Assembly: GCA_016932415.1 (NCBI GenBank)
Contig: JAFGCX010000036.1
Span: forward strand, 38,079 to 102,078
Direction of reading: 5' to 3'
Source: Candidatus Krumholzibacteriota bacterium
GTDB lineage: Bacteria; Krumholzibacteriota; Krumholzibacteriia; Krumholzibacteriales; Krumholzibacteriaceae
DNA: 64,000 nt
The stretch's first letter is position 1. Each line of letters begins with the position of its first letter. Positions 1-64,000 of this stretch are shown here, in pieces. Made by a program: the position numbers and the translations under genes. The notes beneath the pieces were generated by a model, which was not told the origin of the DNA, ran no database searches, and saw only the letters and a program-made list of their open reading frames with translations.

Positions 1-620
1 CTTTCCGGGATATGCAGTATCGCGATAAGCGGGTCCAGACCCGAGACCTTGAATGTAGCCTGGTTAGGCAATATCATATTCCCGACCTTGATCCTTCTTT
101 CTGACACTACTCCGCTGATCGGTGTTCTTATCGATGTATATTCAAGGTTCAGCTGAGCCATCTCATAGATCGCCTGCTGTTGATCGTATTCGAATTTGGA
201 TTGCTGGAAGATCTCGGTACTGACCAGTTGCTGTCGATGAAGATCCATGTTTCTTCTATAGTTACTTTCAATTTTTTCCAGGTTGGCTTTTGCCTGCACA
301 AGCTGTACGGAGAGTATCTCGTCGTCGAGTTTAGCCAGGATATCGCCGGCTTTTACGTACTGTCCTTCCTCGACCATCAGTTTTTCAACAGTTCCGCTGA
401 CCTTCGCGACGACTTCCGTCTCCTCCTCGGCCTCTATGGTGGCAGTGCCGGTGAAGTATGCCGCGATCTCGCCCCTGGTCACCGAGTCCACCTCGACCGG
501 GACGACGACCTTTTCATCTTTCTTCTCCGTCTCTGAGTGTGAATTATTCGAACACCCGGCCAGACCCGCCAGCATGACGGGAAAAACAAGCGCCATGGAA
601 ATAAATCTGTTCACTTTCAT
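1..620 (-). CDS. RND efflux periplasmic adaptor subunit (HlyD/MFP family), 3' part cut by window edge
   Basis: Reading the minus strand from the ATG at 620-618 gives an open frame that leaves the window at base 1, so only the N-terminal ~206 residues are here. Seen: a lipoprotein signal with lipobox LAGC (Cys23), a short charged linker, then a lipoyl/barrel-sandwich half (ending GTVEKLMVEEGQYVKAGDIL), a coiled-coil hairpin rich in Q/E/L (about residues 90-150) and the second lipoyl half ending near SGVVSERRIKVG. This order is that of membrane fusion proteins linking an inner-membrane RND pump to an outer-membrane channel. A GGGAGAG ribosome site lies just upstream. The pump gene is expected beyond the left edge. 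Family assignment is secure; substrate cannot be told. Confidence 0.88.
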   Translation of the reverse strand, partial: MKVNRFISMALVFPVMLAGLAGCSNNSHSETEKKDEKVVVPVEVDSVTRGEIAAYFTGTATIEAEEETEVVAKVSGTVEKLMVEEGQYVKAGDILAKLDDEILSVQLVQAKANLEKIESNYRRNMDLHRQQLVSTEIFQQSKFEYDQQQAIYEMAQLNLEYTSIRTPISGVVSERRIKVGNMILPNQATFKVSGLDPLIAILHIPE

Positions 621-799
621 TTTAATCTCTCCCTGGTATTATTTGCACCATTCAACAATGTATACGGTGATAGAGACACAATTGTTACACTAAAAGATAT
701 CATGGTTTCAGTCTTCAGAGATAATTTTCTCCATAGCTTCCAGGGAAGGGCGGAGGGATGAAAAATATTGATGCAGCAGGCCTGATTCTATGATAGGTA

Positions 800-828
800 T
801 TGTATTGTATTATTCGACCCGGTACGAT
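800..828 (+). promoter_or_regulatory. Probable sigma70-type promoter for purD
   Basis: TTGTAT (800-805), a 17-base spacer and TACGAT (823-828), about 50 bases ahead of the purD start. The only promoter-like pair I see in the 258-base gap between the adaptor gene and purD; moderate match. Confidence 0.45.
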
Positions 829-878
829 TCGTGGGTTCAGGCCGGCATGACAGTCACAGATAAGGAGAGATTGGCAAT

Positions 879-2147
879 ATGAAGGTTCTTGTCGTTGGTA
901 GCGGAGGAAGAGAACACACTATCGTATGGAAGATCGATCAATCGGAAAAGGTCGACAGGATCTACGCGGCTCCCGGGAACGCCGGTATCGCCGAACTTGC
1001 CGAATGTGTGCCGATCGATGCTGATAACAAGAAAGCACTGGCTGATTTTGCCATTAAAAATGAGATCGATCTTACTATCGTGGGACCGGAGGCGCCTCTC
1101 GTATCAGGGATCGTCGATCTTTTTAACGAAAAGGGACTCAGGATATTCGGATTTGACAGCAGGGGCGCGTTACTCGAGGGAAGCAAGGTGTGGGCGAAGG
1201 AGTTTATGAGGAAGTACAAGATACCGACCGGTAGTTTCATGGCCTTTGACGATCACAACGCGGCGCAGGATGCTGTCGAGATCGGTTCGCCTCCATTCGT
1301 GATCAAGGCCGACGGACTTGCCGCAGGCAAGGGAGTCCTGATCTGCGAAAGCCTTGAGAAAGCGAGAGGGGCGATAAGCAGCATGATGAAAGAATCGGCT
1401 TTCGGCAAGGCGGGAAACAGGATAATCATAGAGGAATATCTTGAGGGGCCCGAGATATCCATACTTGCAGTTTTCGACGGCAGGGATTACCGTCTTTTTG
1501 TCCCATCCCAGGATCACAAGAGGGTCTTCGACAACGATGAAGGTCCAAACACGGGGGGGATGGGAGCTTATGCCCCCGTGCCGTTTCTTGATCATGAACT
1601 GTCCGAAAAGATCAGGATCGAGATCATAGAAAGGACATTCAACGGTATCCAGCAGGAGAACATCACCGGAGCGGGGCTTGTGTATTTCGGTATAATCCTT
1701 ACGGAAGAGGGGCCAAAGGTACTTGAATACAACTGCCGGTTCGGGGACCCCGAGACGCAGGTCATAATCCCCCTTTTCAATGGCGATCTGTTCGAAGTCC
1801 TTTATGAAGCGGTCGAACAGAACCTCGACAGCGTTGATTTCGAGAACAGCAGCGATTCATGCGCCTGCGTCGTTGTCGCTTCGGGCGGATACCCGGGACC
1901 ATATGAAAAAGGATATGAGATCACCGGTATCGAGGGGGCTGATGACGCGGGGTGCCTTGTCTTTCACGCCGGGACTGCTATTGAAGACGGCAAGCTGGTC
2001 ACTGCCGGGGGAAGAGTCCTGGGAGTGACCGCGGTTGCGAGAACGCTCGAAGAAGCATTAAACAAAACTTATAACGGTGTGAATATAATACAGTTCGACG
2101 GGTGTTATTCAAGATCTGATATTGGAAAGAAAGGGTTGAGGAAATAG
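879..2147 (+). CDS. purD: Phosphoribosylamine--glycine ligase
   Basis: GAR synthetase: ATP-dependent joining of glycine to 5-phosphoribosylamine, second step of purine synthesis, cytosolic. The 422-residue protein starts MKVLVVGSGGREHTI, the hallmark N-terminal nucleotide-like fold of PurD, followed by the ATP-grasp region (FVIKADGLAAGKGV near residue 140; EEYLEGPEISILAVFDG; VLEYNCRFGDPETQ near 285) and the C-terminal domain. Length matches the family. Start chosen because AAGGAGAG lies about 10 bases upstream. It is followed 84 bases later by purE, so the two are likely cotranscribed, although other purine genes are not nearby. Confidence 0.97.
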   Translation: MKVLVVGSGGREHTIVWKIDQSEKVDRIYAAPGNAGIAELAECVPIDADNKKALADFAIKNEIDLTIVGPEAPLVSGIVDLFNEKGLRIFGFDSRGALLEGSKVWAKEFMRKYKIPTGSFMAFDDHNAAQDAVEIGSPPFVIKADGLAAGKGVLICESLEKARGAISSMMKESAFGKAGNRIIIEEYLEGPEISILAVFDGRDYRLFVPSQDHKRVFDNDEGPNTGGMGAYAPVPFLDHELSEKIRIEIIERTFNGIQQENITGAGLVYFGIILTEEGPKVLEYNCRFGDPETQVIIPLFNGDLFEVLYEAVEQNLDSVDFENSSDSCACVVVASGGYPGPYEKGYEITGIEGADDAGCLVFHAGTAIEDGKLVTAGGRVLGVTAVARTLEEALNKTYNGVNIIQFDGCYSRSDIGKKGLRK

Positions 2148-2231
2148 TTGCCGTAGATCAGGACTGATATGGTCGAGAGATTATCCGTCCGGGAACAAAT
2201 CACGGCAGAGATAATGTGAAAGGAGCAAGGT

Positions 2232-2699
2232 TTGGGTAAAGAGATCGAAGTCGCCGTCATTATGGGTAGCGAATCTGACAGGGAGATTATGGAGCTGACG
2301 ATGGCACAGCTGGACAAACTCGGCATTTCAGCGGAACTGAAGGTCTCATCCGCTCACAGGATGCCTGAAGCTACCAGGGAATTTATATCTGAGGCAGAAA
2401 AGAGGGGAGCCAGAGTGTTCATAGCGGGAGCTGGAATGTCGGCAGCGCTGCCCGGATTCGTCGCTTCAGCCACTCTCCGGCCGGTAATAGGTGTACCTAT
2501 TCCCAGCGGTCTTCCCGACGGGATCGACGCGTTGCTCTCGATTGTCCAGATGCCTCCCGGAATACCGGTCGCTACAGTCGCTATCGGCAGGGCGGGGGCA
2601 AAAAACGCCGCTATCCTTGCCGCAGAGATCCTTGCGGTCGGAGATGAGAAGTATAAAGACGGATTGAATAGACTGCGTGATTCATGGAAGAGAAAGTGA
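2232..2699 (+). CDS. purE: 5-(carboxyamino)imidazole ribonucleotide mutase
   Basis: Class I PurE, interconverting N5-CAIR and CAIR in purine synthesis. The 155-residue protein shows the family signatures VIMGSESDREIM at the N terminus, SAHRMPE near residue 41, and the AGAGMSAALPGFVAS / GVPIPSGLPDG segments lining the active site. Translation begins at a TTG codon (2232) supported by AAGGAG seven bases upstream; the first ATG is internal to the conserved fold. Its partner PurK is not in the window. The 3' end overlaps the next gene by 16 bases, indicating translational coupling. Confidence 0.96.
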   Translation: MGKEIEVAVIMGSESDREIMELTMAQLDKLGISAELKVSSAHRMPEATREFISEAEKRGARVFIAGAGMSAALPGFVASATLRPVIGVPIPSGLPDGIDALLSIVQMPPGIPVATVAIGRAGAKNAAILAAEILAVGDEKYKDGLNRLRDSWKRK

Positions 2700-3295
2700 C
2701 CGGCAGTTTCAGTCCCGGCTTGATTGGCGAAGCGGTACGTGTCATGCGATCCGGCGGGATCGCCGTCCTGCCCACGGACACACTTTACGGCTTGCATTGT
2801 CTTGCGTCAGATATCGCTGCTATAGAAAAAATAATAGATTTAAAAGGGAGAAAGGGTGAAACAGGGTTCATTCTTCTCGCTTCCGATATATCGATGGTGG
2901 ACGAGGTCGTTTCCGAGTGGCCTGATGATTACAGGGGCAGGCTTGACGAAATATGGCCGGCGCCTCTAACCGCCGTCTTGCCGGCAGGCAGCAAAGTCAT
3001 TCCTCTTTTATCTCCAAAAGGCAAAGTCGCGGTCAGGGTTCCCTCTCTCGGTCCGTTGCGGCAACTGATAAGAATTCTTGGCGAGACGATAGTATCGACC
3101 AGCGTAAACAGAAGCGGGAGGCCTCCTCTCAGAAGGATCGCCGATATAAGGAAGGAATTCAGAGGACTTGATATATATATTTCAATGAGAGGAAGAAGAT
3201 CCGATCTTCCATCGACGATCGTCGATTGTTCAAAAGTTCCTTCCGTTGTTGTAAGGAAGGGCAGATGCCGCGCGTGGAATTTCGGAGAAAAATGA
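2684..3295 (+). CDS. tsaC: L-threonylcarbamoyladenylate synthase (Sua5/YrdC/TsaC family)
   Basis: Makes threonylcarbamoyl-AMP from threonine, bicarbonate and ATP for the universal t6A37 tRNA modification. Seen in the 203 residues: the N-terminal signature LPTDTLYGLHCLASD (normally TDTVYGLG), the KGRKGETGFILL segment corresponding to the K-x-R-P substrate loop, and the later conserved AVRVPSLGPLR and STSVNRSGRPP blocks. It is the short YrdC/TsaC-type form, lacking a C-terminal Sua5 domain. The ATG lies inside the end of purE and has no clear ribosome site, so it probably depends on translational coupling. KGRKGE where the usual motif is KxRP is a mild deviation; a YciO-type paralogue is the alternative. 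Confidence 0.88.
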   Translation: MEEKVTGSFSPGLIGEAVRVMRSGGIAVLPTDTLYGLHCLASDIAAIEKIIDLKGRKGETGFILLASDISMVDEVVSEWPDDYRGRLDEIWPAPLTAVLPAGSKVIPLLSPKGKVAVRVPSLGPLRQLIRILGETIVSTSVNRSGRPPLRRIADIRKEFRGLDIYISMRGRRSDLPSTIVDCSKVPSVVVRKGRCRAWNFGEK

Positions 3296-3361
3296 TCGTG
3301 GAACGATAAAAGGAGACTGGCAAAGGCCGGAAGAAGCGACGATATTGAAGCGGATTGTCAT

Positions 3362-4120
3362 ATGAAAGGAGAAGTCTTGGCGCTGAAAGAGGAGTTCATC
3401 AGTTCCGGTCAGTGGCTCTTCAGATGGAGGAGTTACCTTCCGCTTCTGCTTATTATTCTTATCATATTCTGCATGACTTCGAAGGATTTCAGCAGGAATC
3501 GGTTTTTCATCTCGCTGACGTGGGAACTCGCGGTATTTGCCATTTCTCTTCTCGGACTCGCCGTACGTGTTTACGCGGTAGGGCATACACCATCGGGGAC
3601 ATCCGGAAGGAACAGGGCTTCACAGGTCGCGGAGGTACTTAACAGGACGGGAGCATATTCACTGGTCAGGCATCCTCTTTATCTCGGAAATTTTTTAATA
3701 TGGTCAGGGGCCGCCCTTTTTATACATATCTGGTGGGTAGTTGTAATCACGGCTCTCTTTTTTTGGTTATATTATGAAAGGATCATGTTTGCCGAGGAGG
3801 AGTTTCTTAGAAAGAAGTTCGGCAGCGAATATGAAGAGTGGGCTGCCAGGACTCCGGCTTTCGTCCCACGATTTAAAAACTGGAAAAGACCCGAGCTCTC
3901 ATTCTGCCTTTCCAAAGTCATTAAAAAAGAGTATCTGGGATTCTACGGAATAATAACGGTCTTTACAATCCTTGAATCTAGTTCGAGATTCATGATTGAA
4001 GGCAAAGTAGCTCCAGCACCTTTCTGGAGAGCGATTTTTTTATTCGGAACAGTCTTGTTCATTACGATCCGGATCTTAAATAAAAAAACCGATATTTTTC
4101 ATGTCAAAGGCCGTTCCTGA
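3362..4120 (+). CDS. Integral membrane methyltransferase (isoprenylcysteine/phospholipid methyltransferase-like)
   Basis: 252 residues with about five hydrophobic segments. The diagnostic part is residues ~95-165: a conserved region YSLVRHPLYLGNFLIWSG, then an acidic-tailed segment ERIMFAEEEFLRKKFG and EYEEWAARTPAFVPRF, the SAM-binding C-terminal signature shared by ICMT, PEMT and the DUF1295 group. In Leptospira a related enzyme (LmtA) methylates the lipid A 1-phosphate; with LPS genes nearby in the same genome that role is possible but is inference. A further ~70-residue C-terminal membrane extension (two hydrophobic stretches) follows the core. Upstream ribosome site is weak, so the exact start is uncertain. 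Confidence 0.75.
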   Translation: MKGEVLALKEEFISSGQWLFRWRSYLPLLLIILIIFCMTSKDFSRNRFFISLTWELAVFAISLLGLAVRVYAVGHTPSGTSGRNRASQVAEVLNRTGAYSLVRHPLYLGNFLIWSGAALFIHIWWVVVITALFFWLYYERIMFAEEEFLRKKFGSEYEEWAARTPAFVPRFKNWKRPELSFCLSKVIKKEYLGFYGIITVFTILESSSRFMIEGKVAPAPFWRAIFLFGTVLFITIRILNKKTDIFHVKGRS

Positions 4121-4215
4121 CTGTAGATGCCTGACCACGGAAACGGGGGGATGGACCTTCAACGTAAATGATTTCGGCCGGTCAAGATCCTGATACAGGA
4201 AAGGGAGAAACGAAA

Positions 4216-5373
4216 ATGAAAAAAAGGCAATGGACGAATCTTCTGCTCCTCGTTTTTATCGTAACGTTCTGTGTGGTGAGTTGCTCGCGGCCCGTCCCGG
4301 CAGATCCGGCAGAAGATGAATCTCTTCCCCTGAATATTATCATCTTTATCGGCGACGGCATGGGGGTCTCCCATATTACAGCGGCGAAGACAATCCGGGG
4401 CACTCTTCATATGGAAAGGCTGCGTCATTGCGCCCTGGTGACGACACATCCCGATAGTGGTTTCGTCACCGATTCGGCAGCAAGCGGAACAGCCCTGTCG
4501 ACCGGTGAAAAAACTCTCAACGGGATGGTCTCTGTCTCGCCGGACGGCAGGAAGTATAAGACTCTCTTCGAATATGCTTCGGGAATGAAGAAATCAACGG
4601 GTCTTGTAGTCACTTCATCGGTGACTCATGCCACTCCGGCGGTCTTCGTATCTCACGTAAAGGACAGGGGGGATAATTGTTCGATCGCAGAACAGATAGC
4701 CGATTCTGATATCGATATTCTTTTTGGAGGAGGAGCAGCCTGGTTCATGCCGGAATCAGTAGAGGGCAGCATGAGGAGAGACGAGAAGGATCTTATCGCG
4801 AGACTTCGAGAGAGGCTTGATATCGCGCTTACGCCGGAAGAGTTCAGAAAGCTTGGTGATACCCGGGGCGCCGCGGCTTTATTGACAATGGGACATTCGG
4901 GAACCGTTTCGCAAAGGGAAATATCACTGACGCAGATGACGGAAAAAGCGATCAGGATCCTTTCGCGGGACCCGGACGGTTTTATTCTGATGGTCGAAGG
5001 TTCGCAGATAGACTGGGAAGGACATGACAATAACCTCGGCGGGATAATATCGGAAACGATCGATTTTGATGACGCTGTCGGAGCGGGTGTCGATTTCGCG
5101 GCAGATAATGGAAGGACCTTGGTTGTTGTTACCGCCGATCATGAGACGGGCGGTTTAGCGCTGAATGACGGTTCGATCGATGAAAAGAAGATAACCGAAG
5201 CTTCTTTTTCTACGGACGATCATACAGGAACGATGGTCGCGCTTTTCGCGACAGGACCTGGATCGGAGCTGTTCGGCGGTATAATCGACAATACATCTAT
5301 CGGGAAGATCCTGATAGGATTGACAAGGAAAGGTGAGTGTGGGGAAACTCGCGCAAGGAATAAAAAAGGCTGA
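4216..5373 (+). CDS. Alkaline phosphatase, lipoprotein
   Basis: PhoA-superfamily metallophosphatase anchored to a membrane. Start placed at the ATG preceded by AAGGGAGA because it opens directly into a lipoprotein signal peptide with lipobox VVSC (Cys23); an upstream in-frame ATG at 4168 would bury this signal. Metal and catalytic motifs visible: IFIGDGMG (Asp47), VTDSAASGTA with the nucleophile expected at Ser87, the GHDNN zinc segment, and VTADHETGG. About 385 residues, shorter than E. coli PhoA but usual for this branch. Sits alone, with a strong promoter for the next gene following it. Substrate specificity (monoester or diester) cannot be told. Confidence 0.92.
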   Translation: MKKRQWTNLLLLVFIVTFCVVSCSRPVPADPAEDESLPLNIIIFIGDGMGVSHITAAKTIRGTLHMERLRHCALVTTHPDSGFVTDSAASGTALSTGEKTLNGMVSVSPDGRKYKTLFEYASGMKKSTGLVVTSSVTHATPAVFVSHVKDRGDNCSIAEQIADSDIDILFGGGAAWFMPESVEGSMRRDEKDLIARLRERLDIALTPEEFRKLGDTRGAAALLTMGHSGTVSQREISLTQMTEKAIRILSRDPDGFILMVEGSQIDWEGHDNNLGGIISETIDFDDAVGAGVDFAADNGRTLVVVTADHETGGLALNDGSIDEKKITEASFSTDDHTGTMVALFATGPGSELFGGIIDNTSIGKILIGLTRKGECGETRARNKKG

Positions 5374-5466
5374 TCTGACCCGAATTGTCAATTTCCAGGC
5401 TGCGGGAACTCCCCTCAGGTGAAAGAGGGCAGATCGACGGGGGAAGGGTATTATAAAGTTATCTTG

Positions 5467-5495
5467 TTGATTAACATCAAATTAACCTGTATAAT
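5467..5495 (+). promoter_or_regulatory. Strong sigma70-type promoter for the C1A protease gene
   Basis: TTGATT (5467-5472), exactly 17 bases, then a perfect TATAAT (5490-5495). Transcription would start near 5502, so the protease must use the downstream ATG at 5529, which has AAGGAGGT in front of it. Confidence 0.8.
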
Positions 5496-5528
5496 TAAAG
5501 CGTGTTCTTGCGCCTCAAGGAGGTAAGG

Positions 5529-8057
5529 ATGAGACGGATTTTTAATCTGATGTTTCTTGCGGCGGTGGTCGTATCTTTTTCTTTGATCTATCCCAGTGAT
5601 TCGATCACGGCGGGTGAGGATGATCTGAAGATAAGAGCCCTGCAGGAAAAGATCGATGCCATGGGGTATGACTGGATCGCAAAAAGGACTCCTCTTACCG
5701 ATCTTACCGAAGAAGAATTTCTTTCATTATGCGGGACGACGGTTCCTCCCGACGTAGAGAAGCGTTTCGATCGATTATCGTCTTCTCTGCCAGGCAGATT
5801 GAGAGGAACGATGGCTCCTCCCTCCTGGGACTGGCGCGATGCCGGTATGGTATCGTCAGTAAAAAATCAGGCATCATGCGGAAGTTGCTGGGATTTCGCC
5901 GCTATCGGAGTGCTTGAAGCGATTTTGCTGCAGAATGAAGCTTATGAATATGATCTTTCCGAGCAGCAGGTCCTCTCATGCGTGACTGGAGGTACCGGGT
6001 GCGACGGTGGATGGTATTCATGGGCGTGGAGTTATATAAGGGAGAACGGAGCAGTTGATGAGACGTGCATGCCTTACCAGGCAAGCGATACGGTCACATG
6101 CGTCGACTATCTCTGCTCAAAGATAGCTACCTGCGGGGAATGGATCGATATACCTGATGATGTCGACGCGATCAAACAGGCGGTCATGATCTCCCCTGTC
6201 GCCACTACATTTACCGTCTATAACGATTTCAAGAGTTATGGAGGAGGGTGCTACGAGCATGCCGATGAGGGGCCGATCAACCACGCCGTAGTAATAATAG
6301 GCTGGGATGACGCGATGTGCAGTGGTGAGGGAGCCTGGTTGATCAAGAACAGCTGGGGACCGGATTGGGGCCTTGATGGATTTTTCTGGATAAAATACGG
6401 ATCATGCCGGGTCGGATATGCTACGCAGCTTCTATACTACAACCCCGGTGATCAGATATCATATGACAGTTCAGCGATCGATGATTCCTCGGGAGACGGA
6501 GACGGGCGATGCGATCCGGGCGAATCGATCGATATCTCCGTAAACCTTCTTTCAGATATCATCTCCCCGGTCAGGACGGGGATCACGGCGACTCTTTCGA
6601 CAGATGATGATATGATAGAGGTCATCCAGGGGAGCAGTTCATATCCGGATATGGATCCGGGAGATCTGTCTTTCGGCTCTCCTCCTTTTGAATTTTCTGT
6701 CAGTCAGTTCGCCGCTCCCGGAAGTGTCATCGAGTTTGTCCTTGATATAACCGCCGATGGAGGGGCGTATACCCGCAGCGATACTTTCGAATTGAGGATA
6801 GGAGATTGCCCGATCCTTTTAGTCGATGACGATGACGGAGCGACATATGATGATTATCTGGAGAACTCCCTTTCAAATAACGGATATGTGTATGATATCT
6901 GGTCTGAAAACGAAGAGGGATTTCCAGGATATATCGATCTCGCAGGGTATTCCGCGGTGGTCTGGATGACGGGAACAGGCGGTGATATCGAAGCGGAGAA
7001 CAGGACGACGCTCTCGACTTATCTCAGCATGGGAGGAAGGCTCCTGATAACCGGCCAGGATATCGGATGGCAGCTGAATTATGAAGGGTACGTGAACGAG
7101 ATACAGTTCTATAACACCTATCTTCATTCTGATTATATCTGGGATGATTCCGGATACAGGTCGCTGACGGGACTTCCGGGCGACCCGGTGGGTGGGGGGC
7201 TTTCTTTTGATATCGGAGGGGGCGATGGGACCGGAAACCAGGATTATCCGAGTGAGATCAATCCAAGGTCCGGCGCCACGGCGGTCTTTGAATATTCGCC
7301 GGGAGTGGAAGGAGCGATCAGATTTGACGGGAGCCACAGGATCGTTTATCTGGCCTTTGGCCTGGAAGCGGTAAATACGAGCGCGATGCGAGACTCTATA
7401 ATGCACCGGAGCCTCGAATGGCTGGTCGATGAATGGCCGGACATGGAAAGGCCTGATGTCACTCTGACCTCGCCTGTGGGGGAAGTTGAGCTTGAGGGTG
7501 GAGAGATGTTCGAGATAACCTGGTCGGCTTCAGATAACACGGGAGTCACGTCGATAGATATCCTGCGGTCATACGACAGCGGCGAGACATATGATGAGAT
7601 CGTGGCTGAAGGAGAGAGTAACGATGGATCGTTCGAATGGACTGTGCCCGACAGTGCTTCTTCTGAATCAAGGTTGAGGGTCATAGCGAGGGATGCTGCC
7701 GGACTTGCCGGTCACGATGATTCAGATGAGGATTTCAGCACTACCGTAGTGACCGGTTCGCAGGATATCCCTGATATCGACCGGTATGCTCTTGCCCAGA
7801 ACATTCCGAACCCTTTCAATCCCGGAACGACGATACAATTCGATATCCCGATCAGGACAAAGGTGAGAATATCAGTGTACAATGCGAACGGTCAGCTTGT
7901 AAGGACCATTGCCGACAGGATCTTCGATAAAGGCAGACAGATCCTCACCTGGGATGGAAAGGACAGGAACGGGCACAATCTTTCGTCAGGAGTCTATTTC
8001 TACCGCATGGACGCTCAACAGTTTGTAAAGACGAGAAAGATGGTGCTTCTCAGATAG
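5529..8057 (+). CDS. Secreted papain-family (C1A) cysteine protease with C-terminal FlgD-like sorting/anchoring domain
   Basis: An 842-residue exported protease. Signal peptide at residues 1-~25; propeptide-like region to ~100; then the papain fold with Gln/Cys in NQASCGSCW (Cys120), His252 in INHAVVIIGWD and Asn274 in IKNSWG. Cysteine-rich flanks (SCVTGGTGCDGGW) match cathepsin-like enzymes. Next come an Ig-like/immune-inhibitor-like middle region (~310-660), an Ig-type repeat (~640-740, DNTGVTSIDILRSYDSGE) and a FlgD-like tail beginning NIPNPFNPGTTIQFDI and ending SSGVYFYRM...KMVLLR. In related phyla this tail marks secreted surface proteins; whether it is a type IX signal here is not shown. 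Start fixed by AAGGAGGT and by the promoter at 5467-5495. Confidence 0.93.
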   Translation: MRRIFNLMFLAAVVVSFSLIYPSDSITAGEDDLKIRALQEKIDAMGYDWIAKRTPLTDLTEEEFLSLCGTTVPPDVEKRFDRLSSSLPGRLRGTMAPPSWDWRDAGMVSSVKNQASCGSCWDFAAIGVLEAILLQNEAYEYDLSEQQVLSCVTGGTGCDGGWYSWAWSYIRENGAVDETCMPYQASDTVTCVDYLCSKIATCGEWIDIPDDVDAIKQAVMISPVATTFTVYNDFKSYGGGCYEHADEGPINHAVVIIGWDDAMCSGEGAWLIKNSWGPDWGLDGFFWIKYGSCRVGYATQLLYYNPGDQISYDSSAIDDSSGDGDGRCDPGESIDISVNLLSDIISPVRTGITATLSTDDDMIEVIQGSSSYPDMDPGDLSFGSPPFEFSVSQFAAPGSVIEFVLDITADGGAYTRSDTFELRIGDCPILLVDDDDGATYDDYLENSLSNNGYVYDIWSENEEGFPGYIDLAGYSAVVWMTGTGGDIEAENRTTLSTYLSMGGRLLITGQDIGWQLNYEGYVNEIQFYNTYLHSDYIWDDSGYRSLTGLPGDPVGGGLSFDIGGGDGTGNQDYPSEINPRSGATAVFEYSPGVEGAIRFDGSHRIVYLAFGLEAVNTSAMRDSIMHRSLEWLVDEWPDMERPDVTLTSPVGEVELEGGEMFEITWSASDNTGVTSIDILRSYDSGETYDEIVAEGESNDGSFEWTVPDSASSESRLRVIARDAAGLAGHDDSDEDFSTTVVTGSQDIPDIDRYALAQNIPNPFNPGTTIQFDIPIRTKVRISVYNANGQLVRTIADRIFDKGRQILTWDGKDRNGHNLSSGVYFYRMDAQQFVKTRKMVLLR

Positions 8058-8094
8058 ATACCGGGGCGTCTGAATAAGATCAACGATTCTCCAT

Positions 8095-8122
8095 TCACCC
8101 GGCCGGCTCAGCGGCCGGGTGA
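8095..8122 (+). terminator. Perfect 11-bp hairpin after the protease gene
   Basis: TCACCCGGCCG (8095-8105), six-base loop, CGGCCGGGTGA (8112-8122). Very stable, 38 bases past the stop codon, but no uridine run follows, so it may be an mRNA-stabilising end or a Rho-assisted terminator. Confidence 0.45.
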
Positions 8123-8185
8123 TCGGCCGGTTTATAGGGCTCCGGTTTATTTTTGCGCTGCTCTGCTGTTTTTCGTGAATTATCA

Positions 8186-8214
8186 CTGACAATGAATGAA
8201 AATCACTGTATTGT
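8186..8214 (+). promoter_or_regulatory. Probable sigma70-type promoter for the barrel-ABC-FG-GAP cluster
   Basis: CTGACA (8186-8191), 17-base spacer, TATTGT (8209-8214), about 70 bases ahead of the start at 8285. The remaining sequence of the 227-base gap holds only the hairpin listed at 8095. Confidence 0.5.
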
Positions 8215-8284
8215 CGGAACTAATCGATTCCGATCGGCGTATTCAGTTTAATACCGATCTGGCAGTTATAGAACAGAGGATTTA

Positions 8285-9826
8285 ATGAGAATAAATGTGC
8301 TGTTACTGACAGTGAGCCTGCTGGTCTCCGGAGCCGGTCTGGCATTTGCTGAAAATAAACCGGATAAACTTACCCCGGATGAATTGACAGATATTCTCGA
8401 TTTCAGTCCAAGGACAGTCTATTACGGAGGCTGCATGATAGTCGAGGGTCAGACCGTCGACGGTCCTGTTGTAGTGATCGCCGGATCTCTCGATATACAG
8501 GATGGAGGGATCCTGCGGGGGGACGCGTGGATCATCAACGGCAGATTGATCCTCACGGGAAAAGCGATTATCGAGGGAAAAGTAAGGCTAGTAAACAGCG
8601 ATGAATACAGTTCGCATGAAGCTGTAATAACGGGAGAGATAAGTTCGTACAGATCGGAATCAAAGCTCGATGACCTGCTTTTCGAAGAAGAAGGGATAGT
8701 AAGATTCATAAAATATACCGATCCGAAAGCAGTGCGGACGAAGCTCGCCTTTGCCGGTGAATCATCCGGTAGAGTGGGATATCTTTCATTCGGAATCGGG
8801 ATCAAAAGGGAAAATGACCTGCACAGGGATCCATATGTCAAAGGGAAAGCGTGGGTCAGCATTTCCCCTTTCAAACGATCGACGAATCTTATCGCTTTCG
8901 ACGGGGAGTATTGGATACCGGTTGCCGGGAGAAGATTCGATATTGTTCTGCATGCTTTCAGCAGGCCCTGGTCAAATGACAACTGGATGCTTTCCGACAG
9001 GGAGAACAGTTTTATCATGCTGATGACGGGCGACGATTTCTTTGATTACCGGGGAAGTGATGGGGGAGAGGTGGGATTGAGATTCAAATATTCAGAGGAT
9101 CTGACCGTGAAAGCCCTTGTCTCATATCAGAATGAAAGTTCTCTCGCGGCAAATCCGCAGCAGTCCGTCCTCTATCCGACAAACAAGTACAGGGTAAATC
9201 CTGAAATTGACGAAGGGAAGAGACTTGCCGTTTCGGGGACAGTCGAATTCGACAACAGGGGAGAAGAAGTCTGGAGGGAGAATTCCTGGCTGGCGAGAAT
9301 TTGGTTTGAAAAGGGGATCGCGGACGGTCCGGGCGATTTTTCATACTCGGCATTCGAAATAGATGTCAGACGATATAATTACCTGCCGTTCGACACGAGA
9401 CTCGATTTGAGAGGGAGGTTCTTTTCATCCTTTACGAAACTGCCTCGACAGCTTTACAGGTCGTTGAACGGATATGGCGGCGTACGCGGGCTGTCAGATC
9501 GTCCATTTGAGACTGACAGAGGAGACAGGATGTCTCTCTTCTCTGTCGAAGCCAGGAGACCCCTTCCGGAGGTTCCAGTCTTTAAAATGATCTATTCCAG
9601 GTGGGATCTTCTTCTGTTCTCGGATATAGGTCTGCTTGCAAACTCAGTCAATGCCGAAGCCCCTTTCCAGTTCCTCGACATACCGTTCGCAAAATGGAAA
9701 AAGACCGCTGGTATAGGTTTCTCAGGCGAATCATTCCTTCCATACATAGGATTTTATATCGCCCAGGATCTGGATGCTGACAAGCTCGATCCAAGATATA
9801 TCATCAGATTCAACAGGTCGTTCTGA
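8285..9826 (+). CDS. Outer-membrane beta-barrel protein with bactofilin-like N-terminal beta-helix
   Basis: 513 residues. Seen: cleavable signal peptide (about residues 1-21, ending GLAFA); residues ~45-115 made of short valine/isoleucine/glycine turns (GPVVVIAGSLDIQDGGILRG, then AWIINGRLILTGKAIIEGKV) typical of bactofilin-type right-handed beta-helices; then ~390 residues with alternating aromatic/hydrophobic strands and a C-terminal strand ending FNRSF, as in outer-membrane barrels. GYGGVRGL near residue 397 resembles the loop-6 VRG motif of Omp85/BamA barrels. Only two bases separate it from the ABC ATPase gene, so it is probably the outer-membrane component of that operon. POTRA domains are absent. 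Precise role unknown. Confidence 0.7.
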   Translation: MRINVLLLTVSLLVSGAGLAFAENKPDKLTPDELTDILDFSPRTVYYGGCMIVEGQTVDGPVVVIAGSLDIQDGGILRGDAWIINGRLILTGKAIIEGKVRLVNSDEYSSHEAVITGEISSYRSESKLDDLLFEEEGIVRFIKYTDPKAVRTKLAFAGESSGRVGYLSFGIGIKRENDLHRDPYVKGKAWVSISPFKRSTNLIAFDGEYWIPVAGRRFDIVLHAFSRPWSNDNWMLSDRENSFIMLMTGDDFFDYRGSDGGEVGLRFKYSEDLTVKALVSYQNESSLAANPQQSVLYPTNKYRVNPEIDEGKRLAVSGTVEFDNRGEEVWRENSWLARIWFEKGIADGPGDFSYSAFEIDVRRYNYLPFDTRLDLRGRFFSSFTKLPRQLYRSLNGYGGVRGLSDRPFETDRGDRMSLFSVEARRPLPEVPVFKMIYSRWDLLLFSDIGLLANSVNAEAPFQFLDIPFAKWKKTAGIGFSGESFLPYIGFYIAQDLDADKLDPRYIIRFNRSF

Positions 9827-9828
9827 AT

Positions 9829-10761
9829 ATGAACAATAATGATGTGCCAATACTTTCGATAAGACAGCTTCGCAAGAATTTCGGAGATGTTCAGGCGCTT
9901 GGGGGAATCGATCTGACCCTTGATGGAGCGGGCGTTTACGGTTTTCTAGGGCCCAATGGCGCGGGAAAGACCACGACTTTCAAACTGATCAGCGGACTTC
10001 TCTCTCCGACTTCAGGATCTATAAGGTTGTGCGGTATCGATCTTCATGATGGCGCGAGCCGAGCGATGAAGCATCTTGGAGTACTCCTTGATTCGCCGGC
10101 ATATTATCCATATCTGACCGGGGAAGAGAATCTCGAAGTCTTCGCCAGATGGTCGGGAAAACGAGACGACAGGAAGATCAGGGATCTGCTCTGCATGGTC
10201 GGACTTGATAATGCTGCAAAAAGAAAGGTAGGCGGTTATTCGTGGGGTATGAAAAGAAGACTCGGTATAGCCGCTGCTCTTATGGATGATCCCGGGCTGC
10301 TCCTGCTTGACGAACCGACCAATGGCCTTGACCCGTCAGGAATAGCCGATATAAGAAAGTTGATACCAAGGCTTGCCTATGATAATAAGTGCGCGGTCTT
10401 TCTTTCTTCACACAGGATGGAAGAGGTCGATCAGATCTGCGAAAAGATCACGATCATCAACAAGGGAGAAATAATAGCCGCAGGATCGGTCGGGGAACTA
10501 TCCAGGGCTGAGCCTTATCTTGAAGTCACCGTCAATAATGCGGCGGAGGCTAAAGAGATCCTTCTGCGATCGCCAGGGATAAAAGGAGTCGAGCACCTCG
10601 GGGCAGGCAGGGTAAGGATAGACACGGGTGGTATCTCCCCGCCCGAGATTAACAGGGTCCTGATCGGTGGCGGTATGGAAGTCAGGCAGATATTGGAGAA
10701 AAGGGAGTCGCTTGAAGAGATATTCTTCCGTTTGACAGGGATGACAGGTAATGATGAGTGA
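9829..10761 (+). CDS. ABC transporter ATP-binding protein (BcrA/CcmA-type exporter)
   Basis: Cytoplasmic ATPase of a two-gene exporter. Visible: Walker A GPNGAGKT (residues 41-48), signature YSWGMKRRLGIA, Walker B LLLLDEPTNG followed by the D-loop LDPSG, and the switch histidine in FLSSHRMEE. A ~90-residue C-terminal tail (DUF4162-like, EVTVNNAAEAKEIL...) is typical of single-module ATPases that pair with separate permeases. Follows the barrel gene by two bases and overlaps the permease start by 11 bases. Substrate not evident; drug/peptide or lipid export are both common for this subfamily. Confidence 0.93.
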   Translation: MNNNDVPILSIRQLRKNFGDVQALGGIDLTLDGAGVYGFLGPNGAGKTTTFKLISGLLSPTSGSIRLCGIDLHDGASRAMKHLGVLLDSPAYYPYLTGEENLEVFARWSGKRDDRKIRDLLCMVGLDNAAKRKVGGYSWGMKRRLGIAAALMDDPGLLLLDEPTNGLDPSGIADIRKLIPRLAYDNKCAVFLSSHRMEEVDQICEKITIINKGEIIAAGSVGELSRAEPYLEVTVNNAAEAKEILLRSPGIKGVEHLGAGRVRIDTGGISPPEINRVLIGGGMEVRQILEKRESLEEIFFRLTGMTGNDE

Positions 10762-11560
10762 GACAGGAAATATAATTTCGGCGGAAAAATACAAATTGTC
10801 CAGGCGCAGATCGACGCTGTTGCTGCCGGCAGGCATAATCATTCTTTCAGCAATAATATTCTTTTCCGTGGATTTTGCCACGCAGAGGGACTGGATAGGG
10901 ATAACCAGCGGGTTTTATCTTGCCTCGTCGTCGATAGGGTGGATGATCAATATTATCGCCCTGTTGACGATCATAATAACGTCGTTTCAGATCTCAGGCG
11001 AGTTCGCCATGGGAACCGTCAAAGCGGCCTGGGTCAGGCCGGCAAGTCGAAGTTCGTGGTATGCCGGAAAACTTGTCACCGTATCGGCGGCTTCATCCCT
11101 ACTGTTTCTGATAGCGCTTGCCACCATAACGCTGCTGGCGTACTTTAAATACGGTTTCTCAAGCCTCATGGAAAAAGATTATCTTGTGCATTCAGTCTCC
11201 TCTCTGGCCGCGCGTTACGTCATGGCCTCATTACTGACGATCCTGTCCCTTATCTCTCTTGTTGTTGTGACAGCATTCGTCGCTTCTCTCTTTCTAAGAC
11301 CAGGCAGCGCGATCGCCGTGACGGTAATGCTTGCTTTCTTTATGAGTATTATCTCGATCTATCAACAGGCAGGGCCTTTTCTTCTGAGCAACTCTCTCAC
11401 GGCTCCTTTCGAACAGATGAAGGTTATGTCGAAAGGATTGCCGGTCCCATATCGGTGGAATACTTTTATCTGGCAGAACATAACATGCGCCATGGCGTAT
11501 CTCGTGCTGTTCGCGGCATCGGGACAGTACGTAATAAATAAAAAAGAGATCACTTTTTAA
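10751..11560 (+). CDS. ABC transporter permease (ABC-2 type)
   Basis: 269 residues with six predicted membrane helices in the ABC-2 pattern: a cytoplasmic start ending KYKLSRRRSTLLLP, TM1 (~23-43), TM2 after a periplasmic loop, the amphipathic coupling region SGEFAMGTVKAAWVRPASRSSWYAGK between TM2 and TM3, and four further helices. Two start codons are adjacent (10751 and 10754); overlap with the ATPase gene indicates coupled translation. Partner of the preceding ATPase. Confidence 0.88.
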   Translation: MMSETGNIISAEKYKLSRRRSTLLLPAGIIILSAIIFFSVDFATQRDWIGITSGFYLASSSIGWMINIIALLTIIITSFQISGEFAMGTVKAAWVRPASRSSWYAGKLVTVSAASSLLFLIALATITLLAYFKYGFSSLMEKDYLVHSVSSLAARYVMASLLTILSLISLVVVTAFVASLFLRPGSAIAVTVMLAFFMSIISIYQQAGPFLLSNSLTAPFEQMKVMSKGLPVPYRWNTFIWQNITCAMAYLVLFAASGQYVINKKEITF

Positions 11561-11588
11561 ACACGTATAAGGGGAGTAACTGAAAGAC

Positions 11589-13157
11589 ATGTCAATCATA
11601 AGATCAACCGTCATGAAAGATCCCAATGTGGTTTTTATTCCGGTTCTGTTGTTCATCTTTATCCTGTCGTGGTCAGACTGTCCAGCCAGCGCTCAGGAGA
11701 GCGAAGCGTTCAGCATCTCGACGTTGAGTGTCGCAGACAAGCTGCTTGACCTGGAAGCGATCGATCTGGACCATGATGGATTGAAGGATATCCTTATCGT
11801 TCATAGAAAAGGATTGCAGCCGGAAGAGACACGATGGATATCGATATTCTGGCAGCGCGAGGGTGGTGATTTTTCCACGGCAGCGGATCAGTCCTGGGAG
11901 ATCGATACACTCGCGGTGATAATGGATATCGGAGATGTCCAGGGAGATCTCAGTAAGGAGATCTGTTTTCTTACAAGGGAAGGTGTATTTTTTTACGCGA
12001 TGGAGGAGAGGATATTCAGCACCGATCCTCAAAAACTGTTCGATTCGGAAGGATTGACTCTGTTCCCTTCAAAAAGAAACATTCCCCTTATTGATTTTAT
12101 CAGGGACTGGAATGACGACGGGATAGAGGAGATAGGAATCTTTCAGTTTGGCGGATTATCGATATTCACTCCCGATTCATTGCACAGGTACGAACGAAAA
12201 AACGAATTGTCGGTGGAACTGACGACCTATATGACAGCTGGAAGGATCGTCGATGACGAACAACTGATTCCCGGCCTGATAGCGAGTTTTAGTTTTCCGG
12301 TAACGAGGATAATCGATTATAACTCGGATGGGACTAAAGATCTCATAGCGATTAAAGGAGACCGGATAATCACCTATCTTCAGGACGGGGCCGGATCTTT
12401 TTCGCGAGATCCATTTGCCGATGTCATGTTCGATGTAAGGACCCAGAAAGAAAAGATCGAGGATACCGCGTTCGCGGAAACAGTGATCCAGGATCTGAAC
12501 AATGACGGTTATGCCGACGCCATCGTTACAAAGCAGTCCTCAAGGGGATTATCCAATTTTCGTTGCGCCATAAACATATTTTACGGCGGCGCGAATGGGT
12601 TTTCGGAAAAGCCGGACCAGGTGATCATATCGGAAGGGACCGCGTCCGAAAGGACTATTGTCCGCGATGTCAACGGAGATGGACAGCTTGATATGATCCT
12701 TCCTTCGATTAAAATCAGTATAGCCTCAATAGTCAGGTTTCTCCTGACAAAATCCGTACCTATAAATTTCAATATCTTTCTTCTTCATGAAGACGGCCGG
12801 TATTCGGACCGGCCCGATTTTTCAAAAGAAGTAAAATTCAAGATAGATTTTTCGGGAGAAACCGATGTCCAGGCGGTAAGCCTCAGGGGGGATTTCAACG
12901 GTGACAGGAAAATAGATTTTGTATTCGGTACGGGAGAAGATGAGTTGTCGATATTCCTCGGTGTTTCAGGGGACAAGGATAGGATCTTCTCGGGAAAACC
13001 GGTTTTGAAACTGGACGTACCGGCATTCGGCGAACTGCTTTGCCTGGATCTTGACGAGAATGGATATTCCGATATGGTGATCTATTATCCTCAGAGTAAA
13101 AAGAAACAAGGTCTGATAAAAGTCCTCGTCAACAACGGGAAAATAGCTATGGAATAG
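11589..13157 (+). CDS. Exported FG-GAP/VCBS repeat protein
   Basis: 522 residues with a signal peptide (hydrophobic core IPVLLFIFILSW, cleavage near SAQ). The mature part carries at least seven D-x-[DN]-x-[DN]-G-x-x-D calcium-type loops, each opening a beta-propeller blade: LDHDGLKDI, WNDDGIEEI, YNSDGTKDL, LNNDGYADA, VNGDGQLDM, FNGDRKIDF and LDENGYSDM. Such integrin-alpha-like propellers are extracytoplasmic binding or scaffolding domains. It lies 28 bases after the permease and is probably in the same operon. GGGGAG precedes the first ATG with long spacing; a second ATG at 11613 gives a more compact signal peptide, so the start may be there. No enzymatic motif seen. Confidence 0.82.
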   Translation: MSIIRSTVMKDPNVVFIPVLLFIFILSWSDCPASAQESEAFSISTLSVADKLLDLEAIDLDHDGLKDILIVHRKGLQPEETRWISIFWQREGGDFSTAADQSWEIDTLAVIMDIGDVQGDLSKEICFLTREGVFFYAMEERIFSTDPQKLFDSEGLTLFPSKRNIPLIDFIRDWNDDGIEEIGIFQFGGLSIFTPDSLHRYERKNELSVELTTYMTAGRIVDDEQLIPGLIASFSFPVTRIIDYNSDGTKDLIAIKGDRIITYLQDGAGSFSRDPFADVMFDVRTQKEKIEDTAFAETVIQDLNNDGYADAIVTKQSSRGLSNFRCAINIFYGGANGFSEKPDQVIISEGTASERTIVRDVNGDGQLDMILPSIKISIASIVRFLLTKSVPINFNIFLLHEDGRYSDRPDFSKEVKFKIDFSGETDVQAVSLRGDFNGDRKIDFVFGTGEDELSIFLGVSGDKDRIFSGKPVLKLDVPAFGELLCLDLDENGYSDMVIYYPQSKKKQGLIKVLVNNGKIAME

Positions 13158-13161
13158 TCAC

Positions 13162-13177
13162 CCGCGAGGAGTCGCGG
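13162..13177. terminator. Short GC hairpin between convergent genes
   Basis: CCGCGA, four-base loop, TCGCGG in the 55-base gap between the converging FG-GAP and waaA genes. No T-run; weak candidate for termination on either strand. Confidence 0.25.
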
Positions 13178-13212
13178 AAGTATGGGCTCGATCAGGGTCA
13201 TTTTACCCGTCT

Positions 13213-14523
13213 TTATCTGTCCTGGATGAATCCTCTGATCAGCTCCGAGCATCTGGAGGAAGCCCCGGTATTATTCCTGATATAAGTCTCCGCCCTCTTC
13301 CCGGCTTCTTCCATACGATCAGGTTCCCGGAGCATGCTGGCGATCCGGCTGGAAAGATCGTCAGTATCGGTTACGATGAAAGCTGCTCCGAGTTCTATCA
13401 GACGGCCCGCTTCCCAGGCATTTCCGATCCTCGGCCCAAAGAAGACAGGTAATCCCCAGACAGCCGGTTCCAGAATATTGTGGACGCCTGTCGTCCAACT
13501 TCCCCCCACGTAGGCTATGACTCCGGCGCCATAGAGTTCAGCGAGGAATCCCAGTCCATCGACGATTATCGCTCTGGCCAGAGGTTCAGCATCCGGAATC
13601 GATCCCGATAATCGCTGATGACTGACAGCTTGCCTTTCCAGCGTCTCTTCTACTTCTTTCAACCTTGTCTCATCAGTCTCGTGGGGAGCTATGATAAGCC
13701 TGATATCGTCAAATTCATCTAAAAGTCTACTGAAAGCAGAAATGACGAGTTCCTCATCCTTCGGCCAGGTGCTTCCCGCTATGATGTATCTGCTTCTCGG
13801 CACAGTCAGAAATTCCGGAAGGGATACTTTTGAGTTTTCTATCCTCGATACTACCTGATCGAATCTTATGTCGCCTGTAGTTACGATCTTTACGTCAGAC
13901 CCCAGGCGTGCCTTCAAAAGTACCGCGTCGGTGGATGATACCGAGGTGATCGCCTTCATCATCGAAAAAAGCCCGCGGTAAAGCATGCCCCTGATTCCAG
14001 ACAGGTTTTTTTCGCGTGAGGCAAAATCCACCGAAAGGAGGAGTTGTGGTATTTTCCTTCGTGATGATTCAGCGACCAGATTTGGCCATAGATCATATTT
14101 GACATAGATGACAAGATCGGGACGGAGCAGGTCGAGACAGAACATGGCGTTACCCAAAGTATCGAACGGGAGGTAATCGGTGAATATTATAGACCTGTTC
14201 TTTGCCGCCCGGTCAGATTTGTTATAATACTCATATCCCGATGGAGAATAAAAAGTCAGGGCGACCTGGCAGGCCGGTTCGGGCCCTGATTCAAGAATAT
14301 CGAGGATCGGCCTTATTTGAAGGAACTCTCCGACAGATGAGACGTGGATCCAGATCAAGGGCCTTTTCCTGTCAACTTTGGCCGATTTTTCAAGCCAGCG
14401 TTTTTTGATACCCTTTCTTGCCTCTATCGTTCTGGCGGTTTTATTGTTGAACAGAGCGACAGGCCTGGACAGCGCCAGGGCAAGGGGGAGAAAGGCATTA
14501 TAGATGGCCAGGATCGTCTTCAC
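13213..14523 (-). CDS. waaA: 3-deoxy-D-manno-octulosonic acid (Kdo) transferase
   Basis: GT30 enzyme that adds Kdo to lipid IVA on the inner face of the inner membrane. Start placed at a GTG (14523-14521) whose last bases form GTGA with the stop codon of the upstream GT9 gene; the protein then begins VKTILAIYNAFLPLALAL, a membrane anchor expected of WaaA. A longer frame upstream is a shadow of the GT9 gene. Conserved features over 436 residues: IHVSSVGEFLQIRPIL, the YVKYDLWPNL segment, a STWPKDEE block, and YVGGSWTTGVHNILEPAVWGLPVFFGPRIGN near the C terminus, which carries the family's donor-binding glycine/histidine/glutamate residues. Confidence 0.95.
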   Translation of the reverse strand: MKTILAIYNAFLPLALALSRPVALFNNKTARTIEARKGIKKRWLEKSAKVDRKRPLIWIHVSSVGEFLQIRPILDILESGPEPACQVALTFYSPSGYEYYNKSDRAAKNRSIIFTDYLPFDTLGNAMFCLDLLRPDLVIYVKYDLWPNLVAESSRRKIPQLLLSVDFASREKNLSGIRGMLYRGLFSMMKAITSVSSTDAVLLKARLGSDVKIVTTGDIRFDQVVSRIENSKVSLPEFLTVPRSRYIIAGSTWPKDEELVISAFSRLLDEFDDIRLIIAPHETDETRLKEVEETLERQAVSHQRLSGSIPDAEPLARAIIVDGLGFLAELYGAGVIAYVGGSWTTGVHNILEPAVWGLPVFFGPRIGNAWEAGRLIELGAAFIVTDTDDLSSRIASMLREPDRMEEAGKRAETYIRNNTGASSRCSELIRGFIQDR

Positions 14524-15593
14524 GAGCCTATTTCCTTTTCTTTTCCGCCGACCCGGGATCCTTCGATCACGTCGATCGCCGCGACAAAGACTTCTTCCAC
14601 CTGGATCTTTCGCAGGCATTCGATCGTCCCGAATTTACATATCACAGAACCATTTCTCGAACAGGGCCTGCAATCAAGATCTGTCTCGAGTGCCCTGCTT
14701 TTTTCCATTCGGGGGTAGAATCCGAATTCCTTTACCGTAGGGCCGAAAAGTGCCACCACGGGAGTACCCACGCTTTCCGCCAGATGGAGAGGCGCGGAAT
14801 CATTTGTTACCAGAAGAGCGCATCGCTTCAGCAGTGCCGCTGTCTCAAGGACACTGAGCCGTCCGGAGGAATCAAGGACTTTGCCTATGGATCGCGCGAT
14901 CCTGCCGCACAGTGGCGATTCCGACCCGTCTCCGATAAGTATGATTCCATACCCTTTCCCATCGAGTCTTGAGGCGAGTTCGGAAAAATACTCGACGGGC
15001 CACCTTTTCGTATCCCATCTTGCGCCTGGAGCTATCGCAACGGGAATCGTCCCTGATACTGTTGAAGCTTCAATCAAATCATCAGATATCCTGATCGCCT
15101 CGTCCGGAAGAGAAAGAAAGTGTTCCTTCCCCGAAAGATCGATCCCGAGTTCCTTTGCAAGGTCGAGATATTGATCCTTTATATGAATTGACGATGAGTA
15201 AAGATTCTGTTTGCCTTTGATGAGGAGGACCTTTTTCGCGTGGTGTTTTTTTATTCTTACCTTTTTCCCTGCCAGCAGGAAAAACGAGAGAATGATGCTT
15301 CGTATCACGTTATGGGCATCTACGATGATATCGTATTTTTCATTCCTTAACCGTCTGAAAAGGGAATAGAGGTTTCCCAGTCCAGGTCCTTCAAGGAGAT
15401 GGATATCGGTTATCGCCGGTGACGGGGCAAAAAGGATGGAATATTCCCTCTTCGTGACGAGATCTATCCTCGCGCGTGGATACCCTCTTTTGATCTCTTT
15501 AAGCATAGGGTCAAGAAGGATCAGGTCGCCAAGCGAGCTGAACCTGATCACAAGGATCTTGGGGGCATCTCGATCTTTTAATTCCTCTGTCAT
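14520..15593 (-). CDS. ADP-heptose:LPS heptosyltransferase-type glycosyltransferase (GT9)
   Basis: 357 residues, GT-B fold. N terminus ILVIRFSSLGDLILLDPML is the GT9 signature; the C-terminal half has VAIAPGARWDTKRWP, the LVTNDSAPLHLAESVGTPVVALFGPT donor-site block and a cysteine-bearing tail (LDCRPCSRNG...CKFGTIECL). This matches WaaF/RfaF-like heptosyltransferases that build the inner core of LPS, consistent with the coupled waaA gene downstream. The exact acceptor (first or second heptose, or another sugar) cannot be decided from sequence, so no symbol is given. Confidence 0.9.
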   Translation of the reverse strand: MTEELKDRDAPKILVIRFSSLGDLILLDPMLKEIKRGYPRARIDLVTKREYSILFAPSPAITDIHLLEGPGLGNLYSLFRRLRNEKYDIIVDAHNVIRSIILSFFLLAGKKVRIKKHHAKKVLLIKGKQNLYSSSIHIKDQYLDLAKELGIDLSGKEHFLSLPDEAIRISDDLIEASTVSGTIPVAIAPGARWDTKRWPVEYFSELASRLDGKGYGIILIGDGSESPLCGRIARSIGKVLDSSGRLSVLETAALLKRCALLVTNDSAPLHLAESVGTPVVALFGPTVKEFGFYPRMEKSRALETDLDCRPCSRNGSVICKFGTIECLRKIQVEEVFVAAIDVIEGSRVGGKEKEIGS

Positions 15594-15824
15594 CCTGGGA
15601 CTCTCCGGGTGTGTTTTTCACCGATACGCCTTCGAATATAACTTATTGGTCTTCCTGGGTCTAGATGTTACTGACCCTAAGCGATCAACAAGTCGTCAGA
15701 TATATCGAATTGTTCTATTTCTTATTAATTCTGTTCAATTAGAGTAATTTTCCCCTAATAAGAAGAACTTTAAGAGATAAGTGCTGAAATGGAACGATAT
15801 TTTAATATATATTTTTCATAAAGT
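15594..15824. other. AT-rich intergenic stretch with no recognised gene
   Basis: Together with the promoter at 15825-15853 this makes a ~340-base gap between the diverging GT9 and XRE genes. It is clearly richer in A/T than its surroundings, especially 15700-15860. I find no RNA gene or coding potential; short imperfect inverted repeats around GAACAATT/AATTGTTC-like words may be operator half-sites but are not convincing. Confidence 0.5.
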
Positions 15825-15853
15825 TTGTATTTTCAGTTTTAATTCATTATATT
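15825..15853 (+). promoter_or_regulatory. Sigma70-type promoter for the XRE-cupin pair
   Basis: TTGTAT (15825-15830), 17-base spacer, TATATT (15848-15853), leaving an untranslated leader of about 80 bases before the ATG at 15940. Confidence 0.6.
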
Positions 15854-15939
15854 AAGTCGAATTTCGATGCACATCAAAGAATTGCCATAGTAACTTACTT
15901 GTTTGCATATGGTTGATTAAAAAAACAGGGATGGTCTGG

Positions 15940-16500
15940 ATGGAACGCAAGAATGAAATAGGTTCGCGTATAAAGAATTTCAGACTGGCAAAAGGTCTGA
16001 CGCTTAAGGATATAGAATTAAAAGCCGAGGTCTCCGCAACTCACGTATCAGAGATCGAACGCGGCATGACATCTCCTACTGTGGGTGCCCTTTCCAAGAT
16101 CGCGAAGGCGATGGGGACTGATGTGGCCTATTTTGTGGAGAAAAAAAACCTTCGAAAGGTATCAGTCGTCAATAAAAGTAAAAGAAAAAAAATGCAGTTT
16201 ATCGACTGGGGCGCGACCTATCACTCCCTGACACAGGACCTTCCCAATCCGGTGATCTCTTTCCTTGAAGTCGAACTGGACCCCGGGATAGCCAGGCCAG
16301 AGGAGACAAGTACTCATGATGGCGAAGAATTCGCTCTGGTGACGAAAGGCGTGATGGAGATCATTATCGGTGATGAGAGGTTTATTCTTAAAGAGGGAGA
16401 CAGTATTCACTATAAGGCGAATAAACCTCACGCGATGAGAAATATCGGTGACGCGAAGTGTCGAGCTATATGGGTGACGATGCCCCCTTACAGCCTGTAA
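15940..16500 (+). CDS. XRE-family transcriptional regulator with C-terminal cupin domain (first of a tandem pair)
   Basis: 186 residues. HTH_XRE at ~5-62 (IGSRIKNFRLAKGLTLKDIE, then ATHVSEIERGMTSPTVGAL) and a cupin_2 barrel at ~105-183 (HDGEEFALVTKGVMEIIIGD, EGDSIHYKANKPHAMRN). Such one-component regulators bind DNA through the HTH and a small metabolite or metal in the cupin (PuuR, SinR-like families). The ATG at 15940 was chosen because it aligns exactly with the start of the downstream paralogue and has CAGGGA upstream; an in-frame ATG at 15931 is possible. Target genes unknown; autoregulation is likely for this family. Confidence 0.87.
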   Translation: MERKNEIGSRIKNFRLAKGLTLKDIELKAEVSATHVSEIERGMTSPTVGALSKIAKAMGTDVAYFVEKKNLRKVSVVNKSKRKKMQFIDWGATYHSLTQDLPNPVISFLEVELDPGIARPEETSTHDGEEFALVTKGVMEIIIGDERFILKEGDSIHYKANKPHAMRNIGDAKCRAIWVTMPPYSL

Positions 16501-16533
16501 ATATATCCGGTGACGTTCAAAGGAGTTGAATAG

Positions 16534-17097
16534 ATGATCACGAAGGAAGAAATAGGACGCAGGATCAAGAAGATCAGGGAACAGATGCATATGACTTTGA
16601 AGAATGTCGAGGCAAAAGCCAATATCTCGGCTACACATATTTCAGAAATCGAAAGAGGAAAGACATCTCCGACTATCGGGGCCCTTTTGCGGATCGCCAA
16701 TGCCCTGGGGAAGGATCCGGCCTATTTTATCGAAGATGAGGAACTCGAAGACGTATCCTTTGTTTCTCTTGAGGACAGGCAGAAAATGACTCTTGGCAGG
16801 GCCGAGGGTGTTGTTGAGATGCTGACCAATTCCATCCCAAGCGGGAAGATCAATGCCCAGCTGATCACCCTTGCGCCGTCGGAAAAGACGGAGTTCAGTC
16901 TCCATGAGCATAATTGCGATGAATCGTCGCTTGTACTTAAAGGAAACGTCATATTCATGATAGATAATGAAAGATACGAATTAAAAGAAGGCGACAGCAT
17001 ATACTATATCGCGAGCCAGCCGCATGGGTATATTAATGCATCGACAGAGGAAGAAGCGAAAATGATATGGTTCGCGTCCGAGCGCGGCGTGGACTAG
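16534..17097 (+). CDS. XRE-family transcriptional regulator with C-terminal cupin domain (second of a tandem pair)
   Basis: 187 residues, colinear with its neighbour over the whole length: IGRRIKKIREQMHMTLKNVE, ATHISEIERGKTSPTIGALLRI in the HTH, then LHEHNCDESSLVLKGNVIFMIDNERY and EGDSIYYIASQPHGYIN in the cupin. The recognition-helix region is nearly identical between the two, whereas the cupin lobes differ, suggesting shared or overlapping operators but different ligands (inference). Clear AAAGGAG ribosome site; 33 bases after the first gene, and followed by a strong terminator, so the two form a bicistronic unit. Confidence 0.87.
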   Translation: MITKEEIGRRIKKIREQMHMTLKNVEAKANISATHISEIERGKTSPTIGALLRIANALGKDPAYFIEDEELEDVSFVSLEDRQKMTLGRAEGVVEMLTNSIPSGKINAQLITLAPSEKTEFSLHEHNCDESSLVLKGNVIFMIDNERYELKEGDSIYYIASQPHGYINASTEEEAKMIWFASERGVD

Positions 17098-17121
17098 ACA
17101 ATCATTATAGTTGATCAATCG

Positions 17122-17156
17122 AAAGGCCGGACCACCAGGTGATCCGGCCTTTTTTT
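17122..17156 (+). terminator. Intrinsic terminator after the XRE-cupin pair
   Basis: AAAGGCCGGA (17122-17131) pairs with TCCGGCCTTT (17143-17152) around an 11-base loop, ending in seven T's. Confidence 0.92.
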
Positions 17157-17169
17157 AGAATGATTTTTA

Positions 17170-17199
17170 TTGACACTTTAAATTTTTAAAATCTATAGT
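17170..17199 (+). promoter_or_regulatory. Sigma70-type promoter for the DUF1844 gene and OmpA gene
   Basis: Perfect TTGACA (17170-17175), 18-base A/T-rich spacer, TATAGT (17194-17199). Expected transcript start is near 17206, i.e. downstream of the ATG at 17203. Confidence 0.8.
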
Positions 17200-17223
17200 C
17201 AGATGACGAAAGGGGGGATCGAA

Positions 17224-17637
17224 TTGAGTGATACTGAAAATATGACCGATAATGATGGAAATTCGGTTGACGAATTCCTGTTTCATCAACTTCTGGCGAT
17301 GTTCCAGGCACTCGCCCTGCAACAGCTTGGCAAGCTTATGAATCCGATAAGTGGAAAAGTGGAAAGGGATTTGCAACAGGCAAAAATAACAATAGACATG
17401 ATAGGCATGATCCAGAAGAAAACGGAAGGTAATCTTAAAGACAGTGAAAAGAAGATGATAGAAAATATTCTTCTCGATCTGAGGATGAATTATGTAGATG
17501 AAAGTAACCGTCCGGACGAAGGATCCGAATTAGATATGGAGGAAGGTAAGACCAAAGAAACAAAAGAAGATACGGCATCAAATAAAGAACATGAAGATGC
17601 TGCTGGAGAAGCGGCCGATAATCAACAGGATGAGTAG
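17224..17637 (+). CDS. DUF1844 domain-containing small protein
   Basis: Conserved domain of unknown function at about residues 12-95: FLFHQLLAMFQALALQQLGK, PISGKVERDLQQAKITIDMI and NLKDSEKKMIENILLDLRMN are typical of DUF1844, an all-helical domain. The remaining ~40 residues are an acidic, low-complexity E/D/K/T tail. Start set at TTG 17224 because the predicted transcript begins near 17206 and an AAAGGGGGGA ribosome site (17209-17217) fits that codon; the ATG at 17203 would lie upstream of the transcript. The gene leads the OmpA/TSP3 gene by 48 bases. Function not known. Confidence 0.85.
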   Translation: MSDTENMTDNDGNSVDEFLFHQLLAMFQALALQQLGKLMNPISGKVERDLQQAKITIDMIGMIQKKTEGNLKDSEKKMIENILLDLRMNYVDESNRPDEGSELDMEEGKTKETKEDTASNKEHEDAAGEAADNQQDE

Positions 17638-17685
17638 CCTGATATTCTCGAAAGGTCCGTTCGTAAATCGTTCAGGAGGTCGATA

Positions 17686-19563
17686 ATGAGGACAGTTTTG
17701 CGTTTGTTTCTGATTCTGGCAATTGTAACATTTTTTGCCGGAGTGGTAAATGCTCAGGCATCGTGGGATGGAACAGCCGGGCTTCTTAAGGTGCATGAAG
17801 CCGGTACGGTTGGAAAGGGTAAGCTCGTCTTCAGCTTCGGTTCGTCATACTACAGAAGGTATGGAGTGACCCTGATGCCGACTCCGGGGAGCTATTATTA
17901 CAGCGCCACTGGAACAGATCCCGAAGTCAATTATAATTTCTTCGTGTCAAAAGCAGTTCTGACTCTGGGGCTTAGCGACTATGTCGAACTGGCCGCGTCA
18001 CTTGATGTGCGAAACTGGATCATGGTCGTCCCGGATGAATTTTCAAATTCATCGTTCGAGACGCTCTACCGAGGAGGGCTTGGAGACACAAAGCTTCTTG
18101 GGAAACTTTGCATGCCGATGCCGACCGATAGATTCAGGATGGGTCTGCTCGCCGCGGTGAATTTCCCGACAGGAAACAAGGAAAGGAATTTTACGACCGA
18201 TGAGATAGATTTCGGGATAAAAGGCCTTTTTACTCTGGATCTGACCGATATTGAGAGCTTTGTCCCAACCAAACTGCACATCAACCTCGGCTATCAGTTC
18301 AACAGGAATGAAGCGAACGGGTATGGAATATTAAATACCGATAATCCCAATATCAGTGGATTCTACCCTCCGGCATATCCAGCCGTCCCCGAGGGAGCTT
18401 CCGATAATTTCAACGATCTCTTCCAGTTCGGGACCGGTGTCGAGTTCATTCTGAAAGACACGAGATTATTCGTTGAATTCTCGTGGGATGAATTCCTCAA
18501 GGCGGACTATGAAGATGGGTATGGCGCAATATACACTAACAAGAATATCTATACGATCACTCCGGGAATATCATACGTCACTCCCAAGGGTGCCGGTATC
18601 CTGGCGGGAATAGATATCAATCTCAATTCAGAGGACAACTGGCCGATATCCGATCCACCTGACTGGATGGCCTATCTCGGTTTCTCAGTCGGCGGGTTCG
18701 TTCTTGCGCAGGATAGCGACAAGGACGGAATAGAGGATAAAGTCGACAAATGTGCCGATCAGCCTGAGGATTTCGACGGTTTCGAGGATGATGACGGATG
18801 TCCCGACCTTGATAACGATGCCGATGGTATCCAGGACCAGGTCGATCAATGTCCCGATCTGGCTGAGGATTTCGATGGATTCGAAGATGAGGATGGATGT
18901 CCCGATCTCGATAACGACGGTGACGGGATCCCTGACATAGAAGACAGGTGTCCAAGCGAACCGGAAGATTTCGATGGTTTTGAGGACAGCGATGGATGTC
19001 CCGATATCATACAGGATTCAGATAATGATGGTGTAGCCGATGATCAGGACAAGTGTCCGTTAAAACCTGAGGACCTTGATGGATTCCAGGACGAGGATGG
19101 ATGTCCCGATCTTGATAACGATCTCGACGGGATACTCGACGTAAACGATCAGTGTCCGATGGAGACGGAAACATTTAATGGCTATATGGATGAGGATGGA
19201 TGTCCGGATGAACGTCCTATTGAGGCAAAATTCATTCTACGAGGAGTAAATTTTGAAAGCGGTTCTGCTTCACTGACCCCCGATTCGTACGCGGTTCTTG
19301 ACCAGGTCGTCAAATCTCTGATGGCATATCCGGAGGTCAAGGTCGAGGTCCGGGGATATACGGACAGCGTCGGAAGCTGGGAGACAAATCTACGGCTCTC
19401 GGAGAAACGGGCGGAATCGGTTAAGCATTATCTTATTAATTCAGGCATAATGGCAGACAGGGTGCTGGCGAAGGGTTACGGCGAAGCTGATCCTGTCTCG
19501 TCGAACAAGACCGCCGCGGGAAGGGCTGAAAACAGAAGGATCGAGTTCCACAGGTTGAATTAG
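17686..19563 (+). CDS. OmpA-family outer-membrane protein with thrombospondin type 3 repeats
   Basis: 625 residues: signal peptide (cleavage near NAQA, residue ~25), an N-terminal beta-barrel-like domain (~30-340), five thrombospondin type 3 calcium-binding repeats (~343-508), and a C-terminal OmpA peptidoglycan-binding domain (~515-625) with the diagnostic VEVRGYTDSVGSWETNLRLS, RAESVKHYL and AGRAENRRIEF motifs. Such proteins tether the outer membrane to the cell wall while the Ca-stabilised TSP3 rod bridges the periplasm. AGGAGGT ribosome site. Ends in a bidirectional terminator shared with mazG. Confidence 0.95.
   Translation: MRTVLRLFLILAIVTFFAGVVNAQASWDGTAGLLKVHEAGTVGKGKLVFSFGSSYYRRYGVTLMPTPGSYYYSATGTDPEVNYNFFVSKAVLTLGLSDYVELAASLDVRNWIMVVPDEFSNSSFETLYRGGLGDTKLLGKLCMPMPTDRFRMGLLAAVNFPTGNKERNFTTDEIDFGIKGLFTLDLTDIESFVPTKLHINLGYQFNRNEANGYGILNTDNPNISGFYPPAYPAVPEGASDNFNDLFQFGTGVEFILKDTRLFVEFSWDEFLKADYEDGYGAIYTNKNIYTITPGISYVTPKGAGILAGIDINLNSEDNWPISDPPDWMAYLGFSVGGFVLAQDSDKDGIEDKVDKCADQPEDFDGFEDDDGCPDLDNDADGIQDQVDQCPDLAEDFDGFEDEDGCPDLDNDGDGIPDIEDRCPSEPEDFDGFEDSDGCPDIIQDSDNDGVADDQDKCPLKPEDLDGFQDEDGCPDLDNDLDGILDVNDQCPMETETFNGYMDEDGCPDERPIEAKFILRGVNFESGSASLTPDSYAVLDQVVKSLMAYPEVKVEVRGYTDSVGSWETNLRLSEKRAESVKHYLINSGIMADRVLAKGYGEADPVSSNKTAAGRAENRRIEFHRLN
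18712..19209 (+). repeat. Five in-frame thrombospondin type 3 repeats
   Basis: About 33-codon units of the form DxDxDGxxDxxDxCPxxPEDxDGFxDxDGCPD inside the OmpA-family gene. Repeats are near-identical in protein and partly in DNA (GGATGTCCCGAT recurs), so slippage or copy-number change is possible. Confidence 0.93.
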
Positions 19564-19604
19564 GATCCTGGCCTGGACACGGGCGGGAAACTGCCGATCA
19601 AGGG

Positions 19605-19645
19605 GAACTGCCGCGGAGCTGATAAGGTCCGCGGCAGTTCTATTT
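19605..19645. terminator. Bidirectional terminator between the OmpA gene and mazG
   Basis: GAACTGCCGCGGA (19605-19617) and TCCGCGGCAGTTC (19628-19640) form a perfect 13-bp stem with a 10-base loop, followed by TATTTT on the plus strand. The mazG stop codon abuts the stem. Confidence 0.82.
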
Positions 19646-20425
19646 TGACTTTTGCCAGATCGCTTCCAGTTCTTCCAGTGTCATTGATTCGAATGAAAGC
19701 CCATTTTCCTTCGCTCTCTTTTCCATAGCAGTGAATCTTCTGATGAATTTCTCTGAAGATCCGGCAATAGCGCTTTCCGAATCGATGTTGAGTTTTCGCG
19801 CGAGATTGACAGTGGTGAAGAAAATATCCCCGATCTCATCCTTTATCATCTTCTTATCACCGGATTCTATCGCCAGTTGAAGTTCTTCGATCTCCTCATG
19901 AAGCTTTTCTATGACACCGCCGTGATCCGGCCAGTCGAATCCGATACCAGCGGCCTTCTTCTGTATTGAGAAAGCTTTTCTTACCGGAGGAAGATCCGGT
20001 GGTATATCAGATAGAAGGGGAAAATCTCCTTTATTATTTTTCTCGTTTCTTTTTATTCTTTCCCACTCAGCGATACTTTCTCCACAATCGGAGGCGCTGC
20101 TTGATCCGAATACGTGTGGATGCCTGGAAATGATCTTTTTATGGACCCTGGAGATAACTTCATCGAGTGGTATCTCTCTTTTCTCAAGGATCAGTTCATG
20201 GATGAATATCATCAGAAATATCACATCTCCGAATTCTTCTTCGAGAAGATCAGGATCACCTGATTTTTCAGCGTGAAGCAATTCATAAGCTTCATCGATA
20301 AGATACGAGATGATATCATCGAGAGATTGTTCCCTGTCCCACGGACATCCTCCGTCGCCTCTCAGTTTGCGGAGGGTGGAACGAAGCGCTTCGATCTCTC
20401 TGGCAGTACGGGATTCATTGTTCAT
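19640..20425 (-). CDS. mazG: Nucleoside triphosphate pyrophosphohydrolase
   Basis: Housekeeping NTP pyrophosphatase that hydrolyses (d)NTPs to NMPs. 261 residues with tandem MazG domains: first with GGCPWDREQSLDDIISYLIDEAYE and EEFGDVIFLMIF (E-x-x-E ... E-x-x-D magnesium ligands), second with KLHEEIEELQLAIESGD and DEIGDIFFTTVNLARKL. Start set at the ATG (20425) giving MNNESRTAREIEALR; a TTG further upstream would add 12 residues of no known homology and would overlap the uvrA promoter region. Ribosome site is weak. Diverges from uvrA. Confidence 0.94.
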   Translation of the reverse strand: MNNESRTAREIEALRSTLRKLRGDGGCPWDREQSLDDIISYLIDEAYELLHAEKSGDPDLLEEEFGDVIFLMIFIHELILEKREIPLDEVISRVHKKIISRHPHVFGSSSASDCGESIAEWERIKRNEKNNKGDFPLLSDIPPDLPPVRKAFSIQKKAAGIGFDWPDHGGVIEKLHEEIEELQLAIESGDKKMIKDEIGDIFFTTVNLARKLNIDSESAIAGSSEKFIRRFTAMEKRAKENGLSFESMTLEELEAIWQKSK

Positions 20426-20509
20426 GTGAGCGAATATATACGATATTGAAAAAATTGGCAATTGATGTTACAATCCAAGTTTGTATTTATCAGAGGGTAA
20501 AAGCCGATC

Positions 20510-23290
20510 ATGAAGAAGATCATTATAACTGGAGCCCGGCAGCATAATCTGAACAATATCGATCTTGAACTTCCGCACAGGAAGATCATCGCGATAACGG
20601 GCGTTTCAGGTTCCGGGAAATCCTCTCTTGCATTCGATACGATATATGCGGAGGGACAGAGGCGATATATCGAATCTCTGTCAACCTATGCGCGCCAGTT
20701 CATCGAGAAACTCGACAGGCCTGATCTGGACTCGATCTCCGGAATTAGCCCCACAATCGCTATCCGCCAGAGAAACACAGTAACCAGTTCGAGGTCGACT
20801 GTCGGTACCGCGACAGAGATATATGATTACCTCAGGCTTCTTTTCGCGAGGATCGGCAGGACCGTCTGCCCGGAATGCGGTTTAGAGGTCAGGAGATGGT
20901 CGCCATCTGAAGCTGCCGGAGAGATCGTGAGTGCTTTTCATGGAAAAAGGATATTTCTCCTTGTTCCCGGTGAAATGATCGACGCATCAAAGTGGAAATC
21001 GAGGATCGCCTATCTTTCTTCAAGAGGATTTACAAGGTTGTATCTTGGTGGCGAACTTTTCAGGATAGAAGAGATCGATCCGCTGCATTGCGACGGAAGG
21101 AAGGCCGATCTTCTTCTCGACAGGCTTGTTGCTTCAGAGACTAACAGGACAAGGATATCGGAGGCTATAGAGACGGCATACCGCGAGAATGATGGTGTAA
21201 TAGAGGTGGCCGAAGCGGAAGGGGATGGGACCAGAAGATTCAGTTCCGCTCCATCCTGCTCTGAATGCGGAAAGAATTTCGAACAGTTGACCCCGATCCT
21301 GTTTTCATTCAACAGCCCTTATGGAGCATGTCCAGAATGCAAAGGGTTCGGGGATAAGATGGATTTTTCTGAAGAACTTATAATCCCCGACGATAAAAAA
21401 TCACTCAGGGAAAGAGCTGTCGACCCATGGAGCCGGGAGAGATTCGATCACTTTCATAACAAGATGATGGGATTTTGTCTCGATAACGATATTCCTACAG
21501 ATATTCCCTGGAGGGACCTTTCAGATGAATCGAGATCCATGATCATCGATGGAGGGAAAGCTTTTTCAGGAGTCATCCCTTTTCTGGAAAGAATGAAGGA
21601 GAAAAATTACAAAAAAGGTCACAGGTTCTTTACCAGAAGATATATGGGATTAAGCAGGTGCCGTTCATGCCATGGTAGCAGGCTCAGAAAAGAAGCGGGT
21701 TTTGTCCGGTTCAGCGGGCGGAAAATAAGTGATCTGGCGGCATTGATCCCTTCGAAGATCCTGTCAGTGTTGAACGGGCATGAATTTACGCCGCTGGAAA
21801 AGGAAGTGTCGAAAGATATTGTCTACGAACTGAATTCAAGGCTCGGGTTTATGATAGACGTGGGGCTTGGATACCTTTCTCTGGACAGGTTGACGAAGAC
21901 ACTGTCGGGTGGCGAAGCGCAGAGGATAAATCTTGCAAATTCACTGGGAGCCAACCTGGTCGACACGCTATATGTCCTCGATGAACCGTCAGTCGGGATG
22001 CATGCTGCCGATAATGAGAAATTGATCAATGTGATGGTAAAATTGAGAGATCTTGGAAACACCGTCCTGGTTGTTGAACATGATCCGGATATCATAATGG
22101 CCTCGGACCATCTTGTGGACCTGGGTCCCGGACCTGGTAGGGAAGGAGGCAGGGTCCTTTTCAACGGTCCGATATCAGAAGCAGCGAAAACTCCTCATGG
22201 AGAATCGAAGACCCTGGAGTATCTGTTCAACATCGATGACGTCGAACGGCCGGTGAAAAAAGCGGGTGACAGGAGAAAAAGCAGGGGAGAGATCGGGCTG
22301 AGCGGAATATCTATGCACAATCTTAAGGATCTGCAAGTCAATATTCCCCTTGGCAACCTTGTCGCTGTTACAGGTGTTTCAGGCTCCGGAAAAAGCACGC
22401 TTATAGTCGATGTGCTGTACAGGCTTCTCTCCGCCAGATCGGGCAGGCCTCATTCCAATTCTCGCCAGAGACTCGAACTTTCCGGAAAGATAGACAGAGT
22501 ACTTCTTGTAGACCAGTCACCGATAGGGTCCTCTCCAAGATCTAATCCGGTGACTTATATCAAAGGGTTCTCCCATATCAGGGAACTGTTCGCGACGCAG
22601 AGAAAATCGATTTTACGAGGTTATCAGCCGGGAAGATTCAGTTTCAACAAGACGGGTGGACGATGTTCAAAATGCCAGGGTATGGGATATAGAAGAGTAG
22701 AGATGCATTTCATGGCAGACGTTTTTGTCCCGTGTGAGGTGTGTGAGGGACGCAGGTATAACAGGGATACCCTCGAAGTGGAGTACAAAGGTAAGAATAT
22801 CAGTGATGTCCTTGATATGACGGTCGATGAAGCTATCATGTTCTTTGATGAGCTTCCCCATCTCGGAGAGAAGCTCTGGGTCCTCTCAAAAACCGGATTG
22901 GGGTACCTTAAACTGGGCCAGCCTTCAAACACTCTTTCCGGGGGAGAGGCGCAGAGGATAAAGATCGCCAGGGAACTGACCGAATCAAAAGGATTGAACA
23001 ATCTGTACATAATGGATGAACCGACGACAGGGCTCCATGTCAGTGATATAGCCAGGTTACTTCGAATCCTTGACGAACTTGTCGACGCGGGGCATTCTGT
23101 CATAGTAATAGAACATAACATGGATCTTATATTATGGTCCGACCATATTATCGACATGGGTCCCGGAGGGGGAGAAGAAGGAGGAAATATCGTAGCCACT
23201 GGAACTGTCGATCTTGTCGTAAAATCAAAGGGTTCTTTGACTGGCAGGTACCTCGGCGAGTACCTGTCGAAATTCAGACGGGAGGATTAG
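20510..23290 (+). CDS. uvrA: Excinuclease ABC subunit A
   Basis: DNA-damage recognition ATPase of nucleotide excision repair. 926 residues, full length. First ABC module: Walker A GVSGSGKSS (31-39) followed by the FDTIYAEGQRRYIESLS signature; second: GVSGSGKS at 622-629. Zinc modules CSECGKNF...CPECKGFG, CRSCHG and CSKCQGMGYRR...CEVCEGRRY are intact. ABC signatures TLSGGEAQRI occur twice, each followed by YVLDEPSVGMH or YIMDEPTTGLH. A weak TTGATG/TATTTA pair at 20462-20489 could be its promoter. The galE start follows immediately after the stop codon, implying cotranscription. Confidence 0.97.
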   Translation: MKKIIITGARQHNLNNIDLELPHRKIIAITGVSGSGKSSLAFDTIYAEGQRRYIESLSTYARQFIEKLDRPDLDSISGISPTIAIRQRNTVTSSRSTVGTATEIYDYLRLLFARIGRTVCPECGLEVRRWSPSEAAGEIVSAFHGKRIFLLVPGEMIDASKWKSRIAYLSSRGFTRLYLGGELFRIEEIDPLHCDGRKADLLLDRLVASETNRTRISEAIETAYRENDGVIEVAEAEGDGTRRFSSAPSCSECGKNFEQLTPILFSFNSPYGACPECKGFGDKMDFSEELIIPDDKKSLRERAVDPWSRERFDHFHNKMMGFCLDNDIPTDIPWRDLSDESRSMIIDGGKAFSGVIPFLERMKEKNYKKGHRFFTRRYMGLSRCRSCHGSRLRKEAGFVRFSGRKISDLAALIPSKILSVLNGHEFTPLEKEVSKDIVYELNSRLGFMIDVGLGYLSLDRLTKTLSGGEAQRINLANSLGANLVDTLYVLDEPSVGMHAADNEKLINVMVKLRDLGNTVLVVEHDPDIIMASDHLVDLGPGPGREGGRVLFNGPISEAAKTPHGESKTLEYLFNIDDVERPVKKAGDRRKSRGEIGLSGISMHNLKDLQVNIPLGNLVAVTGVSGSGKSTLIVDVLYRLLSARSGRPHSNSRQRLELSGKIDRVLLVDQSPIGSSPRSNPVTYIKGFSHIRELFATQRKSILRGYQPGRFSFNKTGGRCSKCQGMGYRRVEMHFMADVFVPCEVCEGRRYNRDTLEVEYKGKNISDVLDMTVDEAIMFFDELPHLGEKLWVLSKTGLGYLKLGQPSNTLSGGEAQRIKIARELTESKGLNNLYIMDEPTTGLHVSDIARLLRILDELVDAGHSVIVIEHNMDLILWSDHIIDMGPGGGEEGGNIVATGTVDLVVKSKGSLTGRYLGEYLSKFRRED

Positions 23291-24277
23291 ATGAAGATCC
23301 TGGTAACCGGAGGAGCTGGATATATCGGAAGTATCGTGTCTGAATATCTGATCGAGGAGGGGCATGAGGTCATAGTCATCGATAACCTTTCGACCGGCCA
23401 TGCCGAAGCTGTCGATAAACGAATCATGTTTCACAGGATCGATCTGCTTGATACGGAAGCAGTCCATTCGGTCCTCAAGGAGGGGGTCGAAGCTGTCTGT
23501 CATTTCGCGGCCTTTTCCCAGGTCGGAGAATCAGTGGTCGATCCGCTGAAATACTGGAATAATAATATGTGCGGAGCGGTATCCCTTCTATCGGCAATGA
23601 AGGATGCTGGTACAAGACACTTTCTTTTTTCGTCGACCGCCGCGGTCTACGGTGAACCTGAAGTCTCCAGGATAACGGAAGAATCCCGTCTTCTCCCGGT
23701 AAATACTTATGGAAACACAAAACTTGCGATTGAAAAGCTGCTTGATGACTGTCGCCTCGGGTGGGGACTCGATTCCCTGTCACTCAGATATTTCAATGCT
23801 GCAGGAGCTTCAGAGCTGCATGGAGAAGACCACGATCCGGAAACGCATCTGATACCTCTTGTCCTCGATGCAGCGTACGGTCGGCGTGGCGAACTGACAG
23901 TTTTTGGTAATGACTACCCCACTCCGGACGGGACATGCGTCAGGGATTACATTCACGTGAAGGATCTCGCTTCAGCTCATATTCTCGGGCTCGGTAAGCT
24001 GGTAGAAGGATATTCCGGAGTCCTTAATCTGGGTAACGGAAGAGGGTTTTCTGTCCTCGAAGTGATAAACGCTGCTTCAAGGGTCACGGGAAAAGATGTG
24101 CCTTTCAAGATGGGAGGGAGAAGACCGGGCGATCCGGCGATCCTTGTCGCCTCATCGGAAAAAGCGGAAGAAATACTCGGGTGGAAAAAAAGATATCCGG
24201 AAATCGATAAGATCATTGAAGACGCTGATATTTGGAGAAAAAAATATCCCGCCGGATACGGCAGCAATCGGACCTGA
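23291..24277 (+). CDS. galE: UDP-glucose 4-epimerase
   Basis: Extended short-chain dehydrogenase/reductase interconverting UDP-glucose and UDP-galactose, supplying sugar for envelope polysaccharides. 328 residues; NAD-binding GGAGYIGS at residues 7-14, catalytic YGNTK (Tyr140, Lys144) with Ser upstream in FSSTAAVYGEPE, and the substrate-binding YFNAAGA and RPGDPAILVAS blocks. Start ATG directly abuts the uvrA stop, so expression is linked to uvrA. A related epimerase (for example acting on N-acetylated sugars) cannot be fully excluded, but GalE is the best match. Confidence 0.93.
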   Translation: MKILVTGGAGYIGSIVSEYLIEEGHEVIVIDNLSTGHAEAVDKRIMFHRIDLLDTEAVHSVLKEGVEAVCHFAAFSQVGESVVDPLKYWNNNMCGAVSLLSAMKDAGTRHFLFSSTAAVYGEPEVSRITEESRLLPVNTYGNTKLAIEKLLDDCRLGWGLDSLSLRYFNAAGASELHGEDHDPETHLIPLVLDAAYGRRGELTVFGNDYPTPDGTCVRDYIHVKDLASAHILGLGKLVEGYSGVLNLGNGRGFSVLEVINAASRVTGKDVPFKMGGRRPGDPAILVASSEKAEEILGWKKRYPEIDKIIEDADIWRKKYPAGYGSNRT

Positions 24278-24373
24278 CCCTGAAAAAAATTCTCTGAATG
24301 CCGGAAATAATCTCTTAATGGTTAGAATTCTGTCAACCTGACTGGCAGGCGATCGCCGCGTGACAGTGTAAAT

Positions 24374-24395
24374 TTCCTCGGATCTTGTCGAGGAA
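24374..24395 (+). terminator. Possible terminator hairpin after galE
   Basis: TTCCTCG (24374-24380) and CGAGGAA (24389-24395), eight-base loop, followed by GCCATTTTG. About 100 bases past galE; weak T-run. Confidence 0.3.
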
Positions 24396-24514
24396 GCCAT
24401 TTTGTAACAATTATCATATTATCAAATAATAAGATAGACGGTAAAAAGGATTATTTCGCCAGGCCTGTTGTTCCACTTCGACCTATTTATACCTCTATGG
24501 CATGTTAGTTGCCT

Positions 24515-24530
24515 TATTCACAAGTGAATA
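24515..24530. promoter_or_regulatory. Inverted repeat upstream of the signalling cassette (operator candidate)
   Basis: TATTCAC, two bases, GTGAATA: a perfect 7-bp inverted repeat 38 bases ahead of the kinase start, in an otherwise non-coding, A/T-rich 290-base gap after galE. A good -35/-10 pair is not obvious here. Confidence 0.35.
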
Positions 24531-24567
24531 GGTACGCTGACAGTGGGTTTTATCTGCAGGTAAGGTC

Positions 24568-26595
24568 ATGGTCTTTTCAGATAATACGAGTCATCCAGGC
24601 GAAGAGATGAAAATAAAGCTACTTCAGGGCGTCGATGACGGCGATGTCATGAAGAAGATACTGTTAGAGATGATGGACAGAACAGGTGCTGAATTCTGCG
24701 CTTATTACAGCGGTGGGAAAGATCCATACCTGCATATCCTTCTTGCCAGCAGAGAATTGTCCGCAAGGATCCCTGAAATCAAGGCAAAACTGATCAAGAG
24801 TCATCAGATGTTCTCCAACGGTTTGACGGACAACGGAGAATGCCTCGAAAAGATATATCTTAAAAGTAATGACAATAATATCGCTTATCTGGTGGGAGAA
24901 TCGAAGATAAAGAGTTATTTCCTTGTTCCCGTGATGTCAGACCTACATGTCGCCGGTACTCTTTTCTTAGGCAGCATAAGAGATGACGCTTTCGTAAGGG
25001 AAGATATCGAGTACTTCAGGGATATGGCTGACAGGGAGGATTCCCGAAGGCCTGTCGTCTACAGACTTGGAGGACAGCTTGGCATCCTCGACAAACTTGT
25101 CCGCGAACTGACTATCCCTTGCGCGTTGATATCCCACAATGGATTTATTCTCAGTTCAAACAGCGAATTCGCGTCATTGTTCGATCTTGGCGACGAACCG
25201 GCTGAATCGATCAGATCGCTGGATGACAAGACTCTATTTCATTTCAGCGGTATCTGGAATGAGTTCGAACTTATAGGCGCCGATATCAAGAGCAGGGAAC
25301 TGTGCGCCACGGAATCAAGCGACAGATGCCTATCAGTCGATATGATCCATTTGCGCGAACTGTCAAAGGATGTCGGAGGGCTTCTGCTGGTCCGGGATAT
25401 ATCAGGGCATAAGAGAGAAGAACTCGAAAGAGAGGAAATACTGGCAGTCACTGCTCATGAATTGAGAACGCCGATGGCGGCTCTGAGAAACTCCTTGAAG
25501 ATAATCGCTGACAGCCAGTCAGGCAGATATCCCGGCCGTGACAGGGAAGAGAAGGAAATCAAAACTGAAGACCGGTTCATCCAGACAGCGATCCGTACTA
25601 TCGACCGGCTTAATCTGCTGGTAAACGGGCTTGTAGATTCATCATCGATCAGGTTGAATGATCACCCGGTCGAAGCAGTCCTGACCGATACGAAGAGTTT
25701 TCTCGAAGAAGCAAGCAGGATATTCTTATCCTCAATGGAAAAGAAGGGTATCAGTTTCTCGATAGATGTAGAGGAGAAGGTGAAAACTTTGGTCTTCGAC
25801 CCGATGATGATCGAACAGGTCATTCAGAATCTCCTTTCGAATTCACTTAAATACGTTCCCTCGGGCGGATCTGTCAGCATCAGGGTCAGGTCGGTAGAAA
25901 AGGATAACGAACGTTTCGATTGCGGGCTTATCGATCGACCGGGTTATGCCGAGATAAGGATGATCGATACAGGTCCTGGAATACCTGAAGAGGTAATACT
26001 CGAGTTGAACCGTGAAAATATAGACGGGTACGGGAAAAGAAGCCCCGTGCGCGGCCTGGGATTGTATATAGCCAGGAGGATCATTTCCAGACATGGAGGA
26101 AGCCTGCGTTTTGAGGATCTTGAAAGCGACGGCAGCACGATCAGCATGACGATCCCAGCCGACCGGAAGACCGGTGAAGCTGTAAGATCGATAAACGCGG
26201 CACGTTCACAGATCGATGAAAGTATCTCAAGGGGATATCATCCGGTGGTCTACTATATGTACAAGGAAACAGATGAATGCTGGTTCGATCTTACCGATCT
26301 GATGACAATACAACCGGATATCTATCCGGTACAGGGGAATATCAACGACAGGGGTCTCTTCCTGTGGCCTGTCGATCGGAATACGGCACTGGCTATGACA
26401 CTCAACGGAAACTCCCAGGACGATCCGCTTTTCTTCATACCGGGAAGTAAAGGAGGATTGCGGATCATCGATGACGGAGTAGCGGGTAGAGTGAGGATCG
26501 GGTGGTCGGTCTTTCCGGTTGACGGGTTGAAGTCGGATGATCTGATCAATAACGCCGTAAAAGTAAAGGTTCATGAAGTCGCCGAAATCGATTAG
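24568..26595 (+). CDS. Sensor histidine kinase (GAF-PAS-HisKA-HATPase) with degenerate GGDEF-like C-terminal domain
   Basis: 675 residues, no membrane segments, hence cytosolic. Order: GAF-like sensor (~15-150), PAS-like region (~165-285), dimerisation/phosphoacceptor domain with His297 in VTAHELRTPMAALRNSLKII, and a catalytic ATPase domain with N-box IEQVIQNLLSNSLKYV, G1 MIDTGPGIPEE and G2 RGLGLYIARRII. After the kinase core (from residue ~535) come 140 further residues, not expected in a kinase, that look like a worn GGDEF domain: GLFLWPVDRNTALAMTL occupies the place of the GGDEF hairpin and VRIGWSVFPVDGLKSDDLINNA resembles the terminal SIGVA...D.LL..AD block. Followed within 14 bases by a receiver gene with its own strong ribosome site. 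Confidence 0.88.
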   Translation: MVFSDNTSHPGEEMKIKLLQGVDDGDVMKKILLEMMDRTGAEFCAYYSGGKDPYLHILLASRELSARIPEIKAKLIKSHQMFSNGLTDNGECLEKIYLKSNDNNIAYLVGESKIKSYFLVPVMSDLHVAGTLFLGSIRDDAFVREDIEYFRDMADREDSRRPVVYRLGGQLGILDKLVRELTIPCALISHNGFILSSNSEFASLFDLGDEPAESIRSLDDKTLFHFSGIWNEFELIGADIKSRELCATESSDRCLSVDMIHLRELSKDVGGLLLVRDISGHKREELEREEILAVTAHELRTPMAALRNSLKIIADSQSGRYPGRDREEKEIKTEDRFIQTAIRTIDRLNLLVNGLVDSSSIRLNDHPVEAVLTDTKSFLEEASRIFLSSMEKKGISFSIDVEEKVKTLVFDPMMIEQVIQNLLSNSLKYVPSGGSVSIRVRSVEKDNERFDCGLIDRPGYAEIRMIDTGPGIPEEVILELNRENIDGYGKRSPVRGLGLYIARRIISRHGGSLRFEDLESDGSTISMTIPADRKTGEAVRSINAARSQIDESISRGYHPVVYYMYKETDECWFDLTDLMTIQPDIYPVQGNINDRGLFLWPVDRNTALAMTLNGNSQDDPLFFIPGSKGGLRIIDDGVAGRVRIGWSVFPVDGLKSDDLINNAVKVKVHEVAEID

Positions 26596-26609
26596 AAAGG
26601 AGAAAGGGG

Positions 26610-27023
26610 ATGGATCAATACAGGATCCTGATCGTAGAGGATGATGAAGATATAGTCGAGACTGTCAAATACAGTCTGGAACTGAGAGGTTTTAATGTCG
26701 ATGTGGCATATGACGGGCTTCATGCCTTGCGCAAAGCTCACAGGAACGAATATGATCTTATGCTGCTCGATATTATGCTGCCCGGGAAAAATGGTTATGA
26801 GGTCTCGCGCATACTAAAACAGGAAATGGACGCGGGCAAGATCAAGCCGTTCAGGATCCTCGTCCTTACCGCGCGAAAAGTCGACAGTCCTGAAAGAGAA
26901 GATTTTCTCGCCACCTGGTCGAACGCCGACGAATACATGTACAAACCGTTCGAACTCGATGATCTCATGGAGAGGATCGCCTATCATCTCGGTAAAAACA
27001 AGGAAGAGGTCAGGTTGGCCTGA
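26610..27023 (+). CDS. Single-domain response regulator (receiver)
   Basis: 137 residues, receiver only, no output domain. Acidic pocket EDDED near the N terminus, phosphoacceptor Asp in YDLMLLDIMLPGKNGYEV, switch Thr in RILVLTARK and conserved Lys in YMYKPFELDD. The loop after the Thr (VDSPEREDFLATWSNAD) is longer than usual. AAAGGAGAAAGGGG just upstream gives strong translation. Presumably phosphorylated by the preceding kinase and possibly relaying to the next gene product. Confidence 0.92.
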   Translation: MDQYRILIVEDDEDIVETVKYSLELRGFNVDVAYDGLHALRKAHRNEYDLMLLDIMLPGKNGYEVSRILKQEMDAGKIKPFRILVLTARKVDSPEREDFLATWSNADEYMYKPFELDDLMERIAYHLGKNKEEVRLA

Positions 27024-27080
27024 CGGTATGGTGGTCCTGCCCGTAATTCAGGCAGGGTCAAACAGAGGAGAACGAGCCAG

Positions 27081-27758
27081 ATGCAGCCGAGTGAATATTT
27101 AGCCAGCGTACTCGACAGTTCCCCTGTTGCTCTCGTATCGTTAGATACGAAGATGAGGATATTGCTGTTCAATCAAGCCGCGCGGGCCATGACGGGATTT
27201 ACGGACATCGATATGGTCGGCCGGCGCATAACGAGGATCTTTCCATTTGAAAAAATCAGGAAGATAATCAGGGCACTCAGAAAGGACGAGAATTTTTTAT
27301 CAAATGGATATGTAACGAAACTGATCGGAGCCCAGGGTCGGGAGATCCCCGTGCGGATCAAGATCTCTCCGGTCAGGGACGGTAAAAACGAGCTTATCGG
27401 CATGCTGATACTTGCTTTCGACCTCAGAGAGATCAAGGTGATGCAGTCGAAACTGATAGAAGCGGAAAGACTCGCCGCGATAACCGAAACAGCCATAAGC
27501 GTCAATCATGAGATCAATAATCCCCTTTGTTCGATTCTTGGAAATACGCAGCTGATGTTGATGCAGAGGGACAATCTTGATCCTAACATCGTCAACAAAC
27601 TGCACAGTATAGAGAAGCAGATATCGAGGATCCAGGAAATAGCGAAACAGCTTGGCAAGATAACGAATCCTGTCCTTAAGGAATATATCGGCGGCAAAAA
27701 GATGCTCGATGTGAAGCATTCCGGGAAAAAAAGAATCAGGCAGCCCGTCAATAAATAA
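27081..27758 (+). CDS. PAS domain protein with histidine-kinase dimerisation domain but no ATPase domain
   Basis: 225 residues. PAS fold at ~5-120 (ASVLDSSPVALVSLDTKMRI, GRRITRIFPFEKI, REIPVRIKISPVRDGKNELIG), then a HisKA-type helical hairpin containing H143 in SVNHEINNPLCSILGNTQLM and a second helix to ~205. The gene ends with a stop codon well before any N-, G1- or G2-box could occur, and the downstream 45 bases lead straight into the tRNA-Phe promoter, so the ATPase domain is truly absent rather than frameshifted. HEINNPL is the motif of the NtrB/hybrid class. GAGGAGA ribosome site. Likely receives phosphate from, or dimerises with, another kinase. Confidence 0.85.
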   Translation: MQPSEYLASVLDSSPVALVSLDTKMRILLFNQAARAMTGFTDIDMVGRRITRIFPFEKIRKIIRALRKDENFLSNGYVTKLIGAQGREIPVRIKISPVRDGKNELIGMLILAFDLREIKVMQSKLIEAERLAAITETAISVNHEINNPLCSILGNTQLMLMQRDNLDPNIVNKLHSIEKQISRIQEIAKQLGKITNPVLKEYIGGKKMLDVKHSGKKRIRQPVNK

Positions 27759-27765
27759 GAAACTG

Positions 27766-27793
27766 TTGACAATCTGAATAAAATGAATAAGAT
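27766..27793 (+). promoter_or_regulatory. Promoter of tRNA-Phe
   Basis: TTGACA (27766-27771), 16-base spacer, TAAGAT (27788-27793); transcription would begin a few bases before the mature tRNA 5' end. Confidence 0.72.
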
Positions 27794-27803
27794 TTCTCTC
27801 CGT

Positions 27804-27879
27804 GGGAAGGTAGCTCAGTCGGTAGAGCAACGGATTGAAAATCCGTGTGTCGGCGGTTCGATTCCGCCCCTTCCCACCA
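27804..27879 (+). tRNA. tRNA-Phe (GAA)
   Basis: Full cloverleaf: acceptor GGGAAGG/CCTTCCC, D arm GCTC...GAGC, anticodon stem ACGGA/TCCGT with loop TTGAAAA (anticodon GAA), T arm GGCGG TTCGATT CCGCC, discriminator A and encoded CCA (27877-27879). Confidence 0.97.
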
Positions 27880-27884
27880 CCGGA

Positions 27885-29147
27885 TCAGACCGGGATACTC
27901 TCACCGGTTTTTTCTTTTTCAATAACAGGGATGACTGGAATCGGACGCCGCAGGCGTTCCTGAAGAATATGCCGATATATTTTCATCTGTCTCTCTATGA
28001 CATCTTCTTCCCTGAAAATGGTCAACGCTTTCTCTCTCGCTTTTTCCCCCATGATCAATCTTTTTCCCCTGTGCAACGCAAGATCTTCGATCGCGCCACG
28101 AAGAAGATGGATATTTCCGGGGGGGAACAGAAACCCGTTTATTCCGTCATCGACCTGCTCCCTGCAGCCCCTGATGGCCGTCGCGATGACGGGAAGCCCC
28201 GAGGACATCGCTTCGCAGATTGATCGGGGCAGACCCTCCCGGTATGAAGGCAGAACGAAAATATCACTGGCAGCGAGGATTCTTTCAGGATCATCGCGGA
28301 ATCCGGTCAGGATTACCCTTCTGTCAAGATCATTTGATCTGATCGCCTTCCTGACTGCTTCAAAAGTGGTTGAGTCCCTGTCAGCGGCTGTAGTAGAGTC
28401 GCCTGTTATTACCAGTGTGAGATCCTTGTGAGCAGTGGCAAGAGGGATGAATGAATCGATCAGGTCGAGGATACCTTTTTCCTTTACGATCCTCCCGATA
28501 AAACTTACCACAACGGAATCGATGCTGATGCCGAGTTCCTTTCTGATTTCCGACCGGATGTCGGCATCTGGCGCGAAAAGATCGGTGTCGACGCCATTTC
28601 CTATATGAAGGATCCTGGATGGTGAAAGAAAACTGGTATTAAGGGCCTTGTCGGTGTCCTCGATGCTCTGACAGAAAAGATAATCCGTTGCCAGTCTTCC
28701 CGCCGAGAATTCGGCGAGTTCGAAGACGAGTCTTTTATAAAGTCTCATATTCTCATGAAAGTAAAATCCATGCGCCGTATATATTATTTCAGGCACACCT
28801 GCAAGCCGCGCTGCCAACCGGCCGGTGAACGCCGCTACCGGGGTATGAAGATGGACGATATCATATTTCTCGTTTTTCAGTAGGCGGTAGATATTTTTAA
28901 CCGCCTTGAGGATATTTCCCGGTGACATGCTTCTTTCGATCCCGATGTCGTGGAAATTGAATCCAAGCGATTCAAGGTACGCCGGTGTCCCATCGCCCAG
29001 ATCAGCCGCCGCGGCGTCGACATGGCAACCGTTTTTCAGCAACTCCTTCATCAGTGGAAGCATAAGTTTTTTTATCGCCAGATCGATCGTTGCTACCTGC
29101 AGGATCCTCGGCCGTCCTGTCTCTCGATTTATTTCAGGTAATCCCAT
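27885..29147 (-). CDS. Glycosyltransferase family 4
   Basis: 420 residues, GT-B fold. N-terminal glycosyltransferase-4 half with HLHTPVAAFTGRLAARLAG and YTAHGFYFHEN, and a C-terminal GT4 (Glycos_transf_1) half with VVSFIGRIVKEKGILDLIDS, PSYREGLPRSICEAMSSGLP (E-x7-E donor-site motif EGLPRSICE) and DGINGFLFPPGN. Resembles CapM/PglA-type enzymes that add a sugar to lipid-linked polysaccharide intermediates in the cytosol. It stands alone, facing tRNA-Phe, with AAGGGG ahead of its ATG. Acceptor and donor sugars unknown. Confidence 0.9.
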   Translation of the reverse strand: MGLPEINRETGRPRILQVATIDLAIKKLMLPLMKELLKNGCHVDAAAADLGDGTPAYLESLGFNFHDIGIERSMSPGNILKAVKNIYRLLKNEKYDIVHLHTPVAAFTGRLAARLAGVPEIIYTAHGFYFHENMRLYKRLVFELAEFSAGRLATDYLFCQSIEDTDKALNTSFLSPSRILHIGNGVDTDLFAPDADIRSEIRKELGISIDSVVVSFIGRIVKEKGILDLIDSFIPLATAHKDLTLVITGDSTTAADRDSTTFEAVRKAIRSNDLDRRVILTGFRDDPERILAASDIFVLPSYREGLPRSICEAMSSGLPVIATAIRGCREQVDDGINGFLFPPGNIHLLRGAIEDLALHRGKRLIMGEKAREKALTIFREEDVIERQMKIYRHILQERLRRPIPVIPVIEKEKTGESIPV

Positions 29148-29272
29148 CTGAAGTCCCCTTCTTTTCTGAACGTTCGGCCGCCCGGCCGGACAAGACCCTC
29201 GTGTGTCGTGACTAAAGTCCTTTTATATCAATTTCTTTCGGCAGGAAGTATGGGTGGTTTAGGGAATTCTTG

Positions 29273-29302
29273 TTGACAGTCAGGAAAACCCTGTCATATC
29301 TT
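29273..29302 (+). promoter_or_regulatory. Promoter with embedded inverted repeat, upstream of the carboxyltransferase operon
   Basis: TTGACA (29273-29278), 18-base spacer, TATCTT (29297-29302). The spacer carries TGACAG (29274-29279) and CTGTCA (29291-29296), an inverted repeat placed exactly where a repressor would block polymerase. The rest of the ~190-base gap back to the GT4 gene shows nothing else. Confidence 0.6.
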
Positions 29303-29336
29303 TCACCTGTACGGAGCAAGCAGGAAGGTGGATCTG

Positions 29337-29537
29337 ATGGATCAGGACCTGGTAATCGCGATTACGGCGGCTATTCAGTCTTACATTGATACTGAATCTG
29401 TCGAAAAGAAAAGAAGATTCGGCCCCCAACTCAGTCCGTGGAAGATGGGTTCGCGCCGTGAGACGATGACAAAACGTACTCTTGCTGTCAGGGGAAACCC
29501 CGGCACGGTCAGATTACGTAGATTTTCCCTGATATAA
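29337..29537 (+). CDS. Small OadG-like protein leading the carboxyltransferase operon
   Basis: 66 residues. N-terminal VIAITAAIQSYIDTE and central SPWKMGSRRETM resemble the soluble C-terminal part of oxaloacetate/methylmalonyl-CoA decarboxylase gamma subunits (typically AAI-x-AYL ... SPWxxAGRxELM), but no membrane helix is present. Start at the ATG with AGGAAGG eight bases upstream; a GTG nine bases earlier overlaps that ribosome site. Lies 35 bases before the biotin carboxyltransferase gene, in the position such small subunits usually occupy. Likely an assembly or accessory subunit; identification rests on two short motifs. Confidence 0.6.
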   Translation: MDQDLVIAITAAIQSYIDTESVEKKRRFGPQLSPWKMGSRRETMTKRTLAVRGNPGTVRLRRFSLI

Positions 29538-29572
29538 AAACAATCTGCACAAAGATGGGGATGGGGTAAAAG

Positions 29573-31504
29573 ATGTCTGCCGGTGAGAAAAAATTAAAAA
29601 GAAGAGTTCCGCTGGGAATCACGGACACGACGTTCAGGGATGGTCATCAGTCTATTCTGGCCACTCGTTTTCGAACGGAAGATATGCTTCCGATAGCGGA
29701 CAAGATGGATCAGGTCGGATTCCATTCAATGGAAGTATGGGGTGGAGCCACCTTTGACGTTGCCACGAGGTTCCTGAATGAAGATCCATGGATTCGGTTG
29801 ACTGAATTGAAGAAAAGGATCAAAAAAACACCGCTTCAGATGTTGCTGAGAGGTCAGAACCTTGTCGGTTACCGCAACTACGCTGATGATGTCCTGGAGC
29901 TTTTTATACATGAGGCGGCGGAAGCGGGGATAGATATTTTCAGGGTATTTGACGCGTTGAATGACGAACGCAATTTCGAGGCGTCATTCAGAGTGATAAA
30001 GGAGACAGGCAAACATATACAGGGGACTATTTCCTACTCACTGACCGAAAAGCGGCTTGGTGGAGAGGTCTTTACGCTCGACTACTACGTCAACAAGGCG
30101 AAAGCTCTTGAGAATATGGGCGCCGATTCTCTCTGCATAAAGGATATGGCCGGACTTCTTAATCCCTACGACGCGTATGACCTGGTGAAGACCCTGAAGA
30201 AAAAGATTTCCATTCCTGTTCATCTGCATTGCCACTACACCAGTGGCATGGCGTCGATGACGTATATGAAAGCGGTCGAAGCGGGTGTCGATGTCCTCGA
30301 TTGCGCGCTTGCTCCATTCGGGCTGAGGACATCCGAACCGGCGGTCGAACCGATGGTCGCCGCTCTCGCCGATACTGACAGAGATCCCGGTCTCGACCTG
30401 GAGAAACTGTTTGAACTTGGCAATTATGTCGAAAAAGTCGCGCCGAAATACAGGCGTTTCCTCAATACGACGAGGATGGCTATTATAGATACAGGCGTAC
30501 TCGAGCATCAGATACCGGGAGGCATGCTCACCAATCTGGTAAGCCAGCTGAAGGAAGCTGATGCGCTAGACAGGCTCCAGGAAGTCTATGATGAACTTCC
30601 GCTGACGCGAAAGGAACTCGGTTATCCTCCGCTCGTCACTCCGACGAGCCAGATCGTCGGTATTCAGTCAGTCCAGAACGTGCTTTTCGGGCGCTACAAG
30701 ATGATAAGTGGACAGGTCAAGGATTATGCGTATGGACTCTATGGAAAACCTCCGGTCGAGATGGATCCGAAAGTCCGAAAAATGGCGTTAAAAGGATATC
30801 CCAGAGGGGAGACTCCGATCACATGCAGAGCTGCCGATATGCTCGAACCGGAACTGGATAAGGCTCGCGAAGCTGTCAAGGGACTCGCAAGGGACAACAG
30901 GGACCTTCTCATTTACGCGCTCTATCCGACGACCGGCATGAGATTTCTTCGCTGGAAGTATGGTCTCGAAGAACCTCCCGCCGAGTTGAGGCCGGTGACA
31001 CTCGACGATGTCGAACGGGAAGATGAGATGCTCGCGAATGTCAAGTCGGGGAATGTCAAGATATCATCCTCTGCCGGCGCGCCGGCAAAAGGGGCGGGCC
31101 TGAGAGCATTCAACGTGTTTGTCGGAGGGCAGCATTATAATATCGAAGTCGAGGAAGTCGGTGGAAAGCCGCGAGCTCGTTCGATCGGAGATACTGCCCC
31201 GATCGTAAAGAAGGAGACGAAACGGGAAAAGGCTCGAAAGAAAACGGAAAAAAGCGCGGATGCTCCTTCATCGGAGACAATCGGGTCTGAACTCGCCTTC
31301 ACAGCTCCCATGCCGGGAATGGTCGTAAGTTTTGAAGTCAAGGAAGGTGACAATGTAAGCGAGGGGGATGTCCTGGTCATTCTCGAAGCGATGAAGATGC
31401 AGAACAGCCTTACTTCGAACGTAAGTGGAACAATCAGGTCGTTGAAGGTGGCTCCCGGGAAGTCCGTCGAGAAGAACCAGGTGCTGCTTACGATCTCTCA
31501 ATAA
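29573..31504 (+). CDS. oadA: Pyruvate carboxylase subunit B / oxaloacetate decarboxylase alpha subunit
   Basis: Biotin-dependent carboxyltransferase interconverting pyruvate and oxaloacetate. 643 residues: HMGL-like TIM barrel with DTTFRDGHQS near the N terminus and metal site HLHCHYTSGM (~residue 220), the conserved PYC/OADA region (ITCRAADMLEPELDKAREAV), a K/E-rich linker (~530-555) and a biotinyl domain with VILEAMKMQN, biotin attached to Lys608. GGGG ribosome site. The biotin carboxylase subunit is not in the window, and no sodium-pump beta subunit is seen, so the pyruvate carboxylase two-subunit (PycB) type is more likely than a sodium-pumping decarboxylase. Symbol reflects the family only. 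Confidence 0.92.
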   Translation: MSAGEKKLKRRVPLGITDTTFRDGHQSILATRFRTEDMLPIADKMDQVGFHSMEVWGGATFDVATRFLNEDPWIRLTELKKRIKKTPLQMLLRGQNLVGYRNYADDVLELFIHEAAEAGIDIFRVFDALNDERNFEASFRVIKETGKHIQGTISYSLTEKRLGGEVFTLDYYVNKAKALENMGADSLCIKDMAGLLNPYDAYDLVKTLKKKISIPVHLHCHYTSGMASMTYMKAVEAGVDVLDCALAPFGLRTSEPAVEPMVAALADTDRDPGLDLEKLFELGNYVEKVAPKYRRFLNTTRMAIIDTGVLEHQIPGGMLTNLVSQLKEADALDRLQEVYDELPLTRKELGYPPLVTPTSQIVGIQSVQNVLFGRYKMISGQVKDYAYGLYGKPPVEMDPKVRKMALKGYPRGETPITCRAADMLEPELDKAREAVKGLARDNRDLLIYALYPTTGMRFLRWKYGLEEPPAELRPVTLDDVEREDEMLANVKSGNVKISSSAGAPAKGAGLRAFNVFVGGQHYNIEVEEVGGKPRARSIGDTAPIVKKETKREKARKKTEKSADAPSSETIGSELAFTAPMPGMVVSFEVKEGDNVSEGDVLVILEAMKMQNSLTSNVSGTIRSLKVAPGKSVEKNQVLLTISQ

Positions 31505-31531
31505 AACGGGGTGCGGAGAATCGCTTTATCT

Positions 31532-33622
31532 ATGAATATTGACAACAGGCTTAAAATACATCCGATACTGCCGATTAAGGACAGAAAAGAGATTTCATTC
31601 ACATTTAACGGCAAGAGTCTGCGGGCACTTGAAGGTGAAGTCGTAACTTCCGCCTTATATGCCAATGGTATCAGGATATTCGGGCATCACACAAGGGACG
31701 GGGCTCCACAAGGGATATTCTGCGTCAATGGTCAGTGCAGCCAGTGCATGGTCATCGTCAATGGAAGGATCGTCAAGGGATGTATGACTGTGCTCGAGGA
31801 AGGGATGCGGGTCGAAAGCTGCGAAGGATCCCCGGTTCTTCCGGCTGACGACTTCCCCGGGGAATTTACCGATTGCGATGAGATCGAGACGGATGTCCTC
31901 GTGATCGGGGCCGGCCCGGCGGGAATCAATGCGGCGATCGAACTCGGAAATCTCGGAGCGAAAGTCCTCCTTATCGATGACAAGAATGAACCCGGCGGAA
32001 AACTCACCTTACAGACTCACCCTTTTTTCGGTTCGCGGGATGATTGTTATGCCGGCACAAGAGGGATCGATATCGCCGATCTGATGACCAGGCAGCTTGA
32101 TTCCCTCGATTCGGTGTCTGTCTTGACCGGAACGACCGCTGTGGGAGTATTCAGTGACAGGAAAATCGGATTATACCGTGGAGATGAATATTTCTTTGTG
32201 TTGCCCAGGATCGTGCTGGTAGCATGCGGCGCAAGGGAAAAGACGCTCGCCTTCCCAGGATGCGATATGCCCGGGGTGTACGGAGCGGGTGCTTTTCAGA
32301 CATTGCTGAACAGGGACCTGGTAAAACCGGCCGAAAGGCTGTTCATAGTCGGCGGTGGCAATGTGGGGTTGATAACGGGGTATCACGCTGTCCAAGCCGG
32401 CATAAAGGTCGTCGGGCTGGTCGAAGCACTGTCCAGATGCGGCGGTTACAAAGTGCACCTGGATAAGCTGAGACGCCTGGGGGTCCCCGTATATACTTCG
32501 CATTCGATACTGAAAGCCGAGGGTTCGGATTTTCTTGAGAGCATAACGATAACAGCGATAGACGGCGAGTTCAGGCCCGTCAGGGGAACTGAGAAAAAGT
32601 TCGATGTAGATACTCTTCTTATCGCGGTCGGTCTCTCACCGGTCGACGAATTACGCAGGAAACTGGAAGCATTCGGGATCGAATCATACAGCTGTGGAGA
32701 TTCAGAAGAAATAGCTGAAGCATCCGCCGCGATATTCAGTGGAAAGATCACAGGGAGAAAGATCGCCCGGTCTCTCGGATATGAGATTGATATACCTGAT
32801 GCCTGGGAGAAGACTCAGGAAGTCCTGCGCAGCAGGCCCGGGTCGACAGTACCGTTTGAACCTGAAGACCCTGGCAGTGATATTTTTCCTGTTTTAAGGT
32901 GCATAGAAGAGATACCATGCAACCCGTGCGTCGATTCGTGTCCCCATTCCTCCATCCTCATACCAGGCGATTCGATCATGGGACTCCCGGTATTCAGCGG
33001 TCAGTGTACGGGTTGCATGAAGTGTGTTACGGCCTGTCCGGCCCTCGCGATAACCCTGGTCAGGAGGGGAACAGCATCGGATGGGGAAGGCTCACGCGTT
33101 GTGATCCCTTACGAGATGCTCCTCGACGATCTGAAAGAAGGCCGCGTCGTCAATACAGTGGATCTTGAAGGTAATCGTGTCGGTGAAGGAAAGGTTTTAA
33201 AGGTAAAAAGATCCCCTGGAGATAAAAAACGCTGGCTGGTAACGCTTGAAGTCCCCGACGATGATATTCTGCGCGTCGCCGGTTTCATCGATCTCGAGGC
33301 CGAAACAGGGGTAAAAGGCCTTCCCCTCGAAGAATCTGTCCCTGATGATACGATCATATGCAGATGCGAGAGGATTACGGCCGGAGAGATAAGGGCAGAG
33401 ATAAGGGCCGGAGTCATCGATATGAATATTCTCAAAGCGACCATAAGGACAGGTATGGGAGCTTGCGCCGGCAGGACATGTACCGATCTGATACTTAATC
33501 TTTATAAAAACGAGGGCGTCGATATTTCCAGGGTGACTTTGCCTACGGATAGACCATTTGTATCCGAAGTCCCCCTTTCGGCCTTCGCCGGGATCAATAA
33601 AAGAGGCGGGAACAGGGATTGA
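31532..33622 (+). CDS. FAD/iron-sulfur oxidoreductase, alpha subunit of an amino-acid or opine dehydrogenase-type complex
   Basis: About 696 residues. N-terminal [2Fe-2S] domain (Fer2_4) with GIFCVNGQCSQCMV and GCM ligands; pyridine-nucleotide-disulfide-type FAD/NAD domain (VLVIGAGPAGINAAIEL and IVGGGNVGLITGYHAVQAG); two ferredoxin clusters near residue 475 (CNPCVDSCPHSSI and CTGCMKCVTACPA); and a C-terminal BFD-like [2Fe-2S] module (CRCERIT ... GACAGRTC). This is the HcnA+HcnB/OoxA-like arrangement, here with inserted 2x[4Fe-4S], that accepts electrons from the partner flavoprotein encoded immediately downstream. Start uncertain between GTG 31511 and ATG 31532; the latter has GGAG at long spacing. 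Overlaps its partner by four bases. Confidence 0.85.
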   Translation: MNIDNRLKIHPILPIKDRKEISFTFNGKSLRALEGEVVTSALYANGIRIFGHHTRDGAPQGIFCVNGQCSQCMVIVNGRIVKGCMTVLEEGMRVESCEGSPVLPADDFPGEFTDCDEIETDVLVIGAGPAGINAAIELGNLGAKVLLIDDKNEPGGKLTLQTHPFFGSRDDCYAGTRGIDIADLMTRQLDSLDSVSVLTGTTAVGVFSDRKIGLYRGDEYFFVLPRIVLVACGAREKTLAFPGCDMPGVYGAGAFQTLLNRDLVKPAERLFIVGGGNVGLITGYHAVQAGIKVVGLVEALSRCGGYKVHLDKLRRLGVPVYTSHSILKAEGSDFLESITITAIDGEFRPVRGTEKKFDVDTLLIAVGLSPVDELRRKLEAFGIESYSCGDSEEIAEASAAIFSGKITGRKIARSLGYEIDIPDAWEKTQEVLRSRPGSTVPFEPEDPGSDIFPVLRCIEEIPCNPCVDSCPHSSILIPGDSIMGLPVFSGQCTGCMKCVTACPALAITLVRRGTASDGEGSRVVIPYEMLLDDLKEGRVVNTVDLEGNRVGEGKVLKVKRSPGDKKRWLVTLEVPDDDILRVAGFIDLEAETGVKGLPLEESVPDDTIICRCERITAGEIRAEIRAGVIDMNILKATIRTGMGACAGRTCTDLILNLYKNEGVDISRVTLPTDRPFVSEVPLSAFAGINKRGGNRD

Positions 33623-34782
33623 AGAAGTATGACGCGATCATAATCGGAGCTGGAAGTGTCGGTTGTCCACTCTCGTATTTTCTCTCCCTGGAAGGGTGGA
33701 AAGTACTCGTCCTTGACGGGGGAAGGTCTCCCGGTCAGGGGCAGAACAAGGCGGCGATCGGTGGAGTCAGGGCTACGCATTCCGATCCGGCCAAGATCAA
33801 ACTCTGTCTGAAAAGTCTCGAGATATTCTCAACATGGGAAGAGAGGCATGGAACTGATATCGGTTGGATCGAGGGAGGATACTGTTTCCCTGTCTACAGA
33901 AAAAAGGATGAAGAAGCTCTGAAGCAGCTTCTTCCCGTTCAAAAGGATTTCGGTCTTGATATCGACTGGGTTGATCCGTCAGGGATCTCCTCTCTAGTAC
34001 CGGGGATCAATAATGATGGTCTTCTTGGCGGCACCTACTCTCCAGGAGACGGACAGGTATCTCCCCTGAAGGCCGCTGCCGCTTTCTGGAAGGAAAGCAG
34101 GGACAGGGGAACCGAATTCTTGTTTGGCGAACCGGTGATATCGCTTCTTATCCGGAGCGGAAGGATCGAGGGCGTCGAGACTTCGAAAGGAAAATATTAC
34201 TCTGATGTGGTTGTAAACGCCGCCGGAGCTTACGCGAAAGAGATCGGGATGATGGCGGGGCTTGAGATCCCGGTGGTGCCTGAGAGCCATGAGGCGGGAA
34301 TATCCGCTCCAATGGAACGTTTTTTTGATCCTCTCGTAGTCGACATCCGTCCGGGAACTGAAAAGAGAACGGCAAATTTCTATTTTGGCCAGAATGACCG
34401 AGGCCAGGTAATATTCTGTTACACGCCGATCGATCCGATCGAGGGAACGAATCTTTCCGCCACATCGGAATTCATGCCAGTGATCGCCCGAAGGTTGATT
34501 GACCTGATCCCAAGATTGAAGAATATGCTGGTGAGGAGGGTCTGGCGAGGATTATACCCGATGACACCGGACGGGATAATAATTCTCGACAGCGTCAGAG
34601 AGGTGACAGGGATGTACCTCTGCGCCGGAATGTGTGGACAGGGATTCATGCTTGGGCCTGGGGTCGGACTGAATATGGCCAGATTCATCATCACCGGAAA
34701 ACCGCAAATCGAGGAGGAAATCTTCGCCTCGGTCGGTTTTTACAGGGATTATCATGCCGCGAATGGCGAGACGCTTAAATAG
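33619..34782 (+). CDS. FAD-dependent dehydrogenase, beta subunit (DAO family; sarcosine/proline/opine dehydrogenase-like)
   Basis: 387 residues of the D-amino-acid oxidase fold. Dinucleotide site YDAIIIGAGSVGCPLSYFLS at the N terminus, GGVRATHSDPAKIKL flavin-loop region, VVNAAGAYAKEIGMMAG, and the C-terminal GMYLCAGMCGQGFMLGPGVG block. Translation starts at a TTG that overlaps the previous stop (TTGA), so the two subunits are made in fixed ratio. Related complexes oxidise glycine (HCN synthase HcnC), opines (OoxB), proline or hydroxyproline; substrate cannot be assigned. Adjacent carboxyltransferase genes suggest amino-acid breakdown feeding pyruvate/oxaloacetate (inference). Confidence 0.87.
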   Translation: MKKYDAIIIGAGSVGCPLSYFLSLEGWKVLVLDGGRSPGQGQNKAAIGGVRATHSDPAKIKLCLKSLEIFSTWEERHGTDIGWIEGGYCFPVYRKKDEEALKQLLPVQKDFGLDIDWVDPSGISSLVPGINNDGLLGGTYSPGDGQVSPLKAAAAFWKESRDRGTEFLFGEPVISLLIRSGRIEGVETSKGKYYSDVVVNAAGAYAKEIGMMAGLEIPVVPESHEAGISAPMERFFDPLVVDIRPGTEKRTANFYFGQNDRGQVIFCYTPIDPIEGTNLSATSEFMPVIARRLIDLIPRLKNMLVRRVWRGLYPMTPDGIIILDSVREVTGMYLCAGMCGQGFMLGPGVGLNMARFIITGKPQIEEEIFASVGFYRDYHAANGETLK

Positions 34783-34944
34783 CTTCCTTAAAAAACAGGG
34801 ACTATAGTACCTTTTTCCCTAAACTATTCCAGATAATCTCCGAGAATATAACCAAGAGTCGCGGTATCGGTCTGTCCTGGCGGATATCCGTAAATTGATG
34901 GAGAGTGTCCAGCCTCGACAGTCGCGATAGATGAGGGAGGAATA

Positions 34945-35328
34945 ATGAAAAAGATCCTGGTAATCGAGGATTCGAGACTTGTCTCGGAGTTGTTAAAAGT
35001 GGAGCTGGGGAAAAGGGGATATGAAGCAGTAGTAAGGGATGATGGACTTGAGGGATTAAAAACGGCCAAGGAAATCGTTCCTGACCTTGTCATCCTTGAC
35101 GTCATGCTTCCATCGATGAATGGGTTCAAGATATGCCGCCTTCTTAAGTTTGACAAACGGTTCAAAAAAATACCCGTCATCATGCTGACGACAAGATCGC
35201 TTGAAGACGACAAAAAGATAGGCATGACAAGCGGGGCGGATGGATATATGGCAAAACCGTTCAATATCGACGAACTCGTCGAAAAGATCGAATCTCTGAC
35301 CCTCGTCGAGAGTAAGGTTGCTGATTGA
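34945..35328 (+). CDS. Single-domain response regulator at head of the pilus cluster
   Basis: 127-residue receiver: acidic pair in LVIEDSRLV, phosphoacceptor Asp in DLVILDVMLPSMNGFKI, Thr in VIMLTTRSLEDD and Lys in YMAKPFNIDEL. GGGAGGAATA ribosome site. Its stop codon overlaps the possible start of the pilC-like gene, so it is part of the pilus operon; PilG/PilH-type receivers occupy similar positions in other genomes. No chemosensory kinase is nearby. The 162 bases upstream hold no gene and no convincing promoter. Confidence 0.9.
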   Translation: MKKILVIEDSRLVSELLKVELGKRGYEAVVRDDGLEGLKTAKEIVPDLVILDVMLPSMNGFKICRLLKFDKRFKKIPVIMLTTRSLEDDKKIGMTSGADGYMAKPFNIDELVEKIESLTLVESKVAD

Positions 35329-35330
35329 CG

Positions 35331-36563
35331 ATGCCTTTTTATCAGTATAAGGCTTTTAATAATAGTGGAATCATGGTCAAGGGGGAGATGGAATTCGCCG
35401 ACAGGGTACATCTTCTCAATAAACTGTCAGGCATGGGGTATCATGTCTCCTCTCTTAAAGAAAAACGTTCGGGGAATCTACACGCGATCCTGGAGAAACT
35501 CGGGTATTCCTCCTACCGGATAAGCAGAAAAAGCAGGATAGTATTTACCAGACAGATGGCATCGCTTCTCGACGCTGGGATCCCGATAAACAACGCTCTC
35601 ACGCTTATCAGAAAACAGAACGGTGACAAGGGACTCTCAATCCTCGTGCAGGAACTCAAAAAAAGTATCGAAGGTGGTTCGGCCGTGTCCGAAGCTCTCT
35701 CCGGAAGAAGAGACGTATTCTCAGATTCATATATTTCGATGGTCGAAGCCGGTGAGGTGTCGGGAATGCTGGCAGAGACTTTCAACAGGCTTGCCGACCT
35801 CGAGGAAGCTGAGAATGACAGGGCCGAAAAGGTCAAGGCTGCCGTATCGTACCCCGTGATACTTCTTATAGCCTCGCTTCTGGGAATCAATTTCCTTATG
35901 ATAGTCGTCTTTCCGACTTTCATAAAGATCTTTGACGCGGCAGATATCGCGCTTCCTTTCACCACCAGGACCACTATCCTCATAAGCCGGTTCATGAGGG
36001 AAAACCTGATCCTGATCGCGGCGGTCATACTGGTCGTGGTACTGATATTGAGATGGTATAACGGAACGGAGAAAGGCAGATATTTCTTTGACGATATGAA
36101 ATTGAGAATTCCTGTCTTTGGTCCACTTTTCCTCAAATCCAGCCTGGCGTCTTTTTCCCACACCTATCAGTCGCTCAACAGCAGCGGCATAGCGATATCG
36201 CAGAGCCTTGGAATAATTGCCAGGGCGATGGGAAACTCCGTGGTCAAACGGGCCGCGCTTAAAGCGAAGGATATGATAAGCGATGGCGGAACGATAGCGG
36301 AGTCATTCAGCAAAGCGGGAAGTTTTCCTCCCCTTGTCGTGCACATGGTGTCGATCGGTGAGGAGAGCGGTAACATGGATGAGATGCTTGGAAAATTGAG
36401 TGAATATTATGAAAAGGAGATAGGTTATTCGATAGCAAGACTGACTACTGTGATTGAACCAGTGCTGATAGCCGCGATGGGATTGATCATCGCTTTTATG
36501 TACCTGTCCCTGATCACTCCGATGATGCAGATGATGAAAGTGGCGAAGGGAGGTGGTCTGTGA
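35331..36563 (+). CDS. pilC: Type IV pilus / type II secretion inner-membrane platform protein (PilC/GspF family)
   Basis: About 410 residues with the duplicated GspF domain. First copy: FTRQMASLLDAGIPINNALTL, then a TM pair near 180-205 (YPVILLIASLLGINFLMIVV) and 220-240; second copy: KSSLASFSHTYQSLNSSGIAISQSL; last TM ~380-400 followed by LITPMMQMM. It organises pilin assembly with the ATPase and PilMNOP. The ATG at 35331 is used here; a TTG at 35325 overlaps the previous stop. First structural gene of a continuous cluster running to 43582. Confidence 0.93.
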   Translation: MPFYQYKAFNNSGIMVKGEMEFADRVHLLNKLSGMGYHVSSLKEKRSGNLHAILEKLGYSSYRISRKSRIVFTRQMASLLDAGIPINNALTLIRKQNGDKGLSILVQELKKSIEGGSAVSEALSGRRDVFSDSYISMVEAGEVSGMLAETFNRLADLEEAENDRAEKVKAAVSYPVILLIASLLGINFLMIVVFPTFIKIFDAADIALPFTTRTTILISRFMRENLILIAAVILVVVLILRWYNGTEKGRYFFDDMKLRIPVFGPLFLKSSLASFSHTYQSLNSSGIAISQSLGIIARAMGNSVVKRAALKAKDMISDGGTIAESFSKAGSFPPLVVHMVSIGEESGNMDEMLGKLSEYYEKEIGYSIARLTTVIEPVLIAAMGLIIAFMYLSLITPMMQMMKVAKGGGL

Positions 36564-36616
36564 AAACCTGACCGTTGAATTAACAGGCAGAAGAATCGTT
36601 TGATGGAGGAAACAAG

Positions 36617-36967
36617 ATGGTGAAAAGAAAAAAAGACGGGGGATGGACCCTGATAGAACTGGTAATCGTCATTGTCATACTTGGATTGATCGCCGCCGTG
36701 ACGATCCCCGCGTATATGAATATGACAGACAGCGCCGAGATCAATTCATGCCAGGCCGCCCAGGCTACGATCCGGTCAGCTGTAAGTATCTATTACGCGA
36801 AAAATGTCGGAACGCTTCCGGCAGGTCTGGCAACGACGATGTTCATGAACAACGAGATTCCGACCTGTCCGACCGGGGGAACGATCACCTATACGAAGAC
36901 ATCGGACAGTACATATACCGTTTCATGCAGCAACAGCGAGCATAACGCGGCCGCGCTGACGCCTTAG
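36617..36967 (+). CDS. Major prepilin / pseudopilin (PilA/GspG-like)
   Basis: 116 residues. Nine-residue basic leader ending GG, then WTLIELVIVIVILGLIAAVTIPAY: a class III signal with Glu at +5 but Trp rather than Phe at +1. After the helix (TDSAEINSCQAAQATIRSAVSIYYAKN) comes a small C-terminal domain with Cys pairs (CQA... and CPTGG / VSCS), which could form a disulfide-bonded D-region. AGGAAACAAG ribosome site. Short and abundant-looking, so probably the major subunit of this fibre; GspG-like and PilA-like readings are both possible. Confidence 0.85.
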   Translation: MVKRKKDGGWTLIELVIVIVILGLIAAVTIPAYMNMTDSAEINSCQAAQATIRSAVSIYYAKNVGTLPAGLATTMFMNNEIPTCPTGGTITYTKTSDSTYTVSCSNSEHNAAALTP

Positions 36968-37048
36968 GGCCAAAGGATGACAGTGAAGACAGAGAAGTCA
37001 CTATAGAAAGGATCATCCGATGAACCCGGAGACGGGAGGAGTCTGCCG

Positions 37049-37405
37049 ATGAGAATATCAGATCAGAGTGGGTTCACTCTGATAGAACTTATCATCACCA
37101 TCGTGATCCTTGGGATGATCGCGTATTCGTTCTCATCGATGTACGCAGGGCTGCTGTCTGCTTCATCACACGATGACATGATGACTCGCGCCGCGCAGAT
37201 AGCGGAAAACAGGATGGAAGATTCGGTGAGATCGGGAGTCGGTATTGCGCCGGTATCCTGGACTGCCGATTCAGGGTACGAATGGATGAGAGATGTGACT
37301 GTTCTTAAGGACTCAGGAGGCGCTCCAACGCTGGTCAAGATCGAAGTTCGAATAAGGAAGGATGAGAGAATCATATGTTCCCTGGTCACGCATATTGCCG
37401 GATGA
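37049..37405 (+). CDS. Minor prepilin (PilV/GspI-like)
   Basis: 118 residues; leader MRISDQSG then FTLIELIITIVILGMIAYSF, canonical Phe+1 and Glu+5. The rest is a small globular domain without repeats. ATG overlaps no earlier gene; preceded by GGGAGGAG. The ATGA overlap with the next prepilin shows they are co-translated. Assigned to the PilV/GspI minor pilins only by size and position. Confidence 0.82.
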   Translation: MRISDQSGFTLIELIITIVILGMIAYSFSSMYAGLLSASSHDDMMTRAAQIAENRMEDSVRSGVGIAPVSWTADSGYEWMRDVTVLKDSGGAPTLVKIEVRIRKDERIICSLVTHIAG

Positions 37406-37959
37406 GAGAATGCCTGGCTTTGCCCTGCTCCCACGTGAGCGGGATGACTCTGATAGAACTGATCATCACCATAACGATCATCGGTATCATCGTTATGGCT
37501 GGTGCTCCTCTTCTTATCGATCTGATGACGACTATGTCAGTCTCGCAGGGAAAGGCCGGAATAAACAGGATATCACGCGAGTCTTACGCCGGGATCTCGG
37601 GTGAGATAAGATCAGCTCTTGGCGATCCGCTATCGATGCGCCCCTGGGTAAGTCCTGATGGCCTTGTACTAAGGATTTACAGGAACAGTAACCAGGCTGA
37701 TTCGATAAGGTATTACTTCGAATCAAATGGAGAGTCGGTGTTTCTCTTCAGATCAGCGGCCGGTGGAGCCGGTGTGCTGGTTCCGTCATTTGCTGACAGG
37801 GATGTCGATTACATGGGAGGGAGCTTCTTCGTTGATAACGGAAACACGGGATATTCGACGACGGGCCAGGTCGGATTGAATGTGAAAATCCGTAAGGATC
37901 GCAGTATCGAACCTGACTCGACGATCTTCGAATTCGGATTCCAGTGCAGGAACTATTGA
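37402..37959 (+). CDS. Minor prepilin (PilW/GspJ-like)
   Basis: 185 residues beginning at the ATG that overlaps the previous stop (ATGA). Leader MRECLALPCSHVSG is long for a type IVa prepilin and contains two Cys; the mature start is MTLIELIITITIIGIIVMAG with Met at +1 and Glu at +5. A larger C-terminal domain (residues ~45-185) resembles PilW/GspJ minor pilins. Non-aromatic Met+1 is unusual but tolerated in known prepilin peptidase substrates. Confidence 0.8.
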   Translation: MRECLALPCSHVSGMTLIELIITITIIGIIVMAGAPLLIDLMTTMSVSQGKAGINRISRESYAGISGEIRSALGDPLSMRPWVSPDGLVLRIYRNSNQADSIRYYFESNGESVFLFRSAAGGAGVLVPSFADRDVDYMGGSFFVDNGNTGYSTTGQVGLNVKIRKDRSIEPDSTIFEFGFQCRNY

Positions 37960-38007
37960 ACCGTCGGACAGGGAAAGAAGTTTCTGGCAAGAAAGGATTA
38001 TTTGCCG

Positions 38008-39060
38008 ATGATCTCGATAGCGGGACATAAGCGGGTTCTTGGTATCGATATGAGTCCAAGGTTTATAAAGCTTGTCGAAGTCGAGTCAGGCCGAGGTGGC
38101 ATTATGGTCCTGAAAACAGCTATAGACCGGATAACGGAGGATGATGAGGATGGAGGCCCCGTGAGATACGCCGAAAGACTGAAAGGACTTATACGGAATA
38201 ACGGTATCAAGGCGAAAAAGGCTTTTGCCGTACTTATGCCCGAGGATGTTATTGAAAGATTTGTGAGCGTGCCGGCCGAAGCGGGAAAGAAAATCAGGGA
38301 GATCATCGAGTGGGAGGTCCCCAAGCATATAGACTACTCGATGGAGGAAACCGTCTATGATTACAATATCTCGGAAATCCCCGACAGCAGCCGGAAAGAC
38401 GTTCATCTCGCGATCGCCAGAAGAGACAGAGTCGAAAAGCTGGCCAGCATTATTCAAGAAGCAGATCTATGTCCCGAAGGGATCGAATCGAGATCGAGCT
38501 CGCTGTGCAGGCTTATGAATGGTTTTTCAGGTATTGAGAAAAAGACAGTCGCGATCCTCGATATCGAACACAGATGGAGCACATTGTTGATACTCAGGGA
38601 TAAGGTCCTTATCATGTCCAGGAGAATCGAGAACGGAACAAATGATATTCTCGAATCGATCTCCAGCCTGATCGGCTGCAGTGAACATGAGTCGCGCGTT
38701 TACATGATGGAGACCGGTTTTTCAGAGCCGATCATAAATGGGGAGGAAGTCCCTCCACTATCTCTAGAGTATACTGTTTATTCAGCGATAGAAAGGTCAG
38801 TAGACAGACTTGTGGCAGACCTGAAAAGATCTTATGAGATATTCAAGGCTCAAAATGAGATGCAGAATAATCCGGACATTATCTACCTGACCGGGGGAAC
38901 GTCGCTTCTTCCAAATATCGACAGGGTCCTGCAGATCAAAATGGGTATAGAAACTGAAGTACTCGATCCGTTTGGAACTGGATTGCTTTCTGATGAGAGC
39001 GGTACGGACTCTTTCGCTCAACTGACGGTTGCTCTAGGGCTGGCTATAAGGAGTCGATGA
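38008..39060 (+). CDS. pilM: Type IV pilus assembly protein, actin-like ATPase fold
   Basis: About 350 residues. LGIDMSPRFIKLVEVE gives the N-terminal actin-like phosphate loop, AVLMPEDVIERFVSVPAEAGKKI the central region, and IIYLTGGTSLLPNIDRVLQIKMG the C-terminal adenosine motif. PilM binds the cytoplasmic tail of PilN. Start at ATG with AAAGGATT upstream; a TTG six bases earlier is the alternative. Overlaps pilN by an ATGA junction. Confidence 0.94.
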   Translation: MISIAGHKRVLGIDMSPRFIKLVEVESGRGGIMVLKTAIDRITEDDEDGGPVRYAERLKGLIRNNGIKAKKAFAVLMPEDVIERFVSVPAEAGKKIREIIEWEVPKHIDYSMEETVYDYNISEIPDSSRKDVHLAIARRDRVEKLASIIQEADLCPEGIESRSSSLCRLMNGFSGIEKKTVAILDIEHRWSTLLILRDKVLIMSRRIENGTNDILESISSLIGCSEHESRVYMMETGFSEPIINGEEVPPLSLEYTVYSAIERSVDRLVADLKRSYEIFKAQNEMQNNPDIIYLTGGTSLLPNIDRVLQIKMGIETEVLDPFGTGLLSDESGTDSFAQLTVALGLAIRSR

Positions 39061-39653
39061 TGGGCGAAATCAACCTTATGCCGCGGGATTTGATCTTTCT
39101 TCTGAAGTGGCCGATCAGAAAGATCGTTGTCATAGCAGTGCTTTCATCGATTGCCGGTTCATTGGGCATATCTGCCGCTTACGAGAAAATGATCATTGAT
39201 AACAAGAGGATCATCTCAAAATTCGATACCGATCTGTCCGATCTTTCCCGTCGAAAGGACGAGATGTCGGTGATTATAAATGGAATGGAAAAGATTCCCG
39301 ATAGAAAAGCGGAGATAGATAAGATCGCGAGAGTTCTGAAAGAGTACGACACGGAAAGGATACTCTGGTCCGGCCTGATCGGAGAAATAAGTCGAAACTG
39401 CCACAGGGATCTATGGGTGGACGTCATGGAAGTATCCGAACGGCGGACAAAGGATAAAGACAGTACCGGACAAAAGAGCCTGGTACTGATGCTTGATGGC
39501 AAGGCGATCGACAGGAAAAAAATAGCTCACTTTCTGCAGTTTATGGAATCAAGCAGAAATTTTGAAAATATTGAACTGATGAAGGTAGAAAGCGCGTCAC
39601 ACGAGGACAAAAGATATTATAGATTCGAGATAGTATGTCACGTGGTCAGGTGA
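39057..39653 (+). CDS. pilN: Type IV pilus assembly protein PilN
   Basis: 198 residues. Cytoplasmic N-terminal GEINLMPRDLIFLLKWP resembles the PilM-binding INLLP motif; one TM helix (~22-42), coiled-coil segment (~45-105) and a small alpha/beta domain. Start codon overlaps the pilM stop (ATGA). Identity is supported by the strict M-N-O-P-Q order. Confidence 0.88.
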   Translation: MMGEINLMPRDLIFLLKWPIRKIVVIAVLSSIAGSLGISAAYEKMIIDNKRIISKFDTDLSDLSRRKDEMSVIINGMEKIPDRKAEIDKIARVLKEYDTERILWSGLIGEISRNCHRDLWVDVMEVSERRTKDKDSTGQKSLVLMLDGKAIDRKKIAHFLQFMESSRNFENIELMKVESASHEDKRYYRFEIVCHVVR

Positions 39654-39661
39654 TTGCCGGT

Positions 39662-40252
39662 ATGAAGGAAAGCAGAACAAGAATAATATACATGATCGTT
39701 TCCGGTGGGGCTGTCTGTCTTTTGCTGGTAGCCGTGACTTTTCTCTCTCCCATAGCGATCAGGGCGAATAAAATCATTGCCACTAAAACGAGAATGGAAA
39801 ACCGGATATTGATTCTGAGGAATGACGAATTGCCTGAAATGGAGAAGGAAGTATCCGTGGCGACCCGGATGGAAAGCCTGTGGGGGGCGCTTATCGAAAA
39901 ACACGAACTCCTTACCAGGCAGGTACCTGAAAACCCCGAAATAGGAATCCTGATAGAGGAGTTTACCGATATAGCGGAAAAAACAGGTGTCGAAATACTG
40001 AACGCTTCGTCAACCGGAACGATTTTAAAACCTGGATTCAGCACAGTTCCAATAGAACTGAGTGTCAGATGCAGTTATTCGAAACTGGAAGATCTAATAA
40101 GGGAGATAGAGAGTGCTGAAAGGTTGTTGAGGATCGATGCTTTCAGGATCGATTCGGATATGACTATAGATCCACTCCTCCACATAGAATTTAAGATCAG
40201 CGCGTTTATCAGGAGCAGCGGCATGGCTCAATCTCCGAATGAAAGCGGGTAG
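39662..40252 (+). CDS. pilO: Type IV pilus assembly protein PilO
   Basis: About 196 residues: short N terminus, TM helix (~10-30, IYMIVSGGAVCLLLVAVTF), coiled coil and a ferredoxin-like periplasmic domain. The ATG at 39662 has AGGTGA at good spacing; an ATG at 39635, inside pilN, is possible. PilO pairs with PilN to form the periplasmic alignment complex. Sequence is divergent, position carries most of the weight. Confidence 0.84.
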   Translation: MKESRTRIIYMIVSGGAVCLLLVAVTFLSPIAIRANKIIATKTRMENRILILRNDELPEMEKEVSVATRMESLWGALIEKHELLTRQVPENPEIGILIEEFTDIAEKTGVEILNASSTGTILKPGFSTVPIELSVRCSYSKLEDLIREIESAERLLRIDAFRIDSDMTIDPLLHIEFKISAFIRSSGMAQSPNESG

Positions 40253-40753
40253 ATGATTATGCGACTTTTAAAAAATATCATAATCATTATCTGCCTGACG
40301 CTTTGCGCCATGGTCGTCCAACGCGACACGCTTGAGGCCCAGGAATACAATATAAAAGAGATCATGAAGAAGGAAGCAGCTGCGATAGATCAGAAAGAAC
40401 AACTTGGCGAGGATATACTTCAGCAGATGCAGGATATAATAGCCGATCTCGACAGCTTGATCTCCTTCAGAAACCTTAAGAATCCGGAGAGATGGGCTGG
40501 AAATATATTCAGGCCCCGCTTTAGTCTTTTTATTAATACAATCGATTCATCCAGGCCTAATGAAAAGAAAGACCGGGGGGAACCCGATCTGGTTCTTACC
40601 GGGACTCTGATCGGAAACGGGAGAGCGATCGCGATCTTCGGAACACGAGAGGTTAAAGTCGGGGATGTTATTGATGGTTTGACGGTCAGCAGAATAGAGA
40701 CAGGGATCGTAGTCCTTGAAGGTAAAAATGGGCTTTTAACGATACGAATGTAA
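40253..40753 (+). CDS. Pilus assembly PilP-like protein (GspC/PilP homology domain)
   Basis: 166 residues with an N-terminal signal/anchor helix (LLKNIIIIICLTLCAMVV), a ~50-residue helical linker and a C-terminal small beta domain (PDLVLTGTLIGNGRAIAIFG, EVKVGDVIDGLTVSRIETGI) typical of the GspC/PilP homology region that contacts the secretin. Its start codon directly follows the pilO stop. Lacks a lipobox, unlike classical PilP. Confidence 0.8.
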   Translation: MIMRLLKNIIIIICLTLCAMVVQRDTLEAQEYNIKEIMKKEAAAIDQKEQLGEDILQQMQDIIADLDSLISFRNLKNPERWAGNIFRPRFSLFINTIDSSRPNEKKDRGEPDLVLTGTLIGNGRAIAIFGTREVKVGDVIDGLTVSRIETGIVVLEGKNGLLTIRM

Positions 40754-40763
40754 ATAACCGGGG

Positions 40764-41882
40764 ATGTCAATGATGAAACTTAAAGATCTCATGAAAACGC
40801 TTCTTGTCACAGGCACTCTATTCGCGGCATCAGGTCTTGGTGCTACGGAAAAAGTGAATATCAGCGAAGATTTCGACTCCAGGTGGGATTCCAGGGTCTC
40901 AATAGAGTTTTCCCAGACCGATATAAAGGAAGCCTTGAGACAGCTGGCGAGGATCTCTGGACTGAATATAATAACAGGGGAGAAGATCACGGGAAGCATC
41001 ACGGCAAGAATGATCGACGTCGACCTGGAGGAGGCACTTTCTTCGATTGTCAGATCCTGCGGCTATTCATATATGCGTGAAGGGGATATTATAAGGGTCG
41101 TTACCGTCCCTCCGGAAATGGTCGGTATCGACAGGGATACTCCGCAAGTCCTGATCGAATCGAAGATAGTCGAAGTTGTCCTTGGAAAATCAAATGAATC
41201 GGGAGTCAACTGGGAGATGCTTTCTTCAGAAATGGGTGATGGCGTCTTTGTCGATGGAACTGTCGATCTCCCCCGCGGCGACTCGGGTCTCCTGCTGAAT
41301 ATCTACAACGGGGATGTAGAAAACCTGATCCAGATGATCTCCCAGCAAAGCAGCACCAACATTTTATCTTCTCCGCGCATAGTGGCTCTCGATGGCAGGG
41401 AAGCAAGAATACTCGTAGGTGAAAAAGTGGCGTACCAGCAGTCGTTCGGGCAGGCGAGCGGAGGGATCACGACTACTACCGTTAATTTCGAGGATGTCGG
41501 AATAAAGCTCTACGTCACGCCATTCGTCAGGCCCGATGATACTATTATCATAGATATCCTGGTGGAAGTCAGTTCGGTAAAAGAATGGAGATCGGTCAGC
41601 AATGGTGACGAGATACCGATAATCAGTACCAAACAGACTACAAGCAGGGTCCTCGTCAGAAACAATACCACATTGATAATAGGGGGTCTGATCGGAGAAA
41701 ACAGGATCGAATCGGTTTTTAAAGTCCCCGTCCTGGGATCTATTCCCCTCTTGAAATATCTTTTCAGCAGCAGAAGGTCGGAGACGACCAAGACAGAACT
41801 GACAGTATTTATAACGCCGAAACTGATGGTCCACGAGTCAGGCGGGAGATCAGACCAGGCCTTGATCAAGGAAGAACAATAA
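40764..41882 (+). CDS. pilQ: Secretin (PilQ/GspD family), short form with a single N0 domain
   Basis: 372 residues, roughly half the usual PilQ or GspD length. Signal peptide (~1-27), one STN/N0 domain (~40-115, IEFSQTDIKEALRQLARISG to YMREGDIIRVV) and then directly the secretin core: PQVLIESKIVEVVLGKS, NILSSPRIVALDGREARILV, VGIKLYVTPFVRPDDTIIID, LIIGGLIGENRIESVFKVPV and LTVFITPKLM. N1-N3 ring domains and AMIN domains are missing. Intact frame, tight junction with pilB (TAATG), so the shortness is genuine. Outer-membrane channel for the fibre. Confidence 0.92.
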   Translation: MSMMKLKDLMKTLLVTGTLFAASGLGATEKVNISEDFDSRWDSRVSIEFSQTDIKEALRQLARISGLNIITGEKITGSITARMIDVDLEEALSSIVRSCGYSYMREGDIIRVVTVPPEMVGIDRDTPQVLIESKIVEVVLGKSNESGVNWEMLSSEMGDGVFVDGTVDLPRGDSGLLLNIYNGDVENLIQMISQQSSTNILSSPRIVALDGREARILVGEKVAYQQSFGQASGGITTTTVNFEDVGIKLYVTPFVRPDDTIIIDILVEVSSVKEWRSVSNGDEIPIISTKQTTSRVLVRNNTTLIIGGLIGENRIESVFKVPVLGSIPLLKYLFSSRRSETTKTELTVFITPKLMVHESGGRSDQALIKEEQ

Positions 41883-43582
41883 TGAGGTCAAAAGTAATTA
41901 CTTCTTTTCTTCAAAAATTAGGTTCCGATCTTGTCGAGCAGGGGGTCATCACTCAAAGTCAACTCGACCAGGCCAGGACCGAAACAGAAGATACCGGTGA
42001 AAATATGGGAGAGGCCCTCGTGAGACTCGGTTTTGCCGATTATAAACTGGTTAATAAATTTATCGGGGACGGACTTAATATCCCGACTCTGGAACTTGAG
42101 GATTATGAGATCGATCCTGCCACGGCAGCCCTGATAGACGAGGATACGGCACGGGGCCACAGCATGATACCGCTCTTTGAAATTGAAGACGTGATCACCA
42201 TAGCTATGGTCGATCCTTTCGATATATTTGCCATCGACAAGATAAGGGATATAACGAACAAGATAGTCGAACCGGTTCTTGCAAGCGAAAAGGATATCAG
42301 GGACAAGATCGATTCATTCTGGGGGGAACATAATAAACTCGATGAATTGATGGATGATCTTACCGAGAGATCGGCCCATGACGCCGTGAATCATACCTTT
42401 GATGAAGAGGCATCTGAAGGAATCCAGACTGACGACAGGCCGGTGATAAAACTTGTCGACTCGATTTTCAGCGACGCAATAGAAAGAGGATCGAGCGATA
42501 TCCATCTGGAACCTGAAGAGGGAAAATTGAAGGTGAGATACCGTGTCGACGGAGTGCTTCATGATATTTCCTCGTTCGGAGCGGAATATCAGGCCGCTGT
42601 CATAGCAAGAATAAAATACATGGCTGACATGGATATCGGAAAGAGAAGAGTTCCCCAGGACGGGAAAATACACCGGGTGATCGATGGGAAGAAATTCGAT
42701 TTCAGGGTATCGACATATCCGGTCGTCTATGGCGAAAAGCTTGTCATGAGGATCCTCGATCTCAGCAGCGTACGGGTAGACCTTGGCGAACTTGGGCTCG
42801 ATCCCGACCTTCTTGGCAGATACCGCCAGATAACGCAGGGAAATAACGGCATCATTCTCGTCACAGGACCAACGGGAAGCGGAAAGACGACTACCCTGTA
42901 CGCCACATTGAACGAGATCAGGGCCGAACATCTCAACATAACCACGATCGAGGATCCCGTGGAATACGAGATGAGGGGAGTGAATCAGGGTCAGGTAGAC
43001 GTGAAGGGAGGGGTCACATTCGCTTCAGCCCTTCGAGCGATTGTCCGCCAGGATCCCGATGTCATTCTTGTCGGTGAGATCAGGGATGGCGAGACATCTG
43101 AACTTTCCGTGAGAGCAGCCCTTACGGGGCATCTTGTTTTCAGTACTCTTCACACGAACAGCGCGTCAGGGGCGATAAGCAGGTTGACAGATATGGGGAT
43201 CGAACCGTTCCTTATAGCTTCAACTGTCAGGGGAGTCCTTGCCCAGCGTCTTGTCAGGCTGATCTGCCCCGATTGCCGTAAGGAATATAAACCGGAACCC
43301 CGGGAATATGAACTTCTTGATGTCGAGACTTCTTCCTCCCCGGTCTTTTTCAGGGGAGAGGGTTGTCAGGCTTGCGGCGGCACCGGCTTCAGGAAAAGGA
43401 TAGGTATCTATGAACTGCTCACGGTTAGCAGCGATATCCGCGGGCTCATCCTGGAAAAAGCTCCGGACTCGGTAATCGAGGAAGCGGCTGTCAGGTCGGG
43501 AATGAAGACGATGAAAATGGATGGGGCGAGTAAAGTGCTTCAGGGATTGACTACGGTGGATGAAGTGATGAGGGTCATCTGA
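41882..43582 (+). CDS. pilB: Type IV pilus / type II secretion assembly ATPase
   Basis: 566 residues. N-terminal MshEN/T2SSE_N domain (~10-150), then the hexameric ATPase: Walker A GPTGSGKT with Lys335, Asp box IEDPVEYEMRGVNQGQV, Walker B DPDVILVGEIRDGET, His box TGHLVFSTLHTN, and the tetracysteine zinc element CPDCRKEY...CQACGGTGF typical of PilB/GspE but absent from PilT. It powers fibre extension. Last gene of the cluster; no PilT retraction ATPase is present here. Confidence 0.95.
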   Translation: MRSKVITSFLQKLGSDLVEQGVITQSQLDQARTETEDTGENMGEALVRLGFADYKLVNKFIGDGLNIPTLELEDYEIDPATAALIDEDTARGHSMIPLFEIEDVITIAMVDPFDIFAIDKIRDITNKIVEPVLASEKDIRDKIDSFWGEHNKLDELMDDLTERSAHDAVNHTFDEEASEGIQTDDRPVIKLVDSIFSDAIERGSSDIHLEPEEGKLKVRYRVDGVLHDISSFGAEYQAAVIARIKYMADMDIGKRRVPQDGKIHRVIDGKKFDFRVSTYPVVYGEKLVMRILDLSSVRVDLGELGLDPDLLGRYRQITQGNNGIILVTGPTGSGKTTTLYATLNEIRAEHLNITTIEDPVEYEMRGVNQGQVDVKGGVTFASALRAIVRQDPDVILVGEIRDGETSELSVRAALTGHLVFSTLHTNSASGAISRLTDMGIEPFLIASTVRGVLAQRLVRLICPDCRKEYKPEPREYELLDVETSSSPVFFRGEGCQACGGTGFRKRIGIYELLTVSSDIRGLILEKAPDSVIEEAAVRSGMKTMKMDGASKVLQGLTTVDEVMRVI

Positions 43583-43615
43583 ATTCTGAGTCCGCCAGTC
43601 GCGGGCAGCACGGGC

Positions 43616-43648
43616 CGCCATTCTGACAGCCCCAATGGCGATTATTTT
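43616..43648 (+). terminator. Probable terminator of the pilus cluster
   Basis: CGCCATT (43616-43622) and AATGGCG (43634-43640), 11-base loop, followed by ATTATTTT. Confidence 0.55.
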
Positions 43649-43668
43649 CAACAGATTAAAGAAAAATC

Positions 43669-43696
43669 TTGAAAAGGTACAGGAACTCAATATATT
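43669..43696 (+). promoter_or_regulatory. Promoter of tRNA-Thr with palindrome over the -10 box
   Basis: TTGAAA (43669-43674), 16-base spacer, TATATT (43691-43696). The -10 sits in the centre of the perfect 16-bp palindrome ACTCAATATATTGAGT (43685-43700). Confidence 0.7.
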
Positions 43697-43710
43697 GAGT
43701 ATTCACAGGG

Positions 43711-43786
<76 letters not shown>

Positions 43787-43901
43787 GTAGGTTTAAAGCG
43801 CGTTTTCTTCGCTGGCATCATCCGCGGTGAATCTGCCTTTATAACCGATGGGGCTATCCTCTAAGAAAACTCTGAAAAAGACAATTAAAGTTAAAAAGGG
43901 C

Positions 43902-43930
43902 TTGATATTAAAATTTTGTTGCTATATATT
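43902..43930 (+). promoter_or_regulatory. Promoter of the ferredoxin-Kor operon
   Basis: TTGATA (43902-43907), 17-base A/T-rich spacer, TATATT (43925-43930). Leader to the ferredoxin start is about 78 bases and contains the 22-bp palindrome listed separately. Confidence 0.75.
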
Positions 43931-43969
43931 GAACCCGAATTTTACAATGCGCTTTGTGTATTGAGTATA

Positions 43970-43991
43970 AAACTATTATTAATAATAGTTT
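43970..43991. promoter_or_regulatory. Perfect 22-bp palindrome in the Kor operon leader
   Basis: AAACTATTATT followed directly by its reverse complement AATAATAGTTT, without spacer, between the promoter and the ferredoxin start. Being A/T-only at the centre it is more likely a dimeric repressor site than an RNA hairpin. Confidence 0.6.
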
Positions 43992-44014
43992 ATGCGAACC
44001 CGAAAGGCAAATAG

Positions 44015-44224
44015 ATGACCGAAGAGCAGTCGGCTCCAAAAGAGCCGGCGGTCATAACAGTAAAGCCTGAGTGGTGCAAGGGTTGTGGAATCTGTGTTGC
44101 CTTCTGCCCTAAAGATGTCCTGGTGATGGAAGGTGGAAAGGCAAAGGTCGAAAGACCCGACGATTGCATAAAATGCATGCTTTGTGAATTGCGCTGCCCG
44201 GATTTTGCGATAACAGTTGAATAG
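44015..44224 (+). CDS. korD: Two-cluster ferredoxin, delta subunit of 2-oxoacid:ferredoxin oxidoreductase
   Basis: 69 residues with two complete [4Fe-4S] motifs, CKGCGICVAFCP and CIKCMLCELRCP, matching OorD/KorD subunits that pass electrons from the oxidoreductase to ferredoxin. An untemplated-looking N-terminal extension (MTEEQSAPKEPAVITV) precedes the first cluster. First gene after a good promoter; a hairpin with T-run separates it from the alpha gene, so it may be made in excess of the other subunits. Confidence 0.9.
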   Translation: MTEEQSAPKEPAVITVKPEWCKGCGICVAFCPKDVLVMEGGKAKVERPDDCIKCMLCELRCPDFAITVE

Positions 44225-44297
44225 GGACTCCTGAAAAGGGGTCCTTTTGTTTTAGTTACAGTAAGATATCTTTTAACAGGGACTGCAGAGAGTCCTT
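44224..44297 (+). promoter_or_regulatory. Terminator-like hairpin plus second hairpin between ferredoxin and korA (attenuator candidate)
   Basis: First hairpin: GGACTCC (44225-44231), TGAAAA loop, GGGGTCC (44238-44244), then TTTTGTTTT, i.e. an intrinsic terminator. Second: AGGGACT (44278-44284), GCAGAG loop, AGTCCTT (44291-44297), ending just before the korA ribosome site AAGGAG (44301-44306). The left arm of the first and the right arm of the second are also complementary (GGACT/AGTCC), allowing alternative folds. Confidence 0.55.
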
Positions 44298-44315
44298 AAA
44301 AAGGAGTAGATCATT

Positions 44316-45461
44316 TTGAATAATGATCCTTCCAGCCGGATACGCATGATGCAGGGAAACCAGGCATGTGCTGAAGGAGCCCTGGCGGCCGGTTGCCGGT
44401 TTTTCGCCGGATATCCTATCACACCCTCTTCCGAGATCGCGGAGCATCTTTCCGTTGCTCTTCCCAGGCTTGGCGGCAAATTCATTCAAATGGAAGATGA
44501 GATCGCCGCGATGGGAGCGATAGTCGGAGCTTCCCTGGCAGGGTTGAAATCGATGACCGCGACATCCGGTCCGGGATTCAGCCTGAAGCAGGAGAATATC
44601 GGATATGCCAGCATGGCTGAAGTCCCCTGCGTTGTCATCAACGTGATGAGAGGCGGACCGAGTACGGGGATGCCTACCCTGCCGGCACAGATGGATGTTC
44701 AGCAGGCCAGATGGGGCAGCCACGGCGACAGAGGTGTCATTGCGCTTGTGGCAGGATCCGCTCAGGAATCTTATGAACAGACGATAAGAGCTTTCAATCT
44801 CTCCGAGAAATATATGACTCCGGTCATCCTTCTCCTTGACGAGATAGTGGGGCATACGACAGAGAAGGTCGTTATTCCGGAGAGTTCGCAATACGAGATC
44901 ATCGACAGGGTAAAACCCGATATTCCACCGGACGAATATCTTCCCTACAGGAAGACGGAAAACCTCATTCCGGTCCTTGCTCCTTTTGGTACCGGGTATA
45001 AATATAACGTAACAGGATTATGTCACGACGAGACCGGTTTTCCAACGAATGATTCGGTGGTCATCGATGCTCTGATAAGGCGCCTGACCGACAAGATCAT
45101 GCTGAACAGAAAAGATATAATCAAAAACAAGACGCTCATGCTCGAAGATGCCGAGATAGCGATCTTTGCTTACGGTTCAGTATCACGTTCGGCCCGGAGC
45201 GCGATCTCCATCTGCCGCAACGCCGGGATCAAGGTCGGACTCTTTCAACCTACCGTCATATGGCCTTTCCCTGAAGACGATCTGCTCGAAGTAGCCGGCA
45301 GAGTCAAAGGGATCATAGTTCCGGAGATGAACATGGGCCAGATGGCCAGGGAAGTAAAACTTGCCTGTCAATGCAAGACCGCAGTCCATAAACTCAACAG
45401 GGTCGATGGACAGCCGATCACTCCAGGAGAGATAGTGGAATTGATAAAGGGGGTGGTCTGA
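44316..45461 (+). CDS. korA: 2-oxoglutarate:ferredoxin oxidoreductase-type alpha subunit
   Basis: 381 residues. FAGYPITPSSEIAEHL and MEDEIAAMGAIVGASLAG are the OorA/KorA pyrimidine-domain signatures, followed by TSGPGFSLKQENIGYA and RGGPSTGMPTLPAQMD. This clade mostly acts on 2-oxoglutarate, producing or consuming succinyl-CoA with ferredoxin; branched-chain oxoacids remain possible. Starts at TTG 44316 with AAGGAG nine bases upstream. The beta gene begins immediately after its stop. Confidence 0.93.
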   Translation: MNNDPSSRIRMMQGNQACAEGALAAGCRFFAGYPITPSSEIAEHLSVALPRLGGKFIQMEDEIAAMGAIVGASLAGLKSMTATSGPGFSLKQENIGYASMAEVPCVVINVMRGGPSTGMPTLPAQMDVQQARWGSHGDRGVIALVAGSAQESYEQTIRAFNLSEKYMTPVILLLDEIVGHTTEKVVIPESSQYEIIDRVKPDIPPDEYLPYRKTENLIPVLAPFGTGYKYNVTGLCHDETGFPTNDSVVIDALIRRLTDKIMLNRKDIIKNKTLMLEDAEIAIFAYGSVSRSARSAISICRNAGIKVGLFQPTVIWPFPEDDLLEVAGRVKGIIVPEMNMGQMAREVKLACQCKTAVHKLNRVDGQPITPGEIVELIKGVV

Positions 45462-46277
45462 TTGTTTAATTATATCGAATATATCAGGGAAAACAATTTT
45501 CCTCACATCTGGTGCGCCGGTTGCGGGGACGGGATCATCCTCAAGGCGCTGATCAGATCGATAGATAAACTTAACATATCGAGGGATGAGTCTGTCATGG
45601 TCTCGGGTATTGGATGTTCCAGCAGGACACCGGGGTATATCGACCTGAACACCCTGCATACGACTCATGGCAGGGCGTTGCCGTTCGCCACGGGAGTCAA
45701 ACTGGCAAACCCCGATCTGAAAGTGATCGTCATCACCGGCGATGGAGATGCCACGGCGATAGGGGGAAACCATTTCATACACGCGGCGAGGCGAAATATC
45801 GATCTTACGGTCCTTCTCTATAATAACTACATCTACGGGATGACCGGCGGGCAGTGTTCCCCGATGACTCCGAGGGGTTCGAAGGCTTCTACCGCACAGC
45901 ATGGGAATCTCGAAGCGTCGTTTAATACGAGCGGCCTCGCGATAGCGGCGGGAGCTTCCTTTGTCGCGAGAACCGATGTCTATCATGTGCAGCAATGCGA
46001 AAAATATATTACCAAGGCTCTTCAGAAAAAAGGTTTTTCTCTTGTAGAGATAATGACTCCATGTCCTACCGCTTACGGGAGAAGGAACAGGATGGCCAAT
46101 CCCGTAAAGATGATGGAATGGATGAGGGATAATACTGTCCCGCTGGCCAAGTATGAAAAATTGACAGAAGAGGAGCGGGAAGGGAAGGTCAGCACGGGGA
46201 TACTTTGCGATATTGAGAAAGCTGAATTCACCAGCGAGTACGGAAAGTTAATCAAAAATGTCAGGACGGAAGAATAA
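45462..46277 (+). CDS. korB: 2-oxoglutarate:ferredoxin oxidoreductase-type beta subunit
   Basis: 271 residues binding thiamine diphosphate: HIWCAGCGDGIILKAL at the N terminus, HTTHGRALPFATGVKLANPD, then the TPP motif GDGDATAIGGNHFIHAARRN and YNNYIYGMTGGQCSPMTP. TTG start abutting the alpha stop, with GGGGGTGG as ribosome site. Overlaps the gamma gene by one base. Confidence 0.94.
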   Translation: MFNYIEYIRENNFPHIWCAGCGDGIILKALIRSIDKLNISRDESVMVSGIGCSSRTPGYIDLNTLHTTHGRALPFATGVKLANPDLKVIVITGDGDATAIGGNHFIHAARRNIDLTVLLYNNYIYGMTGGQCSPMTPRGSKASTAQHGNLEASFNTSGLAIAAGASFVARTDVYHVQQCEKYITKALQKKGFSLVEIMTPCPTAYGRRNRMANPVKMMEWMRDNTVPLAKYEKLTEEEREGKVSTGILCDIEKAEFTSEYGKLIKNVRTEE

Positions 46278-46822
46278 TGGAAAGATATGAGATCCGTTTA
46301 AGCGGTTCTGGAGGACAGGGTTTGATTCTTGCCGGAAAGATCCTTGCCGAAGCCGCCGCGATATACGAGGGACGCAACGCTGTCCAGACCCAGAGTTACG
46401 GTCCAGAAGCGAGGGGTGGAGCGAGTAAAGCTGAGGTCGTCATAAGCGACGGGGAGATCGAATATCCGAAAGCTATCGAACTCGATCTTCTGCTTTCCCT
46501 GACCCAGGAGTCATGCCTGAAATATTCTACAGATCTCAAGACCGGAGGCATCCTGATCATAGACTCAACGTCGGTCAAGGAATTGCCCGACGGCGATTTC
46601 AGGGTCTTTTCAGCCCCCATAACAGAGATTGCCATCAACACGGTCGGCAAAGCCGTAGTGACTAATATAGTCGCTCTCGGGATCCTCACCGCCATCTCGG
46701 GTATCGTCTCTGAGGAATCGATAAAGAAAGCTATTCTTGCCCGAGTACCGAAAGGTACCGAAGAACTGAATATGAAGGCCTTTGATGAGGGGTCGAAGGC
46801 TGGTAAGGAACTTCTGTCCTGA
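46277..46822 (+). CDS. korC: 2-oxoglutarate:ferredoxin oxidoreductase-type gamma subunit
   Basis: 181 residues: IRLSGSGGQGLILAGKILAE and QTQSYGPEARGGASKAEVVI are characteristic of the gamma domain that completes the active site. Ends LNMKAFDEGSKAG. Completes a delta-alpha-beta-gamma set in one operon. Confidence 0.94.
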   Translation: MERYEIRLSGSGGQGLILAGKILAEAAAIYEGRNAVQTQSYGPEARGGASKAEVVISDGEIEYPKAIELDLLLSLTQESCLKYSTDLKTGGILIIDSTSVKELPDGDFRVFSAPITEIAINTVGKAVVTNIVALGILTAISGIVSEESIKKAILARVPKGTEELNMKAFDEGSKAGKELLS

Positions 46823-46935
46823 ACAGCCGGTGCTGAATGGACGGGGAAGAAGGAAAAAAAATAATCAACAGCCTGGAGCAGGTGTTCGGGACTTCAAGAG
46901 CATCTCCCGGCCAACCGGATACAGGAGGTAGATCG

Positions 46936-48276
46936 ATGGCTTCAAAGATGACCAAGGAAGAACTTCTGGCCAAGGCGCAGCAACCTGCTGCCGACGCGAT
47001 GAGACTGCACCCTTTCTACAAGGGCAAACTTGGCGTCATGCCCAAATGCTGCATACGCAACATCGATGATTTCGCGATCTGGTATACTCCAGGGGTCGCC
47101 AAGCCCTGTCTCGACATCAGGGATAATCCGGAGACAGTCTTCCAGCACACGAACAAGGGTAATATGATCGCGGTAATATCAGATGGGACAAGAGTACTCG
47201 GCCTCGGGGATATAGGGCCGGAAGCGGCGATACCGGTGATGGAAGGAAAAGCGATACTTTTCAAATATCTCGGCGGCGTCGATTGTGTCCAGATCTGTCT
47301 CGATACCAAGGATCCTGACGTCTTTATCGAAACAGCAAAACTTCTTCAGCCATCTTTCGGTGGTTTCAACCTTGAGGATATCGCGCAGCCCAAATGTTTC
47401 CGCATCCTTGATACGCTCAGGAAGGAATGCCGCATACCGGTGTGGCACGACGATCAGCAGGGAACCGCCGCGGTGACTGTGGCGGGCCTGATCAACGCGG
47501 TAAAGATCGTGGGCAAGGAGATGTCGGAAGTCAAGGTTGCGATGCTGGGCGCGGGAGCGGCCAACATCTGTATCGCGAAAATGATCATCCTGGCGGGAGT
47601 GACAGCGGAAAATATCACGATGGTCGACAGCAAGGGGATCATCCACAAGGGCAGGGAAAAAGAGTTGAGTACGATTTACAAGGAAAAATGGGAAATGGCC
47701 CAGATAACCAACGGCGATAACCTGACCGGGGATGCTCCGGAAGCGATAAAGAACGCCGATGTACTGATCGCCCTGTCAAAAGTCGGTCCGGATACGGTAA
47801 AACCTGAATGGATCAAATCGATGGCGGACGACTCTATAGTATTCGTTTGCGCCAATCCCATTCCCGAGATATATCCGTGGGATGCCAAGGAAGCGGGCGC
47901 CAGGATCGTGGCCACGGGCAGAAGCGATTTTCCGAACCAGGTCAACAATTCGCTTGGATTCCCCGGCATCTTCAGGGGCACTCTCGATGTGATGGCGAAG
48001 ACGATCACTGATGAGATGTGTGTCGCCGCCGCCAGGGAACTGGCAAAAACAGCGGAAGATATAGGAATGCATGAAGATTTCCTTCTTCCCACGATGGATA
48101 ACTGGGAAGTCTACCCGCGTGAAGCTGCCGCCGTCGGCAGGATGGCGATAGAACAGGGTATCGCCAGACTCGATTTCACTTATGAAGAATTGAAGGCAAA
48201 GGCGGAAAAGACGATAAAACACGCGAGAGAATCGTTTCAGAGCCTTCAGGATAATGGATTTATCGAAATGCCTTAA
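46936..48276 (+). CDS. NAD(P)-dependent malic enzyme (short bacterial form)
   Basis: 446 residues. Oxidative decarboxylation of malate to pyruvate, or the reverse. Seen: WYTPGVAKPCLDI with catalytic Tyr, GLGDIGPEAAIPVMEGK with downstream Lys, metal site in WHDDQQGTAAVTVAGL, and NAD fold VAMLGAGAANICIAKMI. Start set at the ATG with AGGAGGT (46923-46929) seven bases before it; a longer frame from 46837 is less likely. Lacks the C-terminal phosphotransacetylase-like domain of MaeB. Sits 113 bases after korC and before a strong terminator, so likely the last gene of the Kor operon. NAD versus NADP preference not evident. Confidence 0.94.
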   Translation: MASKMTKEELLAKAQQPAADAMRLHPFYKGKLGVMPKCCIRNIDDFAIWYTPGVAKPCLDIRDNPETVFQHTNKGNMIAVISDGTRVLGLGDIGPEAAIPVMEGKAILFKYLGGVDCVQICLDTKDPDVFIETAKLLQPSFGGFNLEDIAQPKCFRILDTLRKECRIPVWHDDQQGTAAVTVAGLINAVKIVGKEMSEVKVAMLGAGAANICIAKMIILAGVTAENITMVDSKGIIHKGREKELSTIYKEKWEMAQITNGDNLTGDAPEAIKNADVLIALSKVGPDTVKPEWIKSMADDSIVFVCANPIPEIYPWDAKEAGARIVATGRSDFPNQVNNSLGFPGIFRGTLDVMAKTITDEMCVAAARELAKTAEDIGMHEDFLLPTMDNWEVYPREAAAVGRMAIEQGIARLDFTYEELKAKAEKTIKHARESFQSLQDNGFIEMP

Positions 48277-48314
48277 CTGCCTGCGAGGCCGGTTTTCGAT
48301 AGATAAGAGTCGAG

Positions 48315-48355
48315 GGGACTGTCCGGAAACGATTCCGGACAGTCCCTTTTATTTT
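48315..48355 (+). terminator. Intrinsic terminator after the Kor-malic enzyme operon
   Basis: GGGACTGTCCGGAA (48315-48328), ACGA loop, TTCCGGACAGTCCC (48333-48346), then TTTTATTTT. Fourteen perfect pairs. Confidence 0.95.
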
Positions 48356-48385
48356 CAGAAGCAGAGAATGAAGGAAGGATAAGGC

Positions 48386-51300
48386 GTGTCTAAAAAATTC
48401 GCAGCGGGGATTTATCTTGTTTTGCTGCTTGTCATTCCCGGTTGCCGTTCGGGAGAGCGTATATCTGCCGGGGCCGATTCCGGAGAGGAAGCAGGCCAAG
48501 TCATAACGCACCGGATAGCGGTCATTCTCGAACCATCCGAAAACTACATCAGAGTCGAAGACATGATAACTATCCCCGCTCAGGCAGCCGAACGCCCGGT
48601 CAGTTTCTTACTCGCCGAAGATATGGAGATAATATCACACGATCCACATGTGGAGATCACGGCCGCGGGCGGGAGGCAACGTCCGACAGACCCGGGTATG
48701 GACAGGGAATATGATAACGAAAATCCACCGATCATCCTGAATAGGTATAATCTCGACCATGTCGGGACAGGTACGCGGCGATATTCATTTAAACTTGAAT
48801 ATCATGGGAAGATATTCTACCCGGTAGAAGATTCGGCAGAAGAGTACGCGAGGTCTTTCGGCCAGTCTCCGGGAATAATCTCCGGGGAAGGAGTATATCT
48901 GGGAGGTTCTACCTGCTGGGTGCCATCTTTCGGTGATAAGATGGTCCGGTTCCACATGACTGTGGATCTTCCCGAAGGATGGGACGCGGTCAGCCAGGGT
49001 AAAAGGAGTATCCCGATTCAGCCGCATGGGCGCAGAATCGTCGAATGGGATTCCAACGAGCCGATGGAGGAAATATTTCTTGTCGCCGCGGAATTCACCG
49101 AGTACAGCTCATCGGGCGGACCGGTAGAATTCAACGCTTTTCTGAGAAGACCGGATGAAGCTCTTGCCTTCAGGTATATCGAGACTACCTCTCGATATCT
49201 TGAGATGTACGAGGCCCTGGTCGGACCATATCCGTTCGCAAAATTCGCCCTTGTGGAAAATTTCTGGGAGACGGGATACGGGATGCCTTCCTTCACTCTT
49301 CTAGGCGAGAAAGTCATAAGGTTCCCTTTCATCCTGCATTCATCCTATCCGCATGAACTTCTTCACAACTGGTGGGGGAACAGCGTCTATGTCGATTTCA
49401 GAAGTGGTAACTGGTGCGAGGGGCTTACCACGTATCTGGCTGATCACCTGATAAAGGAACAGAGGGGAGAAGGGGCGCAGTACAGGCAATCGGCGCTTGA
49501 GCGGTTCACCGCGCACGTAAACGGAGAAAACGATTTTCCACTCACCGAATTCCATTCACGCAGTGATGCCGCGACCGAGGCGGTGGGATATGGCAAATCG
49601 ATGATGATATGGAATATGCTTAGGGACAAGGTAGGGGACAGGCTATTTGTGGAAGGATTAAAACGATTCTACGCGGAAAACAGATTCAGGAGAGCTTCCT
49701 TTACCGATATTCGAAAGTCGTTCGAAGAAGTGGCCGGGATCGGTCTGGAAGGATTCTTTTCGCAATGGGTAGAAAGAAAGGGCGCGCCGCAACTGGATCT
49801 TTCGCTGTGCGAAGCGGTGATTGAGGAAGGAAGGAACAAGATCCGTTTCGAGATCGAACAGGTTCAGGCCGAAGATCCTTTTGAACTCGATATTCCGGTC
49901 GCGATAGAGTTTGCTGATACCGTGGAGATCATAAAGGTCAGGATGAATGAGAGGAGAGAAGAATACAGGATAGAATTTGATCAAAGACCGCTGTCAGTCC
50001 ATGTAGATCCATATTTCAACATCATGCGCAGGCTTCATCCAAACGAATCTCCTCCCTCGCTTTCTACGATATTCGGCGCCCGGGCCGTTCTTATAATCCT
50101 TCCTTCCGGCAGCGAAGGTGAGACGGGTGGGAAGTACAGAATACTGGCCGAGAAATGGGCGCGGGATCAGGCAAGGGATATAAAGATAGTCGACAGTGGT
50201 GAGACAGGCCCCTTGCCCTCTGACAGAGCCGTCTGGATCTTTGGAGAAGAAAACAGATACATGTCGATAATAGACGAAGGGATGAGACTCTACGGCAGCG
50301 AGATCACCGAAAACAAGGTCTCTTTCGGCCCGGAGGAGATAGAGAGAGAGGGCAACAGTTTTGCAGTTGCAGTGAGGCATCCCCTTGATCCCGGATCGGT
50401 CGCGGTATGGCTTTCTATCGGAGATGAGAAAGCTGTCGACGGGCTGTCGAGAAAGCTGCCCCATTATGGCAAATACAGCTATCTGGCTTTCAGTGGTTCA
50501 GAACCGGAAAATCAGGTCAAGGGCCGCTGGGGCGTCGTCGATTCTCCACTTTTTCAATTTACAGATGAAAACAGTCGGCAGGAACACCCCGTGAGGATCG
50601 AACCCGCGAAACGTGCTCCTCTCACTGAACTGCCTCCGTCCTTTTCGGAGCAGAGGATGATGGATGATCTGAACTGTCTCGCTGACGCCAGGATGGAGGG
50701 AAGAGGGCTCGGTACCAGGGGTATAGAGGCTGCCGCCAGGTATATAGCTGACAGTTTCAGCAGCGCCGGACTCGAACCTGGAGCGGATGATCATTCGTTC
50801 TATCAGCTATGGGAAGGCTCGACGGGGCCAGGGTCGGAGAAAGGAGAACTCAGGAACATCATAGGGGTCATTCCCGGAGTCGATGAAGAAAAATCAGGGG
50901 AAGCGGTATTGATCTGCGCTCATTACGACCACCTCGGAAAAGGATGGCCTGACTGCAGGAAAGGTAACGCCGGAAAGATACATTACGGGGCTGACGACAA
51001 CGCCAGCGGAGTCGCTGTAATGCTTGAACTGGCGAGATATTTCAATCTCTACGCGAGACCTCCACGTACCCTTGTCTTTGCCGCTTTTACAGCTGAAGAG
51101 GATAAACTGCGCGGGTCAGGATATTTTGTGAAAAACTACAGGAGTTACCCTCCTGAAAAAATCATCGGAGTGATAAACCTCGATACAGTCGGAAGGCTGT
51201 TCGGGAAAAAAGTCAGGATACTGGACAGCTCGAGCGCCAGGGAATGGATGCATATATTCCTCGGAGCCGGGTACGTGACCGGAGCTGGTGTCGAAATCGT

Positions 51301-51820
51301 AAGGGAAAGACTTGATTCAAGCGATCAGGGATCGTTCATAGAGGCTGGAGTCCCCGCGGTGCAGCTTTTTTCAGGAGTCCATTCCGATTATCACACGCCG
51401 GAAGATACGCCGGACAGGATAGATCCCCGGGGGATGGTCAGTGTCGCGTCTCTTGCGAGAGAGGCGGTGGTCTTTCTCGCCGGCACAGATGAAAGATTGC
51501 ATTTTACCGGTGACTCCGGGGGATCCGATCATGAAGGTGAAAGGAAAGCCGGGAGGAGAACAGCCAGTACAGGCAGTATGCCTGATTTCGCATTCTCCGG
51601 AAAGGGAGTCAGGATCGCCGCCGTGACAGCCGGTTCCGCGGCAGAGATAGCGGGGCTTAGAGAAGGTGATATAATCACAAGCGTCGCCGGTGTTGAAGTG
51701 AAAGGGGTGAAAGAATACTCCGATAAGCTGAAAAACCTTCAACCGGGAGACGCCGTCGAGTTTGTCGTTACCAGGGGAACGGAAAAGATCGTTGTAACGA
51801 TAATTCTTCAGGAACGGTGA
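48386..51820 (+). CDS. Lipoprotein peptidase fusing M1 aminopeptidase, M28 aminopeptidase and PDZ domains
   Basis: 1144 residues from a GTG with AAGGA upstream. Lipobox IPGC (Cys20). M1-like metallopeptidase to ~560: zinc site HELLHNWW (323-327) with third ligand Glu345 in GNWCEGLTTYLADH; the GAMEN loop is replaced by ETGYGMPSFTLLG as in some M1 branches. Unassigned region ~560-740. M28 exopeptidase ~750-1030 with AHYDHLG (from 846), YGADDNASG (Asp870), AAFTAEEDKLRGSG, NLDTVGR and SDYHTPEDT metal/catalytic residues. PDZ ~1060-1144 (GSAAEIAGLREGDIITSVAG). Probably degrades peptides at the cell surface or in the periplasm. Stands alone between two terminated units. Confidence 0.92.
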   Translation: MSKKFAAGIYLVLLLVIPGCRSGERISAGADSGEEAGQVITHRIAVILEPSENYIRVEDMITIPAQAAERPVSFLLAEDMEIISHDPHVEITAAGGRQRPTDPGMDREYDNENPPIILNRYNLDHVGTGTRRYSFKLEYHGKIFYPVEDSAEEYARSFGQSPGIISGEGVYLGGSTCWVPSFGDKMVRFHMTVDLPEGWDAVSQGKRSIPIQPHGRRIVEWDSNEPMEEIFLVAAEFTEYSSSGGPVEFNAFLRRPDEALAFRYIETTSRYLEMYEALVGPYPFAKFALVENFWETGYGMPSFTLLGEKVIRFPFILHSSYPHELLHNWWGNSVYVDFRSGNWCEGLTTYLADHLIKEQRGEGAQYRQSALERFTAHVNGENDFPLTEFHSRSDAATEAVGYGKSMMIWNMLRDKVGDRLFVEGLKRFYAENRFRRASFTDIRKSFEEVAGIGLEGFFSQWVERKGAPQLDLSLCEAVIEEGRNKIRFEIEQVQAEDPFELDIPVAIEFADTVEIIKVRMNERREEYRIEFDQRPLSVHVDPYFNIMRRLHPNESPPSLSTIFGARAVLIILPSGSEGETGGKYRILAEKWARDQARDIKIVDSGETGPLPSDRAVWIFGEENRYMSIIDEGMRLYGSEITENKVSFGPEEIEREGNSFAVAVRHPLDPGSVAVWLSIGDEKAVDGLSRKLPHYGKYSYLAFSGSEPENQVKGRWGVVDSPLFQFTDENSRQEHPVRIEPAKRAPLTELPPSFSEQRMMDDLNCLADARMEGRGLGTRGIEAAARYIADSFSSAGLEPGADDHSFYQLWEGSTGPGSEKGELRNIIGVIPGVDEEKSGEAVLICAHYDHLGKGWPDCRKGNAGKIHYGADDNASGVAVMLELARYFNLYARPPRTLVFAAFTAEEDKLRGSGYFVKNYRSYPPEKIIGVINLDTVGRLFGKKVRILDSSSAREWMHIFLGAGYVTGAGVEIVRERLDSSDQGSFIEAGVPAVQLFSGVHSDYHTPEDTPDRIDPRGMVSVASLAREAVVFLAGTDERLHFTGDSGGSDHEGERKAGRRTASTGSMPDFAFSGKGVRIAAVTAGSAAEIAGLREGDIITSVAGVEVKGVKEYSDKLKNLQPGDAVEFVVTRGTEKIVVTIILQER

Positions 51821-51847
51821 TAATTTCCCCGAAAAGGAGTTTTTTAC

Positions 51848-51875
51848 TCGACAAATCACAAAAAAAGATTATCCT
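51848..51875 (+). promoter_or_regulatory. Possible promoter for the pyruvate:ferredoxin oxidoreductase gene
   Basis: TCGACA (51848-51853), 16-base spacer, TATCCT (51870-51875). Downstream, GTAAG-N5-CTTAC (51922-51936) is a short inverted repeat that could be an operator. Both modest. Confidence 0.35.
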
Positions 51876-51990
51876 ACTGTATGCGTTTCCATGAAAAACA
51901 AGGGACGCAGGGAGAATAGATGTAAGAACTACTTACTAATCAAATAGTCTGGTGTTTTGTTCGTGTTTCGATGGTCTGGAGGATTTCAGT

Positions 51991-54900
51991 ATGAGCAGGA
52001 AAACTGTCACAATCGACGGAAATGAAGCGACTACATATACGGCGCACAAGGTCAGCGAGGTCATCGCCATTTACCCGATCACTCCATCTTCCCCGATGGG
52101 AGAATTTTCCGACCAGTGGTCGTCGGAAGGGCAGAAGAATATCTGGGGGACAGTTCCGCAAGTAACTGAGATGCAGAGTGAGGGAGGTGCTTCCGGAGCG
52201 GTCCATGGAGCACTTCAGAGAGGGGCGTTGACGACGACTTTTACCGCATCGCAGGGACTTCTTCTCATGATCCCCAACATGTACAAGATAGCCGGCGAGT
52301 TGACTTCGACGGTCTTTCATGTCTCGGCGCGTACGCTGGCTACACACGCTCTTTCGATCTTCGGGGATCATAGCGACGTGATGGCTGCGAGGCAGACAGG
52401 GTTTGCGCTGGTATCTTCAAATTCGGTACAGGAGGCGATGGATCTCGCTCTGATATCCCAGGCCGCTACCCTTGAATCGCGCGTTCCCTTTTTGCATTTT
52501 TTCGATGGATTCCGCACCTCGCACGAAGTCCAGAAAGTGGAACTTCTCACTGAAGATGATATGAAAGCGATGATCGACGATGACCTGGTGAGAGCGCATC
52601 GCAAAAGAGCTCTTTCTCCCGATAATCCAATAATACGCGGAACGGCTCAGAACCCCGACACCTTCTTCCAGGCTCGTGAAACGATCAATAACTATTATAC
52701 CGCCTGTCCAGGGATCGTCGAAAAGTGCATGAAAAAATTCGAAAAGATCGCCGGGCGCAGGTACGAGCTGTTTCAGTACCACGGAGCTCCCGATGCTGAA
52801 AAGGTAATAGTCATGATGGGATCGGGGGCAGATACCGCCCTTGAGACGGTGGATTATCTTCTCGCTAAAGGAGAAAAGATAGGGCTTCTTATGGTGCGAC
52901 TGTACAGGCCATTCTCGGTGAGCCATTTCATCAATGCTCTTCCCGCGAGCGTGAAGACGATATGCGCTCTTGACAGGACAAAGGAACCGGGCAGTATCGG
53001 CGAACCCCTCTATGAGGATATAGTCACCGCCCTTCATGAAGATGGTGAACTCTCAGCCGGACATTTCAAAGAATTTCCTTCGGTGATCGGCGGGAGATAT
53101 GGTCTTTCTTCGAAAGAATTCACTCCCGGGATGGTCATTGGAGTATTCGATAATATGGGTCTTGAAAAACCGAAGAACCATTTTACTGTCGGCATAAATG
53201 ATGATGTGACCAACATGAGCATCGAATATGACAAGCATTTCGTCATTCAGCATCCCGGCCAGACAAGGGCGGTCTTCTTCGGCCTGGGCGCTGATGGAAC
53301 TGTGGGGGCGAACAAGAACTCGATCAAGATCATCGGTGAAGGCACGGATAATTATGCCCAGGGCTACTTCGTCTATGATTCCAAGAAGGCTGGATCGGTC
53401 ACGGTCTCCCATCTGAGATTCGGTCCGAAGCAGATCCATTCACCATACCTGATAGCAAGCGCTGATTTTGTCGCCTGCCATCAGTTCCCTTTCATGGAGA
53501 GGATTGATATTCTGAGGTGCGCCAAGGAGGGAGCCACATTCCTTCTTAACAGCCCGTATCCCGCCGAAGAGACGTGGGACAAACTGACAATCGAAGTACA
53601 GCAGGAGATGATAGACAAGAAACTCAGGTTTTTCGTGATCAACGGTTTCGAGATCGCCAAAGAGATAGGACTTGGATCGAGGATCAATACGATCATGCAG
53701 ACAGGGTTTTTCGTTCTCAGCAACATACTGCCAGAGAAAGAAGCCGTCGAGTCGATCAAACGTTTCATCAAGAAGACATACAGCGGCAAGGGAGAAAAAG
53801 TCGTCAACATGAACTATGCCTCGGTCGACAAGGCTCTGGAGAATATCCACGAGATCAAGATCCCGGAGGAAGCGACCAGCAAACTGCATATGATCCCGCC
53901 CGTCCCTGAGAATTCTCCCGATTATGTCAAGGATGTGATCGGAAAGATGATCGCCATGGATGGAAACGATATCCCGGTCAGCGCGTTTGCCTGCGACGGT
54001 TCATTCCCGACAGGAACTACGAAATACGAGAAACGAAACGTCGCCCTGGAGATACCGGTCTGGGATCCCGCGACATGCATTCAGTGTGGAAAATGCGTGC
54101 TCGCCTGTCCGCATGCGGTTATCAGAACGAAGGTATATCAGCCCGAGCTTCTTGAAAAAGCTCCTTCCGCTTTCAAATCGGTAGACGCGATAGCGAAGGA
54201 ATTCAAAGGGATGAAGTTCACTCTTCAGATAGCTCCCGAAGATTGTACGGGATGCGGCCTCTGCGTGGAGACCTGTCCCGCGAAAAACAAGGAAGAGGAA
54301 GGGAAAAAGGCGATCAATCTCGCGATGCAGCCTCCGATCAGAAGCCAGGAGATGGTGAACTGGGATTTCTTCCTGTCTCTGCCATACATCGACCGGACAA
54401 AACTCAAGATAAACGCTACAAGGACGGTACAGTTTCTCGAACCTCTCTTTGAGTTTTCGGGAGCCTGTGCTGGTTGCGGAGAAACTCCATATGTCAAGCT
54501 GATGACACAACTCTTCGGTGACAGGATGCTTGTCGGAAACGCGACAGGGTGCAGTTCGATCTATGGGGGCAATCTTCCCGCGACCCCTTACACTAAAAAC
54601 AGCGAGGGCAGGGGAGTGACCTGGAGTAATTCGCTGTTCGAGGATAACGCGGAGTTCGGTTTCGGGATGCGGCTTGCCCTTGACAAACAGAAGGAATATG
54701 CCACCGAGTTGCTCGAGCGCCTCTCTTCCCAGATAGGGGACAAGCTCGTCGACAGCATCAAAAATGCCGACATGTCGACAGAGACCGGTCTTAAGGAGCA
54801 GAGAGACAGGGTAGTGGCCCTGAGAGATAAATTGAAAGGTATCGATTCCTCTGAAGCAAAAGATCTAGACGGTCTTGCCGATGTCCTGGTAAAGAAAAGC

Positions 54901-55551
54901 GTCTGGGTCCTTGGTGGAGACGGTTGGGCTTATGATATCGGTTATGGAGGACTCGATCATGTAATGGCGCAGAAGAGAGACACGAATATTCTCGTACTCG
55001 ACACCGAGACTTATTCAAATACAGGCGGCCAGATGTCCAAAGCCACACCGATCGGCGCGATAGCGAAATTCGCGGCGGGTGGGAAGATAACTCCGAAAAA
55101 AGACCTTGGTATGATGATCATGACGTACGGGTATGTCTATGTCGCCAGGATCGCGATGGGATACAACGAAAGCCAGACTATCAAGGCTTTCCTGGAAGCC
55201 GAAGCTTACGACGGACCTTCCCTTATAATCGCCTACGCGCATTGCATCGGTCATGGAATCAATATGAGAAGAGGATTCAGCCAGCAGAAGGCTGCCGTCG
55301 AATCAGGAGCCTGGCCGTTGTTCAGATATAACCCGGCTCTTGTAGCTGAAGGCAAGAACCCGATGCAACTCGATTCAAAAGCGCCTTCGATCCCGGTTGA
55401 GGATTACATCTATAATGAGAACAGATACAGGGCGTTGAAGAACGCCCATCCCGACGTCGCCGCGGCTCTTCTGAAAGAGAATCAGGAGATCATCAACAGA
55501 AGATGGAAGTTATACGAACACTGGGCCGCGATGCCTGGATCGGGCGAATAG
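51991..55551 (+). CDS. nifJ: Pyruvate:ferredoxin (flavodoxin) oxidoreductase, single-chain
   Basis: 1186 residues with all domains fused. Pyruvate + CoA + oxidised ferredoxin to acetyl-CoA + CO2 + reduced ferredoxin, reversible. Seen: IYPITPSSPMGEFSDQW (domain I), transketolase-C-like domain, gamma domain (GLGADGTVGANKNSIKII), two [4Fe-4S] motifs CIQCGKCVLACP and CTGCGLCVETCP, and the TPP domain with CAGCGETPYVK, GNATGCSSIYGGN, GDGWAYDIGYGGLDH and ETYSNTGGQMSKAT. Start at the ATG with GGAGG upstream; 13 codons of an upstream frame are excluded. Monocistronic, ended by a shared terminator. Confidence 0.97.
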   Translation: MSRKTVTIDGNEATTYTAHKVSEVIAIYPITPSSPMGEFSDQWSSEGQKNIWGTVPQVTEMQSEGGASGAVHGALQRGALTTTFTASQGLLLMIPNMYKIAGELTSTVFHVSARTLATHALSIFGDHSDVMAARQTGFALVSSNSVQEAMDLALISQAATLESRVPFLHFFDGFRTSHEVQKVELLTEDDMKAMIDDDLVRAHRKRALSPDNPIIRGTAQNPDTFFQARETINNYYTACPGIVEKCMKKFEKIAGRRYELFQYHGAPDAEKVIVMMGSGADTALETVDYLLAKGEKIGLLMVRLYRPFSVSHFINALPASVKTICALDRTKEPGSIGEPLYEDIVTALHEDGELSAGHFKEFPSVIGGRYGLSSKEFTPGMVIGVFDNMGLEKPKNHFTVGINDDVTNMSIEYDKHFVIQHPGQTRAVFFGLGADGTVGANKNSIKIIGEGTDNYAQGYFVYDSKKAGSVTVSHLRFGPKQIHSPYLIASADFVACHQFPFMERIDILRCAKEGATFLLNSPYPAEETWDKLTIEVQQEMIDKKLRFFVINGFEIAKEIGLGSRINTIMQTGFFVLSNILPEKEAVESIKRFIKKTYSGKGEKVVNMNYASVDKALENIHEIKIPEEATSKLHMIPPVPENSPDYVKDVIGKMIAMDGNDIPVSAFACDGSFPTGTTKYEKRNVALEIPVWDPATCIQCGKCVLACPHAVIRTKVYQPELLEKAPSAFKSVDAIAKEFKGMKFTLQIAPEDCTGCGLCVETCPAKNKEEEGKKAINLAMQPPIRSQEMVNWDFFLSLPYIDRTKLKINATRTVQFLEPLFEFSGACAGCGETPYVKLMTQLFGDRMLVGNATGCSSIYGGNLPATPYTKNSEGRGVTWSNSLFEDNAEFGFGMRLALDKQKEYATELLERLSSQIGDKLVDSIKNADMSTETGLKEQRDRVVALRDKLKGIDSSEAKDLDGLADVLVKKSVWVLGGDGWAYDIGYGGLDHVMAQKRDTNILVLDTETYSNTGGQMSKATPIGAIAKFAAGGKITPKKDLGMMIMTYGYVYVARIAMGYNESQTIKAFLEAEAYDGPSLIIAYAHCIGHGINMRRGFSQQKAAVESGAWPLFRYNPALVAEGKNPMQLDSKAPSIPVEDYIYNENRYRALKNAHPDVAAALLKENQEIINRRWKLYEHWAAMPGSGE

Positions 55552-55580
55552 ACACTTTTGACAGCGGCGTTGATAAAGAA

Positions 55581-55610
55581 AGGGCCAGGCAGCAATGCCT
55601 GGCCCTTTTT
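55581..55610. terminator. Bidirectional terminator between nifJ and the CitF-like gene
   Basis: AGGGCCAGGCA (55581-55591), GCAA loop, TGCCTGGCCCT (55596-55606), then TTTTT; A-rich on the left side, giving T's on the opposite strand. Confidence 0.93.
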
Positions 55611-55628
55611 AATCGGGTGGTAACTCTG

Positions 55629-57230
55629 CTAGACTGTCTTGAAGATCGTGTCGAGAATAGTACCGTCTCTCCACTCGACCACCTCGACAGGAGTATCGGT
55701 CGCTTCAGGCTTAGGGGGCGTCGGCCCGATCTCCGCCGCGGCTTTCAGCGAGAGATCGTGAAGTTCCTCTATACTCACCAGCTTGAGGTCCCTGGAAGAT
55801 GCTTCTTTTTTTAATCTGTCTAAATATTTAGACCCGCTGCGGGGATTTATTGCGATATATTCTTCCGTGACTGCTACGTCGATGACTTCGCCGGGGATCG
55901 ATACCGTATATACTTCATCGACGATACGCGCGAATCCTTTTCCAGACTCCTTCTTCCCGGTGGCAAGGGGGAGAAACATTATCGTCAATTCCGATCCGGC
56001 CGCCACACCCTGCGCGCCGCCGATCCCGCCTATGATTCGGCCTCCAGCGCATATACTGTTGACATTGAACGAGGTGTCCATCTCAAGAGTCGACAGCACT
56101 GAAACATCAAGCATATTGACGGCGTTCTCCTTGTTAGCCATGTCGTCATATTCCCCCGTAGATATCTCATAATGGTTGTGATCGTACAACATCGACTTTA
56201 TGACCTTTTCAGAGGGTTCGAAGCACTGTCCGTGGAGCAGATTTTCGATCACTCCAGCCTGGAGCATCTCGACATGGAGGGATGTACAGCCACCGATCGC
56301 GAACCCGGCTTTTATATCGCGGTTTTTGAGGATCTTGTATATCTCGTCAAGAACGATCAGACCAGCCCCGGAACCGACCTGGAAATTGAATCCGTCAAAG
56401 ATCGTGCCTGCCGCCTGCATCACGTTAAGCACCTGCGACGCGATCTGCGAGTTGAACCTGTTAGCCCGGATCTTTTCGATATCGAGTGTGCCTGAACCGA
56501 CTCCCGAACTGTCGCCAGGATTATCGACCTTTACGACATGATCGACGTCGATCATCGACAGGGATCGCGGGAAGAGGTAATTTTCTGTGATCTCTCCGGC
56601 AAGCAGGCAGACGTTTTCAGCCCAGAGGGTATCGGCGAGAAAGAGGCCGAGCGGACCTACCCACGAAGCTGGATCGCCCATAAGGCCATTGGCATTCCCC
56701 CATTTATCAGCGATCGGCACGGGGCCGAAGGCTACCTTTACCCTGACTTCCCCGGTGTGGAATCTCCTTACCCTGTTGCCGTGCCCGTAGCCGGTGACGA
56801 TCCAGGGAAGAAAATCCCCCCGCATGAGATACTCTCCCATCGCGCGATAGCAGCTGCCCGTTATACCCGCCAGCGTCCCGTCGGCGATAGCTTCGGGGAG
56901 CCAAGGGACACAGTTATCGAAAAAAGCGTTTCCCAGCAGATAGACTCCTTTTTTCCCCTTTTCCCTGAGTTTTTCAACGATCATTTTCAGGCCATGATCG
57001 CCAAGCCTGTAATAATGGGGATAAGAGATCCAGTCGCCGTTATCGATCAGGTCTACTACATCATCGAGTGTCGTTACCTTGCTCTGCCCGTCGCGCATTC
57101 TGGCATTTCCAGGCCTGCCCGCCAGGGGATCGTTATAACCAGGATCGTAGGCTTCCTTATAAGCCTTTTTCGCAACACCATTTACTTCGACAGGGACTTT
57201 TCTGCCTATCGCGTTTGTAACGAACTCCAT
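55629..57230 (-). CDS. Citrate lyase alpha subunit-like CoA-transferase (CitF family), orphan
   Basis: 533 residues. The C-terminal VVEWRDGTILDTIFKTV closely follows the ending of CitF (VEYRDGS-[LV]-IDVVRQV), and IGGCTSLHVEMLQAG, GGIGGAQGVAAGSELTIMF and ARIVDEVYTVSIPGEVIDV correspond to its CoA-transferase blocks. CitF exchanges acetyl-ACP for citryl-ACP, but the ACP (CitD) and lyase (CitE) partners are not nearby, so this may be a free-standing CoA-transferase acting on acetyl-, succinyl- or another acyl-CoA. Start at ATG 57230 with GGAGGTT; GTG 57233 is adjacent. Diverges from acs. Confidence 0.8.
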   Translation of the reverse strand: MEFVTNAIGRKVPVEVNGVAKKAYKEAYDPGYNDPLAGRPGNARMRDGQSKVTTLDDVVDLIDNGDWISYPHYYRLGDHGLKMIVEKLREKGKKGVYLLGNAFFDNCVPWLPEAIADGTLAGITGSCYRAMGEYLMRGDFLPWIVTGYGHGNRVRRFHTGEVRVKVAFGPVPIADKWGNANGLMGDPASWVGPLGLFLADTLWAENVCLLAGEITENYLFPRSLSMIDVDHVVKVDNPGDSSGVGSGTLDIEKIRANRFNSQIASQVLNVMQAAGTIFDGFNFQVGSGAGLIVLDEIYKILKNRDIKAGFAIGGCTSLHVEMLQAGVIENLLHGQCFEPSEKVIKSMLYDHNHYEISTGEYDDMANKENAVNMLDVSVLSTLEMDTSFNVNSICAGGRIIGGIGGAQGVAAGSELTIMFLPLATGKKESGKGFARIVDEVYTVSIPGEVIDVAVTEEYIAINPRSGSKYLDRLKKEASSRDLKLVSIEELHDLSLKAAAEIGPTPPKPEATDTPVEVVEWRDGTILDTIFKTV

Positions 57231-57388
57231 CACAACCTCCGGAAGAAAGACTGTTCATACCAGATACAGGATGACTGGACATTACTATAGGTAAGATTTT
57301 TTTGGCCTGATGTCAAGAGTCGTTCAACCCGATCGCGGAAGATGAAAAAAGAAACTTGCATCCGAACCGGTCCCACTATTATTTACTG

Positions 57389-57417
57389 TTGACATGATCG
57401 GTCCATAAAGGTATCAT
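57389..57417 (+). promoter_or_regulatory. Strong sigma70-type promoter for acs
   Basis: TTGACA (57389-57394), 17 bases, TATCAT (57412-57417). On the opposite strand a perfect TTGACA lies at 57316-57311 upstream of the CitF-like gene, but no good -10 at proper distance follows it. Confidence 0.78.
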
Positions 57418-57495
57418 GCGAAGCCCGGATTGAGATTTAAACAGCTGAATGAAAGAATCTCACACTTAAAACAGAGAACCTATGGGAGGTTGCAG

Positions 57496-59460
57496 ATGGC
57501 AGATGAGAAAAAGACGATAACTTCGATGCTTGACGAGAAAAGGCAGTTTAAGCCGTCGGCGGAGTTCGTCGAGAAGGCTCATATAAAGAGCCTGGATGAA
57601 TATAAAGCTCTTGCAAAGAAAGCTACTGATGATTTCGAAGGTTTCTGGGCCGAGCAGGCCAGGGAATATGTCCACTGGTTCAAGGAATGGGACTCAGTCC
57701 TTGAGTGGGATCCTCCAAAAGCCAAATGGTTCAGCGGCGGAAAGACCAATATCGCATATAACTGTCTCGATAAACACCTTGAAGATGGACGTGCTGACAA
57801 GACAGCGATCATCTGGGAAGGCGAACCTGAAGGCGATTCCAAAAAATTCACCTACAGGGAACTTCACGCAGAAGTATGCAAGTTCGCCAACGTACTTAAG
57901 AAATATGGCATTAAAAAAGGCGACAGGGTCACCCTTTACATGCCGATGGTTCCCGAGCTCGCGATAGCGATGCTCGCGTGCGTACGGATCGGTGCCATTC
58001 ACAGCATAGTCTTCGGCGGTTTCAGCGCCAATTCGATCATGGACCGTAACGTCGATGCCGAATCGAAACTCCTCGTTACCGCGGACGGGTCATTCAGAAG
58101 CGGTAAGGTCATTCCTCTGAAGGTCAATGTTGATGAGGCTCTCAAGGGATCCCCCTCGGTAAAGAACGTCATAGTCCTGAACAGGACGAACTCCGAAGTC
58201 AATATGGTCGAAGGACGCGATACCTGGTGGCATGACGAGATGGCCGATGTAAGCGCTGAATGCCCCTGGGAAGAAATGGATTCAGAAGACGTCTCCTTCA
58301 TCCTTTACACAAGCGGCACGACGGGAAAACCCAAGGGCGTCGTCCACACCACAGGTGGATACCTGCTCTATACATCAATGACTACAAAGTTGGTCTTCGA
58401 TATCAAGGATGATGATATTTACTGGTGTACTGCCGATATCGGATGGATCACCGGGCATTCGTATATTGTTTACGGTCCGTTGAATCTCGGCGCCACGACT
58501 CTTATGTTCGAAGGCGTCCCGAGCTATCCGAATCCGGACCGTTTCTGGGAGATCGTTGAGAAATACAAGGTCAACATCTTCTATACCGCTCCGACCGCGA
58601 TCAGGGCGATCGCCCGTTCCGGCGACGATTGGGTGACAAAGCATGATATGTCAAGCCTCAGGCTTCTCGGTACTGTCGGCGAACCGATCAACCCGGAAGC
58701 ATGGATGTGGTATTACAACATAGTTGGCGGCGGAAGATGCCCGATCGTCGACACATGGTGGCAGACAGAGACCGGCGGGATACTTATTACCCCGCTCCCG
58801 GGAGCGTTCCCGATCAAACCCGGTTCAGCCACGAGGCCTTTCCCCGGTATCTTCCCGCAGGTCGTCAGGGAGGACGGTTCTCCTGCTGATGTCAACGAAG
58901 GCGGATACCTCACCATTCAGAAACCCTGGCCTTCAATGCTCAGGACGATCTGGGGCGATGACCAGAGATTCAAGGATGTCTACTTCAGCCGCTTCAAGGA
59001 CGTCTATTTCACCGGCGACGGAGCACGACAGGATGAGGATGGATATTTCTGGATCATGGGACGTGTTGATGATGTAATAAATGTCTCCGGCCACAGGATC
59101 GGGACTATGGAAGTAGAGAGCGCCCTTGTAAGCCATGACACCGTAGCCGAGGCTGCCGTAGTACCTATGCCTCACGAGATCAAGGGACAGGGACTGTACG
59201 CTTTCGTTACTCTTCAGGCCGGTGTAGAAAAGACAGAAGAGCTCAAGAAGGTACTCAGAGCGCATGTCGGTGAAGAGATCGGCCCGATCGCGAAACCGGA
59301 CGTGATCCAGTTCGCGGACGCGCTTCCGAAAACGAGAAGCGGAAAGATCATGCGGCGTATCCTGAAGATCATTGCCACCGGCAGTGATGATATCGGTGAT
59401 ACGACTACGCTTGCAGATCCGCTCGTGGTTCAGCATCTGCTCGAAGAGCGTCCCAAATAA
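57496..59460 (+). CDS. acs: Acetyl-CoA synthetase
   Basis: 654 residues, full length. Two-step activation of acetate via acetyl-AMP. Seen: [21 protein letters not shown] start, nucleotide loop [41 protein letters not shown], the hinge/core [18 protein letters not shown], and the C-terminal [11 protein letters not shown] with the lysine that is acetylated for control in other bacteria. Start at the ATG following GGGAGGT. The apparent short repeat [14 protein letters not shown] is the normal family segment. Own promoter and terminator, so monocistronic. Confidence 0.97.
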
Positions 59461-59484
59461 CAGGACGTTTTATTGGTAGTGACA

Positions 59485-59518
59485 GGGGTGGAAATCTCGA
59501 TTTCCACCCCTTTTTTTT
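59485..59518 (+). terminator. Intrinsic terminator after acs
   Basis: GGGGTGGAAATC (59485-59496), TC loop, GATTTCCACCCC (59499-59510), eight T's. Textbook. Confidence 0.96.
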
Positions 59519-59615
59519 AAAGGTAAGGGGAATCTGGCCGATAATCTGATTATATAAAGTCGATATCGGTGTCTGTTATTTGATCTGGTTTGACAGATCG
59601 GTCGGGAGACAGAGT

Positions 59616-60023
59616 ATGTTCAGGATAGAAAGAGAGAAATACGGGTACAGGTTGACACTCGGAGGAAATATAAAAGGTGAAGAAATGAACCGGTGGCTGG
59701 AGGAATCAAAAAAGATCCTCGAAACGGCCAAACCCGGATTCGGTGTTTTTGTAGATATGAGGACTCTTGAACCATTGCCTGAAGAGTCGCAGAGAATAAT
59801 AGAAACGGGGCAGAAATACTACAAAAAGAAGGGGATGGTCCGATCTGTCGTGATACTCAGCAGCGATCTTCTAACCATGCAGTTCATACGACTGGCGCAG
59901 CAATCAGGAATATACAAATGGGAGAGGTATATAAACGCCGACCATGTCCCGGATTGGGAAAAAGTCGGTGAGAAATGGATCACCGAAGGCTCCTATCATG
60001 AGGTTGTGGAAGAAAGCCGGTAG
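59616..60023 (+). CDS. Small STAS/SpoIIAA-like protein of unknown function
   Basis: 135 residues. Pattern RLTLGGNIKGEEMNRWLEES, FGVFVDMRTLEPLPEESQRI and KGMVRSVVILSSDLLTMQFI suggests an alternating beta-alpha fold like SpoIIAA-type STAS proteins, in which the conserved Asp/Thr after the second strand (VDMRTL) lies where anti-sigma antagonists carry their phosphorylatable residue. No membrane segment or catalytic signature. Start taken at 59616 with GGGAG upstream; an in-frame ATG at 59580 would add 12 unconserved-looking residues. No functional partner nearby. Confidence 0.62.
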   Translation: MFRIEREKYGYRLTLGGNIKGEEMNRWLEESKKILETAKPGFGVFVDMRTLEPLPEESQRIIETGQKYYKKKGMVRSVVILSSDLLTMQFIRLAQQSGIYKWERYINADHVPDWEKVGEKWITEGSYHEVVEESR

Positions 60024-60132
60024 CATCCTGCCCACAGGCACTGATAAAATAATCCAAATCAGGATAATCCGAGGTATCAGCGGGCGTTTCCCCATAAATA
60101 GCAAGATAAATCCCTCATGTCATCAGGATGCA

Positions 60133-60161
60133 TTGACAATAACCCCTGATTAATTTAAGTT
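60133..60161 (+). promoter_or_regulatory. Promoter of the glmM-glmS operon
   Basis: TTGACA (60133-60138), 17-base spacer, TAAGTT (60156-60161). Bracketed by GACAATAA (60135-60142) and TTATTGTC (60171-60178), an 8-bp inverted repeat spanning the -35 and the start-site region. Confidence 0.6.
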
Positions 60162-60207
60162 ATAACCTGATTATTGTCGATCATTGGCGATTTAGAAAGG
60201 TAGCCGG

Positions 60208-61614
60208 GTGTACAGATCCGACTCATTGATGGTAAGTGTCTCGGGCGTAAGGGGTATCCTTGGAGAGGGGATGAATCCCGAAGTCGCCGCAAGGTTTACC
60301 GCCGCGTACGCCAACTGGCTCAAGGGAAACCTCATTGTCGTAGGAAGGGATACGAGAGCTTCAGGGCCTTCTATCGCCTCAGCGGTATTTTCTGTCCTGC
60401 GCTTCAAGGGGATAGACGTAGTCGATATCGGCATAGCATCGACTCCCACGGTAGAAATAATGGTAGAAGAGCTTGGAGCGGATGGCGGGATCATAATAAC
60501 GGCCAGCCATAACAACGAAAAGTGGAATGCTCTGAAGTTCCTCGACGGTAAAGGAGAATTTATCGATCAGGCGGCGGTCGATCTGATAAGAGGGGAAGTC
60601 GATTCGAAATCGATTCTTTACGGACCGCCGGACAGATCTGGAAGCTACAGTGTAGTCGATAATGCTGATAATATTCATATTGACAGGATCGCGGCTCTTG
60701 GTTGCATAGATCCGGAAAAGATAGCCGAAAAAAGGTTCCGCGTGGCGATCGATTGCGTAAACGGTGCGGGAAGCAGGATCATCCCCTCCCTTCTCGACAG
60801 GCTCGGAGTGGAATTCGAGGCGTTAAACACGGAGATCGATAAGCCGTTCCCCCATGATCCGGAACCGAGGCCGGCGAATCTTGGGGATCTTTCAGATGCC
60901 GTCATCCGGGGAAAGGCAGATCTGGGTTTCGCGTGCGATCCCGACGCTGACAGGCTTGTCCTTGTCGATGAGGACGGGATCGTTCTCAGTGAGGAGCTGA
61001 CACTTTCTCTTGCCGCTGATTTTATTCTTGGGAAAGAGAAGGGACCCGTCGCGGCAAACCTTTCCACGACGCGCCTGATAGAGGATATCGCTCGCAGGCA
61101 TGATGCCGCCACCCTCAGATCGAAAGTGGGAGAAGCGAATGTGATCGCGGTGATGAAGGAGTCAGGGGCAGTCATAGGGGGAGAAGGTAACGGAGGCGTC
61201 ATATATCCATTGATGCATTATGGAAGAGACGCGATGACCGGTATCGCTCTGATACTCCAGCTGCTTGCCGAGGAGGATCTGAGCCTGAAGGACAAGGTCG
61301 CCGCATTTCCACCGTACTACATAATGAAGGAAAAATTTTCGTTCGAGGGAGATCTCGAAATGGTCATCGATGAGCTGGAAAATAAATTCGACGGCGAATC
61401 CAACTTTCTCGATGGTATAAGAATTGATATGAAAGCGGGGTGGATTCACCTGAGAAGATCGAATACGGAACCGGTAGTGCGGATAATAGCAGAGGCAGGG
61501 AGTCCGGAAGAGGCTGAATCGATGATTAATAAAGCGGGGGATATCCTGGGGGCCCGGAGCCATCCGTCCCGTTATAATGATAAAGGGGACCAGATAAGGG
61601 ACAAGGAGATATAA
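60208..61614 (+). CDS. glmM: Phosphoglucosamine mutase
   Basis: 468 residues, phosphohexomutase family. Active-site serine Ser100 in IIITASHNNEKWNALKF; magnesium loop FACDPDADRLVLVDEDG; sugar-specificity loop GGEGNGGVIYP; phosphate-binding RSNTEPVVRIIAEA near the end. Converts glucosamine-6-P to glucosamine-1-P for UDP-GlcNAc. Start at GTG 60208 with AAAGG at proper spacing; an ATG seven codons on lacks a site. Overlaps glmS by one base, so the pathway's two enzymes are made together. Phosphoglucomutase/phosphomannomutase activity is the alternative, but context favours GlmM. Confidence 0.9.
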   Translation: MYRSDSLMVSVSGVRGILGEGMNPEVAARFTAAYANWLKGNLIVVGRDTRASGPSIASAVFSVLRFKGIDVVDIGIASTPTVEIMVEELGADGGIIITASHNNEKWNALKFLDGKGEFIDQAAVDLIRGEVDSKSILYGPPDRSGSYSVVDNADNIHIDRIAALGCIDPEKIAEKRFRVAIDCVNGAGSRIIPSLLDRLGVEFEALNTEIDKPFPHDPEPRPANLGDLSDAVIRGKADLGFACDPDADRLVLVDEDGIVLSEELTLSLAADFILGKEKGPVAANLSTTRLIEDIARRHDAATLRSKVGEANVIAVMKESGAVIGGEGNGGVIYPLMHYGRDAMTGIALILQLLAEEDLSLKDKVAAFPPYYIMKEKFSFEGDLEMVIDELENKFDGESNFLDGIRIDMKAGWIHLRRSNTEPVVRIIAEAGSPEEAESMINKAGDILGARSHPSRYNDKGDQIRDKEI

Positions 61615-63446
61615 TGTGCGGAATCATCGGATATACAGGCAAGAGCGGTAATGTGGGAGAGATCCTCCTGGAAGGTTTGAAGAGACTTGAATACAGGGGG
61701 TACGACTCGGCCGGCCTTGCTGTGGTTAATAACGGAAAACTTGTCACTGAAAAAATGCCGGGGAAGATAATCAAGCTGGAAGAAAAACTCAAAGGTATCG
61801 ATCTTACCGGAACGGTAGGTATAGCTCACACAAGGTGGGCGACGCACGGCGAACCCAACAGGGTCAACGCTCATCCGCATTACGATACCAACATGAAGAT
61901 AGCGCTTGTCCATAATGGGATCATTGAGAATTATACGACGATAAAAAAATCGCTTGAAGCTCAGGGCCACAAATTCAGATCGGAGACCGATACTGAAGTA
62001 CTTGCCCATCTGATCGAGGAGTTCTATGACGGATCAAATCTCGAATTCGCAGTTCAGAAAGCACTTGAGGTGGTCGAGGGAACATATGGATTGATAGTCA
62101 TATCCGTGCTTGAACCGACCAAAATAGTTGGCGCAAGAAATGGCTCTCCGGTAGTCGTCGGTATCGGAGATGACGAGTATTTCATAGCTAGCGATGTTGC
62201 CGCCATTCTAAAGCACACAAGGCAGGTGATCTACCTTGAGGATCAGCAGATGGTAGTCGCCACCCCCGATTCATTTACCACGATGACGCTGAAAAATGAA
62301 TATGTCGAACATATCATTACCGAAATCGACTGGGATCTTGAGATGATCGAAAAGAGCGGATTTGAACATTTTATGCTCAAGGAGATCTTCGAGCAGCCTG
62401 ATACTATCCATAACGCGATGCGAGGCCGCCTGATACGAGAGACTGGAAAAGCAAAACTCGGTGGACTGAACATGACTGACGATCAGTTGAGGGATCTGAG
62501 AAGGATAGTGATCCTGGGCTGCGGGACAAGCTGGCATGCCGGCCTTCTCGGTGAATACATGATCGAGGAGACGGCGAGAATACCGGTGGAAGTCGAATAT
62601 GCCAGCGAGTTTCGATACAGGAACCCTATAATGGACGAAGGTACACTCGTCCTGGCGATCAGCCAGTCTGGAGAGACGGTCGACACCCTCGCCGCCCTCA
62701 GAGAAGCAAAAAGCAAAGGCGCGAGAGTGATGGGTATATGCAACGTAGTGGGAAGCACGATAGCCCGGGAAACGCAGGGGGGCGTATATATCCACGCAGG
62801 CCCCGAGATCGGCGTCGCTTCGACGAAAGCTTTCACATCACAGATAACCGTTCTTAGTCTTTTTGCTCTTGCTCTGGGTCGGACGAGGAATATATCGCTT
62901 TCAGAAGGACAGCGGATGATAGATGCCCTCACAGCGCTGAAAGACCAGGTATCGCAGATACTCCAGTCCAATGACAAGATCAGGCAGATAGCAGAAGAAT
63001 ACCATCATCATAACAATTTTCTCTATCTGGGAAGGGGCGCGAATTATCCGGTCGCGCTTGAAGGTGCGCTGAAACTCAAGGAGATCTCCTATGTGCACGC
63101 GGAAGGGTATCCCGCTGCCGAGATGAAACACGGGCCGATCGCCCTTATAGATGAAAATATGCCGGTTGTCGTGATTGCTCCAAGGGACGCCGCTTACCAG
63201 AAGATACTTGGCAATATCAACGAAGTCAGGGCTCGAAAGGGAAAACTGATCGCTATAACAGATGAGGGTAATGAAGAGTTGATCAAGATGGCCGATCACG
63301 TGATCTTTGTGCCAAGTACTCTTGATTTCCTTTATCCGATCCTGTCGGTAATACCGTTGCAGCTTCTTGCCTATCATATCGCCGTGCTGAGAGGGTGCCA
63401 CGTCGATCAACCGCGAAATCTGGCAAAGAGCGTAACGGTTGAATAA
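61614..63446 (+). CDS. glmS: Glutamine--fructose-6-phosphate aminotransferase (isomerizing)
   Basis: 610 residues. Nucleophile Cys1 exposed after Met removal (MCGIIGYTG), glutaminase domain with HTRWATHGEPNRVNAHPH and HNGIIENY; two SIS isomerase domains with CGTSWHAGL, ISQSGETVDTLAAL, EIGVASTKAFTSQ and the C-terminal LPRNLAKSVTVE-type ending (DQPRNLAKSVTVE). First committed step of amino-sugar synthesis. No glmS ribozyme lies ahead of it, since its start overlaps glmM. Confidence 0.97.
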   Translation: MCGIIGYTGKSGNVGEILLEGLKRLEYRGYDSAGLAVVNNGKLVTEKMPGKIIKLEEKLKGIDLTGTVGIAHTRWATHGEPNRVNAHPHYDTNMKIALVHNGIIENYTTIKKSLEAQGHKFRSETDTEVLAHLIEEFYDGSNLEFAVQKALEVVEGTYGLIVISVLEPTKIVGARNGSPVVVGIGDDEYFIASDVAAILKHTRQVIYLEDQQMVVATPDSFTTMTLKNEYVEHIITEIDWDLEMIEKSGFEHFMLKEIFEQPDTIHNAMRGRLIRETGKAKLGGLNMTDDQLRDLRRIVILGCGTSWHAGLLGEYMIEETARIPVEVEYASEFRYRNPIMDEGTLVLAISQSGETVDTLAALREAKSKGARVMGICNVVGSTIARETQGGVYIHAGPEIGVASTKAFTSQITVLSLFALALGRTRNISLSEGQRMIDALTALKDQVSQILQSNDKIRQIAEEYHHHNNFLYLGRGANYPVALEGALKLKEISYVHAEGYPAAEMKHGPIALIDENMPVVVIAPRDAAYQKILGNINEVRARKGKLIAITDEGNEELIKMADHVIFVPSTLDFLYPILSVIPLQLLAYHIAVLRGCHVDQPRNLAKSVTVE

Positions 63447-63490
63447 ATTCAAGACGGAAGAGGGACATTCATTTGCCAGGGGAGGAGAGA

Positions 63491-63868
63491 TTGAAACAGA
63501 TCATAAGGACCGATAAGGCTCCCGCCGCGGTCGGAGCATACAGCCAGGCGGTACGGGCGGGAGAATTTCTCTTCATATCGGGACAGCTCGGGCTCGATCC
63601 AGCGACCGGCACATTGTGCGAGGGGATAGCGGCCCAGGTGGAGCGCGCTATGAATAATATAAAGGGGATAGTCAGCGCATCGGGAGGCGGGATGGAGTCG
63701 ATCGTCAAGGTTACGGTGCTTCTTCAATCGATTGGTGATTTTAAGGCGATGAATGAGGTGTACAGCAGTTTTTTTGATGGAGATCCTCCAGCACGAGCGG
63801 CATTCGAGGTCGCAGCCCTGCCGCTGGGTGGTCTCGTCGAGATCGAGGCTGTCGCCTGGCTCGGATAG
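63491..63868 (+). CDS. ridA: RidA family reactive intermediate/imine deaminase
   Basis: 125 residues. QIIRTDKAPAAVGAYSQAV, FLFISGQLGLDP and PPARAAFEVAALPLGGLVEI are the RidA (YjgF) hallmarks, with Arg in PPARAAFE for substrate carboxylate binding. Hydrolyses enamine/imine products of PLP enzymes. Start at TTG 63491 with GGAGG five bases upstream; an upstream TTG at 63473 would put this ribosome site inside the gene. Follows glmS by 44 bases. Confidence 0.93.
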   Translation: MKQIIRTDKAPAAVGAYSQAVRAGEFLFISGQLGLDPATGTLCEGIAAQVERAMNNIKGIVSASGGGMESIVKVTVLLQSIGDFKAMNEVYSSFFDGDPPARAAFEVAALPLGGLVEIEAVAWLG

Positions 63869-63898
63869 CTTCGAATAGACGACAGGAGCAGGATAAAG

Positions 63899-63904
63899 TA
63901 TTAT
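63899..63904 (+). promoter_or_regulatory. Possible -10 box for selC
   Basis: TATTAT ten bases before the tRNA-Sec 5' end; a TATGAT overlaps it. The -35 position (TAGACG, 63876-63881) is a poor match. Confidence 0.3.
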
Positions 63905-63913
63905 GATATAGCC

Positions 63914-64000
63914 GGGAATGGATGGGTTCTGGTGGGCCCCGAGGACTTCAAATCCTTCAGCCGGGTGCTAAAACCATCCGGGGTGGGTTCGATTCCCACA
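63914..64000 (+). tRNA. selC: tRNA-Sec (TCA), 3' end cut by window edge
   Basis: Anticodon stem GAGGA/TCCTT encloses loop CTTCAAA, giving anticodon TCA (reads UGA). The D arm is the long six-pair form special to tRNA-Sec: GGGTTC, loop TGGT, GGGCCC. A seven-pair variable arm CCGGGTG/CATCCGG with loop CTAAAAC follows, then T arm GTGGG TTCGATT CCCAC. Acceptor 3' strand lies beyond the window; the 5' end is taken at GGGAATG, uncertain by a base or so. Confidence 0.9.

Follow-up and report, generated by a model that had tools for sequence, protein, structure and literature searches.

A 675-residue cytosolic histidine kinase encoded in the window (the whole 64,000-nucleotide stretch of Krumholzibacteriota DNA analysed here) ends in a conserved domain that very probably descends from a GGDEF domain, the module that normally makes the messenger c-di-GMP as a diguanylate cyclase. 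The reading that best explains the whole, to which we give a probability of roughly 55%, is that this pseudo-GGDEF domain, fused to a GAF-PAS-kinase, serves as a protein-contact or tuning module that functions free of nucleotide.

The kinase core in front of the tail is complete, as the original prediction had stated. Pfam matches both the HisKA (DHp) domain (residues 288–362, E 2e-9) and the HATPase_c (CA) domain (residues 411–532, E 1.6e-18), and the H-box (HELRTPM, 297–303, with His297 as the candidate phospho-acceptor), N-box (NLLSNSLKY, 421–429), G1-box (DTGPGIP, 467–473) and G2-box (GLGLYIA, 496–502) are all intact. N-terminal to these lie a GAF-like region (residues 26–155), a Pfam match (E 3.4e-4) too weak to pass the model cut-off, and a PAS-like linker (about residues 170–282), assigned by position only. 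The C-terminal extension of about 140 residues corresponds to residues 535–675, nucleotide 26170 encoding the start of residue 535 (Table 1). Many orthologues (~830 aa), including that of the same-genus locus L032, are longer by some 150 residues at the N-terminus, where they carry an additional GAF-like region. The stretch preceding the window gene spans 24278–24567 (+), and the window kinase is without this extra region, an absence that is not specific to the tail finding, since several relatives are without it too.

Table 1. Coordinates of the kinase, the segments of its tail, the neighbouring genes and the second degenerate GGDEF family (window positions unless a locus is named).
Feature	Position	Strand	Basis
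Cytosolic histidine kinase, 675 aa	24568..26595	+	ORF list, Pfam, motif positions
Degenerate, remodelled tail, probably GGDEF-derived, residues 535–675	26170..26592	+	Alignments A1/A2, profile comparisons
Strand-1 region	26233..26268	+	GGDEF register, p about 0.0065
CWFD motif (Trp572 invariant in A1)	26278..26289	+	Conservation in tail alignment
Strand-turn-strand, residues 596–612	26353..26403	+	GGDEF hairpin register
Closing block, residues 642–663	26491..26556	+	Block scan; PDB matches cover the block
Stand-alone receiver (REC-only response regulator), likely partner	26610..27023	+	Pfam, cross-genome comparison
Third gene, PAS + DHp (HisKA), HEINNPL motif, without ATPase domain	27081..27758	+	Conserved in the order
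Degenerate GGDEF, second family	L087:2281-2697		
Degenerate GGDEF, second family	L088:991-1401		
Degenerate GGDEF, second family	L089:2183-2587		
Degenerate GGDEF, second family	L090:1892-2305		
Degenerate GGDEF, second family	L091:2748-3128		

A profile search for the tail in related kinases, the check proposed with the original prediction, covered 80 genomes of the phylum and recovered the tail in 29. The carriers comprise almost every genome of the order to which the window belongs (families f1 and f2), along with sporadic members of f6, f7 and f8. Among 387 sampled genomes (the 80 of the phylum and about 307 unrelated ones), none from outside the phylum had the tail family. A search for related loci returned only kinase-core relatives without the tail, and viral contigs gave nothing. 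Between close relatives the dN/dS of the tail is 0.10–0.36, comparable in range to that of their kinase cores, which indicates purifying selection. Judged from sequence, the tail is thus a genuine conserved domain and not chance sequence following a kinase, because it is kept across these 29 genomes at such dN/dS values. Invariant or near-invariant positions in the first alignment (A1) are D532, W572, P587, W600, A607 and G645, with C571 at 75%; within the strand-turn-strand GLFLWPVDRNTALAMTL, Trp600 is invariant and Ala607 reaches 96%. The second alignment (A2) comprises 27 rows.

Several profile comparisons point to a GGDEF ancestor. Searched with hmmsearch against 177,635 PDB sequences, the tail profile returned GGDEF proteins in all of its top four places (4urg, 4urq, 4urs and 3icl), the best E-value being 0.022 with 24 sequences in the profile and 0.0047 with 27. 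Against the 387 genomes it gave four matches outside the phylum, each of which, read individually, is a GGDEF-type protein (motifs FGGDEF, YGGDEF, LGNDEF and LGDDEF). Alignment with hhalign to 31 GGDEF domains from within the phylum scored 30.1 (P 2.9e-4), against a maximum of 19.6 in 200 column-shuffled versions and 16.9 for the reversed alignment. These three lines are not fully independent, since all draw on the closing block, and the confident alignment to GGDEF spans about 28–50 residues only; profile similarity is confident for that block and weak elsewhere.

An ungapped block scan located the individual segments. The closing block VRIGWSVFPVDGLKSDDLINNA, the counterpart of the GGDEF SIGVA..PxDG..LL..A, was placed on the SIG..YPxD..L..AD block with 22 bits, a score reached in 0 of 1000 shuffles, so the closing SIGVA-type block that had been read from the sequence does stand in matching register. 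The strand-turn-strand that had been proposed for the place of the GGDEF hairpin also fell in hairpin register (rank 1 of 139), and GYHPVVYYMYKE aligned with GGDEF strand 1 (..LIMDIDDF..), minus its metal-binding Asp (rank 2 of 141), the blocks following one another in the correct order. Taken alone, the likeness of the hairpin and strand-1 blocks to GGDEF is weak, with register-specific p-values of about 0.006–0.01 each that are somewhat generous, because the blocks were picked after the resemblance had been seen. In the remotest member, L132 of genome G032, DTEFEWLGPRVVAWLTG occupies the place of the D....R.GGDEF..LL.. stretch of GGDEF proteins. Taken together, the PDB, genome, hhalign and block-register comparisons support a degenerate GGDEF-like domain at the level of sequence profiles.

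The likeness to the Pfam GGDEF model (PF00990) thus lies in profile similarity and in the shared succession of strand 1, hairpin and closing block, whereas the tail is without the active-site, metal and I-site residues, has its α1-α2 segment shortened and replaced, and falls below every library cut-off. A PF00990 search with E-values up to 10 matched neither the window tail nor any of 24 relatives, and residues 535–675 and single tail relatives matched no model of Pfam or NCBIfam. The Exo70, OXA and other matches obtained from these libraries for single tail members were rejected as chance-level. Also discarded were L134 and L135, weak candidate relatives of the L132 tail that proved to be unrelated genes or reading frames, and a match in G007 (E 0.013), which is an unrelated repeat protein.

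Other non-canonical GGDEF domains occur in the phylum. A second degenerate family (L087–L091) ends GAF-rich proteins with a Rossmann-like N-terminus; as these are not kinases, the domains were rejected as intermediates, and their tie to the kinase tail is through GGDEF alone. A REC-GGDEF-like protein (L057; G000:C11:40958-41218, -) has GGDD in place of GGDEF and a PF00990 match limited to the first half of the domain; it is probably a conserved non-canonical regulator, since similar partial matches occur in nearly every genome of the phylum that was searched. In a relative's genome, a region of about 5 kb (G020:C1:133284-138525) contains several distinct reading frames of 382–836 aa with GGDEF matches.

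The original prediction that all catalytic residues are missing has held. The GG[DE]EF A-site is absent from every row of the tail alignment, with VDRNT in the window protein, and at the position of the metal-binding Asp of strand 1 (DxD) the best register puts Lys566, with Lys in 71% of rows and no conserved Asp. The I-site RxxD, whose place is five residues ahead of the A-site, is absent in register from 23 of 24 rows, the window protein having N..G; the sole exception is L050, whose near-twin L049 has KxxD. In real GGDEF domains the α1-α2 stretch (FK..ND..GH..GD) holds GTP. The corresponding stretch of the tail, which in the window protein opens with CWFD, is shortened and replaced by CW(L/F)(D/E)...W...P.INP...E. 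On current knowledge of the GGDEF family, catalysis by such a tail is excluded, and the known modes of c-di-GMP binding find no support.

These losses bear directly on what the tail may do. The original prediction had offered sensing of GTP or of c-di-GMP-like ligands as one role, and this part found no support: the residues at the A-site, metal-Asp and I-site positions have all changed, and a different, shorter segment stands in place of the GTP cradle. Retained binding of c-di-GMP, or of some other guanine nucleotide, by a pseudo-GGDEF domain that signals the bound state to the kinase would have a precedent in SgmT, and c-di-GMP signalling does exist in the cell, since the genome encodes two canonical GGDEF proteins, one REC-GGDEF-like protein and two PilZ proteins; the near-universal loss of the I-site and the remodelled cradle nevertheless make it highly improbable. 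Nucleotide binding apart, the replaced segment and the hairpin hold the conserved W572, P587, W600 and C571, away from the former catalytic positions, and the CW..P..W region might form a new small-molecule pocket, making the tail a second cytosolic sensor beside GAF and PAS. Conserved Trp, Pro and Cys could equally well belong to a structural core or to an interface between proteins, however, and the Cys has been lost in several lineages, so that a pocket of this kind seems unlikely.

A more basic objection is that the tail may not derive from GGDEF at all, its closing block resembling SIGVA..PxDG..LL..A by chance or convergence in some other α/β fold. The want of a family-library match for any tail member is compatible with this, as are the closing block being the only individually significant segment and the low confidence of a single-sequence AlphaFold model of the tail (pLDDT 33). 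Outside the tail family, however, blind searching of the PDB and the roughly 307 unrelated genomes returns GGDEF proteins and nothing else, and both hairpin and strand 1 fall in GGDEF register, which leaves an unrelated fold distinctly unlikely. Docking, the other role offered by the original prediction, or kinase tuning by a GGDEF-derived tail would fit these observations better than nucleotide sensing.

The gene neighbourhood offers candidates for the partner. In the window the kinase gene is followed by the receiver gene, the PAS-DHp gene and then tRNA-Phe, and the gene series mazG-uvrA-galE-kinase-receiver-PAS/DHp recurs throughout the taxonomic order wherever contigs are long enough to show it. 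Family f7 keeps uvrA-galE-kinase-receiver although its kinase is only about 25% identical, and families f6 and f8 keep the kinase-receiver pair; wherever it was examined on an unbroken contig, the tail-bearing kinase adjoins the same receiver gene, as does that of L132. Receiver identity between genomes is 50–94%, and within the order 76–94% as against 29–61% for the kinase. Conservation so far above that of the kinase suggests that the receiver interacts with numerous partners or that its output is under tight constraint. The PAS-DHp protein carries the motif HEINNPL (HAINNPL in some relatives), and a further motif, LKEYxGGKKMLD, is conserved in its C-terminal part. The protein might act, perhaps as a dedicated partner, as a phosphatase of the receiver or in phosphotransfer with it, because HEINNPL keeps the Asn of the HExxN motif, the residue required for phosphatase activity in HisKA proteins (PMC3510030).

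The closest known system is SgmT of Myxococcus xanthus, whose GAF, kinase and receiver domains are followed by a catalytically dead GGDEF domain at the C-terminus. SgmT binds c-di-GMP via an intact I-site and is sequestered in clusters; deletion of its GGDEF domain gave no phenotype in motility or development (PMC3509222). The two share a cytosolic kinase, an N-terminal GAF, a C-terminal dead GGDEF and conservation among relatives, and the window protein shows the kinase core followed by a dead GGDEF that marks SgmT-type kinases. In SgmT, however, the receiver lies between kinase and GGDEF, whereas in the window it is a separate downstream gene; SgmT has a recognisable degenerate A-site (GGGVF), whereas that of the window tail is unrecognisable; and the intact I-site of SgmT (RHPD), with its demonstrated c-di-GMP binding, contrasts with the absence of an I-site here. 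The window tail is therefore the more degenerate of the two, and it is lineage-restricted. In Campylobacter, the degenerate GGDEF domains of subgroup II, which are without active and inhibitory sites, were judged unlikely c-di-GMP effectors because both sites have been lost (PMC9239204). The genomes of that subgroup are without active diguanylate cyclases, whereas the window genome has canonical GGDEF proteins.

The claim that the arrangement was undescribed accordingly fails in general, given SgmT, and stands for the remodelled version without I-site or receiver, of which no description was found in the literature searched. What is new is the combination: loss of both sites, replacement of the GTP cradle by a conserved motif of its own, long conservation in a single phylum, and a genetic association with a receiver that is encoded separately and strongly conserved.

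The preferred account, of a protein-contact module acting without nucleotide, may be set out as follows. Early in the phylum, a diguanylate-cyclase domain would have become fused behind a cytosolic GAF-PAS-histidine kinase, and would then have lost catalysis and c-di-GMP binding while its α1-α2 GTP-cradle segment was remodelled. The present kinase would sense through GAF and PAS and, following the established two-component logic in which autophosphorylation leads to phosphotransfer to a receiver, would autophosphorylate on His297 and hand the phosphate to the adjoining receiver, a pairing that gene order suggests circumstantially. The tail, directly after the ATPase domain, would act without a nucleotide ligand, tuning the kinase or positioning partners, presumably the neighbouring receiver and possibly the PAS-DHp protein. 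A more specific version, less likely than not, is that the CW..P..W element replacing the GTP cradle either recognises some other ligand or binds one particular partner, as a new regulatory module fixed in the phylum.

The usual explanation of a dead GGDEF domain is that it acts as a c-di-GMP receptor. The tail described here is kept under selection without either nucleotide site, is joined to a kinase, and stands beside a receiver much better conserved than that kinase. As neither Pfam nor NCBIfam covers this domain, the tails of such kinases will be left unannotated. The family offers a clear opportunity to ask whether a pseudo-enzyme of c-di-GMP signalling can contribute to a two-component system solely through its structure or its protein contacts.
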